A stretch of DNA of 58,124 bases from positions 1 to 58,124 of the forward strand of contig VGXG01000012.1 of the NCBI GenBank assembly GCA_016873395.1, written 5' to 3'. Shown here piece after piece: positions 1 through 58,124 of this stretch; the first letter of the stretch is position 1; every line of letters starts with the position of its first letter. Under the pieces are notes generated by a model. The model was given only the letters and a program-made list of their open reading frames with translations, made no database searches and had not been told where the DNA came from. Position numbers and translations under genes: made by a program. Source of the DNA: Nitrospira sp. GTDB taxonomy: Bacteria; Nitrospirota; Nitrospiria; Nitrospirales; Nitrospiraceae.

Positions 1-256
1 GGTCGCTCTCCCACAAGGACGGTGGCCGCTGAGGCTGCGATGGGATGAGCGTATAGGGTTCCAGGTTGCCCCTGTCGTCCATGATGACTCCTTGGTTCGG
101 CGACAGCGGGATTTGGGTGGTGTTCTGTAGGGCGCGCGGGCCGTCACAGCTCACCATGCCGCCTGGATAGGAAAAGCAGGTGATTTGGGCGCTGGTACTG
201 CCACACATGAGGACGACACCGACGAGCACAAGGCTGAGACTGGTAGCTGTTCGCAT
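1..256 (-). CDS. Small secreted protein, 3' end outside window
   Basis: Reading leftward from an ATG at 256, about 85 codons are visible before the window ends. An AGGAGG Shine-Dalgarno core lies six bases before the ATG, which decides the start. Residues 1-23 form a signal peptide (short basic start, LSLVLVGVVLMCG core, likely cleavage after STSA). The mature part is short, with two cysteines (ITCF and SCDG) and many Pro, Gln and Asn. I do not recognise a family. It is probably a small periplasmic or outer-membrane-associated protein. Confidence 0.7.
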   Translation of the reverse strand, partial: MRTATSLSLVLVGVVLMCGSTSAQITCFSYPGGMVSCDGPRALQNTTQIPLSPNQGVIMDDRGNLEPYTLIPSQPQRPPSLWESD

Positions 257-315
257 GGGTCACCTCCTGATGACTCCATGCTATAACGGGCGGGTAGTTG
301 CTGGAGAAATTCCCC

Positions 316-876
316 TCAAACTTCTTCTTCGGATTCGGCCAGCCGAATCTCTGCCGACACGTTACCGATAGCCGTCTGCCATTGCTGATGAACCATCTCC
401 CCTAGCAGCATCCTAACCAACGTCTTACGGACATAATCTGAAACTCCGAGCCCATCCTTCTTGGCCAGGGTCACAATTTCAGCCTTCAGCCGCCGAGGCA
501 AAAACAACTTGATGTCCTCTGTCGCCTTACCAAACAGGTCAATCGCAACCGACCGCTTGCCCTCAAGTGCGGTATAAGGGGCCTGCGGTTCTCGCAGCAT
601 GGATGCGGCTGCTTCCTTGTCACGACGTTGCTTCCAGGCAATGAGTGCCTCCAGTTCCTGGCGCCCATAGACATGCTCAAACAGGAGTGCCCGCAGCACA
701 TCGGGCCGGCTGGCATCGTAGGCAGCACTTAACTGGTCGAGCGCCTGGGTAAGCTTCTCCGGCAACCAGATTTTGACGCACGCGCCGTTCTCCTCGAACA
801 GAGCATAATCCAGTTCCGAGGATGCCACAGAATCAGGGGTAGTGGTGCGGGCTCCTCGCTTGGCAAATGGCCACAT
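316..876 (-). CDS. Protein with two ribbon-helix-helix-like segments
   Basis: 186 residues from the ATG at 876, chosen over the upstream start because AGGAG lies just before it. Two segments each look like a ribbon-helix-helix DNA-binding unit, a short strand followed by two helices: residues 33-70 (VKIWLP, then EKLTQALDQL) and 121-160 (IKLFLP, then RRLKAEIVTL). The halves resemble each other in layout, suggesting an internal duplication so that one chain could form a complete fold. Highly charged, no membrane segment. Probably a transcriptional regulator or orphan antitoxin-like protein; no toxin gene adjoins it. The family assignment is inferred from pattern only. Confidence 0.6.
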   Translation of the reverse strand: MWPFAKRGARTTTPDSVASSELDYALFEENGACVKIWLPEKLTQALDQLSAAYDASRPDVLRALLFEHVYGRQELEALIAWKQRRDKEAAASMLREPQAPYTALEGKRSVAIDLFGKATEDIKLFLPRRLKAEIVTLAKKDGLGVSDYVRKTLVRMLLGEMVHQQWQTAIGNVSAEIRLAESEEEV

Positions 877-1128
877 GGTTGCTCTCCTAAATACAAACCC
901 GCTCCGGCTGGGCGCACGCAGCGGGCTATCTCGGTTAGTCACCGGGCATCGGCACTACTGGATTTGCTCCTATTTTATCGAGCCCAAAGCCCGCGTTGTA
1001 TCATTCTCCGATATGGTCCGCAAGCCATGTTCGTTGCGAACACTAAATTTGAATGGCCTAGGCGTTGATGGGGCAAGGGGATTTAAGCGCGTCATAACGT
1101 TTCCCACCAGGAATTTGTGAGGTAAACC

Positions 1129-1473
1129 GTGGCATGGATCGAATCACACCAGTCGCTCGGCACACATCCGAAGTTGTTTTTACTGTGCGAGCACCTAAAA
1201 ATCACTGATGCGCAGGCTGTTGGACATTTACAGTATTTTTGGTGGTGGACCATCGACTACGCACCGAACGGAGACCTATCGCGGTTTAATCCCCTGCAAA
1301 TTGAGCGGGCCGCGCATTGGTCAGGAGAGGCCGGGGTATTCGTGCAAGCCCTTATCACTGTTGGGTTTTTAGACCAACACGGAGAGGCCCTCGCAGTCCA
1401 CGATTGGCTGGATTTTTGTGGCGAGCTTGTGAAGCAAAGATGTCGGCGTTTGAAGGAAAAACGTCGGAATATG
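1129..1473 (+). pseudogene. N-terminal fragment of phage-type replication protein
   Basis: A GTG start with GAGGT upstream opens a frame whose first ~115 residues (MAWIESHQSLGTHPK, then HLQYFWWWTIDYA and VHDWLDFCGELV) resemble the N-terminal winged-helix region of phage replication proteins. After about 1473 the frame stays open to 2121, but the translation becomes low-complexity and antisense to the amidohydrolase gene, so homology ends abruptly. The usual C-terminal half is missing. I read it as a truncated phage remnant cut by recombination, not a working 330-residue protein. Confidence 0.55.
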
Positions 1474-1480
1474 CGCCACG

Positions 1481-1635
1481 ATGGGGCGGTGGCACGTCGG
1501 CATTCCTCACATATCACGCGCTACGTGGATGGCCGTTGCTCTCTTGTGCGCGAGCCCCCCGGTATGGGGCACGGAGTTCGCCGGCCAGGTGGTCGGCATC
1601 ACGGATGGAGACACGATAACCGTCCTCCATCAAAT
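1481..1635 (+). pseudogene. N-terminal fragment of secreted thermonuclease-like protein
   Basis: From the ATG at 1481 this frame encodes a signal peptide (core MAVALLCASPPVWG) followed by FAGQVVGITDGDTITVLH, the characteristic first strands of staphylococcal-nuclease-like domains (consensus G.V..V.DGDT). The resemblance ends after about 50 residues at the 3' end of the convergent amidohydrolase gene, so the catalytic Arg/Glu residues and the rest of the barrel are absent. It is a truncated gene, fused at both sides to unrelated DNA. Confidence 0.6.
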
Positions 1636-2442
1636 GCGCTGGGTAGCAGCAATCGAGGTAGCGCGTTTAATTATCCGGCCTATCAACTTCCGCATTTGCT
1701 GGAAGCCACCATTCGGTTGGCCTGTCGTCTCGTCCATGTAAAGGTCGCGCCGAACCTCAATCATGACCCCAATCACTCGCGGGTCCAACCGCCAGAATCG
1801 CTGGGGGACGTAGGTGCCGTTAAACGGACGATCCTGGTTGGATGTCACTCCCTCCTCCTCGCAAATATGTCGGATGGCCTGTGCCAGTTTGCGCGGAGTA
1901 TGGATCGCATCCGTCCCGATACAGAGTTCCGGTCGGTCCCGGCGCTGGTCAAGTTCGTACGGCAATGGTTTCGATGGGAAGGAGTGCGCATCGAGAACCA
2001 GACAACGACCGTGCCGGTCAAGTATCTGGCTAACCTGATCGGCCATGGCCGCAGCGTAGGGGTTAAAAAACTCATCCAGAAGGGCATCATCATCCTCATA
2101 TCGCAAGCGGCGTCCATCTGAAGTTTTGGTATAAACAGCCCCCATCCCACGACCCGCCATGATCTCGTCTGCGTCGTTGGGAAACCGTTCAGGATCCACG
2201 ACGAGCCGACTGCATCGGTTGACGAACATCATGCCACCAATTGTCACGGCATGATCAAAGAGTTGGTCTGTGTACCAGTCGGTCATCACCAGTAACTCTC
2301 GCTGGAGCTCTCTATCGTCCAAGAGAATATTTGGACGCACGTGGGCGGGCACCACGGTTGAACTGTGAGGAACGTGGACAAGCAAGGGGGCCTTAGGTTC
2401 ATCCGAAACGCAAAGGACTTCGTAGTTGAGGGGTGGGCTCAT
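1630..2442 (-). CDS. N-formylglutamate amidohydrolase family protein
   Basis: 270 residues, normal length for the family. The N-terminus has PLLVHVPHSSTVVP, the signature strand and His of N-formylglutamate amidohydrolases; MFVNRCSRLVVDPERFPND, LVLDAHSFPSKPLP and IGVMIEVRRDLYMDE are the other conserved, partly zinc-binding segments. These enzymes hydrolyse N-formyl-glutamate in histidine breakdown or related small N-acyl substrates. No hut genes are nearby, so the substrate is open. Its last codons meet the truncated thermonuclease fragment on the other strand, so the 3' end may have been reshaped by recombination. Confidence 0.85.
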   Translation of the reverse strand: MSPPLNYEVLCVSDEPKAPLLVHVPHSSTVVPAHVRPNILLDDRELQRELLVMTDWYTDQLFDHAVTIGGMMFVNRCSRLVVDPERFPNDADEIMAGRGMGAVYTKTSDGRRLRYEDDDALLDEFFNPYAAAMADQVSQILDRHGRCLVLDAHSFPSKPLPYELDQRRDRPELCIGTDAIHTPRKLAQAIRHICEEEGVTSNQDRPFNGTYVPQRFWRLDPRVIGVMIEVRRDLYMDETTGQPNGGFQQMRKLIGRIIKRATSIAATQRI

Positions 2443-2487
2443 GGCACAATCAAGACTGCTGATGGGAGGTGTTGGTTCAGATCAAGT

Positions 2488-2649
2488 TTACCCTCCATGT
2501 AGTCGTCCGCCGCTCTCGTCCGCGAGATTCGCCACCCGCCGCGAGCCCGGATGCCCGTTGCCCCACCAGGTCCGGGTCTGGGTCCCCGCCCGCGCCGCCT
2601 GCTTTTGCTCGTAGAGCTGCGTCAGCCGTTGGGTTTCGATTTCGTTCAT
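2488..2649 (-). CDS. Chimeric mini-ORF: HsdS tail fused to FGE-like fragment
   Basis: 53 codons whose ATG overlaps the tspO stop as ATGA. Residues 4-19 (IETQRLTQLYEQKQAA) match the C-terminal helix of the HsdS fragment at 3128-3859; residues 20-46 (RAGTQTRTWW, NGHPGSRRVANLADES) match the interior of the FGE-like protein at 4072-4968. By eye 2511-2598 matches 4395-4482 with 2 mismatches in 88 bases, and 2592-2638 matches 3181-3227 with 2 in 47; the pieces overlap at GCCGC. Both keep their original frame. Probably recombination debris, but it could be translated by coupling to tspO. Confidence 0.5.
   Translation of the reverse strand: MNEIETQRLTQLYEQKQAARAGTQTRTWWGNGHPGSRRVANLADESGGRLHGG
2511..2638. 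repeat. Duplicated patchwork of FGE-like and hsdS sequence
   Basis: 2511-2598 is a near-identical copy of 4395-4482 (FGE-like gene), joined at a GCCGC microhomology to 2592-2638, a near-identical copy of 3181-3227 (hsdS fragment). Low divergence means the duplication is recent compared with the rest of the scrap region. Confidence 0.8.
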
Positions 2650-3116
2650 GGGTTCAGCCTCCACAACGTGCCGTTCAGCGCCGTCGCAAAACTCACCCAC
2701 GCGAGATACGGCACCAGCAGCCACGCGGCGGGGCGCTGCACCCGCCAGAAAAGCGCGATGGTCCACACGATGGCCAGCCACAGCAGGATGATTTCCGCAA
2801 ACGCCAGGCCGGGACGATGCAGACCGAAGAAAATCGGCGTCCACGCGGCATTGAGCGCGAGTTGCGCAAGGAAGGGCACCAGCGAGCGGCGCTGCGAGGC
2901 GAATCCGCCGCGTTTCCACACCATCCACGCTGCCACCGCCATCATTGTGTAGAGCGCCGTCCACACCGGTCCGAAGACCCAGCCAGGCGGATTCCATGCG
3001 GGCTTCTTCAGCGCGGCATACCACTCTCCCGGCATGAACAGCGCGCCGAGCGACGCCGCCGCAAAACTCAGCAGCAGCCAGCCACACAGGCCGAGAATGG
3101 ATTTACCCAAGTTCAT
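2646..3116 (-). CDS. tspO: TspO/MBR family membrane protein
   Basis: 156 residues with five predicted transmembrane segments and the aromatic-rich pattern of TspO (tryptophan-rich sensory protein): KKPAWNPPGWVFGPVWTALY in loop 1, LNAAWTPIFFGLHRPGLAF in the middle and WRVQRPAAWLLVPYLAWVSF near the end. Family members bind porphyrins or cholesterol-like ligands and act in stress and tetrapyrrole sensing. The gene lies 11 bases downstream of the hsdS fragment and its stop overlaps the start of the chimeric mini-ORF, so it seems dropped into restriction-gene debris. Protein length is intact. Confidence 0.92.
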   Translation of the reverse strand: MNLGKSILGLCGWLLLSFAAASLGALFMPGEWYAALKKPAWNPPGWVFGPVWTALYTMMAVAAWMVWKRGGFASQRRSLVPFLAQLALNAAWTPIFFGLHRPGLAFAEIILLWLAIVWTIALFWRVQRPAAWLLVPYLAWVSFATALNGTLWRLNP

Positions 3117-3127
3117 GGTGTGGTGTT

Positions 3128-3859
3128 CTACAGTTCTCCGGTGAAGGCTTGGTGCAGGAGCGACTTTTTCAACGCCGCCAGCGCCGCCTGCTTTTGCTCG
3201 TAGAGCCTCGTCAGCCGTTGGGTTTCGGCGCGCAAGTCATCGAGGGAATCTGCAACACGCTTCTGCTCCGCTCGCGCTGGAATGGGAATCAGATACTTGG
3301 CGACACTCTTCGCCCCGAGGTTCGGTTGTGCCGCGCCATTGTCGTAGAGCTTGATCTGGCTCTGACCATCCGGGCTAACGAGGAAGAAATAGAGGAAGCG
3401 TGAATCAACTGAGTCGCTTGGACGGATGATTACCAAAGAAGACGCAACAGCGCCTTCGGTGTATGGATCAACGATCGCAGTCTTGCCGAGGGTTGCTCCA
3501 CGTAGGCAATAGACCAAGTCGCCAGGCCGGATCTTGCCGCTGCGGAGAGAGTCGAACTTCGGGCGTGTAATGAAATTCATCTCTTCCTGCGAAAGCGTCC
3601 CGTCCGGCTGAATGTGGCCTGTGTTAATCCACGGGATTCCTGCCTCCACGTATTCTTCGCGATTGGGGTAGTTCTTCCCGCGGTCTCCGTTTTCGAACTC
3701 ACACACATCACCCAACGTTCGCTCCACCCAGCCTTTGCCGCGGTGGGTGAAGACGGATTGGAGGTGGCTTTCAAAGAGGGCGCGGGCGTTTTGGAGGTTC
3801 TGGGCGGCGTGGGCTTGGGCGGTGGCCAGCCCGGCAAACGCTTCGTCCAGCACCCCCAC
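3128..3859 (-). pseudogene. hsdS: Type I restriction specificity subunit, C-terminal half
   Basis: 243 residues beginning in the central conserved repeat of HsdS (VLDEAFAGLATAQAHAAQNL, then FESHLQSVF), followed by one target-recognition domain (WVERTLGDVCEFENGDRGKN to YLIPIPARAEQKRVADSL) and the C-terminal coiled coil (QRLTRLYEQKQAALAALKKS). Normal HsdS has about 400 residues and two recognition domains; the first is missing and only a GTG is available at the start. No hsdM or hsdR is in the window. It is a broken gene, although half-size HsdS proteins can sometimes dimerise. Confidence 0.75.
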
Positions 3860-4071
3860 CGTGCGTTCATTGGCTCCCTCCCGGTCAGCCCCTCCGCTAC
3901 GGGTCCTAGCTTAGGCCGAGGGAGGGAATCTGTCAAACCAAGAAGGGGCCGAGGAGGGGCCGAGGCCGGGGAGCCGCGGAAAGTCGTTCGGGCAGAGCGG
4001 AGGCCGTGGGGACGATCGGAGGCGGGGCCTGATCGGACTCGGAGCAACTCACAGAGTCACAGGGCACAGGG

Positions 4072-4968
4072 TCACTGGGCGTCCTGGGCGCATCGGAACC
4101 CGTTGTTGTTGTACCAGACCGAGGGATTGTTCCAGTCCCGAAACGCAGATCGTACGGCCCTCGCATACCTGTACCACGACCCGCCGCGCACCACCCGAGA
4201 TTGGCCGTTGGAGGGGCCGCGAGGATTTCGCTCCTGTCCCCCGCTATAGCCTCCAAACCAGTCGGCCGTCCATTCAGACACATTCCCAATGCTATCCTGC
4301 ACCCCCCAGGGATTGGCCTCATAGGAGCCTACCGGCGCGGTCCGCGCATAGCCATCGTCGTAGCCGGTGAGGACTGGGGCCAGCAGATTCTTCGCGCTCT
4401 CGTCCGCGAGATTCGCCACCCGTCGCGAGCCCGGATGCCCGTTGCCCCACCAGGTCCGGGTCTGGGTCCCCGCCCGTGCCGCATATTCCCACTCCGCTTC
4501 CGTCGGCAGGCGCTTGCCCGCCCAGCGACAATAGGCCTCCGCATCGTACCAGGAGACGGAGACGACCGGATGTTCGTCCCGGTTGGAGACAAAGACTGTC
4601 TCGCCTCCATCCGGCTGCCGCCAGGAGGCCCCGCTGACCTCCTGCCAGCCCTTTTGCTCGACAAACGCTATGGCGGTCCCCTCCCGCTCCGCCGTCGTCT
4701 GGTGGCCCGTGGCATTCACAAACTTCTCGAACAGCCGGTTCGTCACTTCGTAGACATCCACATAGAAGGCGTCCAGCGTCACCTGATGCCGCGGCAACTC
4801 CGGCTTGAACAAGCCCCGGCAGGTCTCCTCCTTGTGCCGCCCCCCACGCGTGCATTCATCCACCACCCGCTCGACCTCGTCCTCCGTGCTCCCCATCCAG
4901 AACGACCCGGCGGGGATCAGCACCATCGGCGCACCGGCTCCAGTGATTCCGCCTGTCCGACCCCACAC
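4072..4968 (-). CDS. Formylglycine-generating-enzyme-like protein; signal peptide out of frame
   Basis: 298 residues of the FGE-sulfatase fold: MVLIPAGSFWMGSTEDE opens the domain, PRHQVTLDAFYVDVYEVTN and HPVVSVSWYDAEAYCRWAGK follow, and NVSEWTADWFGG and RVVRGGSWYRYARAVRSAFR close it. Such proteins bind or modify peptide cysteines, or serve as cofactor-free accessory factors. A GTG at 4968 opens this frame, but a much better start is the ATG at 5042 with GGGAGGA just upstream; it encodes a signal peptide (IGLVQVGGVLIGLLVVWCG, QA) in a frame one base off. A missing base near 4955-4970 would join them, giving an exported protein. Either sequencing error or a disabled gene. Confidence 0.8.
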   Translation of the reverse strand: MWGRTGGITGAGAPMVLIPAGSFWMGSTEDEVERVVDECTRGGRHKEETCRGLFKPELPRHQVTLDAFYVDVYEVTNRLFEKFVNATGHQTTAEREGTAIAFVEQKGWQEVSGASWRQPDGGETVFVSNRDEHPVVSVSWYDAEAYCRWAGKRLPTEAEWEYAARAGTQTRTWWGNGHPGSRRVANLADESAKNLLAPVLTGYDDGYARTAPVGSYEANPWGVQDSIGNVSEWTADWFGGYSGGQERNPRGPSNGQSRVVRGGSWYRYARAVRSAFRDWNNPSVWYNNNGFRCAQDAQ

Positions 4969-5042
4969 CAGACGACCAGCAGTCCGATCAACACCCCCCC
5001 GACTTGCACCAGTCCAATTCGTCCCCAGCTTGACCGCAGCAT
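4960..5042 (-). other. Signal-peptide segment of the FGE-like gene, shifted frame
   Basis: ATG at 5042 with GGGAGGA five bases before it; the 31-codon segment encodes a basic start, a hydrophobic core and GQA. Continuing in this frame gives unrelated residues, whereas one added base switches into GITGAGAPMVLIPAG of the FGE-like domain. A run of seven G at 4994-5000 lies within the core-coding part, but the frame stays hydrophobic beyond it, so the shift is likelier near the GGGG at about 4965. Confidence 0.5.
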
Positions 5043-5397
5043 TGCCGTCCTCCCTCTCTCGTCGTGCATGAGCTTCAAAAGCCTAGGCCGTTCCCTCAAA
5101 AAAATCAATCGACAGCGGCTCCATTGCGCCTCACACGCTGGTCTTCCGGATGAGCAAGATCGGCGTCCATGCGCGTTCCCATCCTGAAATGTCAGCAAGA
5201 ATAGGGCCAGCTTGTGTTTGCGTGACAGGGGGGAACGATGCGTCCGTCAATTCATTGAGAAATAACGACTATTGCTTTTCAAGGTGGATAAGGCTGGCGA
5301 GGACGGCACCTTGGCCAGAGGAGAAAGCATATCTAAAAGGATAGTCCGCTTGTTACAGAAGTGCAGAAGAGGCGTGATTCGCCCTCACGCCCTTAGT
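5043..5397. other. Gene-free spacer between FGE-like gene and glgA
   Basis: 355 bases without a convincing reading frame. It must hold the promoter for the leftward FGE-like gene and the end of the glgA transcript. The only structure I see is the hairpin at 5371-5391. Base composition is more AT-rich than the flanks around 5200-5340. Confidence 0.5.
5371..5391 (-). terminator. Hairpin just past glgA stop
   Basis: GGCGTGA and TCACGCC form a perfect seven-pair stem with a seven-base loop, six bases beyond the glgA stop. No long T run follows, so it is a possible terminator or mRNA end stabiliser. Confidence 0.45.
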
Positions 5398-6885
5398 TCA
5401 CGGTTTCATTCCCACGACACGTCGGTAAAGATCGACATAGGCACGGGCGGACTTGGCCCAGGAGACATCCGTCCCCATGCCGGCCAGGATCAACGCAGTC
5501 CACTCATCCTTCTGCCCATAGACGCGCAGGGCCTGCAGAACCGTTGTCAGGAGCGCCGCCTTCGTCGGTTCATCGAACAGAAAGCCGGTGGCCTGCCCCT
5601 GCTTCACCGCGTCGGACGAATAGGGCGTCACCGTATCGGCCAACCCGCCGGTCCGCCTCACGACCGGCACGGTCCCGTAGCGCAGACTATACAACTGGCT
5701 CAAGCCGCAAGGCTCGTAGCGCGACGGCATCAGAAACAGATCGCTCCCTGCTTCAATCCGATGCGCCAGTCCTTCATCGAACCCGATGCGCAGGCCGATC
5801 TTTTTAGACGTCCGGGTCCGGAGAGTGCGGAACCGCGCCTCGAGGGAGGGATCGCCGGTCCCCAGCAGCGTGACCTGCACATCCATCTTCATGAGGTCCG
5901 GCAAGACGTCCGCCACCAGGTCGAGCCCCTTTTGCTCGGTGAGTCGCGAGACGATCCCGATCAGCGGCACATCCCGGACTGGAAGGCCCATTTCACGCTG
6001 GAGACCGTCCTTGCAGATCATTTTCCCCGCAAGGTCCGTCGCCGAATATCGGGCCGGCACATACGGATCGGTGGCCGGGTTCCACTGGTCCACATCGATA
6101 CCGTTGACGATGCCGATCATCCGGGCTTGTCGCTCCTGAATCACCCCCTCCAAGCCAAATCCGAGCGCGGCTGTTTGGATTTCCCGCGCATAGGTGGGAC
6201 TTACCGTCGTCAGATAGTCGGCGAAGACCAGCCCTCCTTTCAGGACATTGAGCTGGCCGTAGAACTCCAGCCGCTTGGGCGTAAAGAGCTCCGGACTTAA
6301 GCCTGTCTTCCAATAATCTGCCGCAGGGAAGCGCCCTTGGTAGCCCATATTGTGGATGGTGAAGATGGTGGCGATCCCCTGGCAGGGCTTCTGTCCCGAG
6401 TAGAGCGTCCGGAGGTACACGATGCCGAGAGCGGTCTGCCAGTCGTGCGCGTGGAGCAGGTCCGGAACCCAGCCTCTCTCCTGCTTCAACGCCACAATCA
6501 ACTCCGGTACTGCGCGGGAGAAGAACGCAAAGCGTTCCAGATTGTCGGGATAGCTGCGACCGGCTTCCTGATATAGCCCGGGGCGAGCAAAGAATGGATC
6601 GTACCGAACAGCCAGCACTTGCACCCCGCTGTTCGCCAACGTGGCCTGTTCAATGACGGCTTCAATCGGCCCCAAAGCGGTCGGGACGGTGAGGCGCCGC
6701 CATTCCTTGAAACCCTGTGTCGCCCAGTCAATCGTATCGTAGCCAGGAATTACCAAGCACACACGATGTCCTAGCTTGGCCAGTTCTTTGGGCAGAGCCC
6801 CGGCTACATCGGCCAGCCCGCCGGTCTTGGCAAAGGGAACCGCTTCGGGCGAGACCATCAGAATGTTGAGAGGTCGTGGGTCCAT
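5398..6885 (-). CDS. glgA: Glycogen synthase (ADP-glucose type)
   Basis: 495 residues from the ATG at 6885 (MDPRPLNILMVSPEAVPFAK); the upstream extension is not family-like. GT5 glycosyltransferase that adds glucose from ADP-glucose to glycogen. Visible are the N-terminal KTGGLADV nucleotide-sugar site, HAHDWQTAL, TIHNMGYQG, TVSPTYAREI, NGIDVDQWNP, GIVSRLTEQKGLDL and the C-terminal SRYEPCGLSQLYSLRYGTVP, RTGGLADT. Length is normal for GlgA. It begins 23 bases downstream of a lipoprotein gene and is probably co-transcribed with it. No Shine-Dalgarno is obvious, so the start may rely on coupling. Confidence 0.95.
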   Translation of the reverse strand: MDPRPLNILMVSPEAVPFAKTGGLADVAGALPKELAKLGHRVCLVIPGYDTIDWATQGFKEWRRLTVPTALGPIEAVIEQATLANSGVQVLAVRYDPFFARPGLYQEAGRSYPDNLERFAFFSRAVPELIVALKQERGWVPDLLHAHDWQTALGIVYLRTLYSGQKPCQGIATIFTIHNMGYQGRFPAADYWKTGLSPELFTPKRLEFYGQLNVLKGGLVFADYLTTVSPTYAREIQTAALGFGLEGVIQERQARMIGIVNGIDVDQWNPATDPYVPARYSATDLAGKMICKDGLQREMGLPVRDVPLIGIVSRLTEQKGLDLVADVLPDLMKMDVQVTLLGTGDPSLEARFRTLRTRTSKKIGLRIGFDEGLAHRIEAGSDLFLMPSRYEPCGLSQLYSLRYGTVPVVRRTGGLADTVTPYSSDAVKQGQATGFLFDEPTKAALLTTVLQALRVYGQKDEWTALILAGMGTDVSWAKSARAYVDLYRRVVGMKP

Positions 6886-6908
6886 GTGGCGATCAGTGAC
6901 CGGACGAA

Positions 6909-7403
6909 CTACTGAGGGGCAAGCAAGGCTTTCTCCAGGCCGGTTCTCGACAGGTCTTCGCTCTTCCACCACTTCACGATGGCAAGAACCTGCTCCGAAG
7001 ACATCCGTTCGTGGTAGACCAGGCGGTTATCAATGAACCCCAGCAACTCACCACGATCCGCATAGGCCAGAAACAGCGCCTCGTCCAAGACCGTGGTCGC
7101 ATTCCAACCGGGTGGAGGCTCCCCGGTTGTGACCCGGAAATGCGGGATGTAGTTGCCGCTCTCCAGCGGAAAGAACTGCGTCTTGGCCTGGTAGACATAG
7201 GTCGGTTGGCCCCAGGTTTCAAGGAAGGCCTTGCTGCTGAGGGCATGGAGCCTGATCTCACCGCTCGCGATGCTCGTTTTCTGCTTGTCCAGCGGCGGCA
7301 AGATGAACGGTGGGCCACAGGCCGCTGCACTGAGAATCAGAATGGTGAGCAGGAGGGACAGAGCCGCATTGAGCTTCGTCGCTCCGGTGGGAAGACTGAT
7401 CAT
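6909..7403 (-). CDS. Predicted lipoprotein of unknown function
   Basis: 164 residues from the ATG at 7403. The N-terminus has a lipoprotein signal: hydrophobic ALSLLLTILILSAAAC with the lipobox SAAC, so the mature protein would start at the lipidated Cys. The rest (FLETWGQPTYVYQAKTQFFP, WNATTVLDEALFLAYADRGE) has no repeats or catalytic motifs I recognise. Upstream of glgA in the same direction. A cell-envelope role is inferred only from the signal. Confidence 0.7.
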   Translation of the reverse strand: MISLPTGATKLNAALSLLLTILILSAAACGPPFILPPLDKQKTSIASGEIRLHALSSKAFLETWGQPTYVYQAKTQFFPLESGNYIPHFRVTTGEPPPGWNATTVLDEALFLAYADRGELLGFIDNRLVYHERMSSEQVLAIVKWWKSEDLSRTGLEKALLAPQ

Positions 7404-7500
7404 CAAGCAGAGCCCACCAGGCCGATGGGCCCGCTGCGATCGAGGGACGGCACGAGGTCACGCATGAGGTTCACAATAACTCCGGAACGGCATCAACGAG

Positions 7501-7854
7501 CTACATCAGCCGACGGCTTTTCGGCTGCTCCGGCTTCACCGGGACACAGATATCGCACTGGCAGTTCTTGCGGAGAAAATTGTATGAATAAATGCCAGTA
7601 TCGTGCCCATCGCTAAAGTTAAACTTTAAGGCGTATCGCCCGACCGGCTCGACATCCTGGACGGCGACAAACATGGGGATGTCATCGGGCGTGATCCGCA
7701 GCTCACCGGTCCACTCATCGGTGCAAGCCGCGCAGGGGCAATGTTGCCGCAGGTAGCGGACCGGATAGACCCCTTTGTGTCCGTCGGACCACTGGATGCC
7801 CAGCACGCCCTTGCTGAGCCACTCCATGTCCTTCGGTTCGAGCACCTGAGTCAT
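7501..7854 (-). CDS. DUF971 domain protein
   Basis: 117 residues. It has the DUF971 fold (related to the N-terminal domain of gamma-butyrobetaine hydroxylase): LGIQWSDGHKGVYPVRYLRQ, then YALKFNFSDGHDTGIYSYNF. Two cysteine clusters, HCPCAACTDEW and NCQCDICVPV, suggest metal or Fe-S binding. DUF971 proteins often accompany Mrp/ApbC-type iron-sulfur carriers, but none is here. Downstream of recO in the same direction. Confidence 0.8.
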   Translation of the reverse strand: MTQVLEPKDMEWLSKGVLGIQWSDGHKGVYPVRYLRQHCPCAACTDEWTGELRITPDDIPMFVAVQDVEPVGRYALKFNFSDGHDTGIYSYNFLRKNCQCDICVPVKPEQPKSRRLM

Positions 7855-7918
7855 AGCCTGCCCTCGCTATAGCGGGCGTACTATAGCGCAGCCCTTGCCG
7901 ACTGCACAAAGAGATGAC

Positions 7919-8716
7919 TCAGGGCCATCGCTTCGCTTCGTAGGCCGGTTCCCTTGGTTCCGCCGCTAGGAAGTCCACCGGCGGAAGGCGCTTGCCGGCC
8001 ACGACCGTGACGTAAGCTTCGATGGTGGTGTCCAGCTCGCGGCGCATCGGGCCGGCCACCGTGAGGCGCGTGAGGGCTTCCGGTGTCAGCTGCCCGGCTT
8101 TCTGCAAGAAGGCCACGCTTCCCGGTGAGAGCACCAACCCTCCGTCCGGTCGTCTCCACGCGCAGGAGTCACAGACCAATCCACCAGCCATCGGCGAGAA
8201 GCGAAACCCCTTAGCCTCGCCTGTCTTATGCAGCTCCCCACCGCAGGTCACGCAGTGGTCGGTCCGAGGTTGGTATCCGCTCAACTCCAGGAGCTTGACC
8301 TGAAACAGCAGCGCCGTCAGGCCGGGATCATGCCCGGCTTGGAGGGCACGCAGACCGGCCAGCAGCGTCTCGAACTTTCGAGAGGACTGGTCCCCTTCCG
8401 CCGTGATAGCGTTCACAAGATTGGCGAGACGCGCAGCCGAGGCCATCCGCTCTAAATCTTCGCGCAAACCGGCAAAGCTTTCCTGAATGTCAGCCTGCGT
8501 CACACGGTGCAGATGGTCGTTCGCCTTTTCGAACAGGTTCAGGTCGCAATGGACAAAGGGTTCCAGCGCGCTCCCGAACCGGCTCTTGAGCCGCCGCGCC
8601 CCCCGCGCCACACCGCGCAGTTTGCCGAACCGGAGGGTATAAAACGTAACGATCCGGTCAGCCTCCCCCCACCTGCGGCTCCTGAGCGTGATGGCGGGCG
8701 TCTTCAGCAGCGACAT
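7919..8716 (-). CDS. recO: DNA repair protein RecO
   Basis: 265 residues. N-terminal OB fold (TPAITLRSRRWGEADRIVTF, then RFGKLRGVARGARRLKSRFG) followed by the helical C-terminal domain with a zinc knuckle, CVTC and CDSC, around residues 160-195. RecO loads RecA on SSB-coated DNA with RecR in gap repair. It is transcribed after mgtE, separated by an iterated-word dyad at 8727-8826. Confidence 0.92.
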   Translation of the reverse strand: MSLLKTPAITLRSRRWGEADRIVTFYTLRFGKLRGVARGARRLKSRFGSALEPFVHCDLNLFEKANDHLHRVTQADIQESFAGLREDLERMASAARLANLVNAITAEGDQSSRKFETLLAGLRALQAGHDPGLTALLFQVKLLELSGYQPRTDHCVTCGGELHKTGEAKGFRFSPMAGGLVCDSCAWRRPDGGLVLSPGSVAFLQKAGQLTPEALTRLTVAGPMRRELDTTIEAYVTVVAGKRLPPVDFLAAEPREPAYEAKRWP

Positions 8717-8726
8717 CCTGATACCC

Positions 8727-8826
8727 CGTGACGAGTGACGGGTGACAGGTGACGGGAGGCGAAGAACGGGGGGTGGTGCCCCATGTCCGATGCTTTCCCA
8801 TCACTCGTCACGCGTCACCTGTCACG
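8727..8826. repeat. Iterated-word dyad, GTGACG family
   Basis: The left arm strings together GTGACGAGTGACGGGTGACA-type words; the right arm carries the reverse complement (ATCACTCGTCACGCGTCAC). It fills the spacer between mgtE and recO. Confidence 0.75.
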
Positions 8827-8829
8827 TCC

Positions 8830-10263
8830 TCATTTTAGGTGCTCGATCAGCGTGGTCGCCAGGGCAAGGTAAATGGTGATGCCGGTGATGTCGTTGGCGG
8901 TGGTCACAAAAGGCCCGGCCGCGACTGCGGGATCGACGCCGATCCGTTTGAGGACCACCGGCATGATCGTGGCCATGCTCGTGGAGACCAGGAAGGCGAT
9001 CATCAGCGAGGCGCCGACCACCATGCCCAGAAACGGCCGCCCGTGCCACAGCCAACCCGTCGCGGTCAGGAGGACGCCGCACGCCAGGCCGAGCAGCAGA
9101 CCGATCCGGACCTCACGGAAAAACACCTTCCAGAAATCGGCCAACTCGATCCCGCCGGTCGCCAGCCCCCGAATGATGAGCGTCGAGGATTGCAGGCCCA
9201 CGTTCCCCCCCATCGCCGCGATGACGGGAATGAAGCTCACGATCGCCACGACCTCCTGGATCGTATAGCGGAAGAACCACAGCACCGCGCCTGAGACCAG
9301 GCTGCCGATCAGGTTCGTGAAGAGCCAGGGCAAGCGGCGTCGGGCCGCATCCAGGCTGGAGGTTTTAAGCAGGACGTCTCCTTCGATCGCGCCGGCCATC
9401 TTCAACATGTCCTCGGTGGCCTCTTCGCGGATGACGTCCACAACGTCGTCCACCGTGATGATGCCGACCAGCGTGTTGTCCTTCTCGACCACCGGGATGG
9501 CCAGCAGGTTGTAGCGCGCCACTTGGCGGGCTACCTCCTCCTGGTCCATGTCCACCATCACACTCATCACGTCAGCCGTCATGATGTTCTTCAGCGGCGT
9601 CGCGGGCGGCACCGTCAGGAGCTGGCGGAGGGATAGGACGCCCACCAGGCGCTCCTCCTTGTCGGTCACGTAGATGTAGAAGACCATCTCCGCGTCGGTT
9701 GCCTGCTGGAGACGCCGGATTGCTTCTTGAGCCGTCGTGTCCTCGGGCAGCGAGAAGAACTCCGTGGTCATGATGCCGCCGGCCGTATCCTTGGGGTATC
9801 GCAGGAGGTCGGCAATCTCCGTAGAGTCTTCCGACTTCAACAGGGTCAGGATCTCCTTGGCCTGCTCCTCCGGCAGCAGTCCCAGGATGTAGGCGCTGTC
9901 GTCGGTCGGGAGATCTTTCAGGAGAACTGCCACATCGGAGGCAGCCATGTCTGCCAGCACTTGCTGGATGCTGTCTGCGTCCAGCTCGCTCAGGACCTGC
10001 CCGCGTGCGGTCTCCCCGCGGACCAGCTCATACACAGTCCGTTTGTCCTTGGGGGCAGAGAGGTGGGCAATGACCTTGGCGATGTCGGCCGGGTGCATCC
10101 GCCCCAGCATCTTGCCCAGGTTGGTGATCGCCCCGCGGCGAAGCAGCCGTTGAAAGGAAGCCAGGACCAGGTCGAACTTCGGCTGCCCTTTCTCAGGCGA
10201 CTCCCGTGAAAGGTCCTTCAGCAGGTCCTTCTCGCTCTGTCTCGTTCGCTCGATCGGCTGCAT
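8830..10263 (-). CDS. mgtE: Magnesium transporter MgtE
   Basis: 477 residues, full length. N-terminal superhelical domain of acidic repeats (MHPADIAKVIAHL, DMAASDVAVLLKDLP), two CBS domains (VYVTDKEERLVGVLSLRQL-type and NTLVGIITVDDVVDVI), a plug helix, then five transmembrane helices with the Mg-selective pore region (GGNVGLQSSTLIIRGLATG, ANDITGITIYLALATT). The cytosolic domains sense Mg2+ and gate the pore. It lies between era and recO in one leftward run, with dyads on both sides. Confidence 0.95.
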   Translation of the reverse strand: MQPIERTRQSEKDLLKDLSRESPEKGQPKFDLVLASFQRLLRRGAITNLGKMLGRMHPADIAKVIAHLSAPKDKRTVYELVRGETARGQVLSELDADSIQQVLADMAASDVAVLLKDLPTDDSAYILGLLPEEQAKEILTLLKSEDSTEIADLLRYPKDTAGGIMTTEFFSLPEDTTAQEAIRRLQQATDAEMVFYIYVTDKEERLVGVLSLRQLLTVPPATPLKNIMTADVMSVMVDMDQEEVARQVARYNLLAIPVVEKDNTLVGIITVDDVVDVIREEATEDMLKMAGAIEGDVLLKTSSLDAARRRLPWLFTNLIGSLVSGAVLWFFRYTIQEVVAIVSFIPVIAAMGGNVGLQSSTLIIRGLATGGIELADFWKVFFREVRIGLLLGLACGVLLTATGWLWHGRPFLGMVVGASLMIAFLVSTSMATIMPVVLKRIGVDPAVAAGPFVTTANDITGITIYLALATTLIEHLK

Positions 10264-10280
10264 AACTCTTCCGTCGGGCT

Positions 10281-10351
10281 AGAGGCGAGGGGCGAGAGGC
10301 AAGGGGCGGATCGTTCTTGCTGTGACACCCCCTTGCCGCTTGCCTCTTGCC
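10281..10351. repeat. Iterated-word dyad, GAGGGGCGAG family
   Basis: Left arm AGAGGCGAGGGGCGAGAGGC, right arm CCCCTTGCCGCTTGCCTCTT. The arms pair imperfectly around a short loop in the era-mgtE spacer. Confidence 0.7.
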
Positions 10352-10356
10352 ACGTT

Positions 10357-11241
10357 TCAATACCCCAATTCCGTCAGCATCTGTTCATCTTCCCGCCAGG
10401 CTTCCCGCACCTTGACCCAGAGCTCCAGAAACACTTTCATCCCGAAGAGCCGCTCCATCTCGATCCGCGCTTCGGTCCCGATCGCTTTCAGCCGCTCCCC
10501 GTGCTTCCCGATTACGATGGCCTTCTGCGATTCTTTCTCCACCAGCACCGAGGCTGCAATACGCGCCAGCTTGCCTTCTTCGACGAAGCGCTCGATTTCG
10601 ACGGCCACGGAGTAGGGCACCTCCTGACGGGTATGATGCAGGATTTTCTCGCGCACCAGGTCGGCCGCCAGGGCCCGCATCGTCTGATCCGTGACCACAT
10701 CCTCTCCATAGAGCGCCTCGCCTTCGGGTAACACCTTCACGGTCAAATCCAGGAGCCGGTCCACGTTCAGCCCCGTCTGAGCCGAAATAGGCACCACCTC
10801 CCGCCAGTCCAGCATCGTCCGGTAGGCCTCGATGAGCGGCAGCACGCGGGCCTTGTTCACCAAGTCCACCTTATTGATCAGGAGAAAGGCCTGGATACCC
10901 CCCGCCTCGACGGCCTCGCGCACCTGTTCGATCACGAGACAGTCCGCCGCCCCGGGCGGAGACGTAGCCTCCACGAGGACGTAGATCAGGTCCGCTTCCC
11001 GCATGGTCTCCAAGGCGGTGCGCACCATCCGTTTGTTGAGCCGGTGTTGCGGCTTGTGCAAACCTGGCGTGTCCAACAGGATAATTTGGGCTTCAGGATG
11101 ATGCACCACGCCCAGGATGCGGGTGCGGGTTGTCTGGGGCTTATCCGAGACGATCGCGATCTTCTCCTTGAGAAGCGCGTTCAGCAGGGTGGACTTCCCC
11201 ACGTTCGGCCGCCCGATGATCGCCACCGCCCCCGATTTCAT
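10357..11241 (-). CDS. era: GTPase Era
   Basis: 294 residues. GTPase domain with GRPNVGKST (P-loop), the switch region TTRTRI, DTPG and NKVD, followed by a C-terminal KH domain (VEKESQKAIVIGKHGERLKA). Era binds the 3' end of 16S rRNA and is needed for small-subunit maturation. Situated between ftsB and mgtE in a leftward run; spacers on both sides are iterated-word dyads. Confidence 0.96.
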   Translation of the reverse strand: MKSGAVAIIGRPNVGKSTLLNALLKEKIAIVSDKPQTTRTRILGVVHHPEAQIILLDTPGLHKPQHRLNKRMVRTALETMREADLIYVLVEATSPPGAADCLVIEQVREAVEAGGIQAFLLINKVDLVNKARVLPLIEAYRTMLDWREVVPISAQTGLNVDRLLDLTVKVLPEGEALYGEDVVTDQTMRALAADLVREKILHHTRQEVPYSVAVEIERFVEEGKLARIAASVLVEKESQKAIVIGKHGERLKAIGTEARIEMERLFGMKVFLELWVKVREAWREDEQMLTELGY

Positions 11242-11253
11242 ACAACAGCCACA

Positions 11254-11338
11254 GAGCTTATGGCTGATAGCGCATGGCTTATGGCCGGACAGCCCTCAGT
11301 ATCTACCTCTTGCCATATGCTATACGCCATACGCTATT
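11254..11338. repeat. Iterated-word dyad, ATGGC/ATAGC family
   Basis: Left arm GCTTATGGCTGATAGCGCAT and GGCTTATGGC; right arm TGCCATATGCTATACGCCAT and ACGCTAT. It fills the ftsB-era spacer. Confidence 0.7.
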
Positions 11339-11669
11339 TGCTCTGCTCCTCCACCACCTGGTACACCGTTTCACCCTTCCGCACGAAGCCCAGCCGCTCC
11401 CGGGCCACCTCCTCGATCCTGGCCGGGTCCTGTTGCAGGCGGCCGATCTCGGTACGCAATTCCGTATTGCCTCGCTCAATCGCCTGAATCTCCCGTTCTA
11501 GTTGTTTGGCATGATCCCGCATCGTCAGATACTTAAGGAGGCCCATCTCGCTGAAGAAGAACGAGACCGCCAAGACCGCTCCCACCACCCCACCCACAAC
11601 CCACAAGACCTGGCGGGTGGTCCGCTGCCGTCGTTGCCTGGCGATCTGACTGCGGTTGCGTCTCGTCAT
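11334..11669 (-). CDS. ftsB: FtsB/DivIC-type septum formation initiator
   Basis: 111 residues: basic cytoplasmic N-terminus (TRRNRSQIARQRRQRTTRQV), one transmembrane helix at about 21-43, then a coiled coil (LEREIQAIERGNTELRTEIG) ending in RERLGFVRKGETVYQVVEE, typical of DivIC/FtsB. It acts with FtsL and FtsQ at the division septum. The common eno-ftsB order is preserved: the gene follows eno by 28 bases. Confidence 0.85.
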   Translation of the reverse strand: MTRRNRSQIARQRRQRTTRQVLWVVGGVVGAVLAVSFFFSEMGLLKYLTMRDHAKQLEREIQAIERGNTELRTEIGRLQQDPARIEEVARERLGFVRKGETVYQVVEEQSK

Positions 11670-11677
11670 AATCTATG

Positions 11678-13040
<1,363 letters not shown>

Positions 13041-13271
13041 CTACTTGGCAGCAAAGTCAAACACGGGCGTTTGCAGAACCCGGGAAGGAGCGCGCTGCTC
13101 CCACACCGTCTTCTGTAGCCGCTCGACGGTATCCGGGCTATAAAGTCGTTCGCCGCACTGCACGCAGACCTTAGCTGGCACGTGCTCAACGACGACCAAT
13201 TTGTCGCCAAGTTGAATCGTATACGTCACCATCTGCTCTTTCAGCGGAGAACCGCACAAATCGCAGGCCAT
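13041..13271 (-). CDS. YgiT-type zinc-finger antitoxin
   Basis: 76 residues. Two CxxC pairs, CDLC and CVQC, with the intervening EQMVTYTIQLGDKLVVVEHV segment, define the YgiT/MqsA-N zinc-finger family. There is no MqsA C-terminal helix-turn-helix domain; the protein ends soon after a short helix. Its ATG lies one base past the stop of the DUF4258 gene, so the two form an operon. In this family pair the YgiT protein is the presumed antitoxin. Confidence 0.8.
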   Translation of the reverse strand: MACDLCGSPLKEQMVTYTIQLGDKLVVVEHVPAKVCVQCGERLYSPDTVERLQKTVWEQRAPSRVLQTPVFDFAAK

Positions 13272-13272
13272 G

Positions 13273-13578
13273 TTATCCCCTCCTCATTCTGAAATTCTCC
13301 CAAAGAGCGGGATCTGGTTCATACATGGTGATAATCTTGACGACAGGACGCGTCGCATCACTGCACTGAACGTGTATCGGCCGTCCAGCAACTGTCTTGC
13401 CGAAGATCAAGCAACTGGGACCGTACTTGTCTTCGGGATACATCTCAATCACCTCACCAACTGAAATGGCTTCCCGTATTTCCCGGACACTGATCCGACG
13501 AAGAATGCTCTGGTCAACTGCATGCTGCAAAAACTCGAATTGCCCTCGCGCAACTCTTTCCCGTATTTCCTCAATCAA
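13273..13578 (-). CDS. DUF4258 protein, presumed toxin
   Basis: 101 residues starting at a TTG. FLQHAVDQSILRRISVREI and VIEMYPEDKYGPSCLIFGKT, followed by IHVQCSDATRPVVKIITMYEPD, are typical of DUF4258, a RelE-like fold found with YgiT partners. The TTG starts one base after the stop of a 30-codon eno-derived leader frame, and GGAGAG within that leader lies about eight bases before it; translation is likely coupled. Toxicity is inferred from the pairing. Confidence 0.75.
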   Translation of the reverse strand: MIEEIRERVARGQFEFLQHAVDQSILRRISVREIREAISVGEVIEMYPEDKYGPSCLIFGKTVAGRPIHVQCSDATRPVVKIITMYEPDPALWENFRMRRG

Positions 13579-13600
13579 ATCAGGCTCTCTCCGATCTTAT

Positions 13601-13672
13601 GTCCACCTCCACGGTCGGGTTTCCCCGCGAATCCAGTATCTGCCGCCCTCTAATGTCCCGAATCGCGCTCAT
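13601..13672 (-). repeat. Copy of the eno 5' end (copy 2)
   Basis: 72 bases align without gaps to eno 12913-12984 with 9 mismatches by my count. Reading from the ATG at 13672 it still encodes [20 protein letters not shown] then VEVD; the protein changes are conservative (E to D, K to R) and most other changes are synonymous. The frame then diverges and stops at 13580-13582. It looks like the start of a different, once functional, enolase gene. Confidence 0.85.
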
Positions 13673-13702
13673 GAGTGCCCCGTCTCCCGTGATGAACGAG
13701 CC

Positions 13703-13969
13703 CTATTTCTGCTTGCGATAAATCTCTCGCCGATGCCCAATCGCATGAATCATGACCAACTTTTCATCATGAATAAGTTCATACACGACCCGATAGTCGC
13801 CGACCCGCAACTTGAACAATCCTTCAAGCTCCCCAGTGAGCGCTTCGAGCTGCAGTTCTTCAAGATTGTCTGCCAGCCGCTCTATCCGCTGGATGATCCG
13901 CCGAGCCACCGACTTGTCGAGCCTTGCCAAGTCCTTTGAGGCAGCATCCAGAAGGCGAACCCGATACAT
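13703..13969 (-). CDS. RelE/ParE-family toxin
   Basis: 88 residues with the RelE/ParE fold: YRVRLLDAASKDLARLDKSV, then LEGLFKLRVGDYRVVYELIH and MIHAIGHRREIYRK. The basic C-terminal HRREIYRK is where RelE-type ribosome-dependent RNases hold catalytic residues. Its start is three bases beyond the stop of the upstream small gene, the usual antitoxin-toxin order. Confidence 0.88.
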   Translation of the reverse strand: MYRVRLLDAASKDLARLDKSVARRIIQRIERLADNLEELQLEALTGELEGLFKLRVGDYRVVYELIHDEKLVMIHAIGHRREIYRKQK

Positions 13970-13972
13970 GCC

Positions 13973-14191
13973 TCAGTTGAGCCTCAATCGCTTGGCCATG
14001 ACTCCCAACGGTTCTCCTCTCTCTCCGGCCGCCACAGCCTTTCGCTGCCGAAGCAGCCGCTCCCTGAACACCTTTCTCAGGATCTGTCCTTGGTCGGGAT
14101 CATCCAGCAGCTGCAGCAATTTTCGCTCGACCGTCGATTCAATAATTTCTTTCAACTCTTGCTTGGTCATCTTGGCGACAGTTGCTGCCAT
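13973..14191 (-). CDS. Antitoxin partner of RelE-family toxin
   Basis: 72 residues, ATG preceded by GGGGGAGG. The N-terminal half is helical and acidic (KMTKQELKEIIESTVERKLL), containing a short LLDDPDQG turn, and the end is basic. This is the pattern of small antitoxins encoded immediately before RelE/StbE toxins. A DNA-binding domain is not obvious, so autoregulation is uncertain. Confidence 0.75.
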   Translation of the reverse strand: MAATVAKMTKQELKEIIESTVERKLLQLLDDPDQGQILRKVFRERLLRQRKAVAAGERGEPLGVMAKRLRLN

Positions 14192-14228
14192 TCCACGCCT
14201 CCCCCGCAGTCCAGCTACGTTAGCACAA

Positions 14229-14267
14229 CCAAATCTGCCTCGCCTTGATCTCCCAAAGCCCGCTCAT
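14229..14267 (-). repeat. Degenerate copy of the eno 5' end (copy 3)
   Basis: From the ATG at 14267 the frame reads MSGLWEIKARQIWLC and stops; about 32 of 39 bases match the first codons of eno ([13 protein letters not shown]). It is more decayed than copy 2 and lies just upstream of the antitoxin-toxin pair at 13703-14191. Confidence 0.6.
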
Positions 14268-14333
14268 TCACTATCAAACATCAAATTCAAAGCTTTTATG
14301 GCGAAGGCATTGATTTTGTCACCGAATAGCTGG

Positions 14334-14760
14334 TCATTGAACAGAAACAATGTTTACATCGTGAATTTGCTTATTGAGAGCCTTGATAAATTCGTTGAAA
14401 TATCGGTCTGATAACAAACCACCCCCCTTGGAGGAGCGCACGGAAGCCTCAACCTCCACTCCTGCTTGGGCCCTTCTAACTGCCACGTTTATTTGATACA
14501 CAAGCTCCCCTTTCTGCAATTCGCCCGAAATAACACCTGTGTTGATGTCACTCGACCTTACAGAGAAACCCGACGCAGCAACTGCCTGTGCACAACCCCT
14601 AAAGACATCATCATAACCTGCCTGAGTCCTTAACAAGCCAGCCGTCGGAGCACAGGCCCCAAAGCTAATGGCTATCCCAAGAATCAAAATAGCAACAAGC
14701 CTTGTTCGGACTATGGGATTTCTCTCTGTCTGTCTGTCTGTCTGTCTGTCTGCCTTGCAT
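14334..14760 (-). CDS. Putative phase-variable lipoprotein (start currently out of frame)
   Basis: The reading frame down to 14334 encodes a lipoprotein: VRTRLVAILILGIAISFGAC (lipobox FGAC) then APTAGLLRTQAG and a ~100-residue domain (FRGCAQAVAASGFSVRSSDI, then GVISGELQKGELVYQINVAV). Its best start, the ATG at 14760 with AGGAGG eight bases upstream, is followed by about six AGAC units and reads into a stop after 31 codons. Losing one four-base unit (or gaining two) puts that ATG in frame and yields a standard lipoprotein signal. In the present state only a weak TTG at 14687 opens the frame. Function unknown. Confidence 0.65.
14724..14752 (-). repeat. Tetranucleotide repeat (AGAC)6-7 in 5' coding region
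   Basis: CTGT units run without interruption on the plus strand (AGAC on the minus strand), nine bases into the frame that begins at 14760. Slippage changes the frame by one base per unit, as in known contingency loci of host-adapted bacteria. Confidence 0.85.
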
Positions 14761-15060
14761 CGCTAACCCCTCCTCCGTGAAAGATTAACTTGCAGTAGAC
14801 TTTTCATCCCCCTCACCCTAGCCCCCTTGCCTTCCAAGGACGAAGGGAAAACGCCTTCAGGGCCTACGGTCCCAACGGACGTTGCCTACCCGTCCCTATC
14901 GACTGAAGAAGAAGCACATTGGCCAGCTGGCCTGGCTGTCCCTTACTGCGCGCGTCCGTCGAGCACCGCCTGCTCCAATGAGAATTCAAATGAATCTTGC
15001 GTGCGCGGTGCATGAGCACAAGGGGCAGCCAGGCCAGTCCCGTGGCAGCAACACGCCCGC
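14761..15060. other. Spacer between gatB end and lipoprotein gene
   Basis: Three hundred bases without a supported gene. It contains the AGGAGG site and presumably the promoter of the lipoprotein gene (14761-14780), and the hairpin element at 14927-15037 that follows gatB. Nothing else was recognised. Confidence 0.5.
14927..15037. repeat. Palindromic element A (REP-like) after gatB
   Basis: CTGGCCTGGCTGTCCCTT at the left pairs with AAGGGGCAGCCAGGCCAG at the right. Inside lies ACTGCGCGC, CGAGCACCGCC on the left, and TCTTGCGTGCGCGG, GAGCACA on the right. The inner core recurs in element B at 42462-42584, while the outer arms differ in sequence yet still pair. Ends 24 bases beyond the gatB stop. 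Confidence 0.7.
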
Positions 15061-16503
15061 TCATCCTGCCAGTTTCCTCTTCAGCAACTCGTTCACCTTC
15101 CCCGGGTTCGCCTTGCCGCCCGAGGCCTTCATCACCTGCCCGACGAAGAAGCCCAATACCGTCTCCTTGCCGCTCCGATACTGCGCCACCTGGGCCTGGT
15201 TCTTCGCCATGACCTCGTCGATGATCTTCACCAGTGCCCCCTCATCGGATACCTGCGTCAGCCCCTTCTCCCGAACAATCTGCTCCGGAGATTTCCCACT
15301 GGCATAGAGTTCCGGGAAAATTTCCCTGGCCACCTTCAGGCTGATCGTTCCCTTCTCCACCAGTTGCAGCAGGCTCACGAGCCGCTCCGGACCGACCGGC
15401 GAGGCGTCCGCCGAGAGGCCGGCGTTGTTCAACTCGCACAGCAGCTCGCCCATCACCCAGTTGCTCACGGCCTTGGGCTGGTCGTACAGCTTCACGCAGG
15501 CTTCGAAATAATCGGCCAGCGTCTTAGACGAGACCAACACCCCTGCGTCATAGTCCGGCAGGCCATAGTCGGTCACAAACCGTTGCTGGCGGGCGGCCGG
15601 CAACTCCGGCAGGGTCTTGCGCAGCTCTTCGATCCAGTCACCCGCAATGCTGAGCGGAACCAAATCCGGGTCCGGAAAGTAGCGGTAGTCGTGTGCCTCT
15701 TCCTTGCTACGCATCGTCGCAGTCTGTCCCTTCCCCACATCCCAGAGCCGCGTCTCCTGCTGGATTGTCCCGCCTTCGTTCAGCACCTTGGTCTGCCGCT
15801 TGATCTCATATTCAATGGCATCTTTGACAAATCGGAATGAGTTGATGTTCTTGAGCTCGACTTTAGTCCCGAACGTCTTCTGCCCGACCGGCCGCAGCGA
15901 CAGGTTCGGCTCACACCGCAGGCTGCCCTGCTCCATGCTGCCGTCACAGACCTCCAGGTACATGAGGATGTTGCGCAGCGCCTTGAGGTAGGCTACTACC
16001 TCGTCGGCCGACCGCATGTCCGGTTCGGTGACGATTTCCAGCAGCGGCGTGCCGGCCCGGTTCAGGTCGACCAGGCTCACGGCACGGTTGTCCCCGTCAT
16101 GGACATTCTTCCCTGCGTCCTCTTCCAAGTGGGCGCGGCGAATCCGGATCTGCTTCCGGGTATCGCCCACCTGTACATCCACCACGCCGTTCTCGCAGAC
16201 CGGCGCTTCGTACTGCGAGATCTGATAGCCCTTGGGCAGATCGGGATAGAAGTAGTTCTTGCGGGCAAACCGGTTGGGGGATCGGATGGCGCAGTTCAGC
16301 GCCAAGCCCGTGCGGACCGCCATTTCGACGGCCTTCTCGTTGATGACCGGCAGGGTGCCCGGCATCCCGAGACAGACCGGACAGGTCTGGGTGTTGGCCG
16401 GTAGGCCGAACTGCGTCCCGCAGGCGCAGAACATCTTGGACTTCGTCAGCAGTTGGGCATGGACCTCCAGCCCGATGACAACTTCATACGAAGCAACCGT
16501 CAC
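15061..16503 (-). CDS. gatB: Asp/Glu-tRNA amidotransferase subunit B
   Basis: 480 residues, standard length. [25 protein letters not shown] and CPVCLGMPG (zinc site), [20 protein letters not shown] and LEEDAGK are GatB catalytic-domain signatures; the C-terminal helical and YqeY-like tail binds tRNA ([20 protein letters not shown], then [18 protein letters not shown]). With GatA and GatC it converts Glu-tRNA(Gln) or Asp-tRNA(Asn) to the amide forms. Start overlaps the YtxH-like stop by four bases. Confidence 0.97.
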
Positions 16504-16823
16504 GCCCTTTTCTCTCCCGACAGCCGCTCGCGCTCCCGCCGCATCGCGTCACGTCCCGCCTCAAAGGCTTCGGTCAGGACGGACTTCTGCTCCTGCACGA
16601 ATTCGCGTCCTTTCTCTAACGCCTCTTCGTAGGCCTCGCTGGCCTTGCCGGCCAGGTCGCGCATGTTTTCTTCCGTCTTCCTGGCATAGCCCCGCAACTG
16701 CTCACGGGTCTCACGCCCCGACTGGGGCGCCAGCAACAGCGCTCCCGCGGCTCCCAGCAGCGCCCCGCTCAAAAAAGCCAAGATGACGGTTCCCGGTGAA
16801 AATCCCCTCTCATCGTCTGCCAT
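16500..16823 (-). CDS. YtxH domain protein
   Basis: 107 residues. A single hydrophobic segment near the N-terminus ([20 protein letters not shown], then [16 protein letters not shown]) is the YtxH signature; the rest is a charged helix likely to be coiled coil ([20 protein letters not shown]). YtxH proteins are small envelope or stress-linked proteins of unclear role. It overlaps the DUF948 gene by 14 bases and gatB by four, so the three are translationally coupled. Confidence 0.8.
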
Positions 16824-17235
16824 TTGGATCCCCTCCTTCCCTTTGCATCCGTTCCTTCACCACCGCCGATGCCGCCCTGACCCCCGCCACCATGCTGGCG
16901 AGGCCCATGAGCAGCGTCCCTCCCTTGCCACGTACCGTCTGGTGCACCTGCTGCACCGTCTCGCCGACTTCACCCACTGCATGGAAAAACACCGACGCGT
17001 GCTCGACTCCATCACGCATCTGCGACGCCAGGTCATTCACGTTCTCCGTCATGACACGCAGGTCGCGCAACACCGTCGGCAACTCGTCATTCATTCGACC
17101 CAGCAATTCCGCCGATTCCGCCACGGTCTTCCTGAGCTGAATCAACGTGGGCACCAAGTACCCGACCAGCACCGCAAACGACACCGCAACCAGAACGGCC
17201 GCGACATCGACCACCACACTCCCTCCACCAAACAT
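16810..17235 (-). CDS. DUF948 domain membrane protein
   Basis: 141 residues from the ATG at 17235, chosen because GGAGGAG lies just upstream. One N-terminal transmembrane helix (VVDVAAVLVAVSFAVLVGYL) is followed by long amphipathic helices (IQLRKTVAESAELLGRMNDE, VMTENVNDLASQMRDG), the layout of DUF948 proteins, which are related in pattern to methyl-accepting or apolipophorin-like coiled coils. DUF948 and YtxH genes are commonly adjacent, supporting a joint envelope role. Confidence 0.75.
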   Translation of the reverse strand: MFGGGSVVVDVAAVLVAVSFAVLVGYLVPTLIQLRKTVAESAELLGRMNDELPTVLRDLRVMTENVNDLASQMRDGVEHASVFFHAVGEVGETVQQVHQTVRGKGGTLLMGLASMVAGVRAASAVVKERMQREGGDPNGRR

Positions 17236-17397
17236 ATTGACTCCTCCATACCACGCTTGCGTGAACCGCCATACCAACCTTCGGTTGAACGGTGGGCTCT
17301 TTTACGCTTTATCGAAATTGTCGCCCACCGAGAAAACCCTCCAGTGTTTTCTGGCACTTCCCTCCGGAGGCGGATAGCTCCTTTACCTCCAGTGATC

Positions 17398-18864
17398 CTA
17401 CCGAATCGTCGGCCGCTTGGCCCGCCAGTTGGTCGCCTGTTCGTAGGCGTAGGCAGCCCGTAATAGGGTCTCTTCCTCGAAGGGCCGCCCGATGATCTGT
17501 AAGCCGATCGGAAGTCCTGCCTTGCTGAACCCGCAGGGAATCGAGATGGCCGGGTTCCCCGCCAAGTTCACCGAGATCGTATAGATATCCGACAGGTACA
17601 TCTGGAGCGGGTCCTCGACTTTTTCTCCCAGCTTGAACGCCGGCGTCGGCATCACGGGGGTCACGATCAGGTCCACCTCACGAAAGGCCGCCTCGAAATC
17701 CCGCCGGATCAAGGTCCGCACCGCCTGCGCCTTGCCGTAATAGGCGTCGTAGTAGCCGGCGCTGAGGGCATACGTGCCCAGCATGATCCGCCGTTTCACT
17801 TCCGGCCCGAACCCCTCCTGCCTGGTCTTCATGTACAGCTCGAGCAGGGTCTTGGTCTGCTTCGACCGCAGCCCGTATTTGACGCCGTCATAGCGGGCCA
17901 GATTCGAGCTGGCCTCGGCCGTGGCGATGAGGTAGTAGGTCGCAACGGCTGCATCGGTGGTGGGCAACGTCACGTCCTTGATCTCCCCGCCCAGGTTCTT
18001 GAGCTCCTCCACCGCCGCCATCACCGCTTGCTCGACTTCCTGATCCAGCCCTTCCGCGAAATACTCCCTGGGCACCCCAACCTTCATCTTCTTCACGTCT
18101 TTCTTCTTGAACGCCTTGGTATAGTCCGGCACAGGCAGCTTGGCCGAGGTCGAATCCCAGGCGTCGTGACCCGCGATGACGTTCATCAGCAGGGCCGCAT
18201 CCGCCACGTCCTTGGTGATGGGGCCGATCTGATCCAGTGAGGAGGCAAACGCCACGAGACCATACCGCGACACGCGGCCGTAGGTGGGCTTCAAGCCGAC
18301 CACCCCGCAACAGGCGGCCGGCTGCCGGATGGAGCCGCCCGTGTCCGATCCCAACGACGCCGCGCACTCGTCCGCGGCCACCGCGGCGGCGGACCCGCCG
18401 CTCGATCCTCCCGGAATCACGCTCAGGTGCCAGGGGTTGCGGCTGGGGCCGAAGGCCGAGTTCTCGGTCGATGAGCCCATTGCAAACTCGTCCAGATTGG
18501 TCTTGCCCAGCAGCAGATAGCCCTGGCCCCGCAGCCGCGCGATCACGGTCGCGTCGTAAGGCGGCACGAAGTTTCCCAGCGCGCGCGAGGCGCAGGTGGT
18601 CAGGACGCCCTCCGTGCAGATGTTGTCCTTGACCGCCAGCGGCATCCCCATCAGCGGCATCGTCCGTCGCCAGCCCTTGAGCTTCTGGTCCAACGCCTCC
18701 GCCTCGGCCATGGCCGATTCTTTCACCTGCGTGATGTAGGCCCGGACTTTCGGCTCCACCTGATTGATGCGCAGGCTGTAGGCCCGGACAATCTCGCAGG
18801 CGGACACCTCGCCTCTGGCAAATTTGTCCGACAGTTCGCGAAGCGTGAGCTTATGCAATGACAT
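17398..18864 (-). CDS. gatA: Asp/Glu-tRNA amidotransferase subunit A
   Basis: 488 residues from the ATG at 18864 ([15 protein letters not shown]). Amidase-signature enzyme with the catalytic Lys in [13 protein letters not shown] and the Ser-cisSer-Lys region [20 protein letters not shown], followed by [17 protein letters not shown]. It supplies ammonia from glutamine for the GatCAB reaction. Separated from gatC by panD, and from gatB by two small envelope genes, so the gat genes are dispersed within one leftward run. Confidence 0.97.
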
Positions 18865-18874
18865 CAGAAATTCC

Positions 18875-18979
18875 CAAGCCGACAAGTAGCAAGCTGACAA
18901 GTGGCAAGCTGACAGGAAGGCAATAGGGTCATGTTGGACTCATAATTTGCCACTTGTTCACTTGCTCGCTTGTCAGCTC
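18875..18979. repeat. Iterated-word dyad, GACAAGT family
   Basis: Left arm GACAAGTAGCAAGCTGACAA and GTGGCAAGCTGACAG; right arm TTGCCACTTGTTCACTTGCT and CGCTTGTCAGCTC. It occupies the panD-gatA spacer and abuts the panD stop. Confidence 0.8.
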
Positions 18980-19331
18980 ATTTGTTCAGGATGTGATTGC
19001 GTTCATCCACTCTGATGATCTTGGGCGCGTGGCGCTTGATCTCGTCCTCGGCGTAATATTCGTAGCAGAAGATGATGATCTGGTCCCCCACCGCACCTTT
19101 TCTGGCGGTCGGACCGTTCAGCACGATCTCACCGCTGCCACGCTTGCCCGCCATCGCATAGGTCGTGAACCGCTCCCCATTGTTCAGGTTGGAGATGACG
19201 ATGGCCTCATAGGGCAGGATGCAGGCCGCGTCGAGCAGGTCTTCGTCCACCGTCAGGCTGCCCTCATAATCCAGACAGGCATCGGTCACGGTCGCACGGT
19301 GTATCTTGGCTCGCAGCATTTGTCGAAACAT
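18978..19331 (-). CDS. panD: Aspartate 1-decarboxylase
   Basis: 117 residues. A proenzyme that makes beta-alanine for pantothenate/CoA; self-cleavage at Gly24-Ser25 in DYEGSLTVDEDLLDAA creates the pyruvoyl cofactor. MLRAKIHRATVTDACLDY, NGERFTTYAMAGKRGSGEI and NGPTARKGAVGDQIII are all typical. It sits between gatC and gatA, with a different iterated-word dyad on each side, as if inserted into a gat operon. Confidence 0.96.
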   Translation of the reverse strand: MFRQMLRAKIHRATVTDACLDYEGSLTVDEDLLDAACILPYEAIVISNLNNGERFTTYAMAGKRGSGEIVLNGPTARKGAVGDQIIIFCYEYYAEDEIKRHAPKIIRVDERNHILNK

Positions 19332-19335
19332 CTCT

Positions 19336-19414
19336 TACCTCGTAAGGGGTAAGGCGTTAGGCGTTAGGGGTATGACTAAATCCGTCACCTTACCCCTCAC
19401 CCCTTACGCCTCAC
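19336..19414. repeat. Iterated-word dyad, GTAAGG/GTTAGG family
   Basis: Left arm CGTAAGGGGTAAGGCGTTAG and GCGTTAGGGG; right arm CTTACCCCTCACCCCTTACG and CCTCACG. It fills the gatC-panD spacer. Confidence 0.75.
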
Positions 19415-19704
19415 GTTTCACCAATGATCCTTGGCACCGCAAAATAGTGCTCCTCGCTCTCCGGCGCGTTGGCTAGGGCCTTTTCGACCGACAGGCTCGG
19501 GCGTGACTTGTCCTCACGAAACACATTGGCCTGCTCCAGCACCGTAGCCGTCGGCTCCACCCCCTCGGTGTTCAGCCCCTTGAGCTTCTCAACATAGGTG
19601 AGGATGCTGCTCAACTGTTCGCTGAAGGCATCTTTCTCGGCCTCCGTGAGTTCCAGCCTGGCCAGCTTCGCGACGTGCTCGACTTCTTGTTTGCTGATTT
19701 GCAT
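19411..19704 (-). CDS. gatC: Asp/Glu-tRNA amidotransferase subunit C
   Basis: 97 residues, usual size. QISKQEVEHVAKLARLELTE and FSEQLSSILTYVEKLKGLNT are the GatC helices; TEGVEPTATV and REDKSRPSLSVEKALANAPE follow, and it ends in HYFAVPRIIGET. GatC wraps around GatA and stabilises the GatCAB complex. It lies downstream of glmS and upstream of panD. Confidence 0.95.
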   Translation of the reverse strand: MQISKQEVEHVAKLARLELTEAEKDAFSEQLSSILTYVEKLKGLNTEGVEPTATVLEQANVFREDKSRPSLSVEKALANAPESEEHYFAVPRIIGET

Positions 19705-19714
19705 CAGAACCCTC

Positions 19715-19791
19715 AGTCTGAAAGTTTAAAAGTCCGAAGGTCGTAAAGTCATTTAATCCGCAGACTTGACGACTTTCAGACTTTTCAACTT
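19715..19791. repeat. Iterated-word dyad, GAAAGTC family
   Basis: Left arm GTCTGAAAGTTTAAAAGTCC and GTCGTAAAGTC; right arm GACTTGACGACTTTCAGACT and TTTCAACTTG. It lies in the glmS-gatC spacer. Confidence 0.7.
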
Positions 19792-19805
19792 GATGGACCG
19801 CATTG

Positions 19806-21635
19806 CTATTCCACCGTCACGCTCTTGGCTAAATTCCGCGGCTGGTCCACATCCGTCCCTCGCAGCATGGCGATATGGTAGGCCAGCAGTTGCAACACCA
19901 CCGCGAACAGAATAGGCGTGAGCAGCGCCGGGACTTCCGGAATCGTAAAGACCGAGTCGGCCATCTGACCAAGGTTCTGTTCCCCTTCACTGACCAGGGC
20001 GATGACCGGGGCGTTACGGGCCTTGACCTCCATGAGGTTGCCGACCGTCTTCTCATGCAGGCGATCGCGCGGCGCCAGGACCACGACCGGCATGTCCTGA
20101 TCGATCAAGGCAATCGGCCCGTGTTTCATCTCCCCAGCCGCATATCCTTCCGCATGGATGTAGGAGATTTCCTTCAGCTTGAGCGCCCCTTCCAGGGCGA
20201 TCGGGTAATTGATCCCGCGCCCCAGGTAGAGGAAGTTGCGCTTCTCGTGGTAGCGCTTCGCAATCGCTGCGATCTCGGGCTCCCGCTTCAGGATCTGCTC
20301 GACGAGCGTCGGCAGAGCCACGAACCGATCCAACCAGACCCGGCCGTCATTGGCGTTCAGCACGCCGCGTACGCGGGCCAGGTGCAGGGCCAGCAGATAG
20401 AGCGCCGCCAACTGGGCCGTAAAGGCTTTGGTGGAGGCCACGCCGATTTCCGGCCCGCAGCGCGTGTAGAGCACCCCGTCGGATTCACGCGCCAGCGTGC
20501 TCCCGACGACATTCACGATGGAGACGACTCGCGCCCCCCTCCGTTTTGCTTCGCGCGCGGCCGCCAGCGTATCCGCCGTTTCGCCCGACTGCGAGATCGT
20601 GATGAAAAGGTCGTCCTTGTTCACCAGGGGATCGCGATACCGAAACTCGGATCCGATGTCCACCTGAACCGGAGTCCGGATCATCTCCTCGAACAAGTAC
20701 TTCCCCACCAGCCCGGCGTGCCAGGAGGTCCCGCAGGCCACGATCCAAATCCGGCCCACTTCGGCAAACTGCTCGGGTGTCAAGCCGATGTCCGGCAAGT
20801 CCGCCTCGCCGGTCTCATAAGTATAGCGGCCGCGCAGGGTATCCAGGATTGCCTGCGGTTGTTCGTGAATTTCCTTGAGCATGAAATGTGGGTAGCCGTT
20901 CTTCTCTGCCGCCGCGGCATCCCAAGTCACCCTCGTGGTGGCCCGCGTTACCGGACGCCCCTCGGCATCGGTAATCGTGACGCCCGCCGCCGTCACCACC
21001 GTCACGTCGCCTTCTTCCAGGTACGTGACGTCGCGCGTATGCGCCAACATCGCCATGACATCGGAGGCTACCAGCCCGATTCCTTCCGTCCAACCGACCA
21101 CCAACGGGCAGCCGGAGCGGGCCGCCACCAAATGATCCGGCTCGCTCTCGCAGACGGCGGCAATAGCATAACTGCCGCGGATGTCCTTCGCCGCAGTCCG
21201 CACGGCTTCCGCCAGGGTCCGTCCCTGACGCAGGTACCGCCCGATCAGGTGTGCCACGACCTCCGTGTCGGTCTCGGACTCGAACCGATACCCGTCCTTC
21301 AAGAGCTGCTGTTTGAGGGGCAGATAATTTTCAATGATCCCGTTATGCACGAGCACGCAGCCGTCGGACCGGTGGGGATGCGCATTCTGTTCGGACGGCT
21401 TCCCATGGGTTGCCCATCGAGTATGGCCGACGCCGATAGTGCCGGTCAGTCTTCGGCCGGCCAGCGCGCGCTCAAGGTCGGCCAGTTTCCCCACGCTCCG
21501 CCGCACTTCGACCTTGCCGCCCTGGAGCACCGCGATCCCGGCCGAATCATAGCCGCGATATTCCAGGCGCCTCAGGCCGTCCAGCAGAATCGGCACCGCC
21601 TCCTGCTTCCCGACGTATCCGACGATCCCGCACAT
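19806..21635 (-). CDS. glmS: Glucosamine-6-phosphate synthase
   Basis: 609 residues, standard length. Makes glucosamine-6-phosphate from fructose-6-phosphate and glutamine. Glutaminase domain with nucleophilic Cys2 (MCGIVGYVG), HTRWATHGKPSEQNAHPH and YRGYDSAGIAV; two SIS isomerase domains (CGTSWHAGLVGKYLFEE, ITISQSGETADTLAA, GVASTKAFTAQLAALYLLAL) and the C-terminal RGTDVDQPRNLAKSVTVE. Directly downstream of glmU, giving a peptidoglycan-precursor pair. Confidence 0.97.
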   Translation of the reverse strand: MCGIVGYVGKQEAVPILLDGLRRLEYRGYDSAGIAVLQGGKVEVRRSVGKLADLERALAGRRLTGTIGVGHTRWATHGKPSEQNAHPHRSDGCVLVHNGIIENYLPLKQQLLKDGYRFESETDTEVVAHLIGRYLRQGRTLAEAVRTAAKDIRGSYAIAAVCESEPDHLVAARSGCPLVVGWTEGIGLVASDVMAMLAHTRDVTYLEEGDVTVVTAAGVTITDAEGRPVTRATTRVTWDAAAAEKNGYPHFMLKEIHEQPQAILDTLRGRYTYETGEADLPDIGLTPEQFAEVGRIWIVACGTSWHAGLVGKYLFEEMIRTPVQVDIGSEFRYRDPLVNKDDLFITISQSGETADTLAAAREAKRRGARVVSIVNVVGSTLARESDGVLYTRCGPEIGVASTKAFTAQLAALYLLALHLARVRGVLNANDGRVWLDRFVALPTLVEQILKREPEIAAIAKRYHEKRNFLYLGRGINYPIALEGALKLKEISYIHAEGYAAGEMKHGPIALIDQDMPVVVLAPRDRLHEKTVGNLMEVKARNAPVIALVSEGEQNLGQMADSVFTIPEVPALLTPILFAVVLQLLAYHIAMLRGTDVDQPRNLAKSVTVE

Positions 21636-21640
21636 ATCTT

Positions 21641-21785
21641 CAGTTCCAAGTTATCAAGTTACAAGCTGACAGGGCAACTTGACCTATCAGCGAGATTTTT
21701 TTGATGTACGCGCTGTCGTCGCGTTTCCGTTCCGCGCCTTTCGACCTGACTTGTCAACTTGCCCACTTGTCGGCTTGCTACTTGC
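21641..21785. repeat. Iterated-word dyad, GACAAGT family, overlapping glmU 3' end
   Basis: Left arm CAAGTTATCAAGTTACAAGC then TGACAGG; right arm ACTTGTCAACTTGCCCACTT and GTCGGCTTGCTACTTGC. The right arm lies inside glmU and encodes the tail ASSKPTSGQVDKS. Confidence 0.7.
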
Positions 21786-23330
21786 GACCGCAGCAGCGCT
21801 TGCCGCCATGACCCGACGGCGAGCCGCCCACCCCGGCCGATTGACCTGCATGGACCGGGCCACTGCCAACGCGTCCGCCGGCACATCGTTCGTGATCGTG
21901 GAGCCGGCTGCCACAACCGCACCCCGCCCAACCGTAACCGGAGCGATCAACTGGCTGTCGCTGCCGATGAAGACCTCGTCCTCGATCACGGTCTCATGCT
22001 TGCGCACCCCGTCGTAGTTGCAGGTGATGGTCCCGGCCCCGATGTTCACGCCCCGGCCGATCTTAGCATCTCCCAAATAGCTGAGGTGGTTGGCTTTGGC
22101 CCCCTCCCCCAAGTCCGCTTTTTTCATCTCGACGAAGTTCCCGACCTTGGCGGCCCGGCGCAGGACCGTCCCGGGACGGAGATGGGCGAAGGGTCCCGCC
22201 GTGCTGTCGTCATCGAGACGCGCCTCCCGGATCATGCAGGAATCCTGCACCACCACCCGGTGGCCGAGCAGGCTGTCGGTGATCCGGCTGTAGGACCGGA
22301 TCACGCAATCCTCGCCGATGCGGGTTTTTCCTTCAAGTGCCACGTGCGGATAGAGGACCGTGTCTTTCCCGATCTCGACATCCGCATCGAGGTAGGTCGT
22401 GGCCGGATCGTGGAGCGTCACTCCCGCCTCCATCCAGCGGTCACAGAGCTGTCGCCGCACGACGTTTTCCGCCACCGCCAGTTGCCGTCGCGTATTGATC
22501 CCCAGACATTCTTCGGCGTCCCGCGCCGCCATCGCGCTTACTTTAAGCCCTCGCTCCACCGCCAGACCCACGATGTCGGTCAGGTAATATTCCTTCTGCT
22601 CGTTCTGCGGCTCGAGCTTGTCCAGGGCCTCGAACAGGAACGAGCCGTCCACGACGTAGGTGCCGACGTTGACCTCGTGCAGCCGAGCCGCGGTCTGGGT
22701 CGCATCCCGATCTTCCACGATCCGCCGCACCCGTCGATCGTCGTCGTCGCGGACCACGCGCCCGTATCCGCTCGGATCATCCAGGACCGCCGTCAAGAGG
22801 GTCACGGCGGCCCGTTCGGCTTCATGCAGCTTCAAGAGGTCATGGACGGTCTCGTCCGTCAGCAGCGGCGTGTCTCCGTTCAGAATCACGTAGGCCGAGG
22901 CGGGGCCGCCGCGCGCACGGGCAAACGCGGCGCGGGCCTGCATGACCGCATGTCCCGTTCCACGTTGCTCCTTCTGCTCCACGATGAGAATAGGCGGAGG
23001 TTGCAGAACCCGGTTTTTGACGTGAGCCGTCACGCCCCGCTCACGCTGCGCTGTCCCTCTGACTCCGCCCGGACTCGACGCCCTCGCCCAGCGCTCTTCG
23101 ATGACCGCCTTGACTTGCGCCCCCTGGTAGCCTACCACCACCGCAATACCGCCCCCGGCAAGCCGATCAGCCAACTCGACGGCATAGAGCACCATTGGCC
23201 GGCCGGCCACCGGGTGCAGGACCTTGGCCAGCTTGGATTTCATCCGCTTGCCCAGCCCTGCCGCCATGACGATTGCGCCCAGGCCCGGGACGGGCGATTT
23301 GTTGATTTGTTGATTTGTTGATTGCTTCAT
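21687..23330 (-). CDS. glmU: Bifunctional GlmU uridyltransferase/acetyltransferase
   Basis: About 547 residues from the ATG at 23330, longer than the usual ~455. N-terminal pyrophosphorylase (GAIVMAAGLGKRMKSKLAKV, LNGDTPLLTDETV) and C-terminal left-handed beta-helix acetyltransferase (NFVEMKKADLGEGAKANHLS, YLGDAKIGRGVNIGAGTITC, NYDG). Makes UDP-GlcNAc. Extra length includes an insert near residues 85-105 and a non-conserved basic tail (QVDKSGRKARNGNATTARTS) coded by a GACAAGT repeat arm; the first 15 residues come from an 8-base tandem repeat. These ends are probably dispensable. Confidence 0.94.
   Translation of the reverse strand: MKQSTNQQINKSPVPGLGAIVMAAGLGKRMKSKLAKVLHPVAGRPMVLYAVELADRLAGGGIAVVVGYQGAQVKAVIEERWARASSPGGVRGTAQRERGVTAHVKNRVLQPPPILIVEQKEQRGTGHAVMQARAAFARARGGPASAYVILNGDTPLLTDETVHDLLKLHEAERAAVTLLTAVLDDPSGYGRVVRDDDDRRVRRIVEDRDATQTAARLHEVNVGTYVVDGSFLFEALDKLEPQNEQKEYYLTDIVGLAVERGLKVSAMAARDAEECLGINTRRQLAVAENVVRRQLCDRWMEAGVTLHDPATTYLDADVEIGKDTVLYPHVALEGKTRIGEDCVIRSYSRITDSLLGHRVVVQDSCMIREARLDDDSTAGPFAHLRPGTVLRRAAKVGNFVEMKKADLGEGAKANHLSYLGDAKIGRGVNIGAGTITCNYDGVRKHETVIEDEVFIGSDSQLIAPVTVGRGAVVAAGSTITNDVPADALAVARSMQVNRPGWAARRRVMAASAAAVASSKPTSGQVDKSGRKARNGNATTARTSKKSR
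23294..23330. repeat. Tandem 8-base repeat at glmU start
   Basis: GATTTGTT occurs three times in a row, followed by GATTGCTT. It encodes the N-terminal STNQQINKS of GlmU, so copy number changes would alter frame (8 is not a multiple of 3). Confidence 0.7.
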
Positions 23331-23385
23331 TGTCTTGAGTGAAAATCGCTCAATCACCAGGTCGCAAAATCAAGAAATTCTCTCG

Positions 23386-24054
23386 TCAGGAGATCGGCAC
23401 CTCCAGATGCTGACGCGGCAGGTCGCGGTTCGCCGGTGGGCTGCCAGAACCTCCCTGTGGCGGCGAATAGAGGCCGCCGGAGACGATCAACTTCATCGCC
23501 TCTTCCACGCTGATCTCCAACGGCACCACTTCCTTTTCCGGCACCAATAAAAAGTACCCGGACGTGGGGTTCGGCGACGTGGGCACATAGACATTCACCA
23601 GCGGGTCGGGGGAGATCTCCTGGACCTCTCCCCTGGTCACGCCGGTCACGAAGGCAAAGCAGTAGTGGCCGTCCTTGGGAAACTGAATCAGCACCACCCG
23701 ATTGTACTTTTCCTTCTCCTTGAACGAGAGAATATCCATCATGGACTTCAGGGTCGCGTAGATGCCCCGAACGACCGGCACGCGGTGCAGCCAGTCTTCC
23801 CACATCTTGACGATCCGGCCGCCGATAAAATTGGTTGCCAGAAGCCCCGTGGTAAAAATCAACAGGATCAAGGTCAGAATGCCGATCCCTGGTACGTAGT
23901 AATCGGGGGTGACAAATTTCGCCAGCACATCCCCCAAAATCCCATCCACTGTCACAAACAGGGTCTTTAAAATAAGCACCGTACCCCAGATGGGGGTGAT
24001 GACCAGCAACCCCGTCAGGAAGTACCGTTTGAGAGAGGCTCTGAATGCTTTCAC
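23386..24054 (-). CDS. DUF502 family membrane protein
   Basis: 222 residues. Two N-terminal transmembrane segments (FLTGLLVITPIWGTVLILKT and YVPGIGILTLILLIFTTGLL) and a soluble beta-rich part (PVVRGIYATLKSMMDILSFK, then VVLIQFPKDGHYCFAFVTGV, NVYVPTSPNPTSGYFLLVPE) are the hallmarks of DUF502. Function unknown in most bacteria. First gene of the leftward run to gatB; its promoter must lie in the divergent spacer with tmk. Confidence 0.88.
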   Translation of the reverse strand: MKAFRASLKRYFLTGLLVITPIWGTVLILKTLFVTVDGILGDVLAKFVTPDYYVPGIGILTLILLIFTTGLLATNFIGGRIVKMWEDWLHRVPVVRGIYATLKSMMDILSFKEKEKYNRVVLIQFPKDGHYCFAFVTGVTRGEVQEISPDPLVNVYVPTSPNPTSGYFLLVPEKEVVPLEISVEEAMKLIVSGGLYSPPQGGSGSPPANRDLPRQHLEVPIS

Positions 24055-24194
24055 CGGGGCACGCTCCTAGCGGGCTCATCATACAGTCTTTACGAGGGTG
24101 CCGCAAGCCTTTTCTTGCTATTTTCAACCACTTGGACTAGGATCGGCCCCTCCGGTTTTGCTCGTGGTTGCCGGTCCAGCGGGGGGTGAAGTTA

Positions 24195-24923
24195 GTGGGA
24201 AAATGGAGGGGTCGCCGTGGCGTCCTGATCACCTTTGAGGGGGTCGAGGGAAGCGGAAAATCGACCCAATGTGCGCGGCTCGCCAAGCTGCTCCGGGAGG
24301 CAGGGTACCGAGTCCTGGAAACCAGAGAACCGGGCGGCACCCCACTTGCCGAACGTATCCGGGATATCTTCCTTGCCTCCACGGTCGGCGCGAAAATCGC
24401 CGAACCGATGAGGCCGGAGTGTGAAGCCCTGCTCGTGTGTGCCTGCCGCAGCCAGCATGTCGCCCACGTGATCGAGCCCGCGCTTCGGGAAGGCGTGGTT
24501 GTCCTGTGTGATCGGTTCGTGGACTCTACCCTCGCCTACCAGGGCTATGGCCGCGCTTTGGACCTAACGGCCCTGCGCAGCCTGAACCGCTTCGCGACCG
24601 ATGGCCTGATGCCGGATTTGACGTTGCTCTTCGATGTGCCGGTCCGCATAGGACTGGCACGGCGCCGGCGAGAGCGGGACACGGAGCTGAACCGGCTGGA
24701 CCGAGAAACCCACCGCTTTCACGAACGGGTCCGCAGAGGATTCCTCGAATTGGCTCGCACCGCTCCCCGCCGGATCAAGGTACTGGATGGAACACCTGAT
24801 CCCGCAATGGTCGCGGCTCGGGTTGCAGCACTCGTGACTAAATTTTTGTCGAAAAGCCGGAAAGTCGACAGGTCGCCAAGTCTGAAAGTCCGAAAGTCAT
24901 CACGTCTTCGATCGGAATTTTGA
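24195..24923 (+). CDS. tmk: Thymidylate kinase
   Basis: About 242 residues from the GTG at 24195, which has GGGGGGTG six bases before it; TTG at 24168 is an alternative. Phosphorylates dTMP to dTDP. P-loop FEGVEGSGKST, DR(F/Y)-type motif CDRFVDSTLAYQGYGR, and lid RRRRERDTELNRLDRE. The natural protein seems to end near VAALVTKFL; the last ~24 residues (KSRKVDRSPSLKVRKSSRLR) are encoded by a GAAAGTC repeat arm. First gene of the rightward run tmk-holB-metG. Confidence 0.93.
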   Translation: MGKWRGRRGVLITFEGVEGSGKSTQCARLAKLLREAGYRVLETREPGGTPLAERIRDIFLASTVGAKIAEPMRPECEALLVCACRSQHVAHVIEPALREGVVVLCDRFVDSTLAYQGYGRALDLTALRSLNRFATDGLMPDLTLLFDVPVRIGLARRRRERDTELNRLDRETHRFHERVRRGFLELARTAPRRIKVLDGTPDPAMVAARVAALVTKFLSKSRKVDRSPSLKVRKSSRLRSEF

Positions 24924-24977
24924 CCGTCGAAACCTTGATCTCCGACTTTATGACTTGACGACTTTATAACTTTTGAC
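24848..24977. repeat. Iterated-word dyad, GAAAGTC family, overlapping tmk 3' end
   Basis: Left arm GGAAAGTCGACAGGTCGCCA and AGTCTGAAAGTCCGAAAGTC; right arm CCGACTTTATGACTTGACGA and CTTTATAACTTTTGAC. The left arm encodes the tmk tail, the right arm ends just before holB. Confidence 0.75.
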
Positions 24978-24990
24978 TGCGGTTGTTTTC

Positions 24991-26004
24991 ATGCCGTTTA
25001 GCGACCTCATCGGACATGAGAGACCCAAGGCCATCCTGAAGGCCTCGATTCTGCACGACCGGGTGGCCCATGCCTATTTGTTCCACGGCGAAGACAGCAT
25101 CGGCAAGAAACAGGCCGCGCAGTTGTTCGCCCAGGCCATCAACTGCGACACAGACTACGGGCCGAGCGGCCCGGACGCCTGCGGAGCCTGCCGGTCCTGC
25201 CTCCAGATTGAGAGCCGCACCCATCCGGACTTCCTCCTGATCGAACCGGATCAGGAACAGGCCAACCCGCAGATCAAGATTGAACAGGTCCGCGAGATCG
25301 AAGAACAGATCATCTACCGTCCCCTGATCGGAAGGCGGAAGATTTGTCTGATCGATGAGGCGGATCGTCTGACCCAGGGGGCGGCCAATGCGTTGCTGAA
25401 AACCTTGGAAGAGCCCGCAGCCCACAGCCTCTTCCTTCTGATCACGAGCCGGCCGGCCGCCCTGCCGGCCACCGTCCGGTCCCGCTGTCAGAGCATCCGC
25501 TTCGTCCCGCCGGCCCGGACACAAGTGGAGGCAGCCCTGATCACCAAACGAGAGATCCCTCCTGCGGACGCCCGGTTTCTGGCCATTGCGACTCAGGCCC
25601 GGATCGGCCAGGCTTTGCAAGCCGAGGTGGCCACGCTCCGCGCTCAGCAAGACGAATTTTTCCACCTGATGTCTGCTCAGTCCCTTCGATCCGTCACGAC
25701 CATCTTGACGGCTGCCGAAGCCCTCCACAAATCGGATCGCGCGCCGGAGGCGTTGGCATGGATCGAGCGTTGGGTCCGAGACCTGATCCTGGTCGGCGCG
25801 GGCGCAGACCAAGACTCCCTGCTGAACCTGGAGCGCTTGACGGAATTACAGGAACTGGCCGGCACCCTGCAGCTCGGCCTACTCCTGGATCTGCTCATGG
25901 AACTGGAATCGATTCAGCGTTCATCGACAAGGAACCTCAACCTCCAGATGGTGCTGGAAAACATTCTGCTGCGTCTGCGCGACGCGACACTGACCGCGGG
26001 CTAG
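24991..26004 (+). CDS. holB: DNA polymerase III delta' subunit
   Basis: 337 residues from the ATG at 24991. Clamp-loader AAA+ fold: FSDLIGHERPKAILKASI, the degenerate P-loop HGEDSIGKKQAA, zinc-type cysteines in CGACRSC plus an earlier NC, and LIDEADRLTQGAANALLKTL followed by EEP and the sensor region RSRCQSIRF. It helps load the sliding clamp. The tmk-holB order is common in bacteria. Confidence 0.92.
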   Translation: MPFSDLIGHERPKAILKASILHDRVAHAYLFHGEDSIGKKQAAQLFAQAINCDTDYGPSGPDACGACRSCLQIESRTHPDFLLIEPDQEQANPQIKIEQVREIEEQIIYRPLIGRRKICLIDEADRLTQGAANALLKTLEEPAAHSLFLLITSRPAALPATVRSRCQSIRFVPPARTQVEAALITKREIPPADARFLAIATQARIGQALQAEVATLRAQQDEFFHLMSAQSLRSVTTILTAAEALHKSDRAPEALAWIERWVRDLILVGAGADQDSLLNLERLTELQELAGTLQLGLLLDLLMELESIQRSSTRNLNLQMVLENILLRLRDATLTAG

Positions 26005-26062
26005 AGACGATGGGAATGGGCTCTAGCCACACCTCGCTATGACCTGCTATCTTTAGCTCACT

Positions 26063-28045
26063 ATGCAACGGACCTTCTACATCACCACGCCCATCTACTA
26101 CGTCAACGACGTGCCGCACATCGGGCATGCCTACACGACCATTGCGGCCGACGTGCTGGCGCGCTACTACCGGCTCCGGGGGTACGATGTCTTTTTTCTG
26201 ACCGGCCTCGACGAGCATGGACAAAAAGTTCAGCAGGCGGCGGCCAAAGCCGGCATCGACCCTCAACGCTATTGCGACAGCATGGTCCCACGTTTTCAAA
26301 AGCTATGGGAACGCCTGAACATTTCGAATGATCGGTTTATCCGGACAACGGACGCTAAACACAAAGAGATCGTCCAACGCTACCTAAAACAGCTTCGCGA
26401 CACTAAGGATGAACGTGGCAAAAGCTTAATTGAGCCGCGCGACTACACAGGCTGGTACTGCACGTTCGATGAGCGGTTCTGGACCGAGAAAGACGTCGCG
26501 GACGGGCTCTGTCCTGACTGCAAGCGACCAGTCGAGCGGCTCAGTGAGAGCAATTACTTTTTCCGGATGAGCTTGTACCAGGCAAAGCTTCTCGCTTATA
26601 TGAAGGCTCACCCTGGATTGGCTGATACTCCATCGGCCTTCATTCGGCCACCGTCACGTTTCAATGAAGTCTTTAGCTTTCTTGAGAAGCAGCGGTTGGA
26701 AGATCTGTCCATATCGCGGCCTATTTCCCGCCTCTCCTGGGGCATCCCTCTACCCTTTGACCCCAACTATGTGACCTACGTGTGGTTTGATGCCTTGGTG
26801 AACTACCTTTCTGCTTTGGAATATTTGAATCCAGACCCTACAAAAAGGTACTGGCCTACACATGATGATAAAGAACATGTTGTCCTCCATCTGGTCGGCA
26901 AAGACATTCTGACGACTCATGCCGTGTACTGGTCTACAATGCTCATGGCTCTAGGCATTGAGTTGCCAACAACCATTTTTGCCCACGGCTGGTGGACCGT
27001 GAACGGCGAGAAGATGTCCAAGAGTCGGGGGAATGTGGTGGATCCTAATGCAGTAGTCGATGAGTTTGGTGTGGATGCTTTCCGCTACTTCCTGATGCGT
27101 GAGGTCCCATTCGGTCAGGACGGTGATTTCTCTCGCGAGGCATTGATTGGGAGAATCAACGGCGAACTGGCCGACGGCCTCGGCAACCTGGTCAGTCGTA
27201 CACTCACGATGATCGAACGGTTTACCCAGGGTAAGATACCTCCCATCACGAACACGGGCAATGGCGGCTTAGATGTCGGAGATTTGATCGGAAACGCAAT
27301 GATCGACACAAGGGACCTGCGATTTAACCGCGCACTTGAATCGATATGGGAGTTAATCCAGCGGTGCGACCAGTACATTGATAAGACTGCACCTTGGACC
27401 TTAGCTAAAAAAGCGGAGAACAGAGACCGGCTTCACGGCGTCTTGCACCAGGTCGCAAGGGCGCTCGATTCCTTGATCCCAGTTCTGTATCCATTCATGC
27501 CACAGACAGCCGTTGAGATGGCCCGCCAACTCGGACTGAACCCTCGCCTTGAAGGCAGAAAACTTGACAAGGATAAGCTTGCCCCTGGCATCCAGATACA
27601 TAAGGGCGCGCCGCTCTTTCCAAGGATTGACATGACCAAGACACAAGGAGACCTTCGCATGAGCGAGAATCTAACCGTCCAGCAACCAGGCATGGCCTCA
27701 CAGCCGGGCAGCCAGGCTCCTGTGCAGATCACGATCGAGGACTTCCAGAAGGTGCAGTTGAAGGTCGCCAAGGTCCTCTCCGCCGAGCGGGTGCAGAAGT
27801 CGGAGAAGCTGATCAAGCTGCAGGTGGACCTGGGTGGGGAACAGCGCCAGATCGTCGCGGGCATCGGCAAGAAATACGAACCGGAAAGCCTGATCGGCCG
27901 CAAGGTCGTCATCGTCGCCAACCTCAAGCCGGCCAAACTGATGGGGGTCGAGTCGCAAGGCATGGTCCTGGCCGCCGGTGACAAGGAAGTGGGAGGCTTG
28001 GTCACGATTCTCGAAGAAGTCGATCCAGGGACCAAGGTCAAGTAA
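26063..28045 (+). CDS. metG: Methionyl-tRNA synthetase with C-terminal tRNA-binding domain
   Basis: 660 residues. Class I synthetase: HIGH motif at 19-22 (VPHIGHAY), zinc-region GLCPDCKRPVERLSESNYFF, KMSKS at 317-321, anticodon-binding helices (DLRFNRALESIWELIQRCDQ), and a Trbp111-like OB domain from about 555 (IEDFQKVQLKVAKVLSAERV). Charges tRNA-Met. The ends use the high-GC codons of the neighbours, whereas roughly 26330-27650 is clearly AT-richer with different codon choice, suggesting an internal replacement by recombination. A two-base-pair-scale boundary could not be set. Confidence 0.96.
   Translation: MQRTFYITTPIYYVNDVPHIGHAYTTIAADVLARYYRLRGYDVFFLTGLDEHGQKVQQAAAKAGIDPQRYCDSMVPRFQKLWERLNISNDRFIRTTDAKHKEIVQRYLKQLRDTKDERGKSLIEPRDYTGWYCTFDERFWTEKDVADGLCPDCKRPVERLSESNYFFRMSLYQAKLLAYMKAHPGLADTPSAFIRPPSRFNEVFSFLEKQRLEDLSISRPISRLSWGIPLPFDPNYVTYVWFDALVNYLSALEYLNPDPTKRYWPTHDDKEHVVLHLVGKDILTTHAVYWSTMLMALGIELPTTIFAHGWWTVNGEKMSKSRGNVVDPNAVVDEFGVDAFRYFLMREVPFGQDGDFSREALIGRINGELADGLGNLVSRTLTMIERFTQGKIPPITNTGNGGLDVGDLIGNAMIDTRDLRFNRALESIWELIQRCDQYIDKTAPWTLAKKAENRDRLHGVLHQVARALDSLIPVLYPFMPQTAVEMARQLGLNPRLEGRKLDKDKLAPGIQIHKGAPLFPRIDMTKTQGDLRMSENLTVQQPGMASQPGSQAPVQITIEDFQKVQLKVAKVLSAERVQKSEKLIKLQVDLGGEQRQIVAGIGKKYEPESLIGRKVVIVANLKPAKLMGVESQGMVLAAGDKEVGGLVTILEEVDPGTKVK
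26330..27650 (+). other. AT-richer internal segment of metG
   Basis: Codons such as TTG, AAA, GAT, CCT and TAT are frequent here, while both flanks within the same gene favour GC-ending codons. Boundaries are approximate and judged by eye. It suggests a mosaic gene from homologous exchange with a lower-GC donor. Confidence 0.5.
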
Positions 28046-28061
28046 GCGAGGAGTCACAACG

Positions 28062-28916
28062 GTGTCGCACTGGTTGAGATGGCTCAGTGGACTGTCCGTT
28101 GTCCCCCTTGTTTTGACGAGCACCCTCCAAGCGGCTGAACCATCCCTCGAAACTATCGAACCGCCGCCGGTCCCCATTGCGACCGAGGTACTGGTTCGGG
28201 TGGTCGCGCATGGGGCCATGGTGATCGGCGACGAGGTGGGAGGCGCGCGCGTAACGATCGCCGAGGCCGCGACTGGCCGGCTGCTCGCTTCAGGTCTCCA
28301 GCAGGGGGAGGCTGGCGATCAGAACCAGATCATGCGGACACCGCGCCTGATGGAGGAGCCTCGCTTCTCCTCCCGCCCTTCCGCGTCATTTCGAACGACC
28401 TTGCACCTGGATCGGCCGACCCTGGTCGAGATTGCCGCTCAAGGCCCGCTGGGGCACCCGGCTGCCATGCAACGGGCCAGCAAGACGGTGCTGCTGATTC
28501 CCGGACAGGATCTGACGAACGACGGGATTGTGCTCCACCTCTACGGCTTCATCGTCCAGATCGAACAGCCGCTGCCGGGCGAGTCCTTGATCGCCAAGGA
28601 TGACGTGATACTGACGGCCTCCGTCCGAACCCTGTCCGGTTCACTGGTCCGGCCTCATGGTGACTGGGATTCCCGCAAGGTTACCATTTACGGCCAGGTG
28701 CTGATCGGCGATCGCGTCGTGGAGCGGATTCAGATGTTCTACAGCGGGACGAAGAGCCGCTTCGAGGCACCGTTTTTTGTGCCGACCTCAACCGAAGCAC
28801 CCAACGGCGTCACGCTCCGCGTGGTGGCGGCGGACGGCGCCGGCGGAAACTTCGGGATGGGCGAGGCCAATTACCCCGTCCTTTCGGAGCGCTTGAAACC
28901 GCGCGTAAAGAATTGA
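28062..28916 (+). CDS. Secreted protein of unknown function
   Basis: 284 residues from a GTG at 28062 with AGGAG eight bases upstream. Signal peptide: WLRWLSGLSVVPLVLTSTLQ, cleavage after QAA. The mature protein is rich in beta-type segments (VLVRVVAHGAMVIGDEVGGA, RVTIAEAATGRLL) and resembles carboxypeptidase-regulatory or Ig-like folds in style (RTTLHLDRPTLVEIAAQGPL); no catalytic motif was seen. It follows metG by 16 bases and precedes ftsH. An envelope role is inferred from the signal peptide only. Confidence 0.75.
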   Translation: MSHWLRWLSGLSVVPLVLTSTLQAAEPSLETIEPPPVPIATEVLVRVVAHGAMVIGDEVGGARVTIAEAATGRLLASGLQQGEAGDQNQIMRTPRLMEEPRFSSRPSASFRTTLHLDRPTLVEIAAQGPLGHPAAMQRASKTVLLIPGQDLTNDGIVLHLYGFIVQIEQPLPGESLIAKDDVILTASVRTLSGSLVRPHGDWDSRKVTIYGQVLIGDRVVERIQMFYSGTKSRFEAPFFVPTSTEAPNGVTLRVVAADGAGGNFGMGEANYPVLSERLKPRVKN

Positions 28917-28937
28917 GTCACGAAGGCAAGCAATTTA

Positions 28938-28996
28938 GTTCTCAGCATTCAGTTTTCAGCCTCTTGCTGAAAACTGATAGCTGACGGCTGATAGCT
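28938..28996. repeat. Iterated-word dyad, TCAGC/CTGAT family
   Basis: Left arm TTCTCAGCATTCAGTTTTCA then GCC; right arm GCTGAAAACTGATAGCTGAC and GGCTGATAGC. It lies just upstream of ftsH. Confidence 0.7.
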
Positions 28997-29007
28997 CGCT
29001 AACAAAC

Positions 29008-30846
29008 ATGAACCCCAAGCAAAAACAATTCTCGATCTGGTACGTGCTCATCGCCATCTGGGGCCTGATGCTGTTTCAGGTCGTCGTCACGCCCTTCTTA
29101 AACCCCACCGAAATCCCCTATAGCGAGTTCAAGGCTTCGGTGACCGCGGGCAAGGTCGAAGAGGTCTCGATCTCCTCCACGATCATCCACGGACGGATGA
29201 AACCGGAGCAGGCCCAAGCGGGTCGTTCGTTCAACACCATTCGGGTGGAGGACCCTGATCTGATCCGCGACCTGGAGTCGCACCAGGTCAAGATCACCGG
29301 CGTCATCGAGAGCACGTTCCTGCGCGACCTGCTGTCCTGGGTCGTGCCGATCGCCCTGTTTGCCGGCTTCTGGCTGTTCCTCCTGCGCCGCGTGGGACAA
29401 GGCCAGGGCGGATTCATGACGGTCGGCCGCAGCAAGGCCAAAATCTACATGGAAAAGGAAGTCAAGGTCAGCTTTGCGGATGCGGCGGGGGTGGACGAGG
29501 CCAAGCAGGAACTGCAGGAGGTCATCGAGTTTTTGAAGACACCGGGGAAGTTCACGCGACTGGGCGGCAAGATCCCCAAGGGCATTCTCCTGGTCGGCCC
29601 TCCCGGCACAGGCAAGACCCTGCTCGCCAAAGCCGTGGCCGGCGAGGCAGGCGTCCCGTTTTTCTCGATCAGCGGGTCGGAGTTCGTCGAGATGTTTGTG
29701 GGGGTGGGCGCAGCGCGTGTGCGCGATCTCTTCGTCCAGGCCAAAGACATGGCTCCCTGCATCATCTTCATCGACGAGCTGGATGCGCTGGGGAAAGCCC
29801 GCGGCATGGGCCCGATGGCCCACGAGGAGCGGGAGCAAACCCTGAACCAATTGTTGGTCGAGATGGACGGGTTCGATCCCCGGGCCGGCGTCATCCTCAT
29901 GGCCGCCACGAACCGACCCGAGATCCTGGACCCGGCCTTGCTGCGCGCCGGCCGCTTCGACCGGCACGTGCTGGTGGACCGGCCGGACAAGGCCGGGCGG
30001 CTGGCCATCTTGAAGGTCCACGCGCGCGGGGTGCCGTTGGCATCGGAAACCGACCTCGACGTCATTGCCGCCATGACCGCCGGCTTCGTCGGCGCCGACC
30101 TGGCCAACCTCGTCAACGAAGCGGCGCTGCTGGCGGTGCGCCGCGGCAAAGACCAAGTAGGAACCGCTGAATTGCAGGAGGCGGTGGAGCGCGTCATCGC
30201 CGGCCTGGAGAAAAAGAACCGGGTCCTGAACCAGGCGGAAAAGGAGCGGGTCGCACACCACGAGGTGGGGCATGCGCTGATGGCGCTGTCGATTCCCGGC
30301 GCCGACACCGTGCAGAAGATTTCGATCATCCCCCGCGGGATCGCCGCGCTCGGCTATACCCTCCAGCTCCCCACCGAGGACCGGTTCCTGATGACCAAGT
30401 CTGAGCTGGAAAACAAGGTCGCGGTGCTGTTGGGCGGGCGGGTCGCCGAAGAGATTATCTACAAGGAGGTCTCCACCGGCGCGCAGGATGACCTGCTGAA
30501 AGCCACCGGCATCGCCAAGAGCATGGTCAAGGTCTACGGCATGAGCGAGAAACTCGGGCAGATCAGTTTCGAGCGGGACCGCCAGCCTCTATTCTTCCCG
30601 ATCGGCCAGGATCAGACACGCAGCGATTACAGCGAGGCCACCTCCCGTGAGATCGACTGCGAAGTCCGCCGGATTATCGACGAACAATACAGCCGGGTCA
30701 GGGCCCTCCTGGATTCCCAACAGACCACCTTGCGCGAGGCGGCCAGAGCGCTGTTGAGCAAGGAGACCATCACCGGAGAAGAACTGAAAGCGATCATTGT
30801 CAAGGTTGGAGCGAAGCCGAAGGTCGCAAAGGAGGCGGCCTCATGA
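29008..30846 (+). CDS. ftsH: ATP-dependent zinc metalloprotease FtsH
   Basis: 612 residues. Two transmembrane helices (about 10-28 and 110-128) bracket a small periplasmic domain. AAA domain with GPPGTGKT at 197-204, [11 protein letters not shown] and the second region of homology [20 protein letters not shown]. Protease domain with the zinc site HEVGH at 418-422 and the third ligand in [16 protein letters not shown]. Degrades misfolded membrane proteins and regulators. Its stop overlaps the next gene's ATG by four bases. Confidence 0.96.
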
Positions 30847-31577
30847 ATCTCCATATTCCCAGGCCTGCGTTGCGCCCTCGGTCCTATTCGGCACCCTCGG
30901 TCCTGCTCCTGGTCGGCTTGCTCAGTCTGTTCGGATGGCTCTCGTGCGACCAAGCGGTCTTCGCCCAGCATGAACAGGGGGCTCATCGCAACCCCACCGA
31001 CATCGAGCAGTATCTCGAGCACCTGGACAGTTCCGAGCGGGATAAGGACCAGAAACCCTCGCTCGTGATCGAGGCGCTTGGGCTGAAACCGGGGATGGCG
31101 GTGGCGGACCTGGGCTCAGGCTCCGGCTATTTCACGAGACGCTTCGTGGAAGCGGTGACCGACGGGGGGAAGGTCTACGCCGTGGACGTGGAGCAGGAAT
31201 TGCTGACCTACGTCAAGCAGAGCGTCGAACACATGCACATCCCCTTCACGGCCGAGTTCATCCTCGCGCTGCCGGACAATCCCAAGCTGCCGACGGATTC
31301 AGTGGATGTTATCTTCCTCTGTAACGTCTATCATCACCTGGAGAGCCGGGCGACCTACTTCTCCAATATCAGATCCGCCCTGAAAACCGGCGGGCGGATC
31401 GCGATCATCGACTTCTATCACGACGAGCGGTCGGGAGATGTGGGGTTCCCGAAACGTCATTTGATCCCACGCGAGACGGTTGTGTCCGAGATGGCCGGGG
31501 CCGGCTACAAGCTGAGCCGCGAACATACGCTCCTGTCCCGCCAGTATTTCCTGGAGTTCGTCCCTGCCACCCCCTAG
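30843..31577 (+). CDS. Exported class I SAM-dependent methyltransferase
   Basis: 244 residues. After a basic N-terminus, SVLLLVGLLSLFGWLSC then QAVFAQ looks like a signal peptide. The rest is a Rossmann methyltransferase: motif I VADLGSGSGYF (residues 87-97), acidic VYAVDVEQE, DSVDVIFLCNVYHHLES and LKTGGRIAIIDFYHDERSGD. Translation is coupled to ftsH by an ATGA overlap. Methyltransferases of this kind with a signal peptide are odd because S-adenosylmethionine is cytoplasmic; the hydrophobic segment may be an anchor. Substrate unknown. Confidence 0.82.
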   Translation: MNLHIPRPALRPRSYSAPSVLLLVGLLSLFGWLSCDQAVFAQHEQGAHRNPTDIEQYLEHLDSSERDKDQKPSLVIEALGLKPGMAVADLGSGSGYFTRRFVEAVTDGGKVYAVDVEQELLTYVKQSVEHMHIPFTAEFILALPDNPKLPTDSVDVIFLCNVYHHLESRATYFSNIRSALKTGGRIAIIDFYHDERSGDVGFPKRHLIPRETVVSEMAGAGYKLSREHTLLSRQYFLEFVPATP

Positions 31578-31629
31578 CGATATGCCCCTGATCCTTGCTC
31601 TCGGATGCAGACCGTGAGAAACTAATTTT

Positions 31630-32556
31630 ATGGCTTCACAGCCCGGCTATCAACAGCTCCGACGCCGCCTGCACGTGTCGCTGGCTCTCAACGCCGTCAT
31701 CATTCTGGCCGAAGTCGTCGGCGCCCTTCTGGTCAACAGCATCGGGTTGATGGGAGACGCGGGCCACAACCTGATCGACCAGGGATCGCTCTTCCTGGCT
31801 CTCTACGCCCATGTGCTCGCCGCCAGGCCTGCGACGCAGGATCGCACCTTCGGCTATCACCGAGCCGGCATCATCTCGGCCTTCGTCAGCTCCCTGATCT
31901 TGTTGTTCACCGCCGCAGCCATCGGCTTCTGGGCCATGAAGCGCCTGGTCGAGCCGGTGGCAGTGGCGGGAGGCTGGGTAATCGTGATCGCCCTGGTCAG
32001 CTTTGCGGCCAACCTCGGGGTCGCCTTGCTGCTCCAGCAAGGAGCCCGTGGAGACCTCAACATCCGCAGCGCCTTCTGGCACATGCTGGCGGATGCCTGG
32101 GTATCACTAGGGGTCGCGGTCAGCGGCGCAATCATTCTCCTGACCGGCTGGTCGGTCCTGGACCCGCTTATCAGCCTCGTGATCGCCGGCGTGATCGTGA
32201 AGGGAGCCTGGCCTCTGTTCAGGGAATCACTGGAGGTCTTGCTGGAATCCACGCCGCCCGGCATCAAGACGGCGCACGTGGTGGAGGCGATTCAACAGGT
32301 GCCCGGCGTGAAGAACGTGCACGACCTCCACATCTGGGCCGTGGAGCCCAGGCTCGTCATGCTGAGCTGTCACGTGTTGGTGGAGGGTGACGATTCGCAG
32401 CTCACCGACGAGCTGCTCCGCACGATCCGCTCGCGCGTCGCGGCCGAATTCGGCATCAAGCATTTGACGATTCAGATGGAAACCCAATGTTGCCACCCGG
32501 GAACCGTCCACTGCGACCTGAATCAACTCACCGGCCATGCGGAGCTGCGCAGTTGA
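31630..32556 (+). CDS. Cation diffusion facilitator (CzcD/ZitB type)
   Basis: 308 residues with six transmembrane helices. Metal-site residues are in GLMGDAGHNLIDQGS (TM2) and HMLADAWVSLGVAV (TM5); the cytoplasmic C-terminal domain has VKNVHDLHIWAVEPRLVMLS then CHVLV and QMETQCCHPG. It exports Zn2+ or related divalent ions against protons. Last gene of the rightward run from tmk. The histidine-rich loop typical of many zinc exporters is absent. Confidence 0.92.
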   Translation: MASQPGYQQLRRRLHVSLALNAVIILAEVVGALLVNSIGLMGDAGHNLIDQGSLFLALYAHVLAARPATQDRTFGYHRAGIISAFVSSLILLFTAAAIGFWAMKRLVEPVAVAGGWVIVIALVSFAANLGVALLLQQGARGDLNIRSAFWHMLADAWVSLGVAVSGAIILLTGWSVLDPLISLVIAGVIVKGAWPLFRESLEVLLESTPPGIKTAHVVEAIQQVPGVKNVHDLHIWAVEPRLVMLSCHVLVEGDDSQLTDELLRTIRSRVAAEFGIKHLTIQMETQCCHPGTVHCDLNQLTGHAELRS

Positions 32557-32678
32557 GAAGCGGCAAGTACACAAGCTGACAAGCGGGCAAGTTGCAAGTT
32601 TCAAGTGGACGCGGAGAGACTAGAATTTTCCCTGTTTCCAAACTTGGTCACTTGTCACTTGGCTCCTTGTCAACTTGT
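32557..32678. repeat. Iterated-word dyad, GACAAGT family, overlapping PAP2 3' end
   Basis: Left arm CAAGCTGACAAGCGGGCAAG then TTGCAAGTTTCAAGTGG; right arm AACTTGGTCACTTGTCACTT and GGCTCCTTGTCAACTTGTGG. The right arm encodes the PAP2 tail PQVDKEPSDK. Confidence 0.8.
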
Positions 32679-33211
32679 GGGTTTGGCCTGAACGTCGGCC
32701 ACCGGATCAGCAGGTAGGCGGCTCCGGCCCCGATCAGCCCCCCGATGACCCACCCGCCCAACACATCCGTCACGAAATGGGCCCCCACGTAGACCCGCGA
32801 GAACCCCACCAGGGCCACGAGCGGCCAGGTCACCCAACCGGTTGAGGGACAGAGCACCTGCGCGAAGGCCGCCGCCGTGGCCGCGTTGAGCGCATGGTTG
32901 GACGGGAAACTATAGGTGCTGCCGCAGCCGGTCAGTTGGTGGACCGACTCCAGCACATTGCAAGGCCTCACCCGCCCGACCCAATGTTTGATCTGGGCGC
33001 CCAGGAGGTCTCCCAAGCCGATCAGGCCGGCCAGGACCGTGGTTCCGATGAGGGCTTCGCGCCGGTTCTTCCAAACCCAATAGCCGAACACCAGCACCCC
33101 GGGCACCAGCAGGCTGCTGGCGCGTGCCAGCATCAGCATGAGCCAGTCCGCGACGGGGGACTGCCCGGCCAAGCCGTTGATCGCGTTAAACCAGGCGCTA
33201 TCCAGGTCCAG
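32648..33211 (-). CDS. PAP2 family phosphatase
   Basis: About 187 residues. PAP2 motifs: IKHWVGRVRP (KX6RP type), SFPSNHALNA (PSGH-like, with N for G) and SRVYVGAHFVTDVLGG (SRX5HX3D), in a protein of about five transmembrane helices. Removes phosphate from lipid pyrophosphates or phosphatidates. The family N-terminus (DSAWFNAINGLAGQSP) lies upstream of any ATG or GTG; a CTG at 33211 with AGGGAGG five bases before it would include it. TTG at 33172 is the fallback. The final ten residues are coded by a repeat arm. Confidence 0.85.
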   Translation of the reverse strand: MDLDSAWFNAINGLAGQSPVADWLMLMLARASSLLVPGVLVFGYWVWKNRREALIGTTVLAGLIGLGDLLGAQIKHWVGRVRPCNVLESVHQLTGCGSTYSFPSNHALNAATAAAFAQVLCPSTGWVTWPLVALVGFSRVYVGAHFVTDVLGGWVIGGLIGAGAAYLLIRWPTFRPNPQVDKEPSDK

Positions 33212-33243
33212 CTTGTCCTCCCTGATGAACAGACGGTCCGGCT

Positions 33244-33705
33244 TTATTTCGTCCGGAAGTGGATCCTGACCGTCAGTTCTCCGTCCACCGGCTCATCCCC
33301 CTGCAACTGGGGGTCGAATTTCCATCTGCTCAAGGCTGTCAGGCCGGCGATTGTCAATTCCCGATGTTTCGCCGGTTCCAAGACGACGACTGTGACGTTC
33401 GCCTCTTTTGAAATCAGCATTCGCGCCTTCATCCAATCATCCAGTTCCTTCCCGTCCAGGACCGAGGGGATCGCCGGCCAGGGGGTGTAGGTCGGCACCG
33501 GGCCCAGTTGCTGGTCCTTGTTCAGCGGCAACCCGTGGACATGGATATCCGGGAGGACGACATCGGGAGCATCCGCCGCATGGTCCGACTGGTGGGTTGC
33601 CCGATCTCCTTCCGCCGCGCCAGCGTGGGCCGGCCAGAGACAGACACACAGCGCGCAGCAAGGTACGATCCGCCGGAGAAGCATCAAGCCCTGTCCACTC
33701 ATCAC
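33244..33705 (-). CDS. TonB C-terminal-domain-like secreted protein
   Basis: 153 residues. Signal peptide (LLRRIVPCCALCVCLWPAHA) then a short linker and a TonB-like C-terminal domain (ISKEANVTVVVLEPAKHREL, TIAGLTALSRWKFDPQLQGD, VDGELTVRIHF). Unlike TonB itself it has no membrane anchor with a proline-rich span. It follows the TonB-dependent receptor gene by 25 bases, so it may act as a periplasmic partner of that receptor. Confidence 0.65.
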   Translation of the reverse strand: MMSGQGLMLLRRIVPCCALCVCLWPAHAGAAEGDRATHQSDHAADAPDVVLPDIHVHGLPLNKDQQLGPVPTYTPWPAIPSVLDGKELDDWMKARMLISKEANVTVVVLEPAKHRELTIAGLTALSRWKFDPQLQGDEPVDGELTVRIHFRTK

Positions 33706-33727
33706 TCGTCACCCATCACTCGTCACG
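33697..33727. repeat. Iterated words, TCACTCGTCAC family (single arm)
   Basis: CACTCATCACTCGTCACCCA followed by TCACTCGTCAC, the word type of the 8727-8826 dyad, but I see no opposite arm here. Confidence 0.6.
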
Positions 33728-33730
33728 GAC

Positions 33731-36169
33731 TTAAAAGAACCACTGCCCACGGAAAAAGAAGGACCTGGGCATCCCGGCGTGGGTGATTCCCAGGCCGATA
33801 TTACCCTCGCCGAAATTGTAGAAATACCCCTGATCGAACAGGTTGACGATGTCGAAGCCCAGCAGAAACTTCTGCGTCTTGGCGATCGGAATCTCGTGCG
33901 TGAACGACGCATTGTACGTCGTATAGGACGGCATGTGCGTCGAGTTCGTCTGACCGCCCTTCAGCGCTGCACGCAACCCCGACCCGTAGAGCATCTGCCC
34001 GGACAACGTGTTGCGCTCCAGGAACCGGTAGGTCAGAACCGCCGAGCTCGTGACGGTCTGCATGTGGTCGGTGAACACCCCTCCCGGCCTGTTGATGTTG
34101 TCGATCTCGCGTTGCTCCAGGAGAAATTGCCCTGACTGCAACCCATATCCCTTGGACTGTCCCCACGCCACATTGGCTCGGGCCGTCAGGTTTTCGGTGA
34201 AGTTGACCTTCAGAATCGTGTCGATGCCCCGTTGCCAGCCATGGTTGAACGCAAAGTAATTCAGCAGCGGGGTGGAGCCGAACTGGCCGGCGTCGCTCAT
34301 GTTCTCATTGAGTTTGTAGTACCCGACGACCTGCAACGTGGCCAGATGGCCGAATGCATGGTACCACCCGACCTCGAAATAATGTGACCGCTCCGGCTTC
34401 GGCGCGTTGTTGGTCGAATTCTCCGGCGCCGCCGTGGTTCCGGCCGTCTGCGGAACTAAAAACGCCACGGACTCCAGATTTGGAGGAGTGAACAGCCGGC
34501 CGTAGTAGGCGTGGAGCACGTTGGACTGGTTCGCTTTGTAGGTCACGCCGATCCTGGGGCTGATCTGCCAGGAATCGGTCAGCGCCTGGATGTAGTCATA
34601 CCGTAGCCCGATGTTGAAGGTCAACTTATCGTTGGGCGTGTACTGGTCCTGAATCCAGAACTCCTCGCGCCATCCGATCAGGCGGCGGTCTCCATCAATC
34701 CCGATGACCGGCCCGGTCGGGTTTCCTCCTCCATCTCGCGCAAAGGCGAACAGGCGGGTCTTGTTGACCGCCTGCGTGCGGTCGATCTGGAAGCCATACT
34801 TCAACAGGTGTTGCTGGTTGAGCTTGTTGGTATAGTCCAGCCGGACGCCAAGCGAATAGGCACTCCGGTCCTGACTGCCGGCCGAAAAGGGCTCCGCCGC
34901 ATCACCGACGTAACTCAGCACGTTGAGCGGGTCCGTGACGAAGGTAGCCCGTGTCTGACGAAAGTACCCAGCCAGGCTGAAGAACTGGCTGGCGTTCACG
35001 TCGTGCCGCCAGACCATGTGTCCGTACTGGTTGTTCTCATACTGGTTCTCGTCGATGAACTGCGACGACACGGGGTTGAAGGTCGGGGTCTGAGCCTGGA
35101 TCAATCCACGCGTCGTCGCGTTCACCGTCTGCCCAGGTGTCGTGGGAACCTGGTACTTGGCGACCGCGTTCAGGAACAGCCAGGTAAAGTTATTGCGGTT
35201 GTCGTGCTGGTAGTCGCCGCGCAGATAGGTCTGGTTCCGCTCGTTCTGCCCGTGGAAGATGGAATGGCCCAGCGTGGGCGGCTCGATCCCCCGGTTCGTC
35301 GAGGTAAAGCTGTTCAGCACGTAATAGCGAAACTTTGCACCGATCGTCCCGCCGTATTCGAAGGAAGGGTTCACGGTCTGGTTCGACCCGCCGAACATCT
35401 GCGCCGAGCCGAACCCCGGTTTCGTCCCGCTCTTGCTGGTAATGTCGATCAGGGCGGCGGTGCGGTTCCCGTACTGGGCTTCCATGCCGCCCAGGATGAT
35501 GTCGGCCCGCTCCCATGCCCGTGGGGTAATCACATCGGCGAAGGTCGTCGAAACCGTATCGGGAATCGGCACGCCGTCGATGCGGAACTGGAGATTGGAA
35601 TGGTCCTGACGGATGTGAACTTGCTTGAGGGCGCTCACGGCCGCTCCCGGAATCGTGGCCAGGACCTGGTCGATGTCGTTGTTGTTGCCCCGGGGCAACT
35701 GCTCGATCTCCCTTCGGCTGAGGGAATAGGTCTCGCTGGAAGCCTTGTACTGGATGGGTGGAAGCGGCGACACGATATCCAGCGCAATCTCCTGGGTCAG
35801 AGCCAAGGTCAGCTTGACCGGAGCGGGCTCCTCGGTTTCAATTCTGATGATGACGTACTCGCTCCGATAGGTCTCGTTCACCGCGCTGACCGAATAGGTC
35901 CCCTCAACCGGCGCAGTCACGGAGAACTCTCCCGCGTCGTTCGTGACGGCGTCAGCGACGACTTTGCCTTCCTGATCCTTGATATACACGATGGCTTGCG
36001 GCACCCGCCGCAGGTCCTGGTTCTGGACGAACCCAGTGATCGTGCGCAGGGCTTCGGAAGATTTCACCTCCTGGGCAACAGCTTCCGAGAACCCCTGTGC
36101 AAATACGAGCGCCGTTCCGAACACCGGCCCCAACAAAAGTTGAATGAAGCGGATAAAATAGGATCGCAT
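33731..36169 (-). CDS. TonB-dependent outer-membrane receptor
   Basis: 812 residues from the ATG at 36169, which has GGGAGGATGAG upstream. Signal peptide (FIQLLLGPVFGTALVFAQG), a carboxypeptidase-regulatory-like domain (ITGFVQNQDLRRVPQAIVYI), plug (RREIEQLPRGNNNDIDQVLA, VHIRQDHSNLQFRIDGVPIP) and a long beta-barrel ending in FFRGQWFF with the terminal aromatic expected for barrel assembly. Imports a scarce substrate using TonB energy. Neighbours: a His-rich secreted protein upstream and a TonB-like protein downstream, which hints at metal uptake; the ligand is not determined. Confidence 0.9.
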   Translation of the reverse strand: MRSYFIRFIQLLLGPVFGTALVFAQGFSEAVAQEVKSSEALRTITGFVQNQDLRRVPQAIVYIKDQEGKVVADAVTNDAGEFSVTAPVEGTYSVSAVNETYRSEYVIIRIETEEPAPVKLTLALTQEIALDIVSPLPPIQYKASSETYSLSRREIEQLPRGNNNDIDQVLATIPGAAVSALKQVHIRQDHSNLQFRIDGVPIPDTVSTTFADVITPRAWERADIILGGMEAQYGNRTAALIDITSKSGTKPGFGSAQMFGGSNQTVNPSFEYGGTIGAKFRYYVLNSFTSTNRGIEPPTLGHSIFHGQNERNQTYLRGDYQHDNRNNFTWLFLNAVAKYQVPTTPGQTVNATTRGLIQAQTPTFNPVSSQFIDENQYENNQYGHMVWRHDVNASQFFSLAGYFRQTRATFVTDPLNVLSYVGDAAEPFSAGSQDRSAYSLGVRLDYTNKLNQQHLLKYGFQIDRTQAVNKTRLFAFARDGGGNPTGPVIGIDGDRRLIGWREEFWIQDQYTPNDKLTFNIGLRYDYIQALTDSWQISPRIGVTYKANQSNVLHAYYGRLFTPPNLESVAFLVPQTAGTTAAPENSTNNAPKPERSHYFEVGWYHAFGHLATLQVVGYYKLNENMSDAGQFGSTPLLNYFAFNHGWQRGIDTILKVNFTENLTARANVAWGQSKGYGLQSGQFLLEQREIDNINRPGGVFTDHMQTVTSSAVLTYRFLERNTLSGQMLYGSGLRAALKGGQTNSTHMPSYTTYNASFTHEIPIAKTQKFLLGFDIVNLFDQGYFYNFGEGNIGLGITHAGMPRSFFFRGQWFF

Positions 36170-36283
36170 CTCATCCTCCCACTCACCGGAATACTGGATG
36201 GACAAAAAGACCGCGAGGCGGCAAATCATGAAGAGAAAATTCCCTTCAACTTGTCGCCTGTCAGCTTGCGGCTGAACCGGTGA

Positions 36284-36616
36284 TTAGGAGTGAGGAGGAG
36301 CGCGGGAGGGAGTGCTGGCAATCAGAGTAACTGACAATAATACGGCCGGAGGCGGGAACCGATGCAATCCGGCGTCAAGAAACCGCTCGACTGCCGGCAC
36401 GGTAATATCCAGCGACTGGCCTGTGTGGTGTTGGACCCACTGGCAGAGGTCGGTGTCGGAGTGCTGGTGGCCGTCTTGATCCGCCGCCGCCAGTTCGTGA
36501 TGGATTTCGAGCGCAGCAGCAAAGGGCGCCAGGGCCAAGAGGACCATGACCACGGCGACGGAAACCGCGGCAGCGGCAGCCCGCAAGGCGGAGATACGTA
36601 ATGGCAAGCGAATCAT
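36284..36616 (-). CDS. Small His-rich secreted protein next to receptor
   Basis: 110 residues from the ATG at 36616. Signal or anchor segment AAAAAVSVAVVMVLLALAPF followed by EIHHELAAADQDGHQHSDTD then CQWVQHHTGQ, a histidine-rich stretch with one Cys that could bind a metal ion. Position immediately upstream of a TonB-dependent receptor resembles DUF2946-like proteins found beside copper- or zinc-related receptors; the similarity is to layout, not a proven family match. Confidence 0.6.
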   Translation of the reverse strand: MIRLPLRISALRAAAAAVSVAVVMVLLALAPFAAALEIHHELAAADQDGHQHSDTDLCQWVQHHTGQSLDITVPAVERFLDAGLHRFPPPAVLLSVTLIASTPSRAPPHS

Positions 36617-37000
36617 TGGGGCTGGCTTATACCAGAATCCCCCAAGGCATGTCAATCCTTCGACTACCCCGCCTTTCCGGCCCGTCGAGCCTGCGACCCC
36701 GTTCAGGCTCGACCCCGAGTGAGATCGAGGGGTCGAGAGCCTTGGGGTCGAACGAGCGGGGTTTGCTCAGGATTGACGCTGAGCGGCCTGTGCTCACTCG
36801 ACCCTGAGGACTGCGGCGATCTCAATCGAGCGCGCCTGTGACCACGCTCCTCCAAGCGGGGCATGGGCACCGTCGAAGCGTCAACTTTCACCGACCGAAG
36901 CGGGCCCATGCGCTTTCTTCTCAGGCCGATCGCCGCTATGTTAGGATGAGAGGCATTTAGGCGCCTGACCTTACCGGACGAGCGCATTGAGAGATCGTGC
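36617..37000. other. Gene-free spacer with GGGGTCGA inverted repeat
   Basis: 384 bases between the divergent His-rich protein gene and tatD. CTCGACCCC at 36708-36716 pairs with GGGGTCGAG at 36729-36737, and GGGGTCGA-like words recur to about 36800. Promoters for both directions must lie here; no reading frame is convincing. Confidence 0.5.
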
Positions 37001-37780
37001 ATGTTGATCGACAGCCACGCCCACTTGGATGATGCCCGGTTCGACGGCGACCGGGAGGCGGTCATCGCGCGGGCGCAGCAGGCCGGGGTGGAGACCTTCG
37101 TCACGATCGGCTGCGACCTCGCCACCAGCCGGGCGGCCGTCGAGCTGGCAGACCGGTATCCGTTCGTCTATGCCACCATCGGGGTCCATCCACACGAAGT
37201 CAAACAGATCGGAGACGACTGGTACGACGAGCTGCGGCGGCTGGCGAAGCATCCCAAAGTGGTCGCGTACGGCGAGATCGGGCTGGACTACCACTACAAC
37301 TATTCTCCGCCCAAACTGCAGCGGGACCGCTTCCGCGAGCAGATCGTCTTGGCCCGCGAGCTGGGGCTTCCGATCATCGTCCACACGAGGGAAGCCCAGG
37401 AAGACACGATCACCATCCTGAAGGAAGAACAGGCTCAGAAAGTCGGCGGAGTTTTTCACTGCTTCTCAGGCGACGCCTGGCTGGCCAAGGATGCGCTGGA
37501 CCTGGGATTTTTCCTCTCCTTCTCCGGCGTGATCACCTTCCAGAACGCGACCATGCTCCGTGACATCGTCAAGACGGTGCCGATGGATCGTCTCCTCGTC
37601 GAGACCGACTGTCCGTACCTGACGCCGGTCCCGCACCGGGGCAAGCGGAACGAGCCGGCCTATGTGCGTCACGTGGCGGAGAAAATCGCGGAACTCAAAG
37701 CAGAGGGGACGGCGGTCACGGTGGAAGAGATCGGTCACATCACATCACAGAACGCGCGCCGCTTGTTCAAAATCCCCTGA
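37001..37780 (+). CDS. tatD: TatD family metal-dependent hydrolase
   Basis: 259 residues. TIM-barrel DNase/amidohydrolase: metal ligands H6 and H8 (MLIDSHAHLDD), GEIGLDYHYNYSPPKLQRDR then FREQI, PIIVHTREAQEDT, FHCFSGDAWLAKDALDLGFF and LLVETDCPYLTPVPHRGKRN. Such proteins are 3'-5' exonucleases or deoxyribonucleases. The 3' end overlaps the convergent NYN gene by 14 bases. Confidence 0.92.
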   Translation: MLIDSHAHLDDARFDGDREAVIARAQQAGVETFVTIGCDLATSRAAVELADRYPFVYATIGVHPHEVKQIGDDWYDELRRLAKHPKVVAYGEIGLDYHYNYSPPKLQRDRFREQIVLARELGLPIIVHTREAQEDTITILKEEQAQKVGGVFHCFSGDAWLAKDALDLGFFLSFSGVITFQNATMLRDIVKTVPMDRLLVETDCPYLTPVPHRGKRNEPAYVRHVAEKIAELKAEGTAVTVEEIGHITSQNARRLFKIP

Positions 37781-38300
37781 GCTGCCGGTTCCGCTTGCGG
37801 AGCGCCTTCGGCAGTTTCCTGGCGTTGCCTTTCTTGTCCGGATTCCGTCGAGGCAGATCATCCTCTACCGGATCTTTCTGCCTCAGTCCTGTCCGCTGGA
37901 CCCCCGCCGGCAGGGCGCGCAGCCTCGGCTCAAACTCCGATGCACCGATCACGAAGGCTCCCCGAGCCCTCGCAAAATCCGCCACCTCCCGGTCCGACGA
38001 GACCACCGCACAGTCGCGTCCGAACTCTTCGGCCAGCCGTTGGATGACCTGATCAGCCCGCTCCCCGCGGCGCGAGTAGACCACCTCGACGCCCGCCCGA
38101 TGTTCCCGACGCTCCGTCCCGATCCCCTGCTGCCAGCCATCGAACACCACCGTGATCGGGTAGCCTTTCCGCTGGCGATAACCAGACAGGTCTCGCAACA
38201 GTTGTTCCCTCGCGGACTCGGACGCCATTCCGGCCTGGTGTCCGACCTGCCCCCTGACTCCCAAAAGATTGTATCCGTCAATGATCAGGTGCATGGCCAT
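37767..38300 (-). CDS. NYN domain (YacP-like) predicted ribonuclease
   Basis: 177 residues. The N-terminus MHLIIDGYNLLG carries the first acidic residue of the PIN-like NYN domain; YPITVVFDGWQQG, GVEVVYSRRGERADQVIQRL and DCAVVSSDREVADFARARGA are the other conserved segments of the YacP family. The C-terminal 50 residues are basic (KKGNARKLPKALRKRNRQLR), suiting RNA binding. Role in RNA processing or decay inferred from the family. Confidence 0.85.
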   Translation of the reverse strand: MAMHLIIDGYNLLGVRGQVGHQAGMASESAREQLLRDLSGYRQRKGYPITVVFDGWQQGIGTERREHRAGVEVVYSRRGERADQVIQRLAEEFGRDCAVVSSDREVADFARARGAFVIGASEFEPRLRALPAGVQRTGLRQKDPVEDDLPRRNPDKKGNARKLPKALRKRNRQLRGF

Positions 38301-38433
38301 GCCTCAACAACCTAGAACAGACCACAATCTCTGTCAATCGGCAGTCTCTCAACCGAAAGTCCCATTCCTGGCTTGACAATCACCATCCATTGAGACAACA
38401 TTTTAACTAGATGTATTGCGGATCATCGACACA

Positions 38434-39756
38434 ATGACCATTTCCCATCAAATCGCCGGAGTTAGCCTAGCTTCGCTCTTGTTGAGCGGGAGCCCAGTGG
38501 CTCTTCCACCCTTCGCCCTTGCCCTTGCCCCTGCCCTCCCAGCCGCCTCCCTGACTGCATCACGCGCCGAGACGCCAACCGCTTCTCGCACCGCCCAGCG
38601 AAAGGCCAGGAAATCTCGAAACAAAGTTCAACCGACGACCGCCGTGCCGGCTGTCCCTCCAACCCTCGTGCGCGATTTGCGCTTTAAAGTCCACCAGGAC
38701 TATACCCGGGTCGTGCTCGACCTGCAGCGGAGCGTGTCCTTCACCCAAAGCCGGCACACCAACCCGGATCGGGTCATCATCGAACTGCAAAATTCCAGGC
38801 TAAGCGAAACCGCTCTCGGCAAGGCCAAGCACGAGACGTTTCCGGATGACATCACGATTCAACAGCCTCATCCCCAGTCCGTCACCGTCTCCTTGAATCT
38901 CGACGCCATCAGTGACTACAAACTGCTCCCCCTCAGCAGTCCCGACCGCCTGGTGCTGGACATCTACAGCCGCGCGGCCGAAGAAGCCCATGCTGCACCG
39001 GCGCCCCCTGCCCTTGCGCAACCGCTGCTCCCCAGCACCCCGACGATCCGGTCGGCCCAACGGCCAGCCCGAGATATCACGCGCATCGTGGTGGATCCGG
39101 GACACGGAGGCAAAGACCCGGGCGCGATCGGACATAGCGGCACCGCCGAGAAGGACATCACGTTGCAGGTCGGTCTCAAGCTCCGCGACTTGCTCGCGCA
39201 ACGACTGGGTAAGCAGGTGTTGATGACGCGAGAGCGGGATGTGTTCATCGAGCTGGGCGACCGAGCCAAGTTCGCCAACAGCAAAGATGCCGACCTCTTC
39301 CTGTCCATCCATGTCAACTCTCACCCGCAACGTTCGACCAAAGGCCTGGAAGTCTATCATTTCGGAATCGCCAGCGACCGGCGGGCGCTGGAGGTGGCCG
39401 CGCGAGAAAACGACGTGCCGGTCAAGGACCTGGCCGCGGGGGTGCAATTTATCCTGGCCGATGTCTTAACGGACAAGAAAATCCAGGACTCGCTGGAACT
39501 GGCCTGGTCCACGAAGCAGGCCATGGTTGCCCGCCTGGATGAACGCTACGACGTGGTGGACCATGGAGTGAAGACCGCCCCATTCCACGTCCTCCGCTAC
39601 ACGGCCATGCCCAGCATCCTGACCGAGATTGCCTTCATCTCCAACCAGACGGAAGAACGGCTGATGCAGACCGAGACGTTTCTGACCCGCATGGCCGAAG
39701 CCATTTTCGATGGGGTCAAGGCCTACGTGAACCCCATCCAGACCGTCAAGAGATGA
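38434..39756 (+). CDS. amiC: N-acetylmuramoyl-L-alanine amidase with AMIN domain
   Basis: 440 residues from the ATG at 38434. Signal-like N-terminus, a basic linker (RTAQRKARKSRNKVQ), an AMIN domain (VRDLRFKVHQDYTRVVLDLQ, PDRLVLDIYSR) that targets the septum, and an Amidase_3 catalytic domain: IVVDPGHGGKDPGAIG with the zinc His, the Glu of GTAEKDITLQV, LFLSIHVNSHPQRSTKGLEV and a final zinc/catalytic Glu in MPSILTEIAFISNQTEE. It cuts the peptide from peptidoglycan glycan chains during cell separation. Symbol by family analogy. Confidence 0.9.
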   Translation: MTISHQIAGVSLASLLLSGSPVALPPFALALAPALPAASLTASRAETPTASRTAQRKARKSRNKVQPTTAVPAVPPTLVRDLRFKVHQDYTRVVLDLQRSVSFTQSRHTNPDRVIIELQNSRLSETALGKAKHETFPDDITIQQPHPQSVTVSLNLDAISDYKLLPLSSPDRLVLDIYSRAAEEAHAAPAPPALAQPLLPSTPTIRSAQRPARDITRIVVDPGHGGKDPGAIGHSGTAEKDITLQVGLKLRDLLAQRLGKQVLMTRERDVFIELGDRAKFANSKDADLFLSIHVNSHPQRSTKGLEVYHFGIASDRRALEVAARENDVPVKDLAAGVQFILADVLTDKKIQDSLELAWSTKQAMVARLDERYDVVDHGVKTAPFHVLRYTAMPSILTEIAFISNQTEERLMQTETFLTRMAEAIFDGVKAYVNPIQTVKR

Positions 39757-39759
39757 CGG

Positions 39760-40557
39760 GTGCCCACATTCAAGCTGACGATCGAGTACGACGGCACCGG
39801 CTATGCCGGCTGGCAACGCCAGCCGGACCAACCGACGGTGCAGGCAGCCATCGAAACCGTCATCCAGCAGGTTGCGCAACAGCACATTCCAGTGATCGGA
39901 GCGGGCCGGACCGACGCAGGCGTCCATGCTCTGGGCCAGGTGGCGAGCTTTCGCACCGAGAAGGAGTTGGAACCAAGGAAATTGCTGCGGGCGTTGAACG
40001 GCCTTTTGCCACCCGATATCAGCGTGCGATCAGTGGAGCCGGCAGCCGATGACTTCCACGCCCGCTACTCAGCCCGCGCCAAGCTCTACGAATACCGTAT
40101 CCTGAATCAGCCGGAACCGTCGGCCCTGAATCGGAACCGAGCCTGGCACCTCTATGGACCGTTGAACCTCGTCGCAATGCACGAGGCAGCGGGGCTACTG
40201 GTGGGCCGTCACGACTTCTCCTCCTTCCAAGGCCACCCGACCGACACGGACAGCCCAATCTGCGATCTCCAGCGGCTGGAGATTCATCAAGACACCGCCC
40301 CCTCTCCCCTCCCTCTCCCCCTCGGGGGGAGAGGCGAAGGTAAGGGGCACTTCGCGCATGCACTTATCCGGATCGAAGCTCAGGCGGATCGGTTTCTCAA
40401 GCAGATGGTCCGGGCGATGGTGGGAACGCTGGTAGAGGTAGGTCAAGGAAAACGGCCGCCCCAGTCTATGAAAGACATCTTAGCCGCGAAAGACCGCCGC
40501 TCCGCCGGCGTCACCGCCCCCGCGCAGGGGCTCTATCTAGTGCGGGTGGACTATTAA
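39760..40557 (+). CDS. truA: tRNA pseudouridine(38-40) synthase
   Basis: 265 residues from a GTG three bases after the amidase stop. Catalytic Asp52 is in GAGRTDAGVHALGQ; KLYEYRI, WHLYGP, HDFSSFQ and FLKQMVRAMVGTLVEVGQGK are conserved. Modifies the anticodon stem of many tRNAs. Residues about 179-199 (APSPLPLPLGGRGEGKG) are not family sequence: they are encoded by a C-rich palindrome at 40297-40350 inserted in frame between two strands. The protein otherwise looks intact. Confidence 0.94.
   Translation: MPTFKLTIEYDGTGYAGWQRQPDQPTVQAAIETVIQQVAQQHIPVIGAGRTDAGVHALGQVASFRTEKELEPRKLLRALNGLLPPDISVRSVEPAADDFHARYSARAKLYEYRILNQPEPSALNRNRAWHLYGPLNLVAMHEAAGLLVGRHDFSSFQGHPTDTDSPICDLQRLEIHQDTAPSPLPLPLGGRGEGKGHFAHALIRIEAQADRFLKQMVRAMVGTLVEVGQGKRPPQSMKDILAAKDRRSAGVTAPAQGLYLVRVDY
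40297..40350. repeat. Palindromic C/G-rich element inserted in truA
   Basis: CCCTCTCCCCTCCCTCTCCC followed by CCTCGGGGGGAGAGGCG forms a hairpin with stem CCTCTCCCC/GGGGAGAGG. It keeps the frame and adds about 20 residues to TruA. Confidence 0.7.
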
Positions 40558-40603
40558 GAGGCCCGCTCCTGTGGCACGAGAAAGTCCGACCGCGTCCCAT
40601 GCA

Positions 40604-40667
40604 GCCCAACGCTTTGGCGATCAGGCGCGGCGCGCTTCTCGCCGTCGCTTGGAACGGCGGGTTAGGC
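40604..40667 (-). other. Integron attC site 1
   Basis: On the minus strand it begins GCCTAAC (RYYYAAC) and ends GTTGGGC (GTTRRRY), 64 bases, with an imperfect palindrome between: CGCCGTTCCAAGCGACGGCG near one end and AAGCGCGCCGCGCCTGATCG beyond. The sequence strongly resembles attC sites of proteobacterial integron cassettes. It follows, and partly encodes, the DUF2442 gene end. Confidence 0.85.
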
Positions 40668-40932
40668 GTTGTGCGGAAACAGCCGGCGCAGGTGCACCGC
40701 GCAGCAGCCCTTCTGTGCTAAGGTCCTCGTCAAGGTCTGGCCAGTGGATGCCGTACCCCGCGGCGCATGGCTTCCAGTTGGCGCGTTGCTTCGACGTTCC
40801 AGCGAGCAGCCTCGGATACCACAGCAACGGCACGGAGATCGTCCGACCGTCCATCAGGTCAACCGTCAGCGTGTCGTCGGAAATGCGCACATCCCGGACT
40901 CTCTCGTCAGCGCTTAGTGCTAAGATGCCCAT
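40621..40932 (-). CDS. DUF2442 domain protein in integron cassette
   Basis: 103 residues. VRDVRISDDTLTVDLMDGRT then ISVPLLWYPRL and GIHWPDLDEDLSTEGLL are typical of DUF2442, a small domain usually paired with DUF4160. The final ~16 residues (QRLTRRSKRRREARRA) are encoded by the attC site. Starts 26 bases inside the DUF4160 gene, so the two are translationally coupled. Possibly a toxin-antitoxin-like pair; this is inference from pairing and cassette location. Confidence 0.85.
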   Translation of the reverse strand: MGILALSADERVRDVRISDDTLTVDLMDGRTISVPLLWYPRLLAGTSKQRANWKPCAAGYGIHWPDLDEDLSTEGLLRGAPAPAVSAQRLTRRSKRRREARRA

Positions 40933-41149
40933 ACCATGCCTCCAGCAGCTTCTCGTGGTGGTCTTCGATCAGGGTTCTAATCCGCCGCAGCTCGCGCAAG
41001 GGAAACCCAAAGTTCCGTGCCAACGCCAGAGGGTGCAGCCAGAACTTCGCCGACTTGTCATCGCGGTCGACATGCACATGCGGCGGTTCGTTCGGCTCAT
41101 GACTGAAGAAATACACACGGTACGGACCGCTCCTCAAGACCGTTGGCAC
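40907..41149 (-). CDS. DUF4160 domain protein in integron cassette
   Basis: 80 residues from a GTG 31 bases after the cassette start. RVYFFSHEPNEPPHVHVDRD and KFWLHPLALARNFGFPLREL are the DUF4160 signature (basic-acidic HVHV core), followed by IRTLIEDHHEKLLEAW. Pairs with DUF2442 downstream. No promoter within the cassette is obvious. Confidence 0.88.
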   Translation of the reverse strand: MPTVLRSGPYRVYFFSHEPNEPPHVHVDRDDKSAKFWLHPLALARNFGFPLRELRRIRTLIEDHHEKLLEAWYGHLSTKR

Positions 41150-41179
41150 CGTGACATCCTACCACATACGTCGCGTGTC

Positions 41180-41267
41180 ACCTAACGTCGTGCTCTGCGG
41201 CGGGCCTGCGCAGACGGTTGAAATGGCGCGGCGCTGACGGCCCGTCCGCAGCAGCTACGGGTTAGAC
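41180..41267 (-). other. Integron attC site 2
   Basis: Minus strand runs from GTCTAAC (RYYYAAC) to GTTAGGT (GTTRRRY), 88 bases. TGCTGCGGACGGGCC and GGCCCGCCGCAGAGCA form the imperfect stem with unpaired bases, as in attC. It starts three bases after the SIR2-like gene stop and ends 31 bases before the DUF4160 start, the compact spacing of cassettes. Confidence 0.88.
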
Positions 41268-41270
41268 CGT

Positions 41271-42092
41271 TCACGTGATGCATGTCGTTCCATTGACTCG
41301 GATGCCACTATGCTGCTCGGCGAAAATCCGTCCGGTAAGTTCGGGCATCCCAGAATCAATCCATTCCGAAAATCCACTATGGACTCGCAGCCCTTCCGCG
41401 CGAGGAAAGCAAGCAGCGAGTTTTGCGTATGTAGCTTGCAAAGTCTCCATGTGAGGCTCTACGAGCACAAAAAGAGCTGAGCCTATAGGTACGTTGTCTT
41501 CATGTGCTCTCAGCGCGGCTAGCAATCCTCTGTCGGTTTGGCACTCAAACGACATGCTGACAATAACGACCAGATCCGACCAGAGTAGGTAATTGAAGGC
41601 TTGGTTGGCTTCGTAAGTTGCCCTTCGGGCGCCGGCGCTGTCAGTTTCCAGCATGAACGGACTACGGTTCTGGAAATCACCGGGCTCGGCTGAGCCGTTG
41701 AAATGGTAGACCGATCCGTGGGTGCTAAGAAACCTTGGAGCCCAGCCTGGCCGATTGGCTTGGACCCAATTGTTGAGGTCTCGTTGGAGCAGGTAGTCCC
41801 AATTTGTGGTCATGAGCCTATGGTGGCCCTGATCCATTGTCCTTGTCGCCATTACTTCGAGTAGCCGACGATACGGTGTGTCATCTATCGGCAACCTGCT
41901 CATCTCATCGCGTATTGCGTCGATGATCATGGAGATGTGTGCGTCACGGGTGACACGCTCCGAAGCCAGGTTATCCTTCCATGCATTCGGAACAACCCAC
42001 GGCAGTCCATTGGCGATGGAAGCCCCACGGCCAAAAAGCCAAGTACAACCTTGAGGCGCGGATTGGGGAGTAACTGAATTCGTCATCTGCAT
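41271..42092 (-). CDS. SIR2-like protein in an integron gene cassette
   Basis: 273 residues, one domain. SIR2-type motifs: FGRGASIANGLPW (residues 20-32, equivalent to GAGxS of NAD-binding SIR2 folds), MTTNWDYLL with Asn97, and STHGSVYHFNG with His125, followed by LVVIVSMSFECQTDRG. Asn and His correspond to the residues used for NAD hydrolysis in defence NADases such as ThsA. No extra sensor domain is present. ATG is 23 bases after the cassette boundary and the stop three bases before attC. Likely a stand-alone NAD-binding or NADase protein, possibly anti-phage; activity not demonstrated. Confidence 0.75.
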   Translation of the reverse strand: MQMTNSVTPQSAPQGCTWLFGRGASIANGLPWVVPNAWKDNLASERVTRDAHISMIIDAIRDEMSRLPIDDTPYRRLLEVMATRTMDQGHHRLMTTNWDYLLQRDLNNWVQANRPGWAPRFLSTHGSVYHFNGSAEPGDFQNRSPFMLETDSAGARRATYEANQAFNYLLWSDLVVIVSMSFECQTDRGLLAALRAHEDNVPIGSALFVLVEPHMETLQATYAKLAACFPRAEGLRVHSGFSEWIDSGMPELTGRIFAEQHSGIRVNGTTCIT

Positions 42093-42114
42093 CTCGACAG
42101 CGCTATTTCGAGCG

Positions 42115-42121
42115 GTCTAAC
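42115..42121 (-). other. Leading core site of cassette array
   Basis: GTTAGAC on the minus strand marks the outer boundary of the SIR2 cassette. No RYYYAAC partner is found upstream at attC distance, so this may be a remnant attI junction or a lost attC. There is no integrase gene beside it. Confidence 0.55.
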
Positions 42122-42305
42122 TAATAGGTATGCGGCAGACTACCATGCAGCATATCTCGTGACTCCGCGCGCTCTGATCGGAGCAAAACCTACTGCGAAG
42201 CCAGATAGTTGTCAACTTTTCGCATTGCGCTCCCTTCTGGGATAGGCTGCGAATCATGCAATCTATCCAGCTATCAGCCTGCAGTATATCTCCAGCGATC
42301 CGTTG

Positions 42306-42395
42306 CAGCCGAGAGCGGTGGCTTCACCGCGACAAGAACGGGGATCGGTTTGTGAGCGACCGATCCCCGTTCCACTCTCTATTTTCTCTCGGCTG
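42306..42395. ncRNA. Possible structured RNA or DNA cruciform (three-way junction)
   Basis: CAGCCGAGAG (42306-42315) pairs perfectly with CTCTCGGCTG (42386-42395). Inside are two further hairpins: CGGTG-gctt-CACCG (42316-42329) and a perfect 14-pair stem GAACGGGGATCGGT/ACCGATCCCCGTTC (42336-42372). The same pairing is possible on either strand. It could be a terminator, a REP-like element or a small RNA; no promoter was identified. Confidence 0.45.
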
Positions 42396-42461
42396 GAAGG
42401 AGGGCCACAATATCTCAACCAGGCAGGGACAGTCTGGCTGATCCATTACCGCACCCTTTTT

Positions 42462-42584
42462 CGAGCGGCGGTTTGGTCTCCCTTCAACTGCGCGCATCGA
42501 GCGAGCACCGCCCTTAATGTAAAAATCCAGTCGTTCTTGTGTGCGGGCTCTGCGAGCACAGAAGGGAGACCAACCGCCGGCTCG
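42462..42584. repeat. Palindromic element B (REP-like) after cysE
   Basis: CGAGCGGCGGTTTGGTCTCC at the left pairs with GGAGACCAACCGCCGGCTCG at the right (two bulges). The inner sequence, AACTGCGCGC, CGAGCACCGCC and TTCTTGTGTGCGGG, GAGCACA, matches that of element A after gatB. Ends 16 bases from the cysE stop. Confidence 0.7.
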
Positions 42585-42599
42585 CTCCTTTACGCTCTG

Positions 42600-43250
42600 T
42601 TAGCGTGGAGATTCTTTGTCGCGGTTGTCGAGCTTCTTGCGGAGGTCGATGATCTCGCGTTCGAGGGCTTCGAAGCGGTCGGCGATGGGATCGGGCAGGT
42701 TGATGTGGTCCATGGTGGCTTCGGGCAGCCGCTCCCCTTCGGCCTTAATGATGCGGGCGGGCACGCCGATCACCGTGGAATTGGCCGGGACTGACTTCAA
42801 GACAACCGAGTTCGCCCCGATCTTGACGTTGTCGCCGATTTTAATCCCGCCGAGAATCTTAGCCCCGGCTCCGACCACCACGTGATTGCCCAGGGTCGGA
42901 TGACGCTTCCCGTGCTCCTTGCCGGTCCCCCCGAGCGTCACGCCCTGGAACAGCGTTACATAGTCGCCGATCTCGGCCGTCTCCCCGATTACCACGCCCA
43001 TCCCATGGTCGATGAAGAAGCCGGTCCCGATCCTGGCGGCCGGGTGGATTTCGATGCCCGTCAGCCACCGCGCAGCATGGGAGATTACCCGCGGCAGGAC
43101 CGGCACGCCCATCTTTCTCAGGCGATGGGCAATGCGGTAGGCCAACAGGGCGTGAAATCCCGCATAGGTGAGGATGACCTCCAGCTTGCTGATGGCTGCT
43201 GGGTCACGCTCAAAGACCGCCTGCAAATCTCGTTTAATGGCCTTGAACAT
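42600..43250 (-). CDS. cysE: Serine O-acetyltransferase
   Basis: 216 residues. N-terminal helices ([33 protein letters not shown]) and a left-handed beta-helix of hexapeptide repeats ([60 protein letters not shown]). Catalytic Asp/His of the CysE family are in FIDHGMG and KRHP. Acetylates serine for cysteine synthesis. Element B follows its stop; the GACAAGT array at 43258 precedes its start. Confidence 0.95.
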
Positions 43251-43257
43251 CGCTACC

Positions 43258-43303
43258 TAAATAAGCTGACAAGTGAACAAGTGACCAAGTGGCAAGTAGG
43301 ATT
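43258..43303. repeat. GACAAGT-family array, left arm beside four-helix-bundle gene
   Basis: AAGCTGACAAGTGAACAAGT then GACCAAGTGGCAAGTAGG. Its reverse-complement counterpart lies at 43687-43749, so the four-helix-bundle gene sits in the loop of the dyad. Confidence 0.75.
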
Positions 43304-43306
43304 TCT

Positions 43307-43687
43307 TCAATCTCCCATATTTTCCGCTGCCTCAAGATGCCGGATAAAACCGAAGATGACCTTCGACACCTCCACGACTTGTTCCCGAATCCTCTTGAAC
43401 TCTACCTCATCAAGATAGGCGAGGTCCCTTGCCACATAGAGGTGACTTCTCACTTCCCCCGCCGATCCTCTAGCCATGTAGAGGAATCTGACAAACTCGC
43501 GCCTGGAACCACGCTCAAACCCTTCGGCGATGTTCGACATACTTGAAACGGCTGCCCTGCGCAGTTGATCTCGAAGCGCCGGGTCTTTACGAAACCTTGC
43601 GTCATTCGTAAGTGCATACACCGTGAGGACAAGACCGCGAGCCAGTTGCCAAGCCTTGATGTCTTCAAACGCTTGTGCTTTCCCCAT
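43307..43687 (-). CDS. Four-helix-bundle protein (S23/IVP family)
   Basis: 126 residues from the ATG at 43687. FEDIKAWQLARGLVLTVYAL, FRKDPALRDQLRRAAVSSMS then NIAEGFERGSRREFVRFLYM and ARGSAGEVRSHLYVARDLAY are the signature of the small four-helix-bundle family first seen in 23S rRNA intervening sequences and related to Avd accessory proteins. Cellular role of the orphan form is unknown. It is flanked on both sides by inverted GACAAGT-word arrays, unlike any other gene in the window. No reverse transcriptase is nearby. Confidence 0.9.
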   Translation of the reverse strand: MGKAQAFEDIKAWQLARGLVLTVYALTNDARFRKDPALRDQLRRAAVSSMSNIAEGFERGSRREFVRFLYMARGSAGEVRSHLYVARDLAYLDEVEFKRIREQVVEVSKVIFGFIRHLEAAENMGD

Positions 43688-43749
43688 ACTTGCAACTTGC
43701 AAACTTGCAACTTTGTCCACTTGTCAGCTTGTACACTTGCAACTTGTCA
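43687..43749. repeat. GACAAGT-family array, right arm beside four-helix-bundle gene
   Basis: ACTTGCAACTTGCAAACTTG, CAACTTTGTCCACTTGTCAG and CTTGTACACTTGCAACTTGT. It covers the whole spacer between ispF and the four-helix-bundle gene and supplies the sequence upstream of the latter's ATG. Confidence 0.75.
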
Positions 43750-44229
43750 GCTCTTGATAAGTTCGATCAAACAGACTGCCTGGGCGGCGATGGCCTCTTC
43801 TCTTCCGATGGCATCGTCCAGCCCTTCGCCGCTCTTCACCTTCACGTTGATCAGCTCCCGCTCGACTTTCAAGACCTCGGCAATCCGCGCCTGCATGGCG
43901 GCGAGATGAGGGCCCAGCCTGGGTGCCTGCGCAATGATGACCGTATCCAGGTTCACCAGACGGTAGCCTTTCTTCCCGAGCAATCCCGAGACCTCCTCAA
44001 GCAGCAGCAGGCTGGAGATATTCTTATACCGAGGGTCGGAACTGGGATAATGCCTGCCCAGATCCCCCTCCCCCATCGCTCCCAGCATGGCGTCGCAGAC
44101 CGCATGGACCAGCGCATCCGCGTCCGAGTGCCCTACTAATCCCTGACCGTGGGGAATCTCGATGCCGCCAAGGATCAGCTTGCGCCCGTTTCCCAATGGG
44201 TGAATATCATATCCCAGACCGACTCGCAT
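43747..44229 (-). CDS. ispF: 2-C-methyl-D-erythritol 2,4-cyclodiphosphate synthase
   Basis: 160 residues from the ATG at 44229. MRVGLGYDIHPLGNGRKLIL with the zinc ligands Asp8 and His10, GHSDADALVHAVCDAMLGAM, GDLGRHYPSSDP and INVKVKSGEGLDDAIGREEA are typical. Fifth step of the MEP isoprenoid pathway. It follows ispD, the usual pairing, with a GACAAGT dyad between them. Confidence 0.96.
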   Translation of the reverse strand: MRVGLGYDIHPLGNGRKLILGGIEIPHGQGLVGHSDADALVHAVCDAMLGAMGEGDLGRHYPSSDPRYKNISSLLLLEEVSGLLGKKGYRLVNLDTVIIAQAPRLGPHLAAMQARIAEVLKVERELINVKVKSGEGLDDAIGREEAIAAQAVCLIELIKS

Positions 44230-44250
44230 ACCACTCACTCCGTTCGTGAG

Positions 44251-44336
44251 AGCTGACAAGTGGCAAGTTTCAAGTGGCAAGTCAGACCTTCTTGTTACCT
44301 TGTCTACTTGTCAGCTTGCTCGCTTGTCAGCTTTTT
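44251..44336. repeat. Iterated-word dyad, GACAAGT family
   Basis: Left arm AGCTGACAAGTGGCAAGTTT and CAAGTGGCAAGTC; right arm TTGTTACCTTGTCTACTTGT and CAGCTTGCTCGCTTGTCAGC then T6. On the minus strand the right-arm end encodes the IspD tail KADKRAS; on the plus strand it ends in a T run like a terminator. Confidence 0.8.
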
Positions 44337-45027
44337 TCCTCGCCGCCAGGATCGCCTCTCCGATCTTCAGATCCTCCGGCCTCGTGAGCTTGATGTTTTC
44401 CCCGTTGCCTTCTACGACGGCGACCGGATAGCCGAGCCGCTCCACCAGTTGTACGTCGTCGGTCCCATGAAAACCATCCAATTGGGCCCTTCGATGGGCC
44501 TCCTGAAACAGCGTCCGGCGAAAAGCCTGGGGTGTCTGCGCAAGCCAGAGCTGCCCTCGGTCCACCGTCTTTTCGATGAGCCCATCGGCGCCCACAAGTT
44601 TGACCGTGTCCCGCATGGGAATCGCCACCACCGCCGCCCCATGCTTCACCGCGGCCTCGATGACCCGACCGATCATATCCACCGTCAGGAAGGGCCGGAC
44701 GGCATCATGGACCAGCACGATTTCCACATCCTCGCCCACCGCCTCGAGCCCGTGACGGACGGAGTCCTGCCGCTGCGCTCCCCCTGCAACGATTTTGGTG
44801 ACTTTCTTGAAGCCGTGAGGTGTGACGATCTCCCGCAGGCAGAACTCTCGATCGGCCTCCGGGACGGCGAGAATGATTTCCGAGACGGTATCGGCGGCCT
44901 CCAGCGCCCGGAGGGAGTGGACGAGAATCGGCACGCCCCCCAACGTGAGAAACTGCTTGGGGAGGCTTCCTCCCATGCGAAGCCCCCGTCCGGCGGCCGG
45001 CACGAGGGCGACGGTACGATTAGCCAC
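44311..45027 (-). CDS. ispD: 2-C-methyl-D-erythritol 4-phosphate cytidylyltransferase
   Basis: 238 residues. [20 protein letters not shown] is the CTP-binding loop; [37 protein letters not shown] and [20 protein letters not shown] then [11 protein letters not shown] are conserved. Third step of the MEP pathway. The start overlaps the end of the PIN-TRAM gene by eight bases, and the last residues are repeat-coded. Confidence 0.96.
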
Positions 45028-46042
45028 GCGCGACTTGGAGCTCCTCCTTTTCAGTTTCTTCTTTGAGGCGCGTGAAGATCATTCGCCCCGCGGTCGTCTG
45101 CAGCACGCTGGTCACGACGACATCGACGTTCCGCCCGATGCAGCGTTTGGCGTTGTCCACGACGATCATGGTTCCGTCGTCGAGATAGGCGACGCCCTGT
45201 CCGGCTTCCTTGCCTTCTTTCAGCACGAAGACCCGGATGGCCTCCCCGGGCAGAACAACCGGGCGCAGCGCATTGCAGAGCTCGTTGATGTTCAGCACCC
45301 GGACACCCTGCAGCTCCGCGACCTTGTTCAGGTTCAAGTCGTTCGTGATCACCTTGGCCCCGACCTTCTTGGCCAGCACCACGATCTTGGAGTCCACTTC
45401 CTTCACGTTGGGGAAGTCGTCGTCCACGATCCGGACATCGATGTCCACCATCTTCTGAATCTTGTTGAGGATGTCCAGGCCCCGGCGGCCGCGAGCCCGC
45501 TTGAGGCCGTCGGAAGAGTCGGCGATGTGCTGGAGCTCGTGCAGGATGAACTGGGGAACCAGAAAGGTGCCCTCCAGAAATCCGGTCTCGCACAGGTCCG
45601 CCACGCGCCCGTCAATGATCACGCTGGTATCAAGAATCTTATTATTGCTGGCGACCACAGTGTGTTCCGCGTGTTTCACCGACCCCGAGAGTTTTTCCTT
45701 CCCGAATTTGGAGCCCAGCATGATGCCAAGATACGGCAGCCCCAGCAGAAACAGGAGCCCGCTGATATGAAACAAGAACGCCTCCACATCGAAAATGACG
45801 CTGCCGACCCACTCGACCAGCCCGGTCAGCAGGAGCCCGATCGCCAAGCCCGCTGTGCCTCCCACCACGAGACCGAAAGACGCCCGCTGCAGCGCATACT
45901 CGGCGCCCAGAATGAGTCCTCCGGTCGAGGCCCCGATGGCAAAACCCACCCCCAGCATCAAGCCGGTCGGCTCCTCGGTGCGTATGAACAGCGCCATGCC
46001 GGCCGAGGCGCTCACGAGTACGAAGACGATTCTTCGCACCAT
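45020..46042 (-). CDS. PIN/TRAM domain membrane protein (YacL-like)
   Basis: 340 residues. Four N-terminal transmembrane helices (residues ~5-110), then a PIN nuclease domain with Asp138 and Asp144 ([13 protein letters not shown]), [40 protein letters not shown] and [11 protein letters not shown], then a C-terminal TRAM domain ([20 protein letters not shown], then [18 protein letters not shown]). The architecture is conserved in many bacteria next to ispD. Presumed membrane-anchored RNase; substrate unknown. Confidence 0.93.
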
Positions 46043-46096
46043 AAGACCACCTCCCTTCGGTTGGCCATTATAGCATCAGCCTGCGCAAAAGCCAGA

Positions 46097-47635
46097 CTAG
46101 GATTTCAACGTTACAAAGGTCGTGCGCCCTTGGCGCTTGATCAACAGCAGCACCGTCTCGTCCTTCCCGGTCTTCGCCGCGATCTTCTCATAGGTTTTCA
46201 GATTCGGCACAGGTTTTCGGTTCACTTCCAGGATCAGGTCGCCCTCTTTGAGGCCCGCCTCTTCGGCCACGCTCCCTGGGCGAACCCGGACGATGACGAC
46301 CCCCCGCTCACCCGCCGCGAGCCCCAGGCGGCCGGCCAGGTCGCCGTTCAGCTCGCGGACGTCCAGACTGGAAAGGAGACCGGAGGGCTTGATCGACTCC
46401 CCTCCCTCTTCGCCGCCGGCTTGGGCTACGGTCTTGGGCTGCTCCGCGATGGTCACTTCCACCGTCCGTGGAGCCTTCGCCCGGATGAATTTCACCACGG
46501 CTTTTTTGCCCACCAAAGTCTGCGCGACATGGTTGCGGAGCTGGGTGGGATTCTCCACCGGCTTGCCGTCATACTCGACAATGACGTCCCCCCGTTCAAG
46601 TCCCGCCTTCTTGGCTGGACTATTGTCCAGCACATCGCTGACCAGCACCCCCTTGGGCTCCTCCAGGCCGAACTGCGAAGCCAATTCGGGAGACAATTCC
46701 TGTATCGACACCCCCAGCCAGCCCCGGACCACCTTGCCGCTCCGAACCAGTTGCTCCAGAATCGAGCGGACCATGTTGCTGGGGACGGCGAACCCGATTC
46801 CCATATTGCCCCCGCTCTGACTGAAGATCGCGGTGTTGATCCCAATCAGCTCGCCGCGCGCGTTCACCAAGGCACCTCCCGAATTGCCGGGGTTGATGGC
46901 GGCATCCGTTTGGATGAAATCTTCGTACTCCGCAATCCCCATGCTGGCCCGCCCGACTGCGCTGACGATCCCCAGGGTCACGGTCTGGGTCAGGCCAAAG
47001 GGGTTGCCCACGGCCAGGACGAATTCCCCGACTTCCAGCTTATCCGAGTCGGACCAGGGAATCGTGTGGAGGCCTTCAGCCTCGACCTTGAGCACCGCCA
47101 AATCGGTCTTCGAGTCGGTTCCGATCAGCTTGGCCTTGAACTCGCGCTTGTCGGACAGAAACACCTTGATCTCGTCGGCTTTGCTGACGACGTGGTTGTT
47201 GGTGATAATCAAGCCGGTCGGCTCCACGATCACGCCGGACCCCAGACTTCGTTCCTTCCGCTCCCGCGGGGCTTCGAAGCGCCGGAAAAACTCCTCCCCG
47301 AAGAACCGTCGAAACAACGGATCATCGAAGGGCATCGCGTGCGGCCCTTCCCCTCCCTTGCCGGTCCTGGTGGTGAAGATATTGACCACCGCCGGCGTGA
47401 CCGCCTTCGCCACCTGAACGAAGTTGCGATCCCCGCCCACGTACGCCGCGGGAGGGGGCGTCGCCGCCGGCGTCAGCTTGAGCGGCGCCTCAGGGACGGC
47501 GTGACCGAACGGCAGCCAGCCCAGATCCGAGGCCGTCACGATCCCAATGACGATCCCCACGCCCACCAGCAGAAGGCCGGCAAGCAAGGAAGACCGGCGA
47601 CGATGTTCCGGCTTGAACAACTCGTATCCGCCCAT
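46097..47635 (-). CDS. degP: HtrA/Do family periplasmic serine protease
   Basis: 512 residues from the ATG at 47635. A signal anchor (SSLLAGLLLVGVGIVIGIVT), trypsin-like protease with catalytic His148 (IITNNHVVSK), Asp178 (SKTDLAVLKV) and Ser252 (INPGNSGGALV), and two PDZ domains (about 290-390 and 420-505; RGWLGVSIQELSPELASQFG and RVRPGSVAEEAGLKEGDLIL). Degrades or refolds damaged envelope proteins. MucD/DegP would be equally good names. Confidence 0.94.
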   Translation of the reverse strand: MGGYELFKPEHRRRSSLLAGLLLVGVGIVIGIVTASDLGWLPFGHAVPEAPLKLTPAATPPPAAYVGGDRNFVQVAKAVTPAVVNIFTTRTGKGGEGPHAMPFDDPLFRRFFGEEFFRRFEAPRERKERSLGSGVIVEPTGLIITNNHVVSKADEIKVFLSDKREFKAKLIGTDSKTDLAVLKVEAEGLHTIPWSDSDKLEVGEFVLAVGNPFGLTQTVTLGIVSAVGRASMGIAEYEDFIQTDAAINPGNSGGALVNARGELIGINTAIFSQSGGNMGIGFAVPSNMVRSILEQLVRSGKVVRGWLGVSIQELSPELASQFGLEEPKGVLVSDVLDNSPAKKAGLERGDVIVEYDGKPVENPTQLRNHVAQTLVGKKAVVKFIRAKAPRTVEVTIAEQPKTVAQAGGEEGGESIKPSGLLSSLDVRELNGDLAGRLGLAAGERGVVIVRVRPGSVAEEAGLKEGDLILEVNRKPVPNLKTYEKIAAKTGKDETVLLLIKRQGRTTFVTLKS

Positions 47636-47654
47636 CACAAATCTCTCAACATCG

Positions 47655-47774
47655 CAGTTGCAAGGTCACACGTGGCCAGATTCAAGTGACAAGTGACCAA
47701 GTAGCAAGGGTCCGAAACTTGTTACTTGGCTACTTGCAACTTGTCCACTTGCACGCTTGGCAACTTGTCAGCTC
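47655..47774. repeat. Iterated-word dyad, GACAAGT family
   Basis: Left arm TTCAAGTGACAAGTGACCAA then GTAGCAAGG; right arm ACTTGTTACTTGGCTACTTG, CAACTTGTCCACTTGCACGC and TTGGCAACTTGTCAGC. It fills the spacer between the aldolase and degP genes. Confidence 0.8.
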
Positions 47775-47785
47775 TTTTCAATCTT

Positions 47786-48709
47786 CTACGGAATCTCCCC
47801 CGCATAGATGCCCATGACCGTGCGCAGGAACTTGATGGCCTCCGGCTTGGGGCGCTGGAAGGAGTTCCGTCCGATAATAGACCCGAAGCCGCCGCCGTCA
47901 CGGATGGCGCGGGCTTCCTCAAAGACGTTCTTGTCGTCGCTCTTGGCACCGCCGGAGAAAATCACGATCCGGCGGCCGGCGAAGGAACTCTGCACCACGT
48001 GACGAACCCGCTCGGAAAGGGTCTTGATTGGAATCTGCTCGGCCTCGTAGACCTTCTTGGCTGCCGCCTGCTCCAGATGCGCCGTCGGCAACTTCACCTT
48101 GATGACATGCGCCCCAAGCTGCGCCGCGATTTGCGCCGCATAGGCCACCACATCCATCGCCGTCTCCCCTTCCTTGCTCAAGGCGGACCCGCGGGGGTAG
48201 GACCAGACCACGACGGCCAGCCCGCTGGCCTTGGCCTCCTCGGCGATCGCGCGGAGCTGCTCGTACATCGGGACGCAGTGGGACGACCCAGGATAGATCG
48301 TGTAGCCGATGGCGGAGCAGCCCAGCCGCAGCGCATCCCGGACGCTGCCGGTCACCGCCGGCAGCGGATCTTTATCATCGTGGAGGACATCGTGGTTGTT
48401 CAGTTTGAGGATCAAGGGGATCTGGCCGGCGTAGCGAGTCACCCCTCCTTCTAAAAATCCGAGCGGCGCCGCGTAGGCATTGCAGCCTGCCTCGATGGCC
48501 AGCTCAAAATGGTAGTGTGGATCGTAGCCGGGAGGGTTGGGGGCGAAGCTGCGGGCCGGTCCGTGCTCGAACCCTTGATCGACCGGCAGGATCACCAGAC
48601 GGCCGGTTCCCCCCAGCTTGCCGTGGGAGAGCAGCCGCGCCAGATTCGTCCTCGTCCCAGGGTTGTCACTCCCGTACCAGCTCAGGATTTCTTTGATACG
48701 TTCATTCAT
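47786..48709 (-). CDS. fbaB: Class I fructose-bisphosphate aldolase (DhnA/FbaB type)
   Basis: 307 residues from the second of two adjacent ATGs, six bases after GGGAGG. LVILPVDQGFEHGPARSF, LKLNNHDVLHDDKDPLPAVT, GCSAIGYTIYPGSSHCVPMY, VVWSYPRG and the Schiff-base lysine strand HVIKVKLPTAH (residues 201-211), then IVIFSGGAKSDDKNVFEEAR, match the archaeal-type class I family. Cleaves or forms fructose 1,6-bisphosphate. It lies directly downstream of fbp, so the pair suits gluconeogenesis. Confidence 0.94.
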   Translation of the reverse strand: MNERIKEILSWYGSDNPGTRTNLARLLSHGKLGGTGRLVILPVDQGFEHGPARSFAPNPPGYDPHYHFELAIEAGCNAYAAPLGFLEGGVTRYAGQIPLILKLNNHDVLHDDKDPLPAVTGSVRDALRLGCSAIGYTIYPGSSHCVPMYEQLRAIAEEAKASGLAVVVWSYPRGSALSKEGETAMDVVAYAAQIAAQLGAHVIKVKLPTAHLEQAAAKKVYEAEQIPIKTLSERVRHVVQSSFAGRRIVIFSGGAKSDDKNVFEEARAIRDGGGFGSIIGRNSFQRPKPEAIKFLRTVMGIYAGEIP

Positions 48710-48726
48710 CATCAACCTCCCTCAAA

Positions 48727-48837
48727 AAAGCTGACAAGCTGCAAGTCAAAAGCTGACAAGTGACCAAGTAGCAAATGACAAGTGTTAGACCCTTCGCTCA
48801 GCTTGTAACTTAGGCACTTGCGACTTGCGGGCTTGCC
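48727..48837. repeat. Iterated-word dyad, GACAAGT family
   Basis: Left arm AAGCTGACAAGCTGCAAGTC, AAAAGCTGACAAGTGACCAA and GTAGCAAATGACAAGTG; right arm CAGCTTGTAACTTAGGCACT and TGCGACTTGCGGGCTTGCC. It fills the fbp-fbaB spacer. Confidence 0.8.
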
Positions 48838-48845
48838 TTATTGAA

Positions 48846-49850
48846 TTAACGCCGCTCCTGAATGAACTCCTCCGCCAACGTGACGTCGTCCCGGCTCCCG
48901 ATGAGCAAGGGCACCCGCTGATGCAACGCCGTCGGCTTGATGCCCAGAATGTCCTGCGTCCCTGTGCTCGCGCGACCGCCCGCCTGCTCTACCACCATCG
49001 CCAAGGGGTTGGCCTCGTACAGCAAGCGGAGCTTCCCCTCCGGCTTCTCCGTCTCACCCGGGTACAGGTAGATCCCTCCGTCCAGAAGAACCCGATGGAC
49101 ATCCGCCACGAGGCAGCCGGAGTACCGGGCGCTGTACGGCCGTCCCGTCGCCTTGTCCCGGGCCTTGAGATAATCAAAGTAGCGGCGCGTGCCGGCCGGC
49201 CACATCTGGTAATTGCCTTCGTTTGCCGCATAGACTGTTCCTTTGGCCGGGATGCGGATGTGTTCGTGTGACAGCAGATACTCGCCGACGCCGGGATCCA
49301 GCGTGAATCCATGGACCCCCTGGCCCGCAGTGAACACCAGCATCGTGCTGGAGCCGTACATCAGATAGCCGGCGGCGACTTGCTCGCTCCCCTTCCGGAT
49401 GAGCTCCGATTCGGACGGCAGCCTGGCCGCTCCGTCGTAGCAATGGACGGAAAAGATGGCCCCAAGCGGCATGTTCACATCGGTATTGGAAGAACCGTCC
49501 AGCGGGTCAAACAGCAGCATGTATTTGCCGTGCGGCCAGTTCTCCGGCAGGGTGACCGGCTTTTCCATCTCTTCCGAAGCCAGCGCGCACACGAGTCCGC
49601 TGTACTGGAAGACTTTGATAAACGTTTCATTGGCGATCTCATCCAGCTTCTTGACCGATTCCCCTTGGACATTGGTCCCTCCGGTCGTGCCCAAGATACT
49701 GATCAGGCCGGCGCGGCGCAGATCCTGGGCGATCATTTTCCCCACCAGGCCGATTTGAGCCATGAGGGAGGAAAACTCTCCCGTGGCGCCCGGATAGGCA
49801 GCCTGCTTCTGGATAATGTACCGCGTCAGGGTAAGAGGAAACGGCCCCAC
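48846..49850 (-). CDS. fbp: Fructose-1,6-bisphosphatase class I
   Basis: 334 residues from the GTG at 49850, which has AAAGGGG upstream. The family N-terminus LTLTRYIIQKQAAYPGATGE starts right there, and a good promoter lies at 49899-49927, so the longer reading from 49958 is unlikely. Metal/phosphate site LFDPLDGSSNTDVNMPLGAI, then EEMEKPVTLPENWPHGKYML and YPGETEKPEGKLRLLYEANP are diagnostic. Gluconeogenic or Calvin-type phosphatase; transcribed with the aldolase gene. Confidence 0.94.
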   Translation of the reverse strand: MGPFPLTLTRYIIQKQAAYPGATGEFSSLMAQIGLVGKMIAQDLRRAGLISILGTTGGTNVQGESVKKLDEIANETFIKVFQYSGLVCALASEEMEKPVTLPENWPHGKYMLLFDPLDGSSNTDVNMPLGAIFSVHCYDGAARLPSESELIRKGSEQVAAGYLMYGSSTMLVFTAGQGVHGFTLDPGVGEYLLSHEHIRIPAKGTVYAANEGNYQMWPAGTRRYFDYLKARDKATGRPYSARYSGCLVADVHRVLLDGGIYLYPGETEKPEGKLRLLYEANPLAMVVEQAGGRASTGTQDILGIKPTALHQRVPLLIGSRDDVTLAEEFIQERR

Positions 49851-49898
49851 AAGACCCCTTTCTTCAGCACCGGCGATGTCGGCGCAAGGGAGGGCGTA

Positions 49899-49927
49899 AT
49901 TATATCGGTTTTGGCCTTGACGAGCAA
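49899..49927 (-). promoter_or_regulatory. Sigma70-type promoter of fbp
   Basis: On the minus strand TTGCTC (49927-49922) and TATAAT (49904-49899) are separated by 17 bases. The expected start of transcription, near 49892, gives a leader of about 40 bases before the GTG at 49850. Confidence 0.65.
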
Positions 49928-49954
49928 TCGAAGCCGGTTGACTCACGGAACTCT

Positions 49955-50764
49955 TCACGGAGTAGTCGGCACTCGAAAGCCTTCTACCAAACGCGCCACG
50001 ACAGACCCGATCACGACCTTGGCCTTCATCATCACCGGCACATGACGAGCGTCATTCGTCAGCCAGATCTGGATGTTCCCCTCGTTGAGAAAAATCCCTT
50101 GAAAAGGCATGATCGCAAGCACTCGGACGGTTTCCACCTCACCCCAGGGTCCCTTCAGCCGTTCAAGACCCTCGACCCGCACCTCCACCTTATAATTCTT
50201 CTTATCGTGGTGCACGGTGACCATCTGAGAAGAGCCCGGCACCAGGGACGGGAGGCTCCGGTAGTAGTAGAGGCTGGAGATCGAGTCGTGGATGCCGGGC
50301 GGGGCGGCCAGTTTGTCGGTCACGCCGTCCTTGGTGGCCGTGATCGTTCCCTCGGACTGGTGAAAGACCACGTCAAAGTCGTTTTTTCTCTTCCCTTCCC
50401 GCCTCCGGAAGACCATGCGTTGTGGAATTAGCGTCTCGGCATCGACGAGAGACTCCACTCGGTTATCCACCGGATAGAACCTGGACACGAATGGCGTGGA
50501 GGTCGCTGCGGTCAGGAGCCGGAGCGCTGCGCGGCCCTGGATCGGCGGCGAGTCCGCCACTTCCATGACGGCTTTGCCCGCCGTGATGTTCAGCCACGAG
50601 ATGACATAGGTGAACCGTTCGCCGGGGGCGAAGGGGCGATCGCTCTTCACGGAGGGGAGCGGGGGCTGGGCCGTCGCATCGGAGAGCAGGCACGAGGCCA
50701 ACAGAAGGCTGATGGCGAGCGAGAGGCCGGCAGACCCGCGCAGATGACCCTCCGGCAATGTCAA
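49955..50764 (-). CDS. DUF3108 domain secreted protein
   Basis: 269 residues from the TTG at 50764, which shares the bases TTGA with the stop of the phosphomannomutase gene, a typical coupled start. Signal peptide LSLAISLLLASCLLSDATAQ. The mature part, RPFAPGERFTYVISWLNITA then GKAVMEVAD and RLLTAATSTPFVSRFYPVDN, is the DUF3108 beta-rich fold; RYKNDFDVVF-like and FLNEGNIQIWLTND segments follow. Function unknown, exported; the position after sugar-phosphate genes hints at an envelope role. Confidence 0.85.
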   Translation of the reverse strand: MTLPEGHLRGSAGLSLAISLLLASCLLSDATAQPPLPSVKSDRPFAPGERFTYVISWLNITAGKAVMEVADSPPIQGRAALRLLTAATSTPFVSRFYPVDNRVESLVDAETLIPQRMVFRRREGKRKNDFDVVFHQSEGTITATKDGVTDKLAAPPGIHDSISSLYYYRSLPSLVPGSSQMVTVHHDKKNYKVEVRVEGLERLKGPWGEVETVRVLAIMPFQGIFLNEGNIQIWLTNDARHVPVMMKAKVVIGSVVARLVEGFRVPTTP

Positions 50765-52158
50765 GACACCAACGTGTGTTTGGCCTGATCGAGTTCGGAC
50801 TCGATCAGACAGCGGATGGCCGTCAGGCGCGCGGGGGATGACGCCTCGAACCGGAGCACAAGGGCCGGCTGGGTATTGGATGCCCTGATCAGGCCCCACC
50901 CGTCCTCGAAGGTCACGCGAACCCCGTCGATTGTGATGACATCGCGAATCCTCAGGCCGGCACCCTGCACGGTCTTGGATGCAGCTGCGGCCAGCAGGCG
51001 TCCCTGAACCTTCTTGACCAGATCGAACTTCACGTCGTCCGGACAATCCACCCGGATTTCAGGCGTCACGGCGGTGGCCGGCAGGTCGGCGATCAAGGAC
51101 GAGAGCGGCTGTTCACTCTTGGCCAGGATTTCAACCAGGCGGCAGGACGCGTAGATCGCATCATCGTAGCCGAAGTAGCGATCCGCAAAAAACATATGGC
51201 CGGACATCTCACCCGCGAGCACCGCCTTCTCGGCCTTCATTTTGGCCTTGATCAGCGAATGGCCGGTCTTCCACATGATCGGCCGTCCCCCATGCTTGGC
51301 CACGTCATCGTACAAAGCCTGCGAAGCCTTGACCTCCGAGATAATCGTGCTCCCGGGACGAGCGGCAAGAATGTCTCTGGCATAGAGCACCATTAGGCGG
51401 TCCCCCCAGAGAATATGACCCTGCTCATCCACCGCGCCGATCCGGTCCGCATCCCCGTCATAGCCGATTCCCACATCCGCCCCGTTTCTCTTCACAGCCG
51501 CGATCAGGTCCTGGAGATTGTCCACAACCGTCGGGTCCGGATGATGGTTGGGGAACCGCCCGTCCAATTCGCAGTAGAGGCCGGTCACCCGGCACCCCAA
51601 CTGCTCCAACGCTTCTCTGGCCAGGAGTGCGGCAGCCCCATTCCCGCAATCAATCACAACATGGAGGCGGTCGGCCTTCACGGAGGCAAAACTCTTCTTG
51701 AGGTAGGCCAGATAATCCGGGATGAGCGGGCGCATGGAGACTGCTCCTGCCCCGCTGGAGAATTGCCCCGCTTCCACTATTCTCCGCAGGTGCTGGATTT
51801 CTTCCCCATGAAGCGCGTCTTTGCCGACGCACAGCTTGAAGCCGTTGTACTCCGACGCATTGTGGCTGCCTGTGATCATCACGCCGCCGTCCACGGACAG
51901 ATTGAAGAGAGAGAAATATAGGACCGGCGTCGGACAGACGCCGATGTCCAGCACACTGAGCCCCCCCGCAGTGAGGCCGCGAACGAGACGGTCCCGCAAG
52001 GCCGGCGAACTGGCCCGCCCATCCCGGCCGACGCTGACCGTTTTCATCCCATTCTGGCCGGCCAGGGTTGCAAAGGCCCGCCCAATCCGCTCAGCCACCT
52101 CTTCCGTTAATTCCTGCCCGACGATGCCTCGGATGTCATACTCGCGAAAAAGAGCCAT
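50761..52158 (-). CDS. manB: Phosphomannomutase/phosphoglucomutase
   Basis: 465 residues from the ATG at 52158 with AGAGGA upstream. Phosphoserine loop MITGSHNASEYNGFKL (Ser98), metal loop GYDGDADRIG (234-239), sugar loop GEMSGHMFF and phosphate loop ASNTQPALVLRFE define the alpha-D-phosphohexomutase family of the AlgC/ManB type. Makes mannose-1-phosphate for the neighbouring manC. A GACAAGT dyad separates it from manC. Confidence 0.94.
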   Translation of the reverse strand: MALFREYDIRGIVGQELTEEVAERIGRAFATLAGQNGMKTVSVGRDGRASSPALRDRLVRGLTAGGLSVLDIGVCPTPVLYFSLFNLSVDGGVMITGSHNASEYNGFKLCVGKDALHGEEIQHLRRIVEAGQFSSGAGAVSMRPLIPDYLAYLKKSFASVKADRLHVVIDCGNGAAALLAREALEQLGCRVTGLYCELDGRFPNHHPDPTVVDNLQDLIAAVKRNGADVGIGYDGDADRIGAVDEQGHILWGDRLMVLYARDILAARPGSTIISEVKASQALYDDVAKHGGRPIMWKTGHSLIKAKMKAEKAVLAGEMSGHMFFADRYFGYDDAIYASCRLVEILAKSEQPLSSLIADLPATAVTPEIRVDCPDDVKFDLVKKVQGRLLAAAASKTVQGAGLRIRDVITIDGVRVTFEDGWGLIRASNTQPALVLRFEASSPARLTAIRCLIESELDQAKHTLVS

Positions 52159-52172
52159 GATTCCTCTTGGAG

Positions 52173-52236
52173 TGACCAAGCTGACAAGCGAGCAAGTTTC
52201 AACTTGGTCACTTGCTACTTGCGGACTTGCTTTTTC
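52173..52236. repeat. Iterated-word dyad, GACAAGT family, overlapping manC 3' end
   Basis: Left arm GACCAAGCTGACAAGCGAGC then AAGTT; right arm AACTTGGTCACTTGCTACTT and GCGGACTTGCTTTTTCCC. The right arm includes the manC stop and encodes KKQVRK. Confidence 0.8.
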
Positions 52237-53678
52237 CCTTCGACGCGACGGCCGTAGTCGTCTTGCAAGCGCACGATATCGTCTTCGCCCAGGTAGGGTC
52301 CATCCTGCACCTCGATGATGTGCAGGGGGTCGGAACCAGGATTCTCCAGACGGTGCGGCGTATTCCGCGGAATGCCGGTGCTCTGTCCGACCTGCAGGTT
52401 GAATCGGCGGCGGCCACAGGTGACCCGGGCCGTTCCCGCGATGACCACCCAGTGTTCGCTGCGCTGATGATGCAATTGGAGCGAGAGCCGTCCCTTGGGA
52501 TTCACCGTCACCCGTTTCACCTTGTAACCTGGTCCTTCTTCCAACACCGTATAGGAGCCCCAAGGCCGGAAGACGGTGCGGTGCTCAAGCTGTTCGGGCG
52601 CCTCCCGTTTCTTTAAGACCTCGACGATTTTCTTCACATCCTGGGCGCGGGATTTTGGGCAGACCAGGGTGGCATCCTGGGTATCCACCACGACCATGTC
52701 GGACAACCCGATCGTGGCCACCAGCCGGCGGTCTGCATAGAGGATCGAGTCATGACTGTCCATATCCACCACGTTCCCGCTGACGACGTTGCCCGCCTCG
52801 TTGCGCCGGGCCACCTCCTCCAGGCTGCTCCAATTCCCGACATCAGACCAGAGAAAGTCGACCGGGATCACCGCCGCACGAGCAGAACGTTCCATCACCC
52901 CATTGTCGATCGAGACCGACGGTACCCGCCGATACCATTGAGCGAAGGCCCCGGAGACCGTCATGCCCTCTCCCAGCCGGCCGATTTTGTGCATCGCCCG
53001 GGCCAGGACCGGCTGGTACCGTTCAATTTCACTCAGAATCGTGGCGGCACGCCAGACGAAGATCCCGCTGTTCCAATAATAGTTGCCGGACTTGAGGTAG
53101 CGGCCGGCTGTCCGGACATCGGGTTTTTCCACGAAGCGGGCCACCGGGTAGCCCACAAGCCCGCTGCGCGTTCCCAGCCTAATCCGTCGGTTTGGCTGGA
53201 TATAGCCATAGCCGGTTTCCGGTCTTACCGGAGGAACTCCGAACGTCACCAGGCGGCCCTGTTTCGCGAGGTCCACCGACAAGGAGACTGACGTTTGAAA
53301 CCGCCGGTTCCCCTTGATGACATGGTCCGCCGGCAGTACCAGCATCACGGCCTCCGGATCGCGGCGGACTAACTCGGTTGCGGCAAGGGCGATGGCAGGA
53401 GCGGTATTCCGCCCTTCCGGCTCAACGATGAAATTGTCCCGCAACTCGTCCTTCCACTCGCCCAGTTGATAGCGGATCGAGTCGGCTTGCAGCGGGGTCG
53501 TCGAGATGAGCACCCGCGTTGGAGACACGCATCGGAGGACCCGTCGCATGGTTTGCTGGATCAGGGTCTCCTCGCCGATGATGCGCAGCAGTTGCTTGGG
53601 ATAGAGCGACCGGCTCAACGGCCAGAACCGGGTGCCGCTGCCGCCGGCTAGAATCACGGCGTAGAGATGAGGGTTCAT
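52215..53678 (-). CDS. manC: Mannose-1-phosphate guanylyltransferase / mannose-6-phosphate isomerase
   Basis: 487 residues. N-terminal nucleotidyltransferase AVILAGGSGTRFWPLSRSLY then PKQLL, VLPADHVI, FVEKPDV and WSDVGNWSSLEEV; C-terminal type II isomerase cupin RPWGSYTVLEEGPGYKVKRV, QLHHQRSEHWVVIAGTARVT and IPRNTPHRLENPG. Makes GDP-mannose for the adjacent gmd. The end KKQVRK is repeat-coded. Confidence 0.95.
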   Translation of the reverse strand: MNPHLYAVILAGGSGTRFWPLSRSLYPKQLLRIIGEETLIQQTMRRVLRCVSPTRVLISTTPLQADSIRYQLGEWKDELRDNFIVEPEGRNTAPAIALAATELVRRDPEAVMLVLPADHVIKGNRRFQTSVSLSVDLAKQGRLVTFGVPPVRPETGYGYIQPNRRIRLGTRSGLVGYPVARFVEKPDVRTAGRYLKSGNYYWNSGIFVWRAATILSEIERYQPVLARAMHKIGRLGEGMTVSGAFAQWYRRVPSVSIDNGVMERSARAAVIPVDFLWSDVGNWSSLEEVARRNEAGNVVSGNVVDMDSHDSILYADRRLVATIGLSDMVVVDTQDATLVCPKSRAQDVKKIVEVLKKREAPEQLEHRTVFRPWGSYTVLEEGPGYKVKRVTVNPKGRLSLQLHHQRSEHWVVIAGTARVTCGRRRFNLQVGQSTGIPRNTPHRLENPGSDPLHIIEVQDGPYLGEDDIVRLQDDYGRRVEGKKQVRK

Positions 53679-53687
53679 AGCGTTATT

Positions 53688-53852
53688 CGTCGTTCATGAA
53701 ACGCCGTTCGTGAAGAGTTGACGGTTATCAGTGTTCAGTTCTCAGTTTCCGGAACTGACCCTTCGAGATCCTCAGGGTCATGGTGAGCAGGGTCGAACCA
53801 TGACAACTGAAGACTGATCGCTGAGCACTTCTTCACGCGTCACGTTTCACGG
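53688..53852. repeat. Iterated-word dyad, CGTTCATGAAACG/TCAGTT family
   Basis: Outer words TCGTCGTTCATGAAACGCCG and TTCGTGAAGAG pair with CTTCTTCACGCGTCACGTTT then CACGGG; inner words CAGTGTTCAGTTCTCAGTTT pair with AACTGAAGACTGATCGCTGA. A further CCCTTCGAGATCCTCAGGGT hairpin lies between. The outer right arm encodes the end of the kdsC-like gene. Confidence 0.65.
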
Positions 53853-54390
53853 GTCTGTGCACCTGAGTCGCCAAGATGAGGTCCGCTACCTCACGGACAG
53901 CGCCATCTCCCCCCTTTTTGCGACACACGTAATGGACGACTCTGAGTATGGGCGGCAAGCCATCGGCAGGGGCAGCCGAAAAACCCACAGACCTGAGCGC
54001 CTCCAGGTCATTGACGTCATCGCCGATGTAGGCGACTTGCCGGAGGGTGAGATGGTACTTGGTCGCGAGTGCACGCAAGACAGCCAGCTTGTCCTGCACT
54101 CCCAGGTGAACCTCAGGGATCGTCAGTTTTTCCGCCCGGTGGAGGACCAGCTTTGTTTGCTCCATCGTAATCAGCGCCGTAATGAGCCCGGCATGCTGGA
54201 GCAGCTTGATGCCCATGCCATCGCGCGTGTTGAATTTCTTCCACTCATCGCCGGATTCTGAATAGTACATGCCGGCATCGGTCAAGACTCCATCGACATC
54301 CAAGGCAAAGAGACGGATCTGCTTCAGGATGGCCGTGAGGGACGATCGTGAGGGCATCCTGCGGCGGCCCTTTGATTGCTGTGTCAACAT
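53833..54390 (-). CDS. KdsC-like HAD phosphatase
   Basis: 185 residues. HAD superfamily with LFALDVDGVLTDAGMYYSES (nucleophile Asp31), LITALITMEQT, GVQDKLAVLRALATKYHL and GDDVNDLEALRSVGFSAAPA then DG; no cap domain. This is the subclass of 3-deoxy-octulosonate-8-phosphate phosphatase and relatives. No other Kdo genes are adjacent, so it could serve another sugar-phosphate. The last residues (VKRDA) come from a repeat arm. Confidence 0.88.
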   Translation of the reverse strand: MLTQQSKGRRRMPSRSSLTAILKQIRLFALDVDGVLTDAGMYYSESGDEWKKFNTRDGMGIKLLQHAGLITALITMEQTKLVLHRAEKLTIPEVHLGVQDKLAVLRALATKYHLTLRQVAYIGDDVNDLEALRSVGFSAAPADGLPPILRVVHYVCRKKGGDGAVREVADLILATQVHRPVKRDA

Positions 54391-54468
54391 GCGCCCCCCT
54401 CGTTCAACGAACGGGCAGCGTACAGGGTTTATCCGGCAAACACGATTCAGTCCGCCTCGCTTGTCCGC

Positions 54469-55458
54469 TCAGCCACTCTTCGATCGCGAATCTGTCAGGA
54501 ACCGAAGATCTGCCTCGACCATCTCTTGGACCAACTCCTGGAATTTCACCTGACAGAACCAGCCCAGCTTTTGCTTGGCCCTTGAGGCGTCTCCCAGCAA
54601 TAGCTCCACTTCCGCTGGCCGGCGCAATTGAGGATCGACCACCACGTGATTCCGATAATCGAGTCCCAGATGCGAGAAGGCGGCTTCGGCGAAATCGCGC
54701 ACCGAGTGCTCCTCTCCGGTCGCGATGACATAGTCCTCCGGCTCACCCTGCTGAAGCATCATCCACATGGCTCGAACGTATTCGCGGGCATGGCCCCAGT
54801 CACGCCGCGCATCGAGATTGCCAAGCCTGACCTCCTTGGCCAGACCAAGCTTGATCATGGCCGCATGAGAAGAAATCTTCCTGGTGACGAATTCGTATCC
54901 TCTCCTCGGAGATTCGTGGTTATAAAGAATTCCGCAAGAGGCCCTGATTCCGTACGCTTCTCGGTAGTTTCTCGTCAAATGAAACCCTGCCACCTTGGAG
55001 ATGCCATAGGCGGAACGGGGATGAAAGGGGGTTCGCTCCGTCTGAGGCACCTCCGTCACTTTCCCGAACATCTCGCTCGATGCAGCAAAATAGAACCGGC
55101 AGCCCGGCGTACAGTCGTGAAGCGCAGCCAGGACATGGTGGGTCCCGTTGATGTTGGCATTGAGCGTGGAGAATTCGTCTTCGAAGGAGTAGGTCACAAA
55201 GCTCTGAGCGGCCAGATGGTAACATTCATCCGGCTCCACCATCCGAAAGACCCGATAGATGCTCGGCAGACTTTCCAGCGACGCCGCATGAAGGTGCAGT
55301 CGGTCCTTAATATCCAGGATGCGCCAGAGTCGGTGCTCGGGGTCTTCGATCGCCACCCGTCGGACGATCCCGTGCACTTCATAACCCTTTTCAAGCAACA
55401 ACTCGGCGAGGTACGACCCATCCTGGCCGGTAATGCCGGTGATCAAAGCACGCTTCAT
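54469..55458 (-). CDS. gmd: GDP-mannose 4,6-dehydratase
   Basis: 329 residues. Extended SDR: ALITGITGQDGSYLAELLLE, YHLAAQSFVTYSFEDEFSTL, ASSEMFGKVTEVPQTERTPF, YGISKVAGFHLTRNYREAYG (Tyr151, Lys155) and LGNLDARRDWGHAREYVRAM. Converts GDP-mannose from ManC to GDP-4-keto-6-deoxymannose. No fucose or rhamnose reductase for this branch is in the window except rmlD, which normally acts on dTDP sugars. Confidence 0.93.
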   Translation of the reverse strand: MKRALITGITGQDGSYLAELLLEKGYEVHGIVRRVAIEDPEHRLWRILDIKDRLHLHAASLESLPSIYRVFRMVEPDECYHLAAQSFVTYSFEDEFSTLNANINGTHHVLAALHDCTPGCRFYFAASSEMFGKVTEVPQTERTPFHPRSAYGISKVAGFHLTRNYREAYGIRASCGILYNHESPRRGYEFVTRKISSHAAMIKLGLAKEVRLGNLDARRDWGHAREYVRAMWMMLQQGEPEDYVIATGEEHSVRDFAEAAFSHLGLDYRNHVVVDPQLRRPAEVELLLGDASRAKQKLGWFCQVKFQELVQEMVEADLRFLTDSRSKSG

Positions 55459-55474
55459 GATCTCTCCTCTGGAG

Positions 55475-56332
55475 TCATGACCTCTCGACGGACACCGCGG
55501 ACCGAACTTCGCGCACGAACCGCGTCAGGGCTCCCTTCCAATGAGGCATCGTGATCCCGGCACGGGCCAAAACCCGATTCGCCAGGACCGAGTACGGAGG
55601 GCGACGCACGGCGCTTCCCGATTCTCCGGCTGTAATGGGACTGACCGCGACCGACGCGCCCATGAGTGACACGATGGCGCAGGCGAATTCGTACCAGCTA
55701 CAGTCACCTGCCCCGGTGGCATGGGCCACTCCTCGCACGTCCGTTTCTTCAGTCACTCGGGCGAGCACCGCGGCCAAATCGCCGGCATGCGTGGGACACC
55801 CGCGCTGGTCGGCGACAACCCGAAGCTCAGACGGTTCGGCCGCGCGCTGCATAATCGTTTTGACGAAGTTGTTCCCGTACCTCCCATACAACCACGCGGT
55901 CCTGACGATGAGCGTGTTGGAGCAAGAGGCCAACGCGCGACGCTCTCCTTCGAGTTTCGATCGTCCATAAGCATTGAGCGGGTTGGGCTTGTCTGTTTCT
56001 TCGTAGGGTGTTCCCTTCTGGCCATCGAACACGTAATCGGTGGAGAGACAAATCAGGCGAGCCCCGACCTTGGAAGCGGCCCGCGCGACCCTCTCGGTCC
56101 CCTCCGCATTGACGGCCATCGCCATGTCCGGTTCCTGCTCGGCCCGTTCGACATTTGTGTAGGCTGCGGCATGGATAATCACGTCAGGGTCTGCCTCGCG
56201 CACGTATTGCTCCGCATCGTCCTTGAGCAGGTCAAACTCGGGCCAGACGCCGAGCACGAGCCTATGCTTGTTGAGCACCAGCTGGAGCTCATGGCCAAGT
56301 TGCCCGTCGGCGCCCGTGATCAGGATGCGCAT
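55475..56332 (-). CDS. rmlD: dTDP-4-dehydrorhamnose reductase
   Basis: 285 residues from the ATG at 56332, which overlaps rmlB by 13 bases. MRILITGADGQLGHELQLVL (NADPH loop), VIIHAAAYTNVERAEQEPDM, CLSTDYVFDGQKGTPYEETD and LNAYGRSKLEGERRALAS are diagnostic, as is TAWLYGRYGNNFVKTI. Last step of dTDP-L-rhamnose synthesis. A 4-keto reductase for the Gmd product is an alternative role. Confidence 0.92.
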   Translation of the reverse strand: MRILITGADGQLGHELQLVLNKHRLVLGVWPEFDLLKDDAEQYVREADPDVIIHAAAYTNVERAEQEPDMAMAVNAEGTERVARAASKVGARLICLSTDYVFDGQKGTPYEETDKPNPLNAYGRSKLEGERRALASCSNTLIVRTAWLYGRYGNNFVKTIMQRAAEPSELRVVADQRGCPTHAGDLAAVLARVTEETDVRGVAHATGAGDCSWYEFACAIVSLMGASVAVSPITAGESGSAVRRPPYSVLANRVLARAGITMPHWKGALTRFVREVRSAVSVERS

Positions 56333-57348
56333 GGGATCCCGTCCTTCAGTCGTTTCCCGTACATCTGTTCGTAATAGGCTCGAAACTCCCCGGATTTGAT
56401 CTTGCGCCACCATTCTTGATGATCCCGGTACCAATCCACGGTCGCCCGCAATCCGGTTTCGAACGGCACCGTCGGGCTCCATCCCAACGCGCGCAGGCGG
56501 CTGCAATCCACCGCGTAGCGGCGATCGTGGCCGGGCCGGTCTTGCACGAATCGGAGGAGCGTGGGCGGCTTGCCAAGGTGGTTCAGAATCGTCCCAGCAA
56601 CTGCGATATTTTCTCGTTCATTCCCTCCACCGATGTTGTAAATGCCGCCGGGCTCGCCGTGGTGCAACACATGTTCGATCGCACCGCAGTGGTCAAACAC
56701 CGACAACCAATCCCGACGGTAGCGCCCGTCCCCATACAGCGGGAGCGGCTGGTCATCGATCGCATTGGTGACAAAGAGGGGAACAAATTTCTCCGGGTAT
56801 TGGTTGGGGCCGTAGGTATTGCTCCCTCTGGTGATCAACACGGGAAAGCCGTACGTTGCCCAGTAGCTTCGGACCAGCAAATCCCCTCCCGCCTTGCTCG
56901 CCGAATAGGGGCTCCGAGGATCGAGCCGATCGTCTTCTCTCGACGATCCCACCTCGACGCTTCCGTAGACTTCATCGGTGCTCACTTGCACAAATCGGCT
57001 CACGCCGGCCTTGCGAGCTTCTTCCAAGAGAACGCCTGTCCCGACCACGTCCGTCCTGGCGAACCCGCCGGGCTCCACAATGGATCGATCCACGTGCGTC
57101 TCCGCGGCGCAATTGATCACCGCCTCGATCCTGTGCTCCCTCACAATCCTCTCGACCGTTGTCGCGTCGCAGATATCCCCTTGCACGAAGACATAGCGGG
57201 CATGTCCCGTCACATCGGCGAGGTTCCCGAGGTTACCCGAATAGCGGAGGGCATCCAGGTTGACGACCGAATCCTGCTCGCTGGCCAGCAGGCGCCGCAC
57301 GAGATGCGACCCGATGAACCCCGCTCCACCTGTCACCAGAATGCGCAC
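56320..57348 (-). CDS. rmlB: dTDP-glucose 4,6-dehydratase
   Basis: 342 residues from the GTG at 57348 (VRILVTGGAGFIGSHLVRRL); the start is four bases past the rmlA stop. NAD loop at 7-13, VINCAAETHVDRSIVEPGGF, QVSTDEVYGSVE (catalytic region 124-126), SPYSASKAGGDLLVRSYWAT (Tyr148, Lys152) and RGSNTYGPNQYPEKFVPLFV. Second step of the dTDP-rhamnose pathway. Confidence 0.95.
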   Translation of the reverse strand: MRILVTGGAGFIGSHLVRRLLASEQDSVVNLDALRYSGNLGNLADVTGHARYVFVQGDICDATTVERIVREHRIEAVINCAAETHVDRSIVEPGGFARTDVVGTGVLLEEARKAGVSRFVQVSTDEVYGSVEVGSSREDDRLDPRSPYSASKAGGDLLVRSYWATYGFPVLITRGSNTYGPNQYPEKFVPLFVTNAIDDQPLPLYGDGRYRRDWLSVFDHCGAIEHVLHHGEPGGIYNIGGGNERENIAVAGTILNHLGKPPTLLRFVQDRPGHDRRYAVDCSRLRALGWSPTVPFETGLRATVDWYRDHQEWWRKIKSGEFRAYYEQMYGKRLKDGIPCAS

Positions 57349-57352
57349 GCCT

Positions 57353-58084
57353 TTACTCAATCTTGTTGGCACCGGTCTGGGCCACGAGCTGATTCGCCAG
57401 CAGCAGGGATTCGATGGTGCCTGCATCGGTCCACCATCCGTCCAGCACATCCCAGGTCAGTTGTCCCGCTTCGATGTAGGCATTGTTCACGTCGGTAATT
57501 TCCAGTTCTCCGCGACCGGACGGCTTGAGGGTCTTGATGATGTCGAACACTTGTCCATCGTAAAAATATATTCCCGTCACGGCATAGGCCGAGCGAGGCT
57601 GCGAGGGCTTCTCTTCGATCTTGACGACTTTCGTTCCGTCCAAAACCGGCACGCCGAATCGTTGCGGATCCTTCACTTCCTTGAGCAAAATCTTGGCGCC
57701 ATTTTTTTGATCGCGAAACGCTTGCGCCGCCTTCAGGATATTCCCCTCGATGATATTGTCGCCTAGCACGACGCAGATCGGCCCCTGGTCCGCAAAATGT
57801 TCGGCCAAACGCAACGCGTCGGCGATGCCCCCCTCGCCCTCCTGATAGGTATAGTCCAAATGCTGCAATCCAAATTCCTTCCCATTGCCCAACAGCTTCA
57901 AGAAGTCCCCCGCGCTATTCCCCCCCGTCACGAGGAGGATATCTCGAATCCCGGCATTGACCAGGGTCTGGATCGGATAATAGATCATGGGCCGATCGTA
58001 GACCGGCAACAAATGCTTGTTCGTCACTTTCGTGAGCGGATGCAGGCGGGTCCCAAGACCGCCGGCCAAGACGATCCCTTTCAT
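57353..58084 (-). CDS. rmlA: Glucose-1-phosphate thymidylyltransferase, short form
   Basis: 243 residues. MKGIVLAGGLGTRLHPLTKV then TNKHLLPVYDRPMIYYPIQT is the nucleotide and sugar-phosphate site; VVLGDNIIEGNILKAA and KIEEKPSQPRSAYAVTGIYF and the C-terminal LDGWWTDAGTIESLLLANQL are typical. About 50 residues shorter than classical RmlA, as in the short bacterial and archaeal-like forms. First gene seen of the leftward rml cluster; rmlC is not in the window. Confidence 0.92.
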   Translation of the reverse strand: MKGIVLAGGLGTRLHPLTKVTNKHLLPVYDRPMIYYPIQTLVNAGIRDILLVTGGNSAGDFLKLLGNGKEFGLQHLDYTYQEGEGGIADALRLAEHFADQGPICVVLGDNIIEGNILKAAQAFRDQKNGAKILLKEVKDPQRFGVPVLDGTKVVKIEEKPSQPRSAYAVTGIYFYDGQVFDIIKTLKPSGRGELEITDVNNAYIEAGQLTWDVLDGWWTDAGTIESLLLANQLVAQTGANKIE

Positions 58085-58124
58085 GACTCCTCCAAAACCA
58101 TTGGCCTACAGCACCTTTTGAAAG

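Follow-up and report, generated by a model that had tools for sequence, protein, structure and literature searches.

In the window, a 58,124-nt stretch of Nitrospira sp. DNA, an ATG preceded by a perfect AGGAGG reads almost directly into an uninterrupted tetranucleotide tract, and the number of units in this tract sets whether the start codon is joined to the frame of a putative lipoprotein lying between gatB and eno. We propose, with a confidence just short of even, that the locus is a translational simple-sequence-repeat ON/OFF slippage switch, which would be in its OFF state in the assembly.

The first-pass annotation had described an AGGAGG, an ATG and six to seven AGAC units that run into a stop, an arrangement that we confirmed base by base (Table 1). 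The ATG is separated from the (CAGA)x7 tract by CAAGG, and its present product is the 31-codon peptide MQGRQTDRQTDREKSHSPNKACCYFDSWDSH, which then meets the stop. In the assembly a +1 offset separates the lipoprotein frame from the register of ATG 14760, and frame arithmetic shows that the removal of one unit or the addition of two joins this ATG to the lipoprotein frame. When the number of AGAC units was varied by simulation, the full protein emerged only with 2, 5 or 8 of them, the assembly having 6; this agrees with the earlier claim that loss of a single unit (5 units) is sufficient. As in known contingency loci, the repeat is uninterrupted, not built of triplets and longer than expected by chance, it is placed in the 5' part of the coding sequence a few nucleotides after a credible start, and the gain or loss of units opens or closes a conserved frame that is itself undamaged.

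Table 1. Coordinates of the switch candidate, its flanking genes and other repeat arrays (window positions unless an L number precedes them).
Feature	Position	Strand	Remarks
Shine-Dalgarno AGGAGG	14769..14774	(-)	8-nt spacer to ATG
ATG start codon, repeat-bearing frame	14758..14760	(-)	sequence inspection
Uninterrupted tetranucleotide tract, (CAGA)x7	14725..14752	(-)	28 bp; 6 perfect AGAC units within
Six perfect AGAC units	14728-14751	(-)	followed by one degenerate AGAG
Stop codon TAG met by the ATG frame, present OFF register	14665..14667	(-)	31 codons from ATG 14760
TAG closing the lipoprotein frame on its 5' side	14763..14765	(-)	no upstream canonical start possible in lipoprotein frame
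Lipoprotein coding frame (VRTRLVAILILGIAISFGAC...)	14337..14711	(-)	125 aa; predicted helix-grip domain
Stop codon of lipoprotein frame	14334-14336	(-)	
Lipobox Cys codon	14654-14652	(-)	
TTG, only canonical start inside the lipoprotein frame	14685..14687	(-)	11 residues, no positive charge before Cys
gatB, upstream neighbour	15061..16503	(-)	gatB-eno position common to G012 homologue
eno, downstream flank of the gatB-eno interval	11698..12984	(-)	
7-8 nt unit arrays, examples	L060:6078-6109, L014:2337-2367, window 8728-8756, 43688-43749		

The tract (TRF score 57) is exceptional in its own genome, since no second (AGAC)4 or longer occurs anywhere in the 2.34 Mb assembly. In a 1.25 Mb sample, taken in stretches and covering 54% of the 2.34 Mb genome, the counts of period-4 tracts drop about 3.5-fold per added base, from 3131 of 8 bp to 2 of 14 bp and one each of 16 and 17 bp, so that the single 28-bp tract lies far beyond the length distribution. 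An order-5 Markov model produced no period-4 tract longer than 14 bp in 2.7 Mb. The start signal beside the tract is also unlikely to be accidental because AGGAGG-N5..9-ATG has a density of just 0.05 per kb per strand across 1.25 Mb of the host genome. The lineage does not appear rich in tetranucleotide loci, as no other tract above 17 bp is found in the sampled 54% of the genome and 120 family genomes contain neither (GCAA)5 nor (AGTC)5. Another family member, G143, carries an 8-unit AGAC tract (L109 1501-1532) with a small GYD-like gene on one side and zwf on the other; it was considered as a parallel case and rejected, being intergenic and placed before zwf.

Arrays of 7-8 nt units in 3-4.5 copies (GTGACGN, GGCGAGN and ACTTGTC types) are abundant in the host genome, the 1.25 Mb sample holding 18 period-7 tracts of at least 21 bp, many of them near gene starts or in gaps. 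The octanucleotide CAACAAAT, repeated 3.5 times at window positions 23296-23323, lies in the opening codons of a minus-strand GlmU-like gene (21690-23357); because eight is not a multiple of three, changes in its unit number would alter the GlmU-like frame if the start lies upstream.

On the evidence of codon-position identities with a homologue and of a fold model, the frame beyond the tract encodes a real protein. Its 125 codons are free of internal stops and frameshifts, with the conserved residues intact, and its N-terminal segment, RTRL-VAILILGIAISFGAC, displays on inspection the positive n-region, the hydrophobic core and the lipobox cysteine of a lipoprotein signal. The textbook signal recognized in the first-pass annotation is therefore retained as a signal, but the VRTRL... 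sequence carries no start codon at its head, V being encoded by GTC, and neither ATG nor GTG is present in the lipoprotein frame before TTG 14687. AlphaFold2 confidently predicts an alpha/beta domain (mean pLDDT 83.3). Among solved structures, Foldseek matches this model best to the N-terminal domains of BamC (E 4e-5, TM about 0.53), giving the predicted model the helix-grip fold of BamC domains. No Pfam family, that of BamC included, was matched at E up to 1, NCBIfam returned just one weak and irrelevant match, and a sequence search of the PDB yielded nothing significant. The description that best fits sequence and model is a lipoprotein carrying a BamC-like helix-grip domain. It resembles BamC in joining a lipoprotein signal to such a domain, but its sequence identity to BamC is 8-11%, it has one domain where BamC has two, and its gene is without Pfam match and is not universal in the Nitrospiraceae family. 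The protein is probably an outer-membrane lipoprotein, and we infer that it resides at the surface or in the outer membrane.

The GC3 of the lipoprotein gene (0.45 versus 0.77 for the genome) marks it as atypical, like the neighbouring DUF4258 gene, and perhaps as dispensable. Because of this low GC3, codon-usage scoring failed to single out the lipoprotein frame, and we relied on comparison with a homologue instead. A promoter scan upstream of the gene found nothing, no RNA family was matched in the window, and the exact junction sequence was not found in IMG/VR.

A search of 175 family genomes, among which there was no second member of the host genus, returned one convincing homologue, in a genome of another genus (G012), where it is also located between gatB and eno. 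The two proteins are 39% identical over 118 aligned codons. Over these codons the identity at positions 1/2/3 is 0.53/0.69/0.27, and the same codon is kept at 10 of the 46 identical residues, a pattern that, allowing for alignment at the protein level, points to protein-level constraint in exactly the lipoprotein frame. The homologue has the lipobox GLTGC and an N-terminus that is open, in frame and extends upstream of the signal. Assuming that it starts at the ATG of MSGQ..., there are 38 residues to the cysteine, compared with 35 in the 5-unit form here, which, together with the open N-terminus, supports the view that translation begins at ATG 14760 and crosses the tract. The first-pass annotation had raised the case of homologues translated from another start without the repeat. 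The G012 homologue is indeed repeat-free and has an in-frame upstream start. Conservation of the repeat, a supportive rather than a defining property of contingency loci, is thus absent in G012, and the comparison suggests that gain (or loss) of the repeat postdates the separation of the host and G012 lineages. Other matches from profile searches of the family are remote lipoproteins of a similar type and not orthologues, a match in G141 (L003) proved to be a false, low-complexity one within an unrelated protein, and a peptide-pattern search of named GTDB genomes for the lipoprotein gene found none.

In other relatives the gatB-eno interval contains different genes or almost nothing, and it is a variable region in the Nitrospiraceae family. 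The start of eno is moreover an insertion hot spot, where two unrelated toxin-antitoxin cassettes, ParE with its antitoxin and DUF4258 with an MqsA-like Zn-ribbon protein, are found directly upstream of eno in several Nitrospiraceae (window 12984-14191; L089, L093, L121, L080); the window carries both in tandem. At the upstream edge of the cassettes lies a duplicated remnant of the first 16-29 codons of eno, which in the window spans about 90 bp (13586-13676) and is identical over 60 nt in G001. The recurrent arrival of toxin-antitoxin genes with duplication of the 5' end of an essential gene is worth a separate study. Among named genomes of the collection, the enolases nearest to that of the window come from metagenome-assembled genomes of Nitrospirae, Nitrospira and Nitrospiraceae, which makes the nitrifier-like bacterium assumed at first pass reasonable with regard to lineage.

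Based on these observations, we propose a switch in which ribosomes would initiate at ATG 14760 and translate the AGAC tract, while slipped-strand mispairing at replication would add or remove 4-bp units and so cycle the downstream sequence through three registers. Tracts of 5 or 8 units would yield an n-region of the MQGR(QTDR)n type followed by the hydrophobic core, the lipobox and the BamC-like helix-grip domain, whereas 6 units (the assembly) or 7 would lead to early termination and no lipoprotein. Slippage would have to occur in vivo and switching to be reversible. Tracts of 3-12 AGTC units, with mutation rates of 1e-7 to 1e-5 per division, are termed mutable, and those with more than about 10 units reach 1e-5 or faster (PMC4235727). 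The 7 CAGA units here fall short of this hypermutable range, which is typical of contingency loci and not defining. The best reading would thus be switching of the mutable class, at about 1e-7 to 1e-5 per division, which would be slow relative to the long Haemophilus influenzae tracts; at such rates one would expect a single state in a draft genome. Membership is not excluded by this low number, since the H. influenzae Rd loci are described as having five or more repeats (PMC4235727). The layout of a phase-variable contingency gene claimed at first pass stands as far as the layout itself, the frame arithmetic and the lipoprotein call are concerned. A live switch is favoured because nothing else in the lipoprotein frame is broken, and disfavoured by the repeat-free G012 homologue, by a unit number that is only in the mutable class and by the lack of other long tetranucleotide tracts in the sampled part of the genome. 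The OFF register of the assembly and the low GC3 of the gene likewise weigh against it.

Nearly as likely as the switch is a one-off slippage pseudogene, a possibility to be taken seriously although we would not bet on it, in which a short AGAC expansion next to the start of an ordinary lipoprotein gene has knocked it out of frame in this strain or species and decay is beginning, without selection for switching ever having acted. This would account for the out-of-frame state of the assembly, the repeat-free, in-frame G012 homologue and the atypical composition; the gene is also absent from the other family genomes searched, and hence dispensable, and the genome carries many 7-8 nt slippage arrays without obvious function. 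However, the undamaged 125-codon frame implies that any inactivation was recent, and seven perfect units could still revert. Since a recent OFF state and a recent knockout share one sequence, the two explanations are inseparable here.

It is improbable that the register is a consensus artefact, the assembly being wrong in the unit number or in a neighbouring base and the gene constitutively in frame (5 or 8 units, or another indel). The sequence does come from a draft, of 97 contigs and 97.8% completeness, but the tract, at 28 bp, is short for modern reads, and the adjoining gatB, eno and toxin-antitoxin genes all have intact frames. Least probable of all is a start after the tract, which would then be an untranslated purine-rich leader, at the weak internal TTG 14687 or the non-canonical ATA 14714 (MVRTRLVAILILGIAISFGAC), for although the signal peptide made from the latter would be well formed, and a purine-rich GAGAGA stands a few bases ahead of the ATA, initiation at AUA is very rare, TTG 14687 leaves 11 uncharged residues before the lipobox, the G012 homologue can begin well before its signal, and the perfect AGGAGG-ATG would have no product.

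The slippage switch that we favour has counterparts among surface lipoproteins, the neisserial HpuA being itself a lipoprotein. Its gene, hpuA, contains a poly-G tract (listed in Table 2 of PMC4235727), and the mycoplasma Vlp/Vpma proteins are phase-variable surface lipoproteins (PMC11868660). These systems share with the switch proposed here a surface lipoprotein under slippage- or recombination-type control, but differ from it in repeat type and mechanism, in their unrelated proteins and in belonging to host-adapted bacteria. By repeat unit, the nearest precedent is H. influenzae lgtC (HI_0258; printed 'igtC' in the table), whose GACA-driven phase variation involves 8 to 38 units among strains (PMC2651432). 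GACA is the same unit as AGAC, and in both genes the tract lies in the coding frame, changes in unit number shift that frame and the encoded tetrapeptide repeat is hydrophilic (PMC2651432). In contrast to this glycosyltransferase gene of a human commensal, with its 8 to 38 units and proven strain variation, the locus described here has 7 CAGA units, encodes a lipoprotein and is known from one genome.

Tetranucleotide contingency loci have been described chiefly in host-adapted bacteria (PMC2651432), and we found no description of phase-variable repeats in Nitrospira in the open-licence library searched. The AGAC locus is thus a candidate in a new lineage for a kind of slippage switch that is itself well known. 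Somewhat more tentatively than the switch as such, we suggest that a free-living member of the Nitrospiraceae may control an envelope lipoprotein by a working tetranucleotide switch, recent in origin, confined to a single locus and perhaps evolved under phage or predator pressure; selection for switching may, for example, act through avoidance of phages or predators at the cell envelope. Proof of such a locus in this nitrite-oxidizer lineage would suggest that envelope phase variation is of use to environmental bacteria as well.
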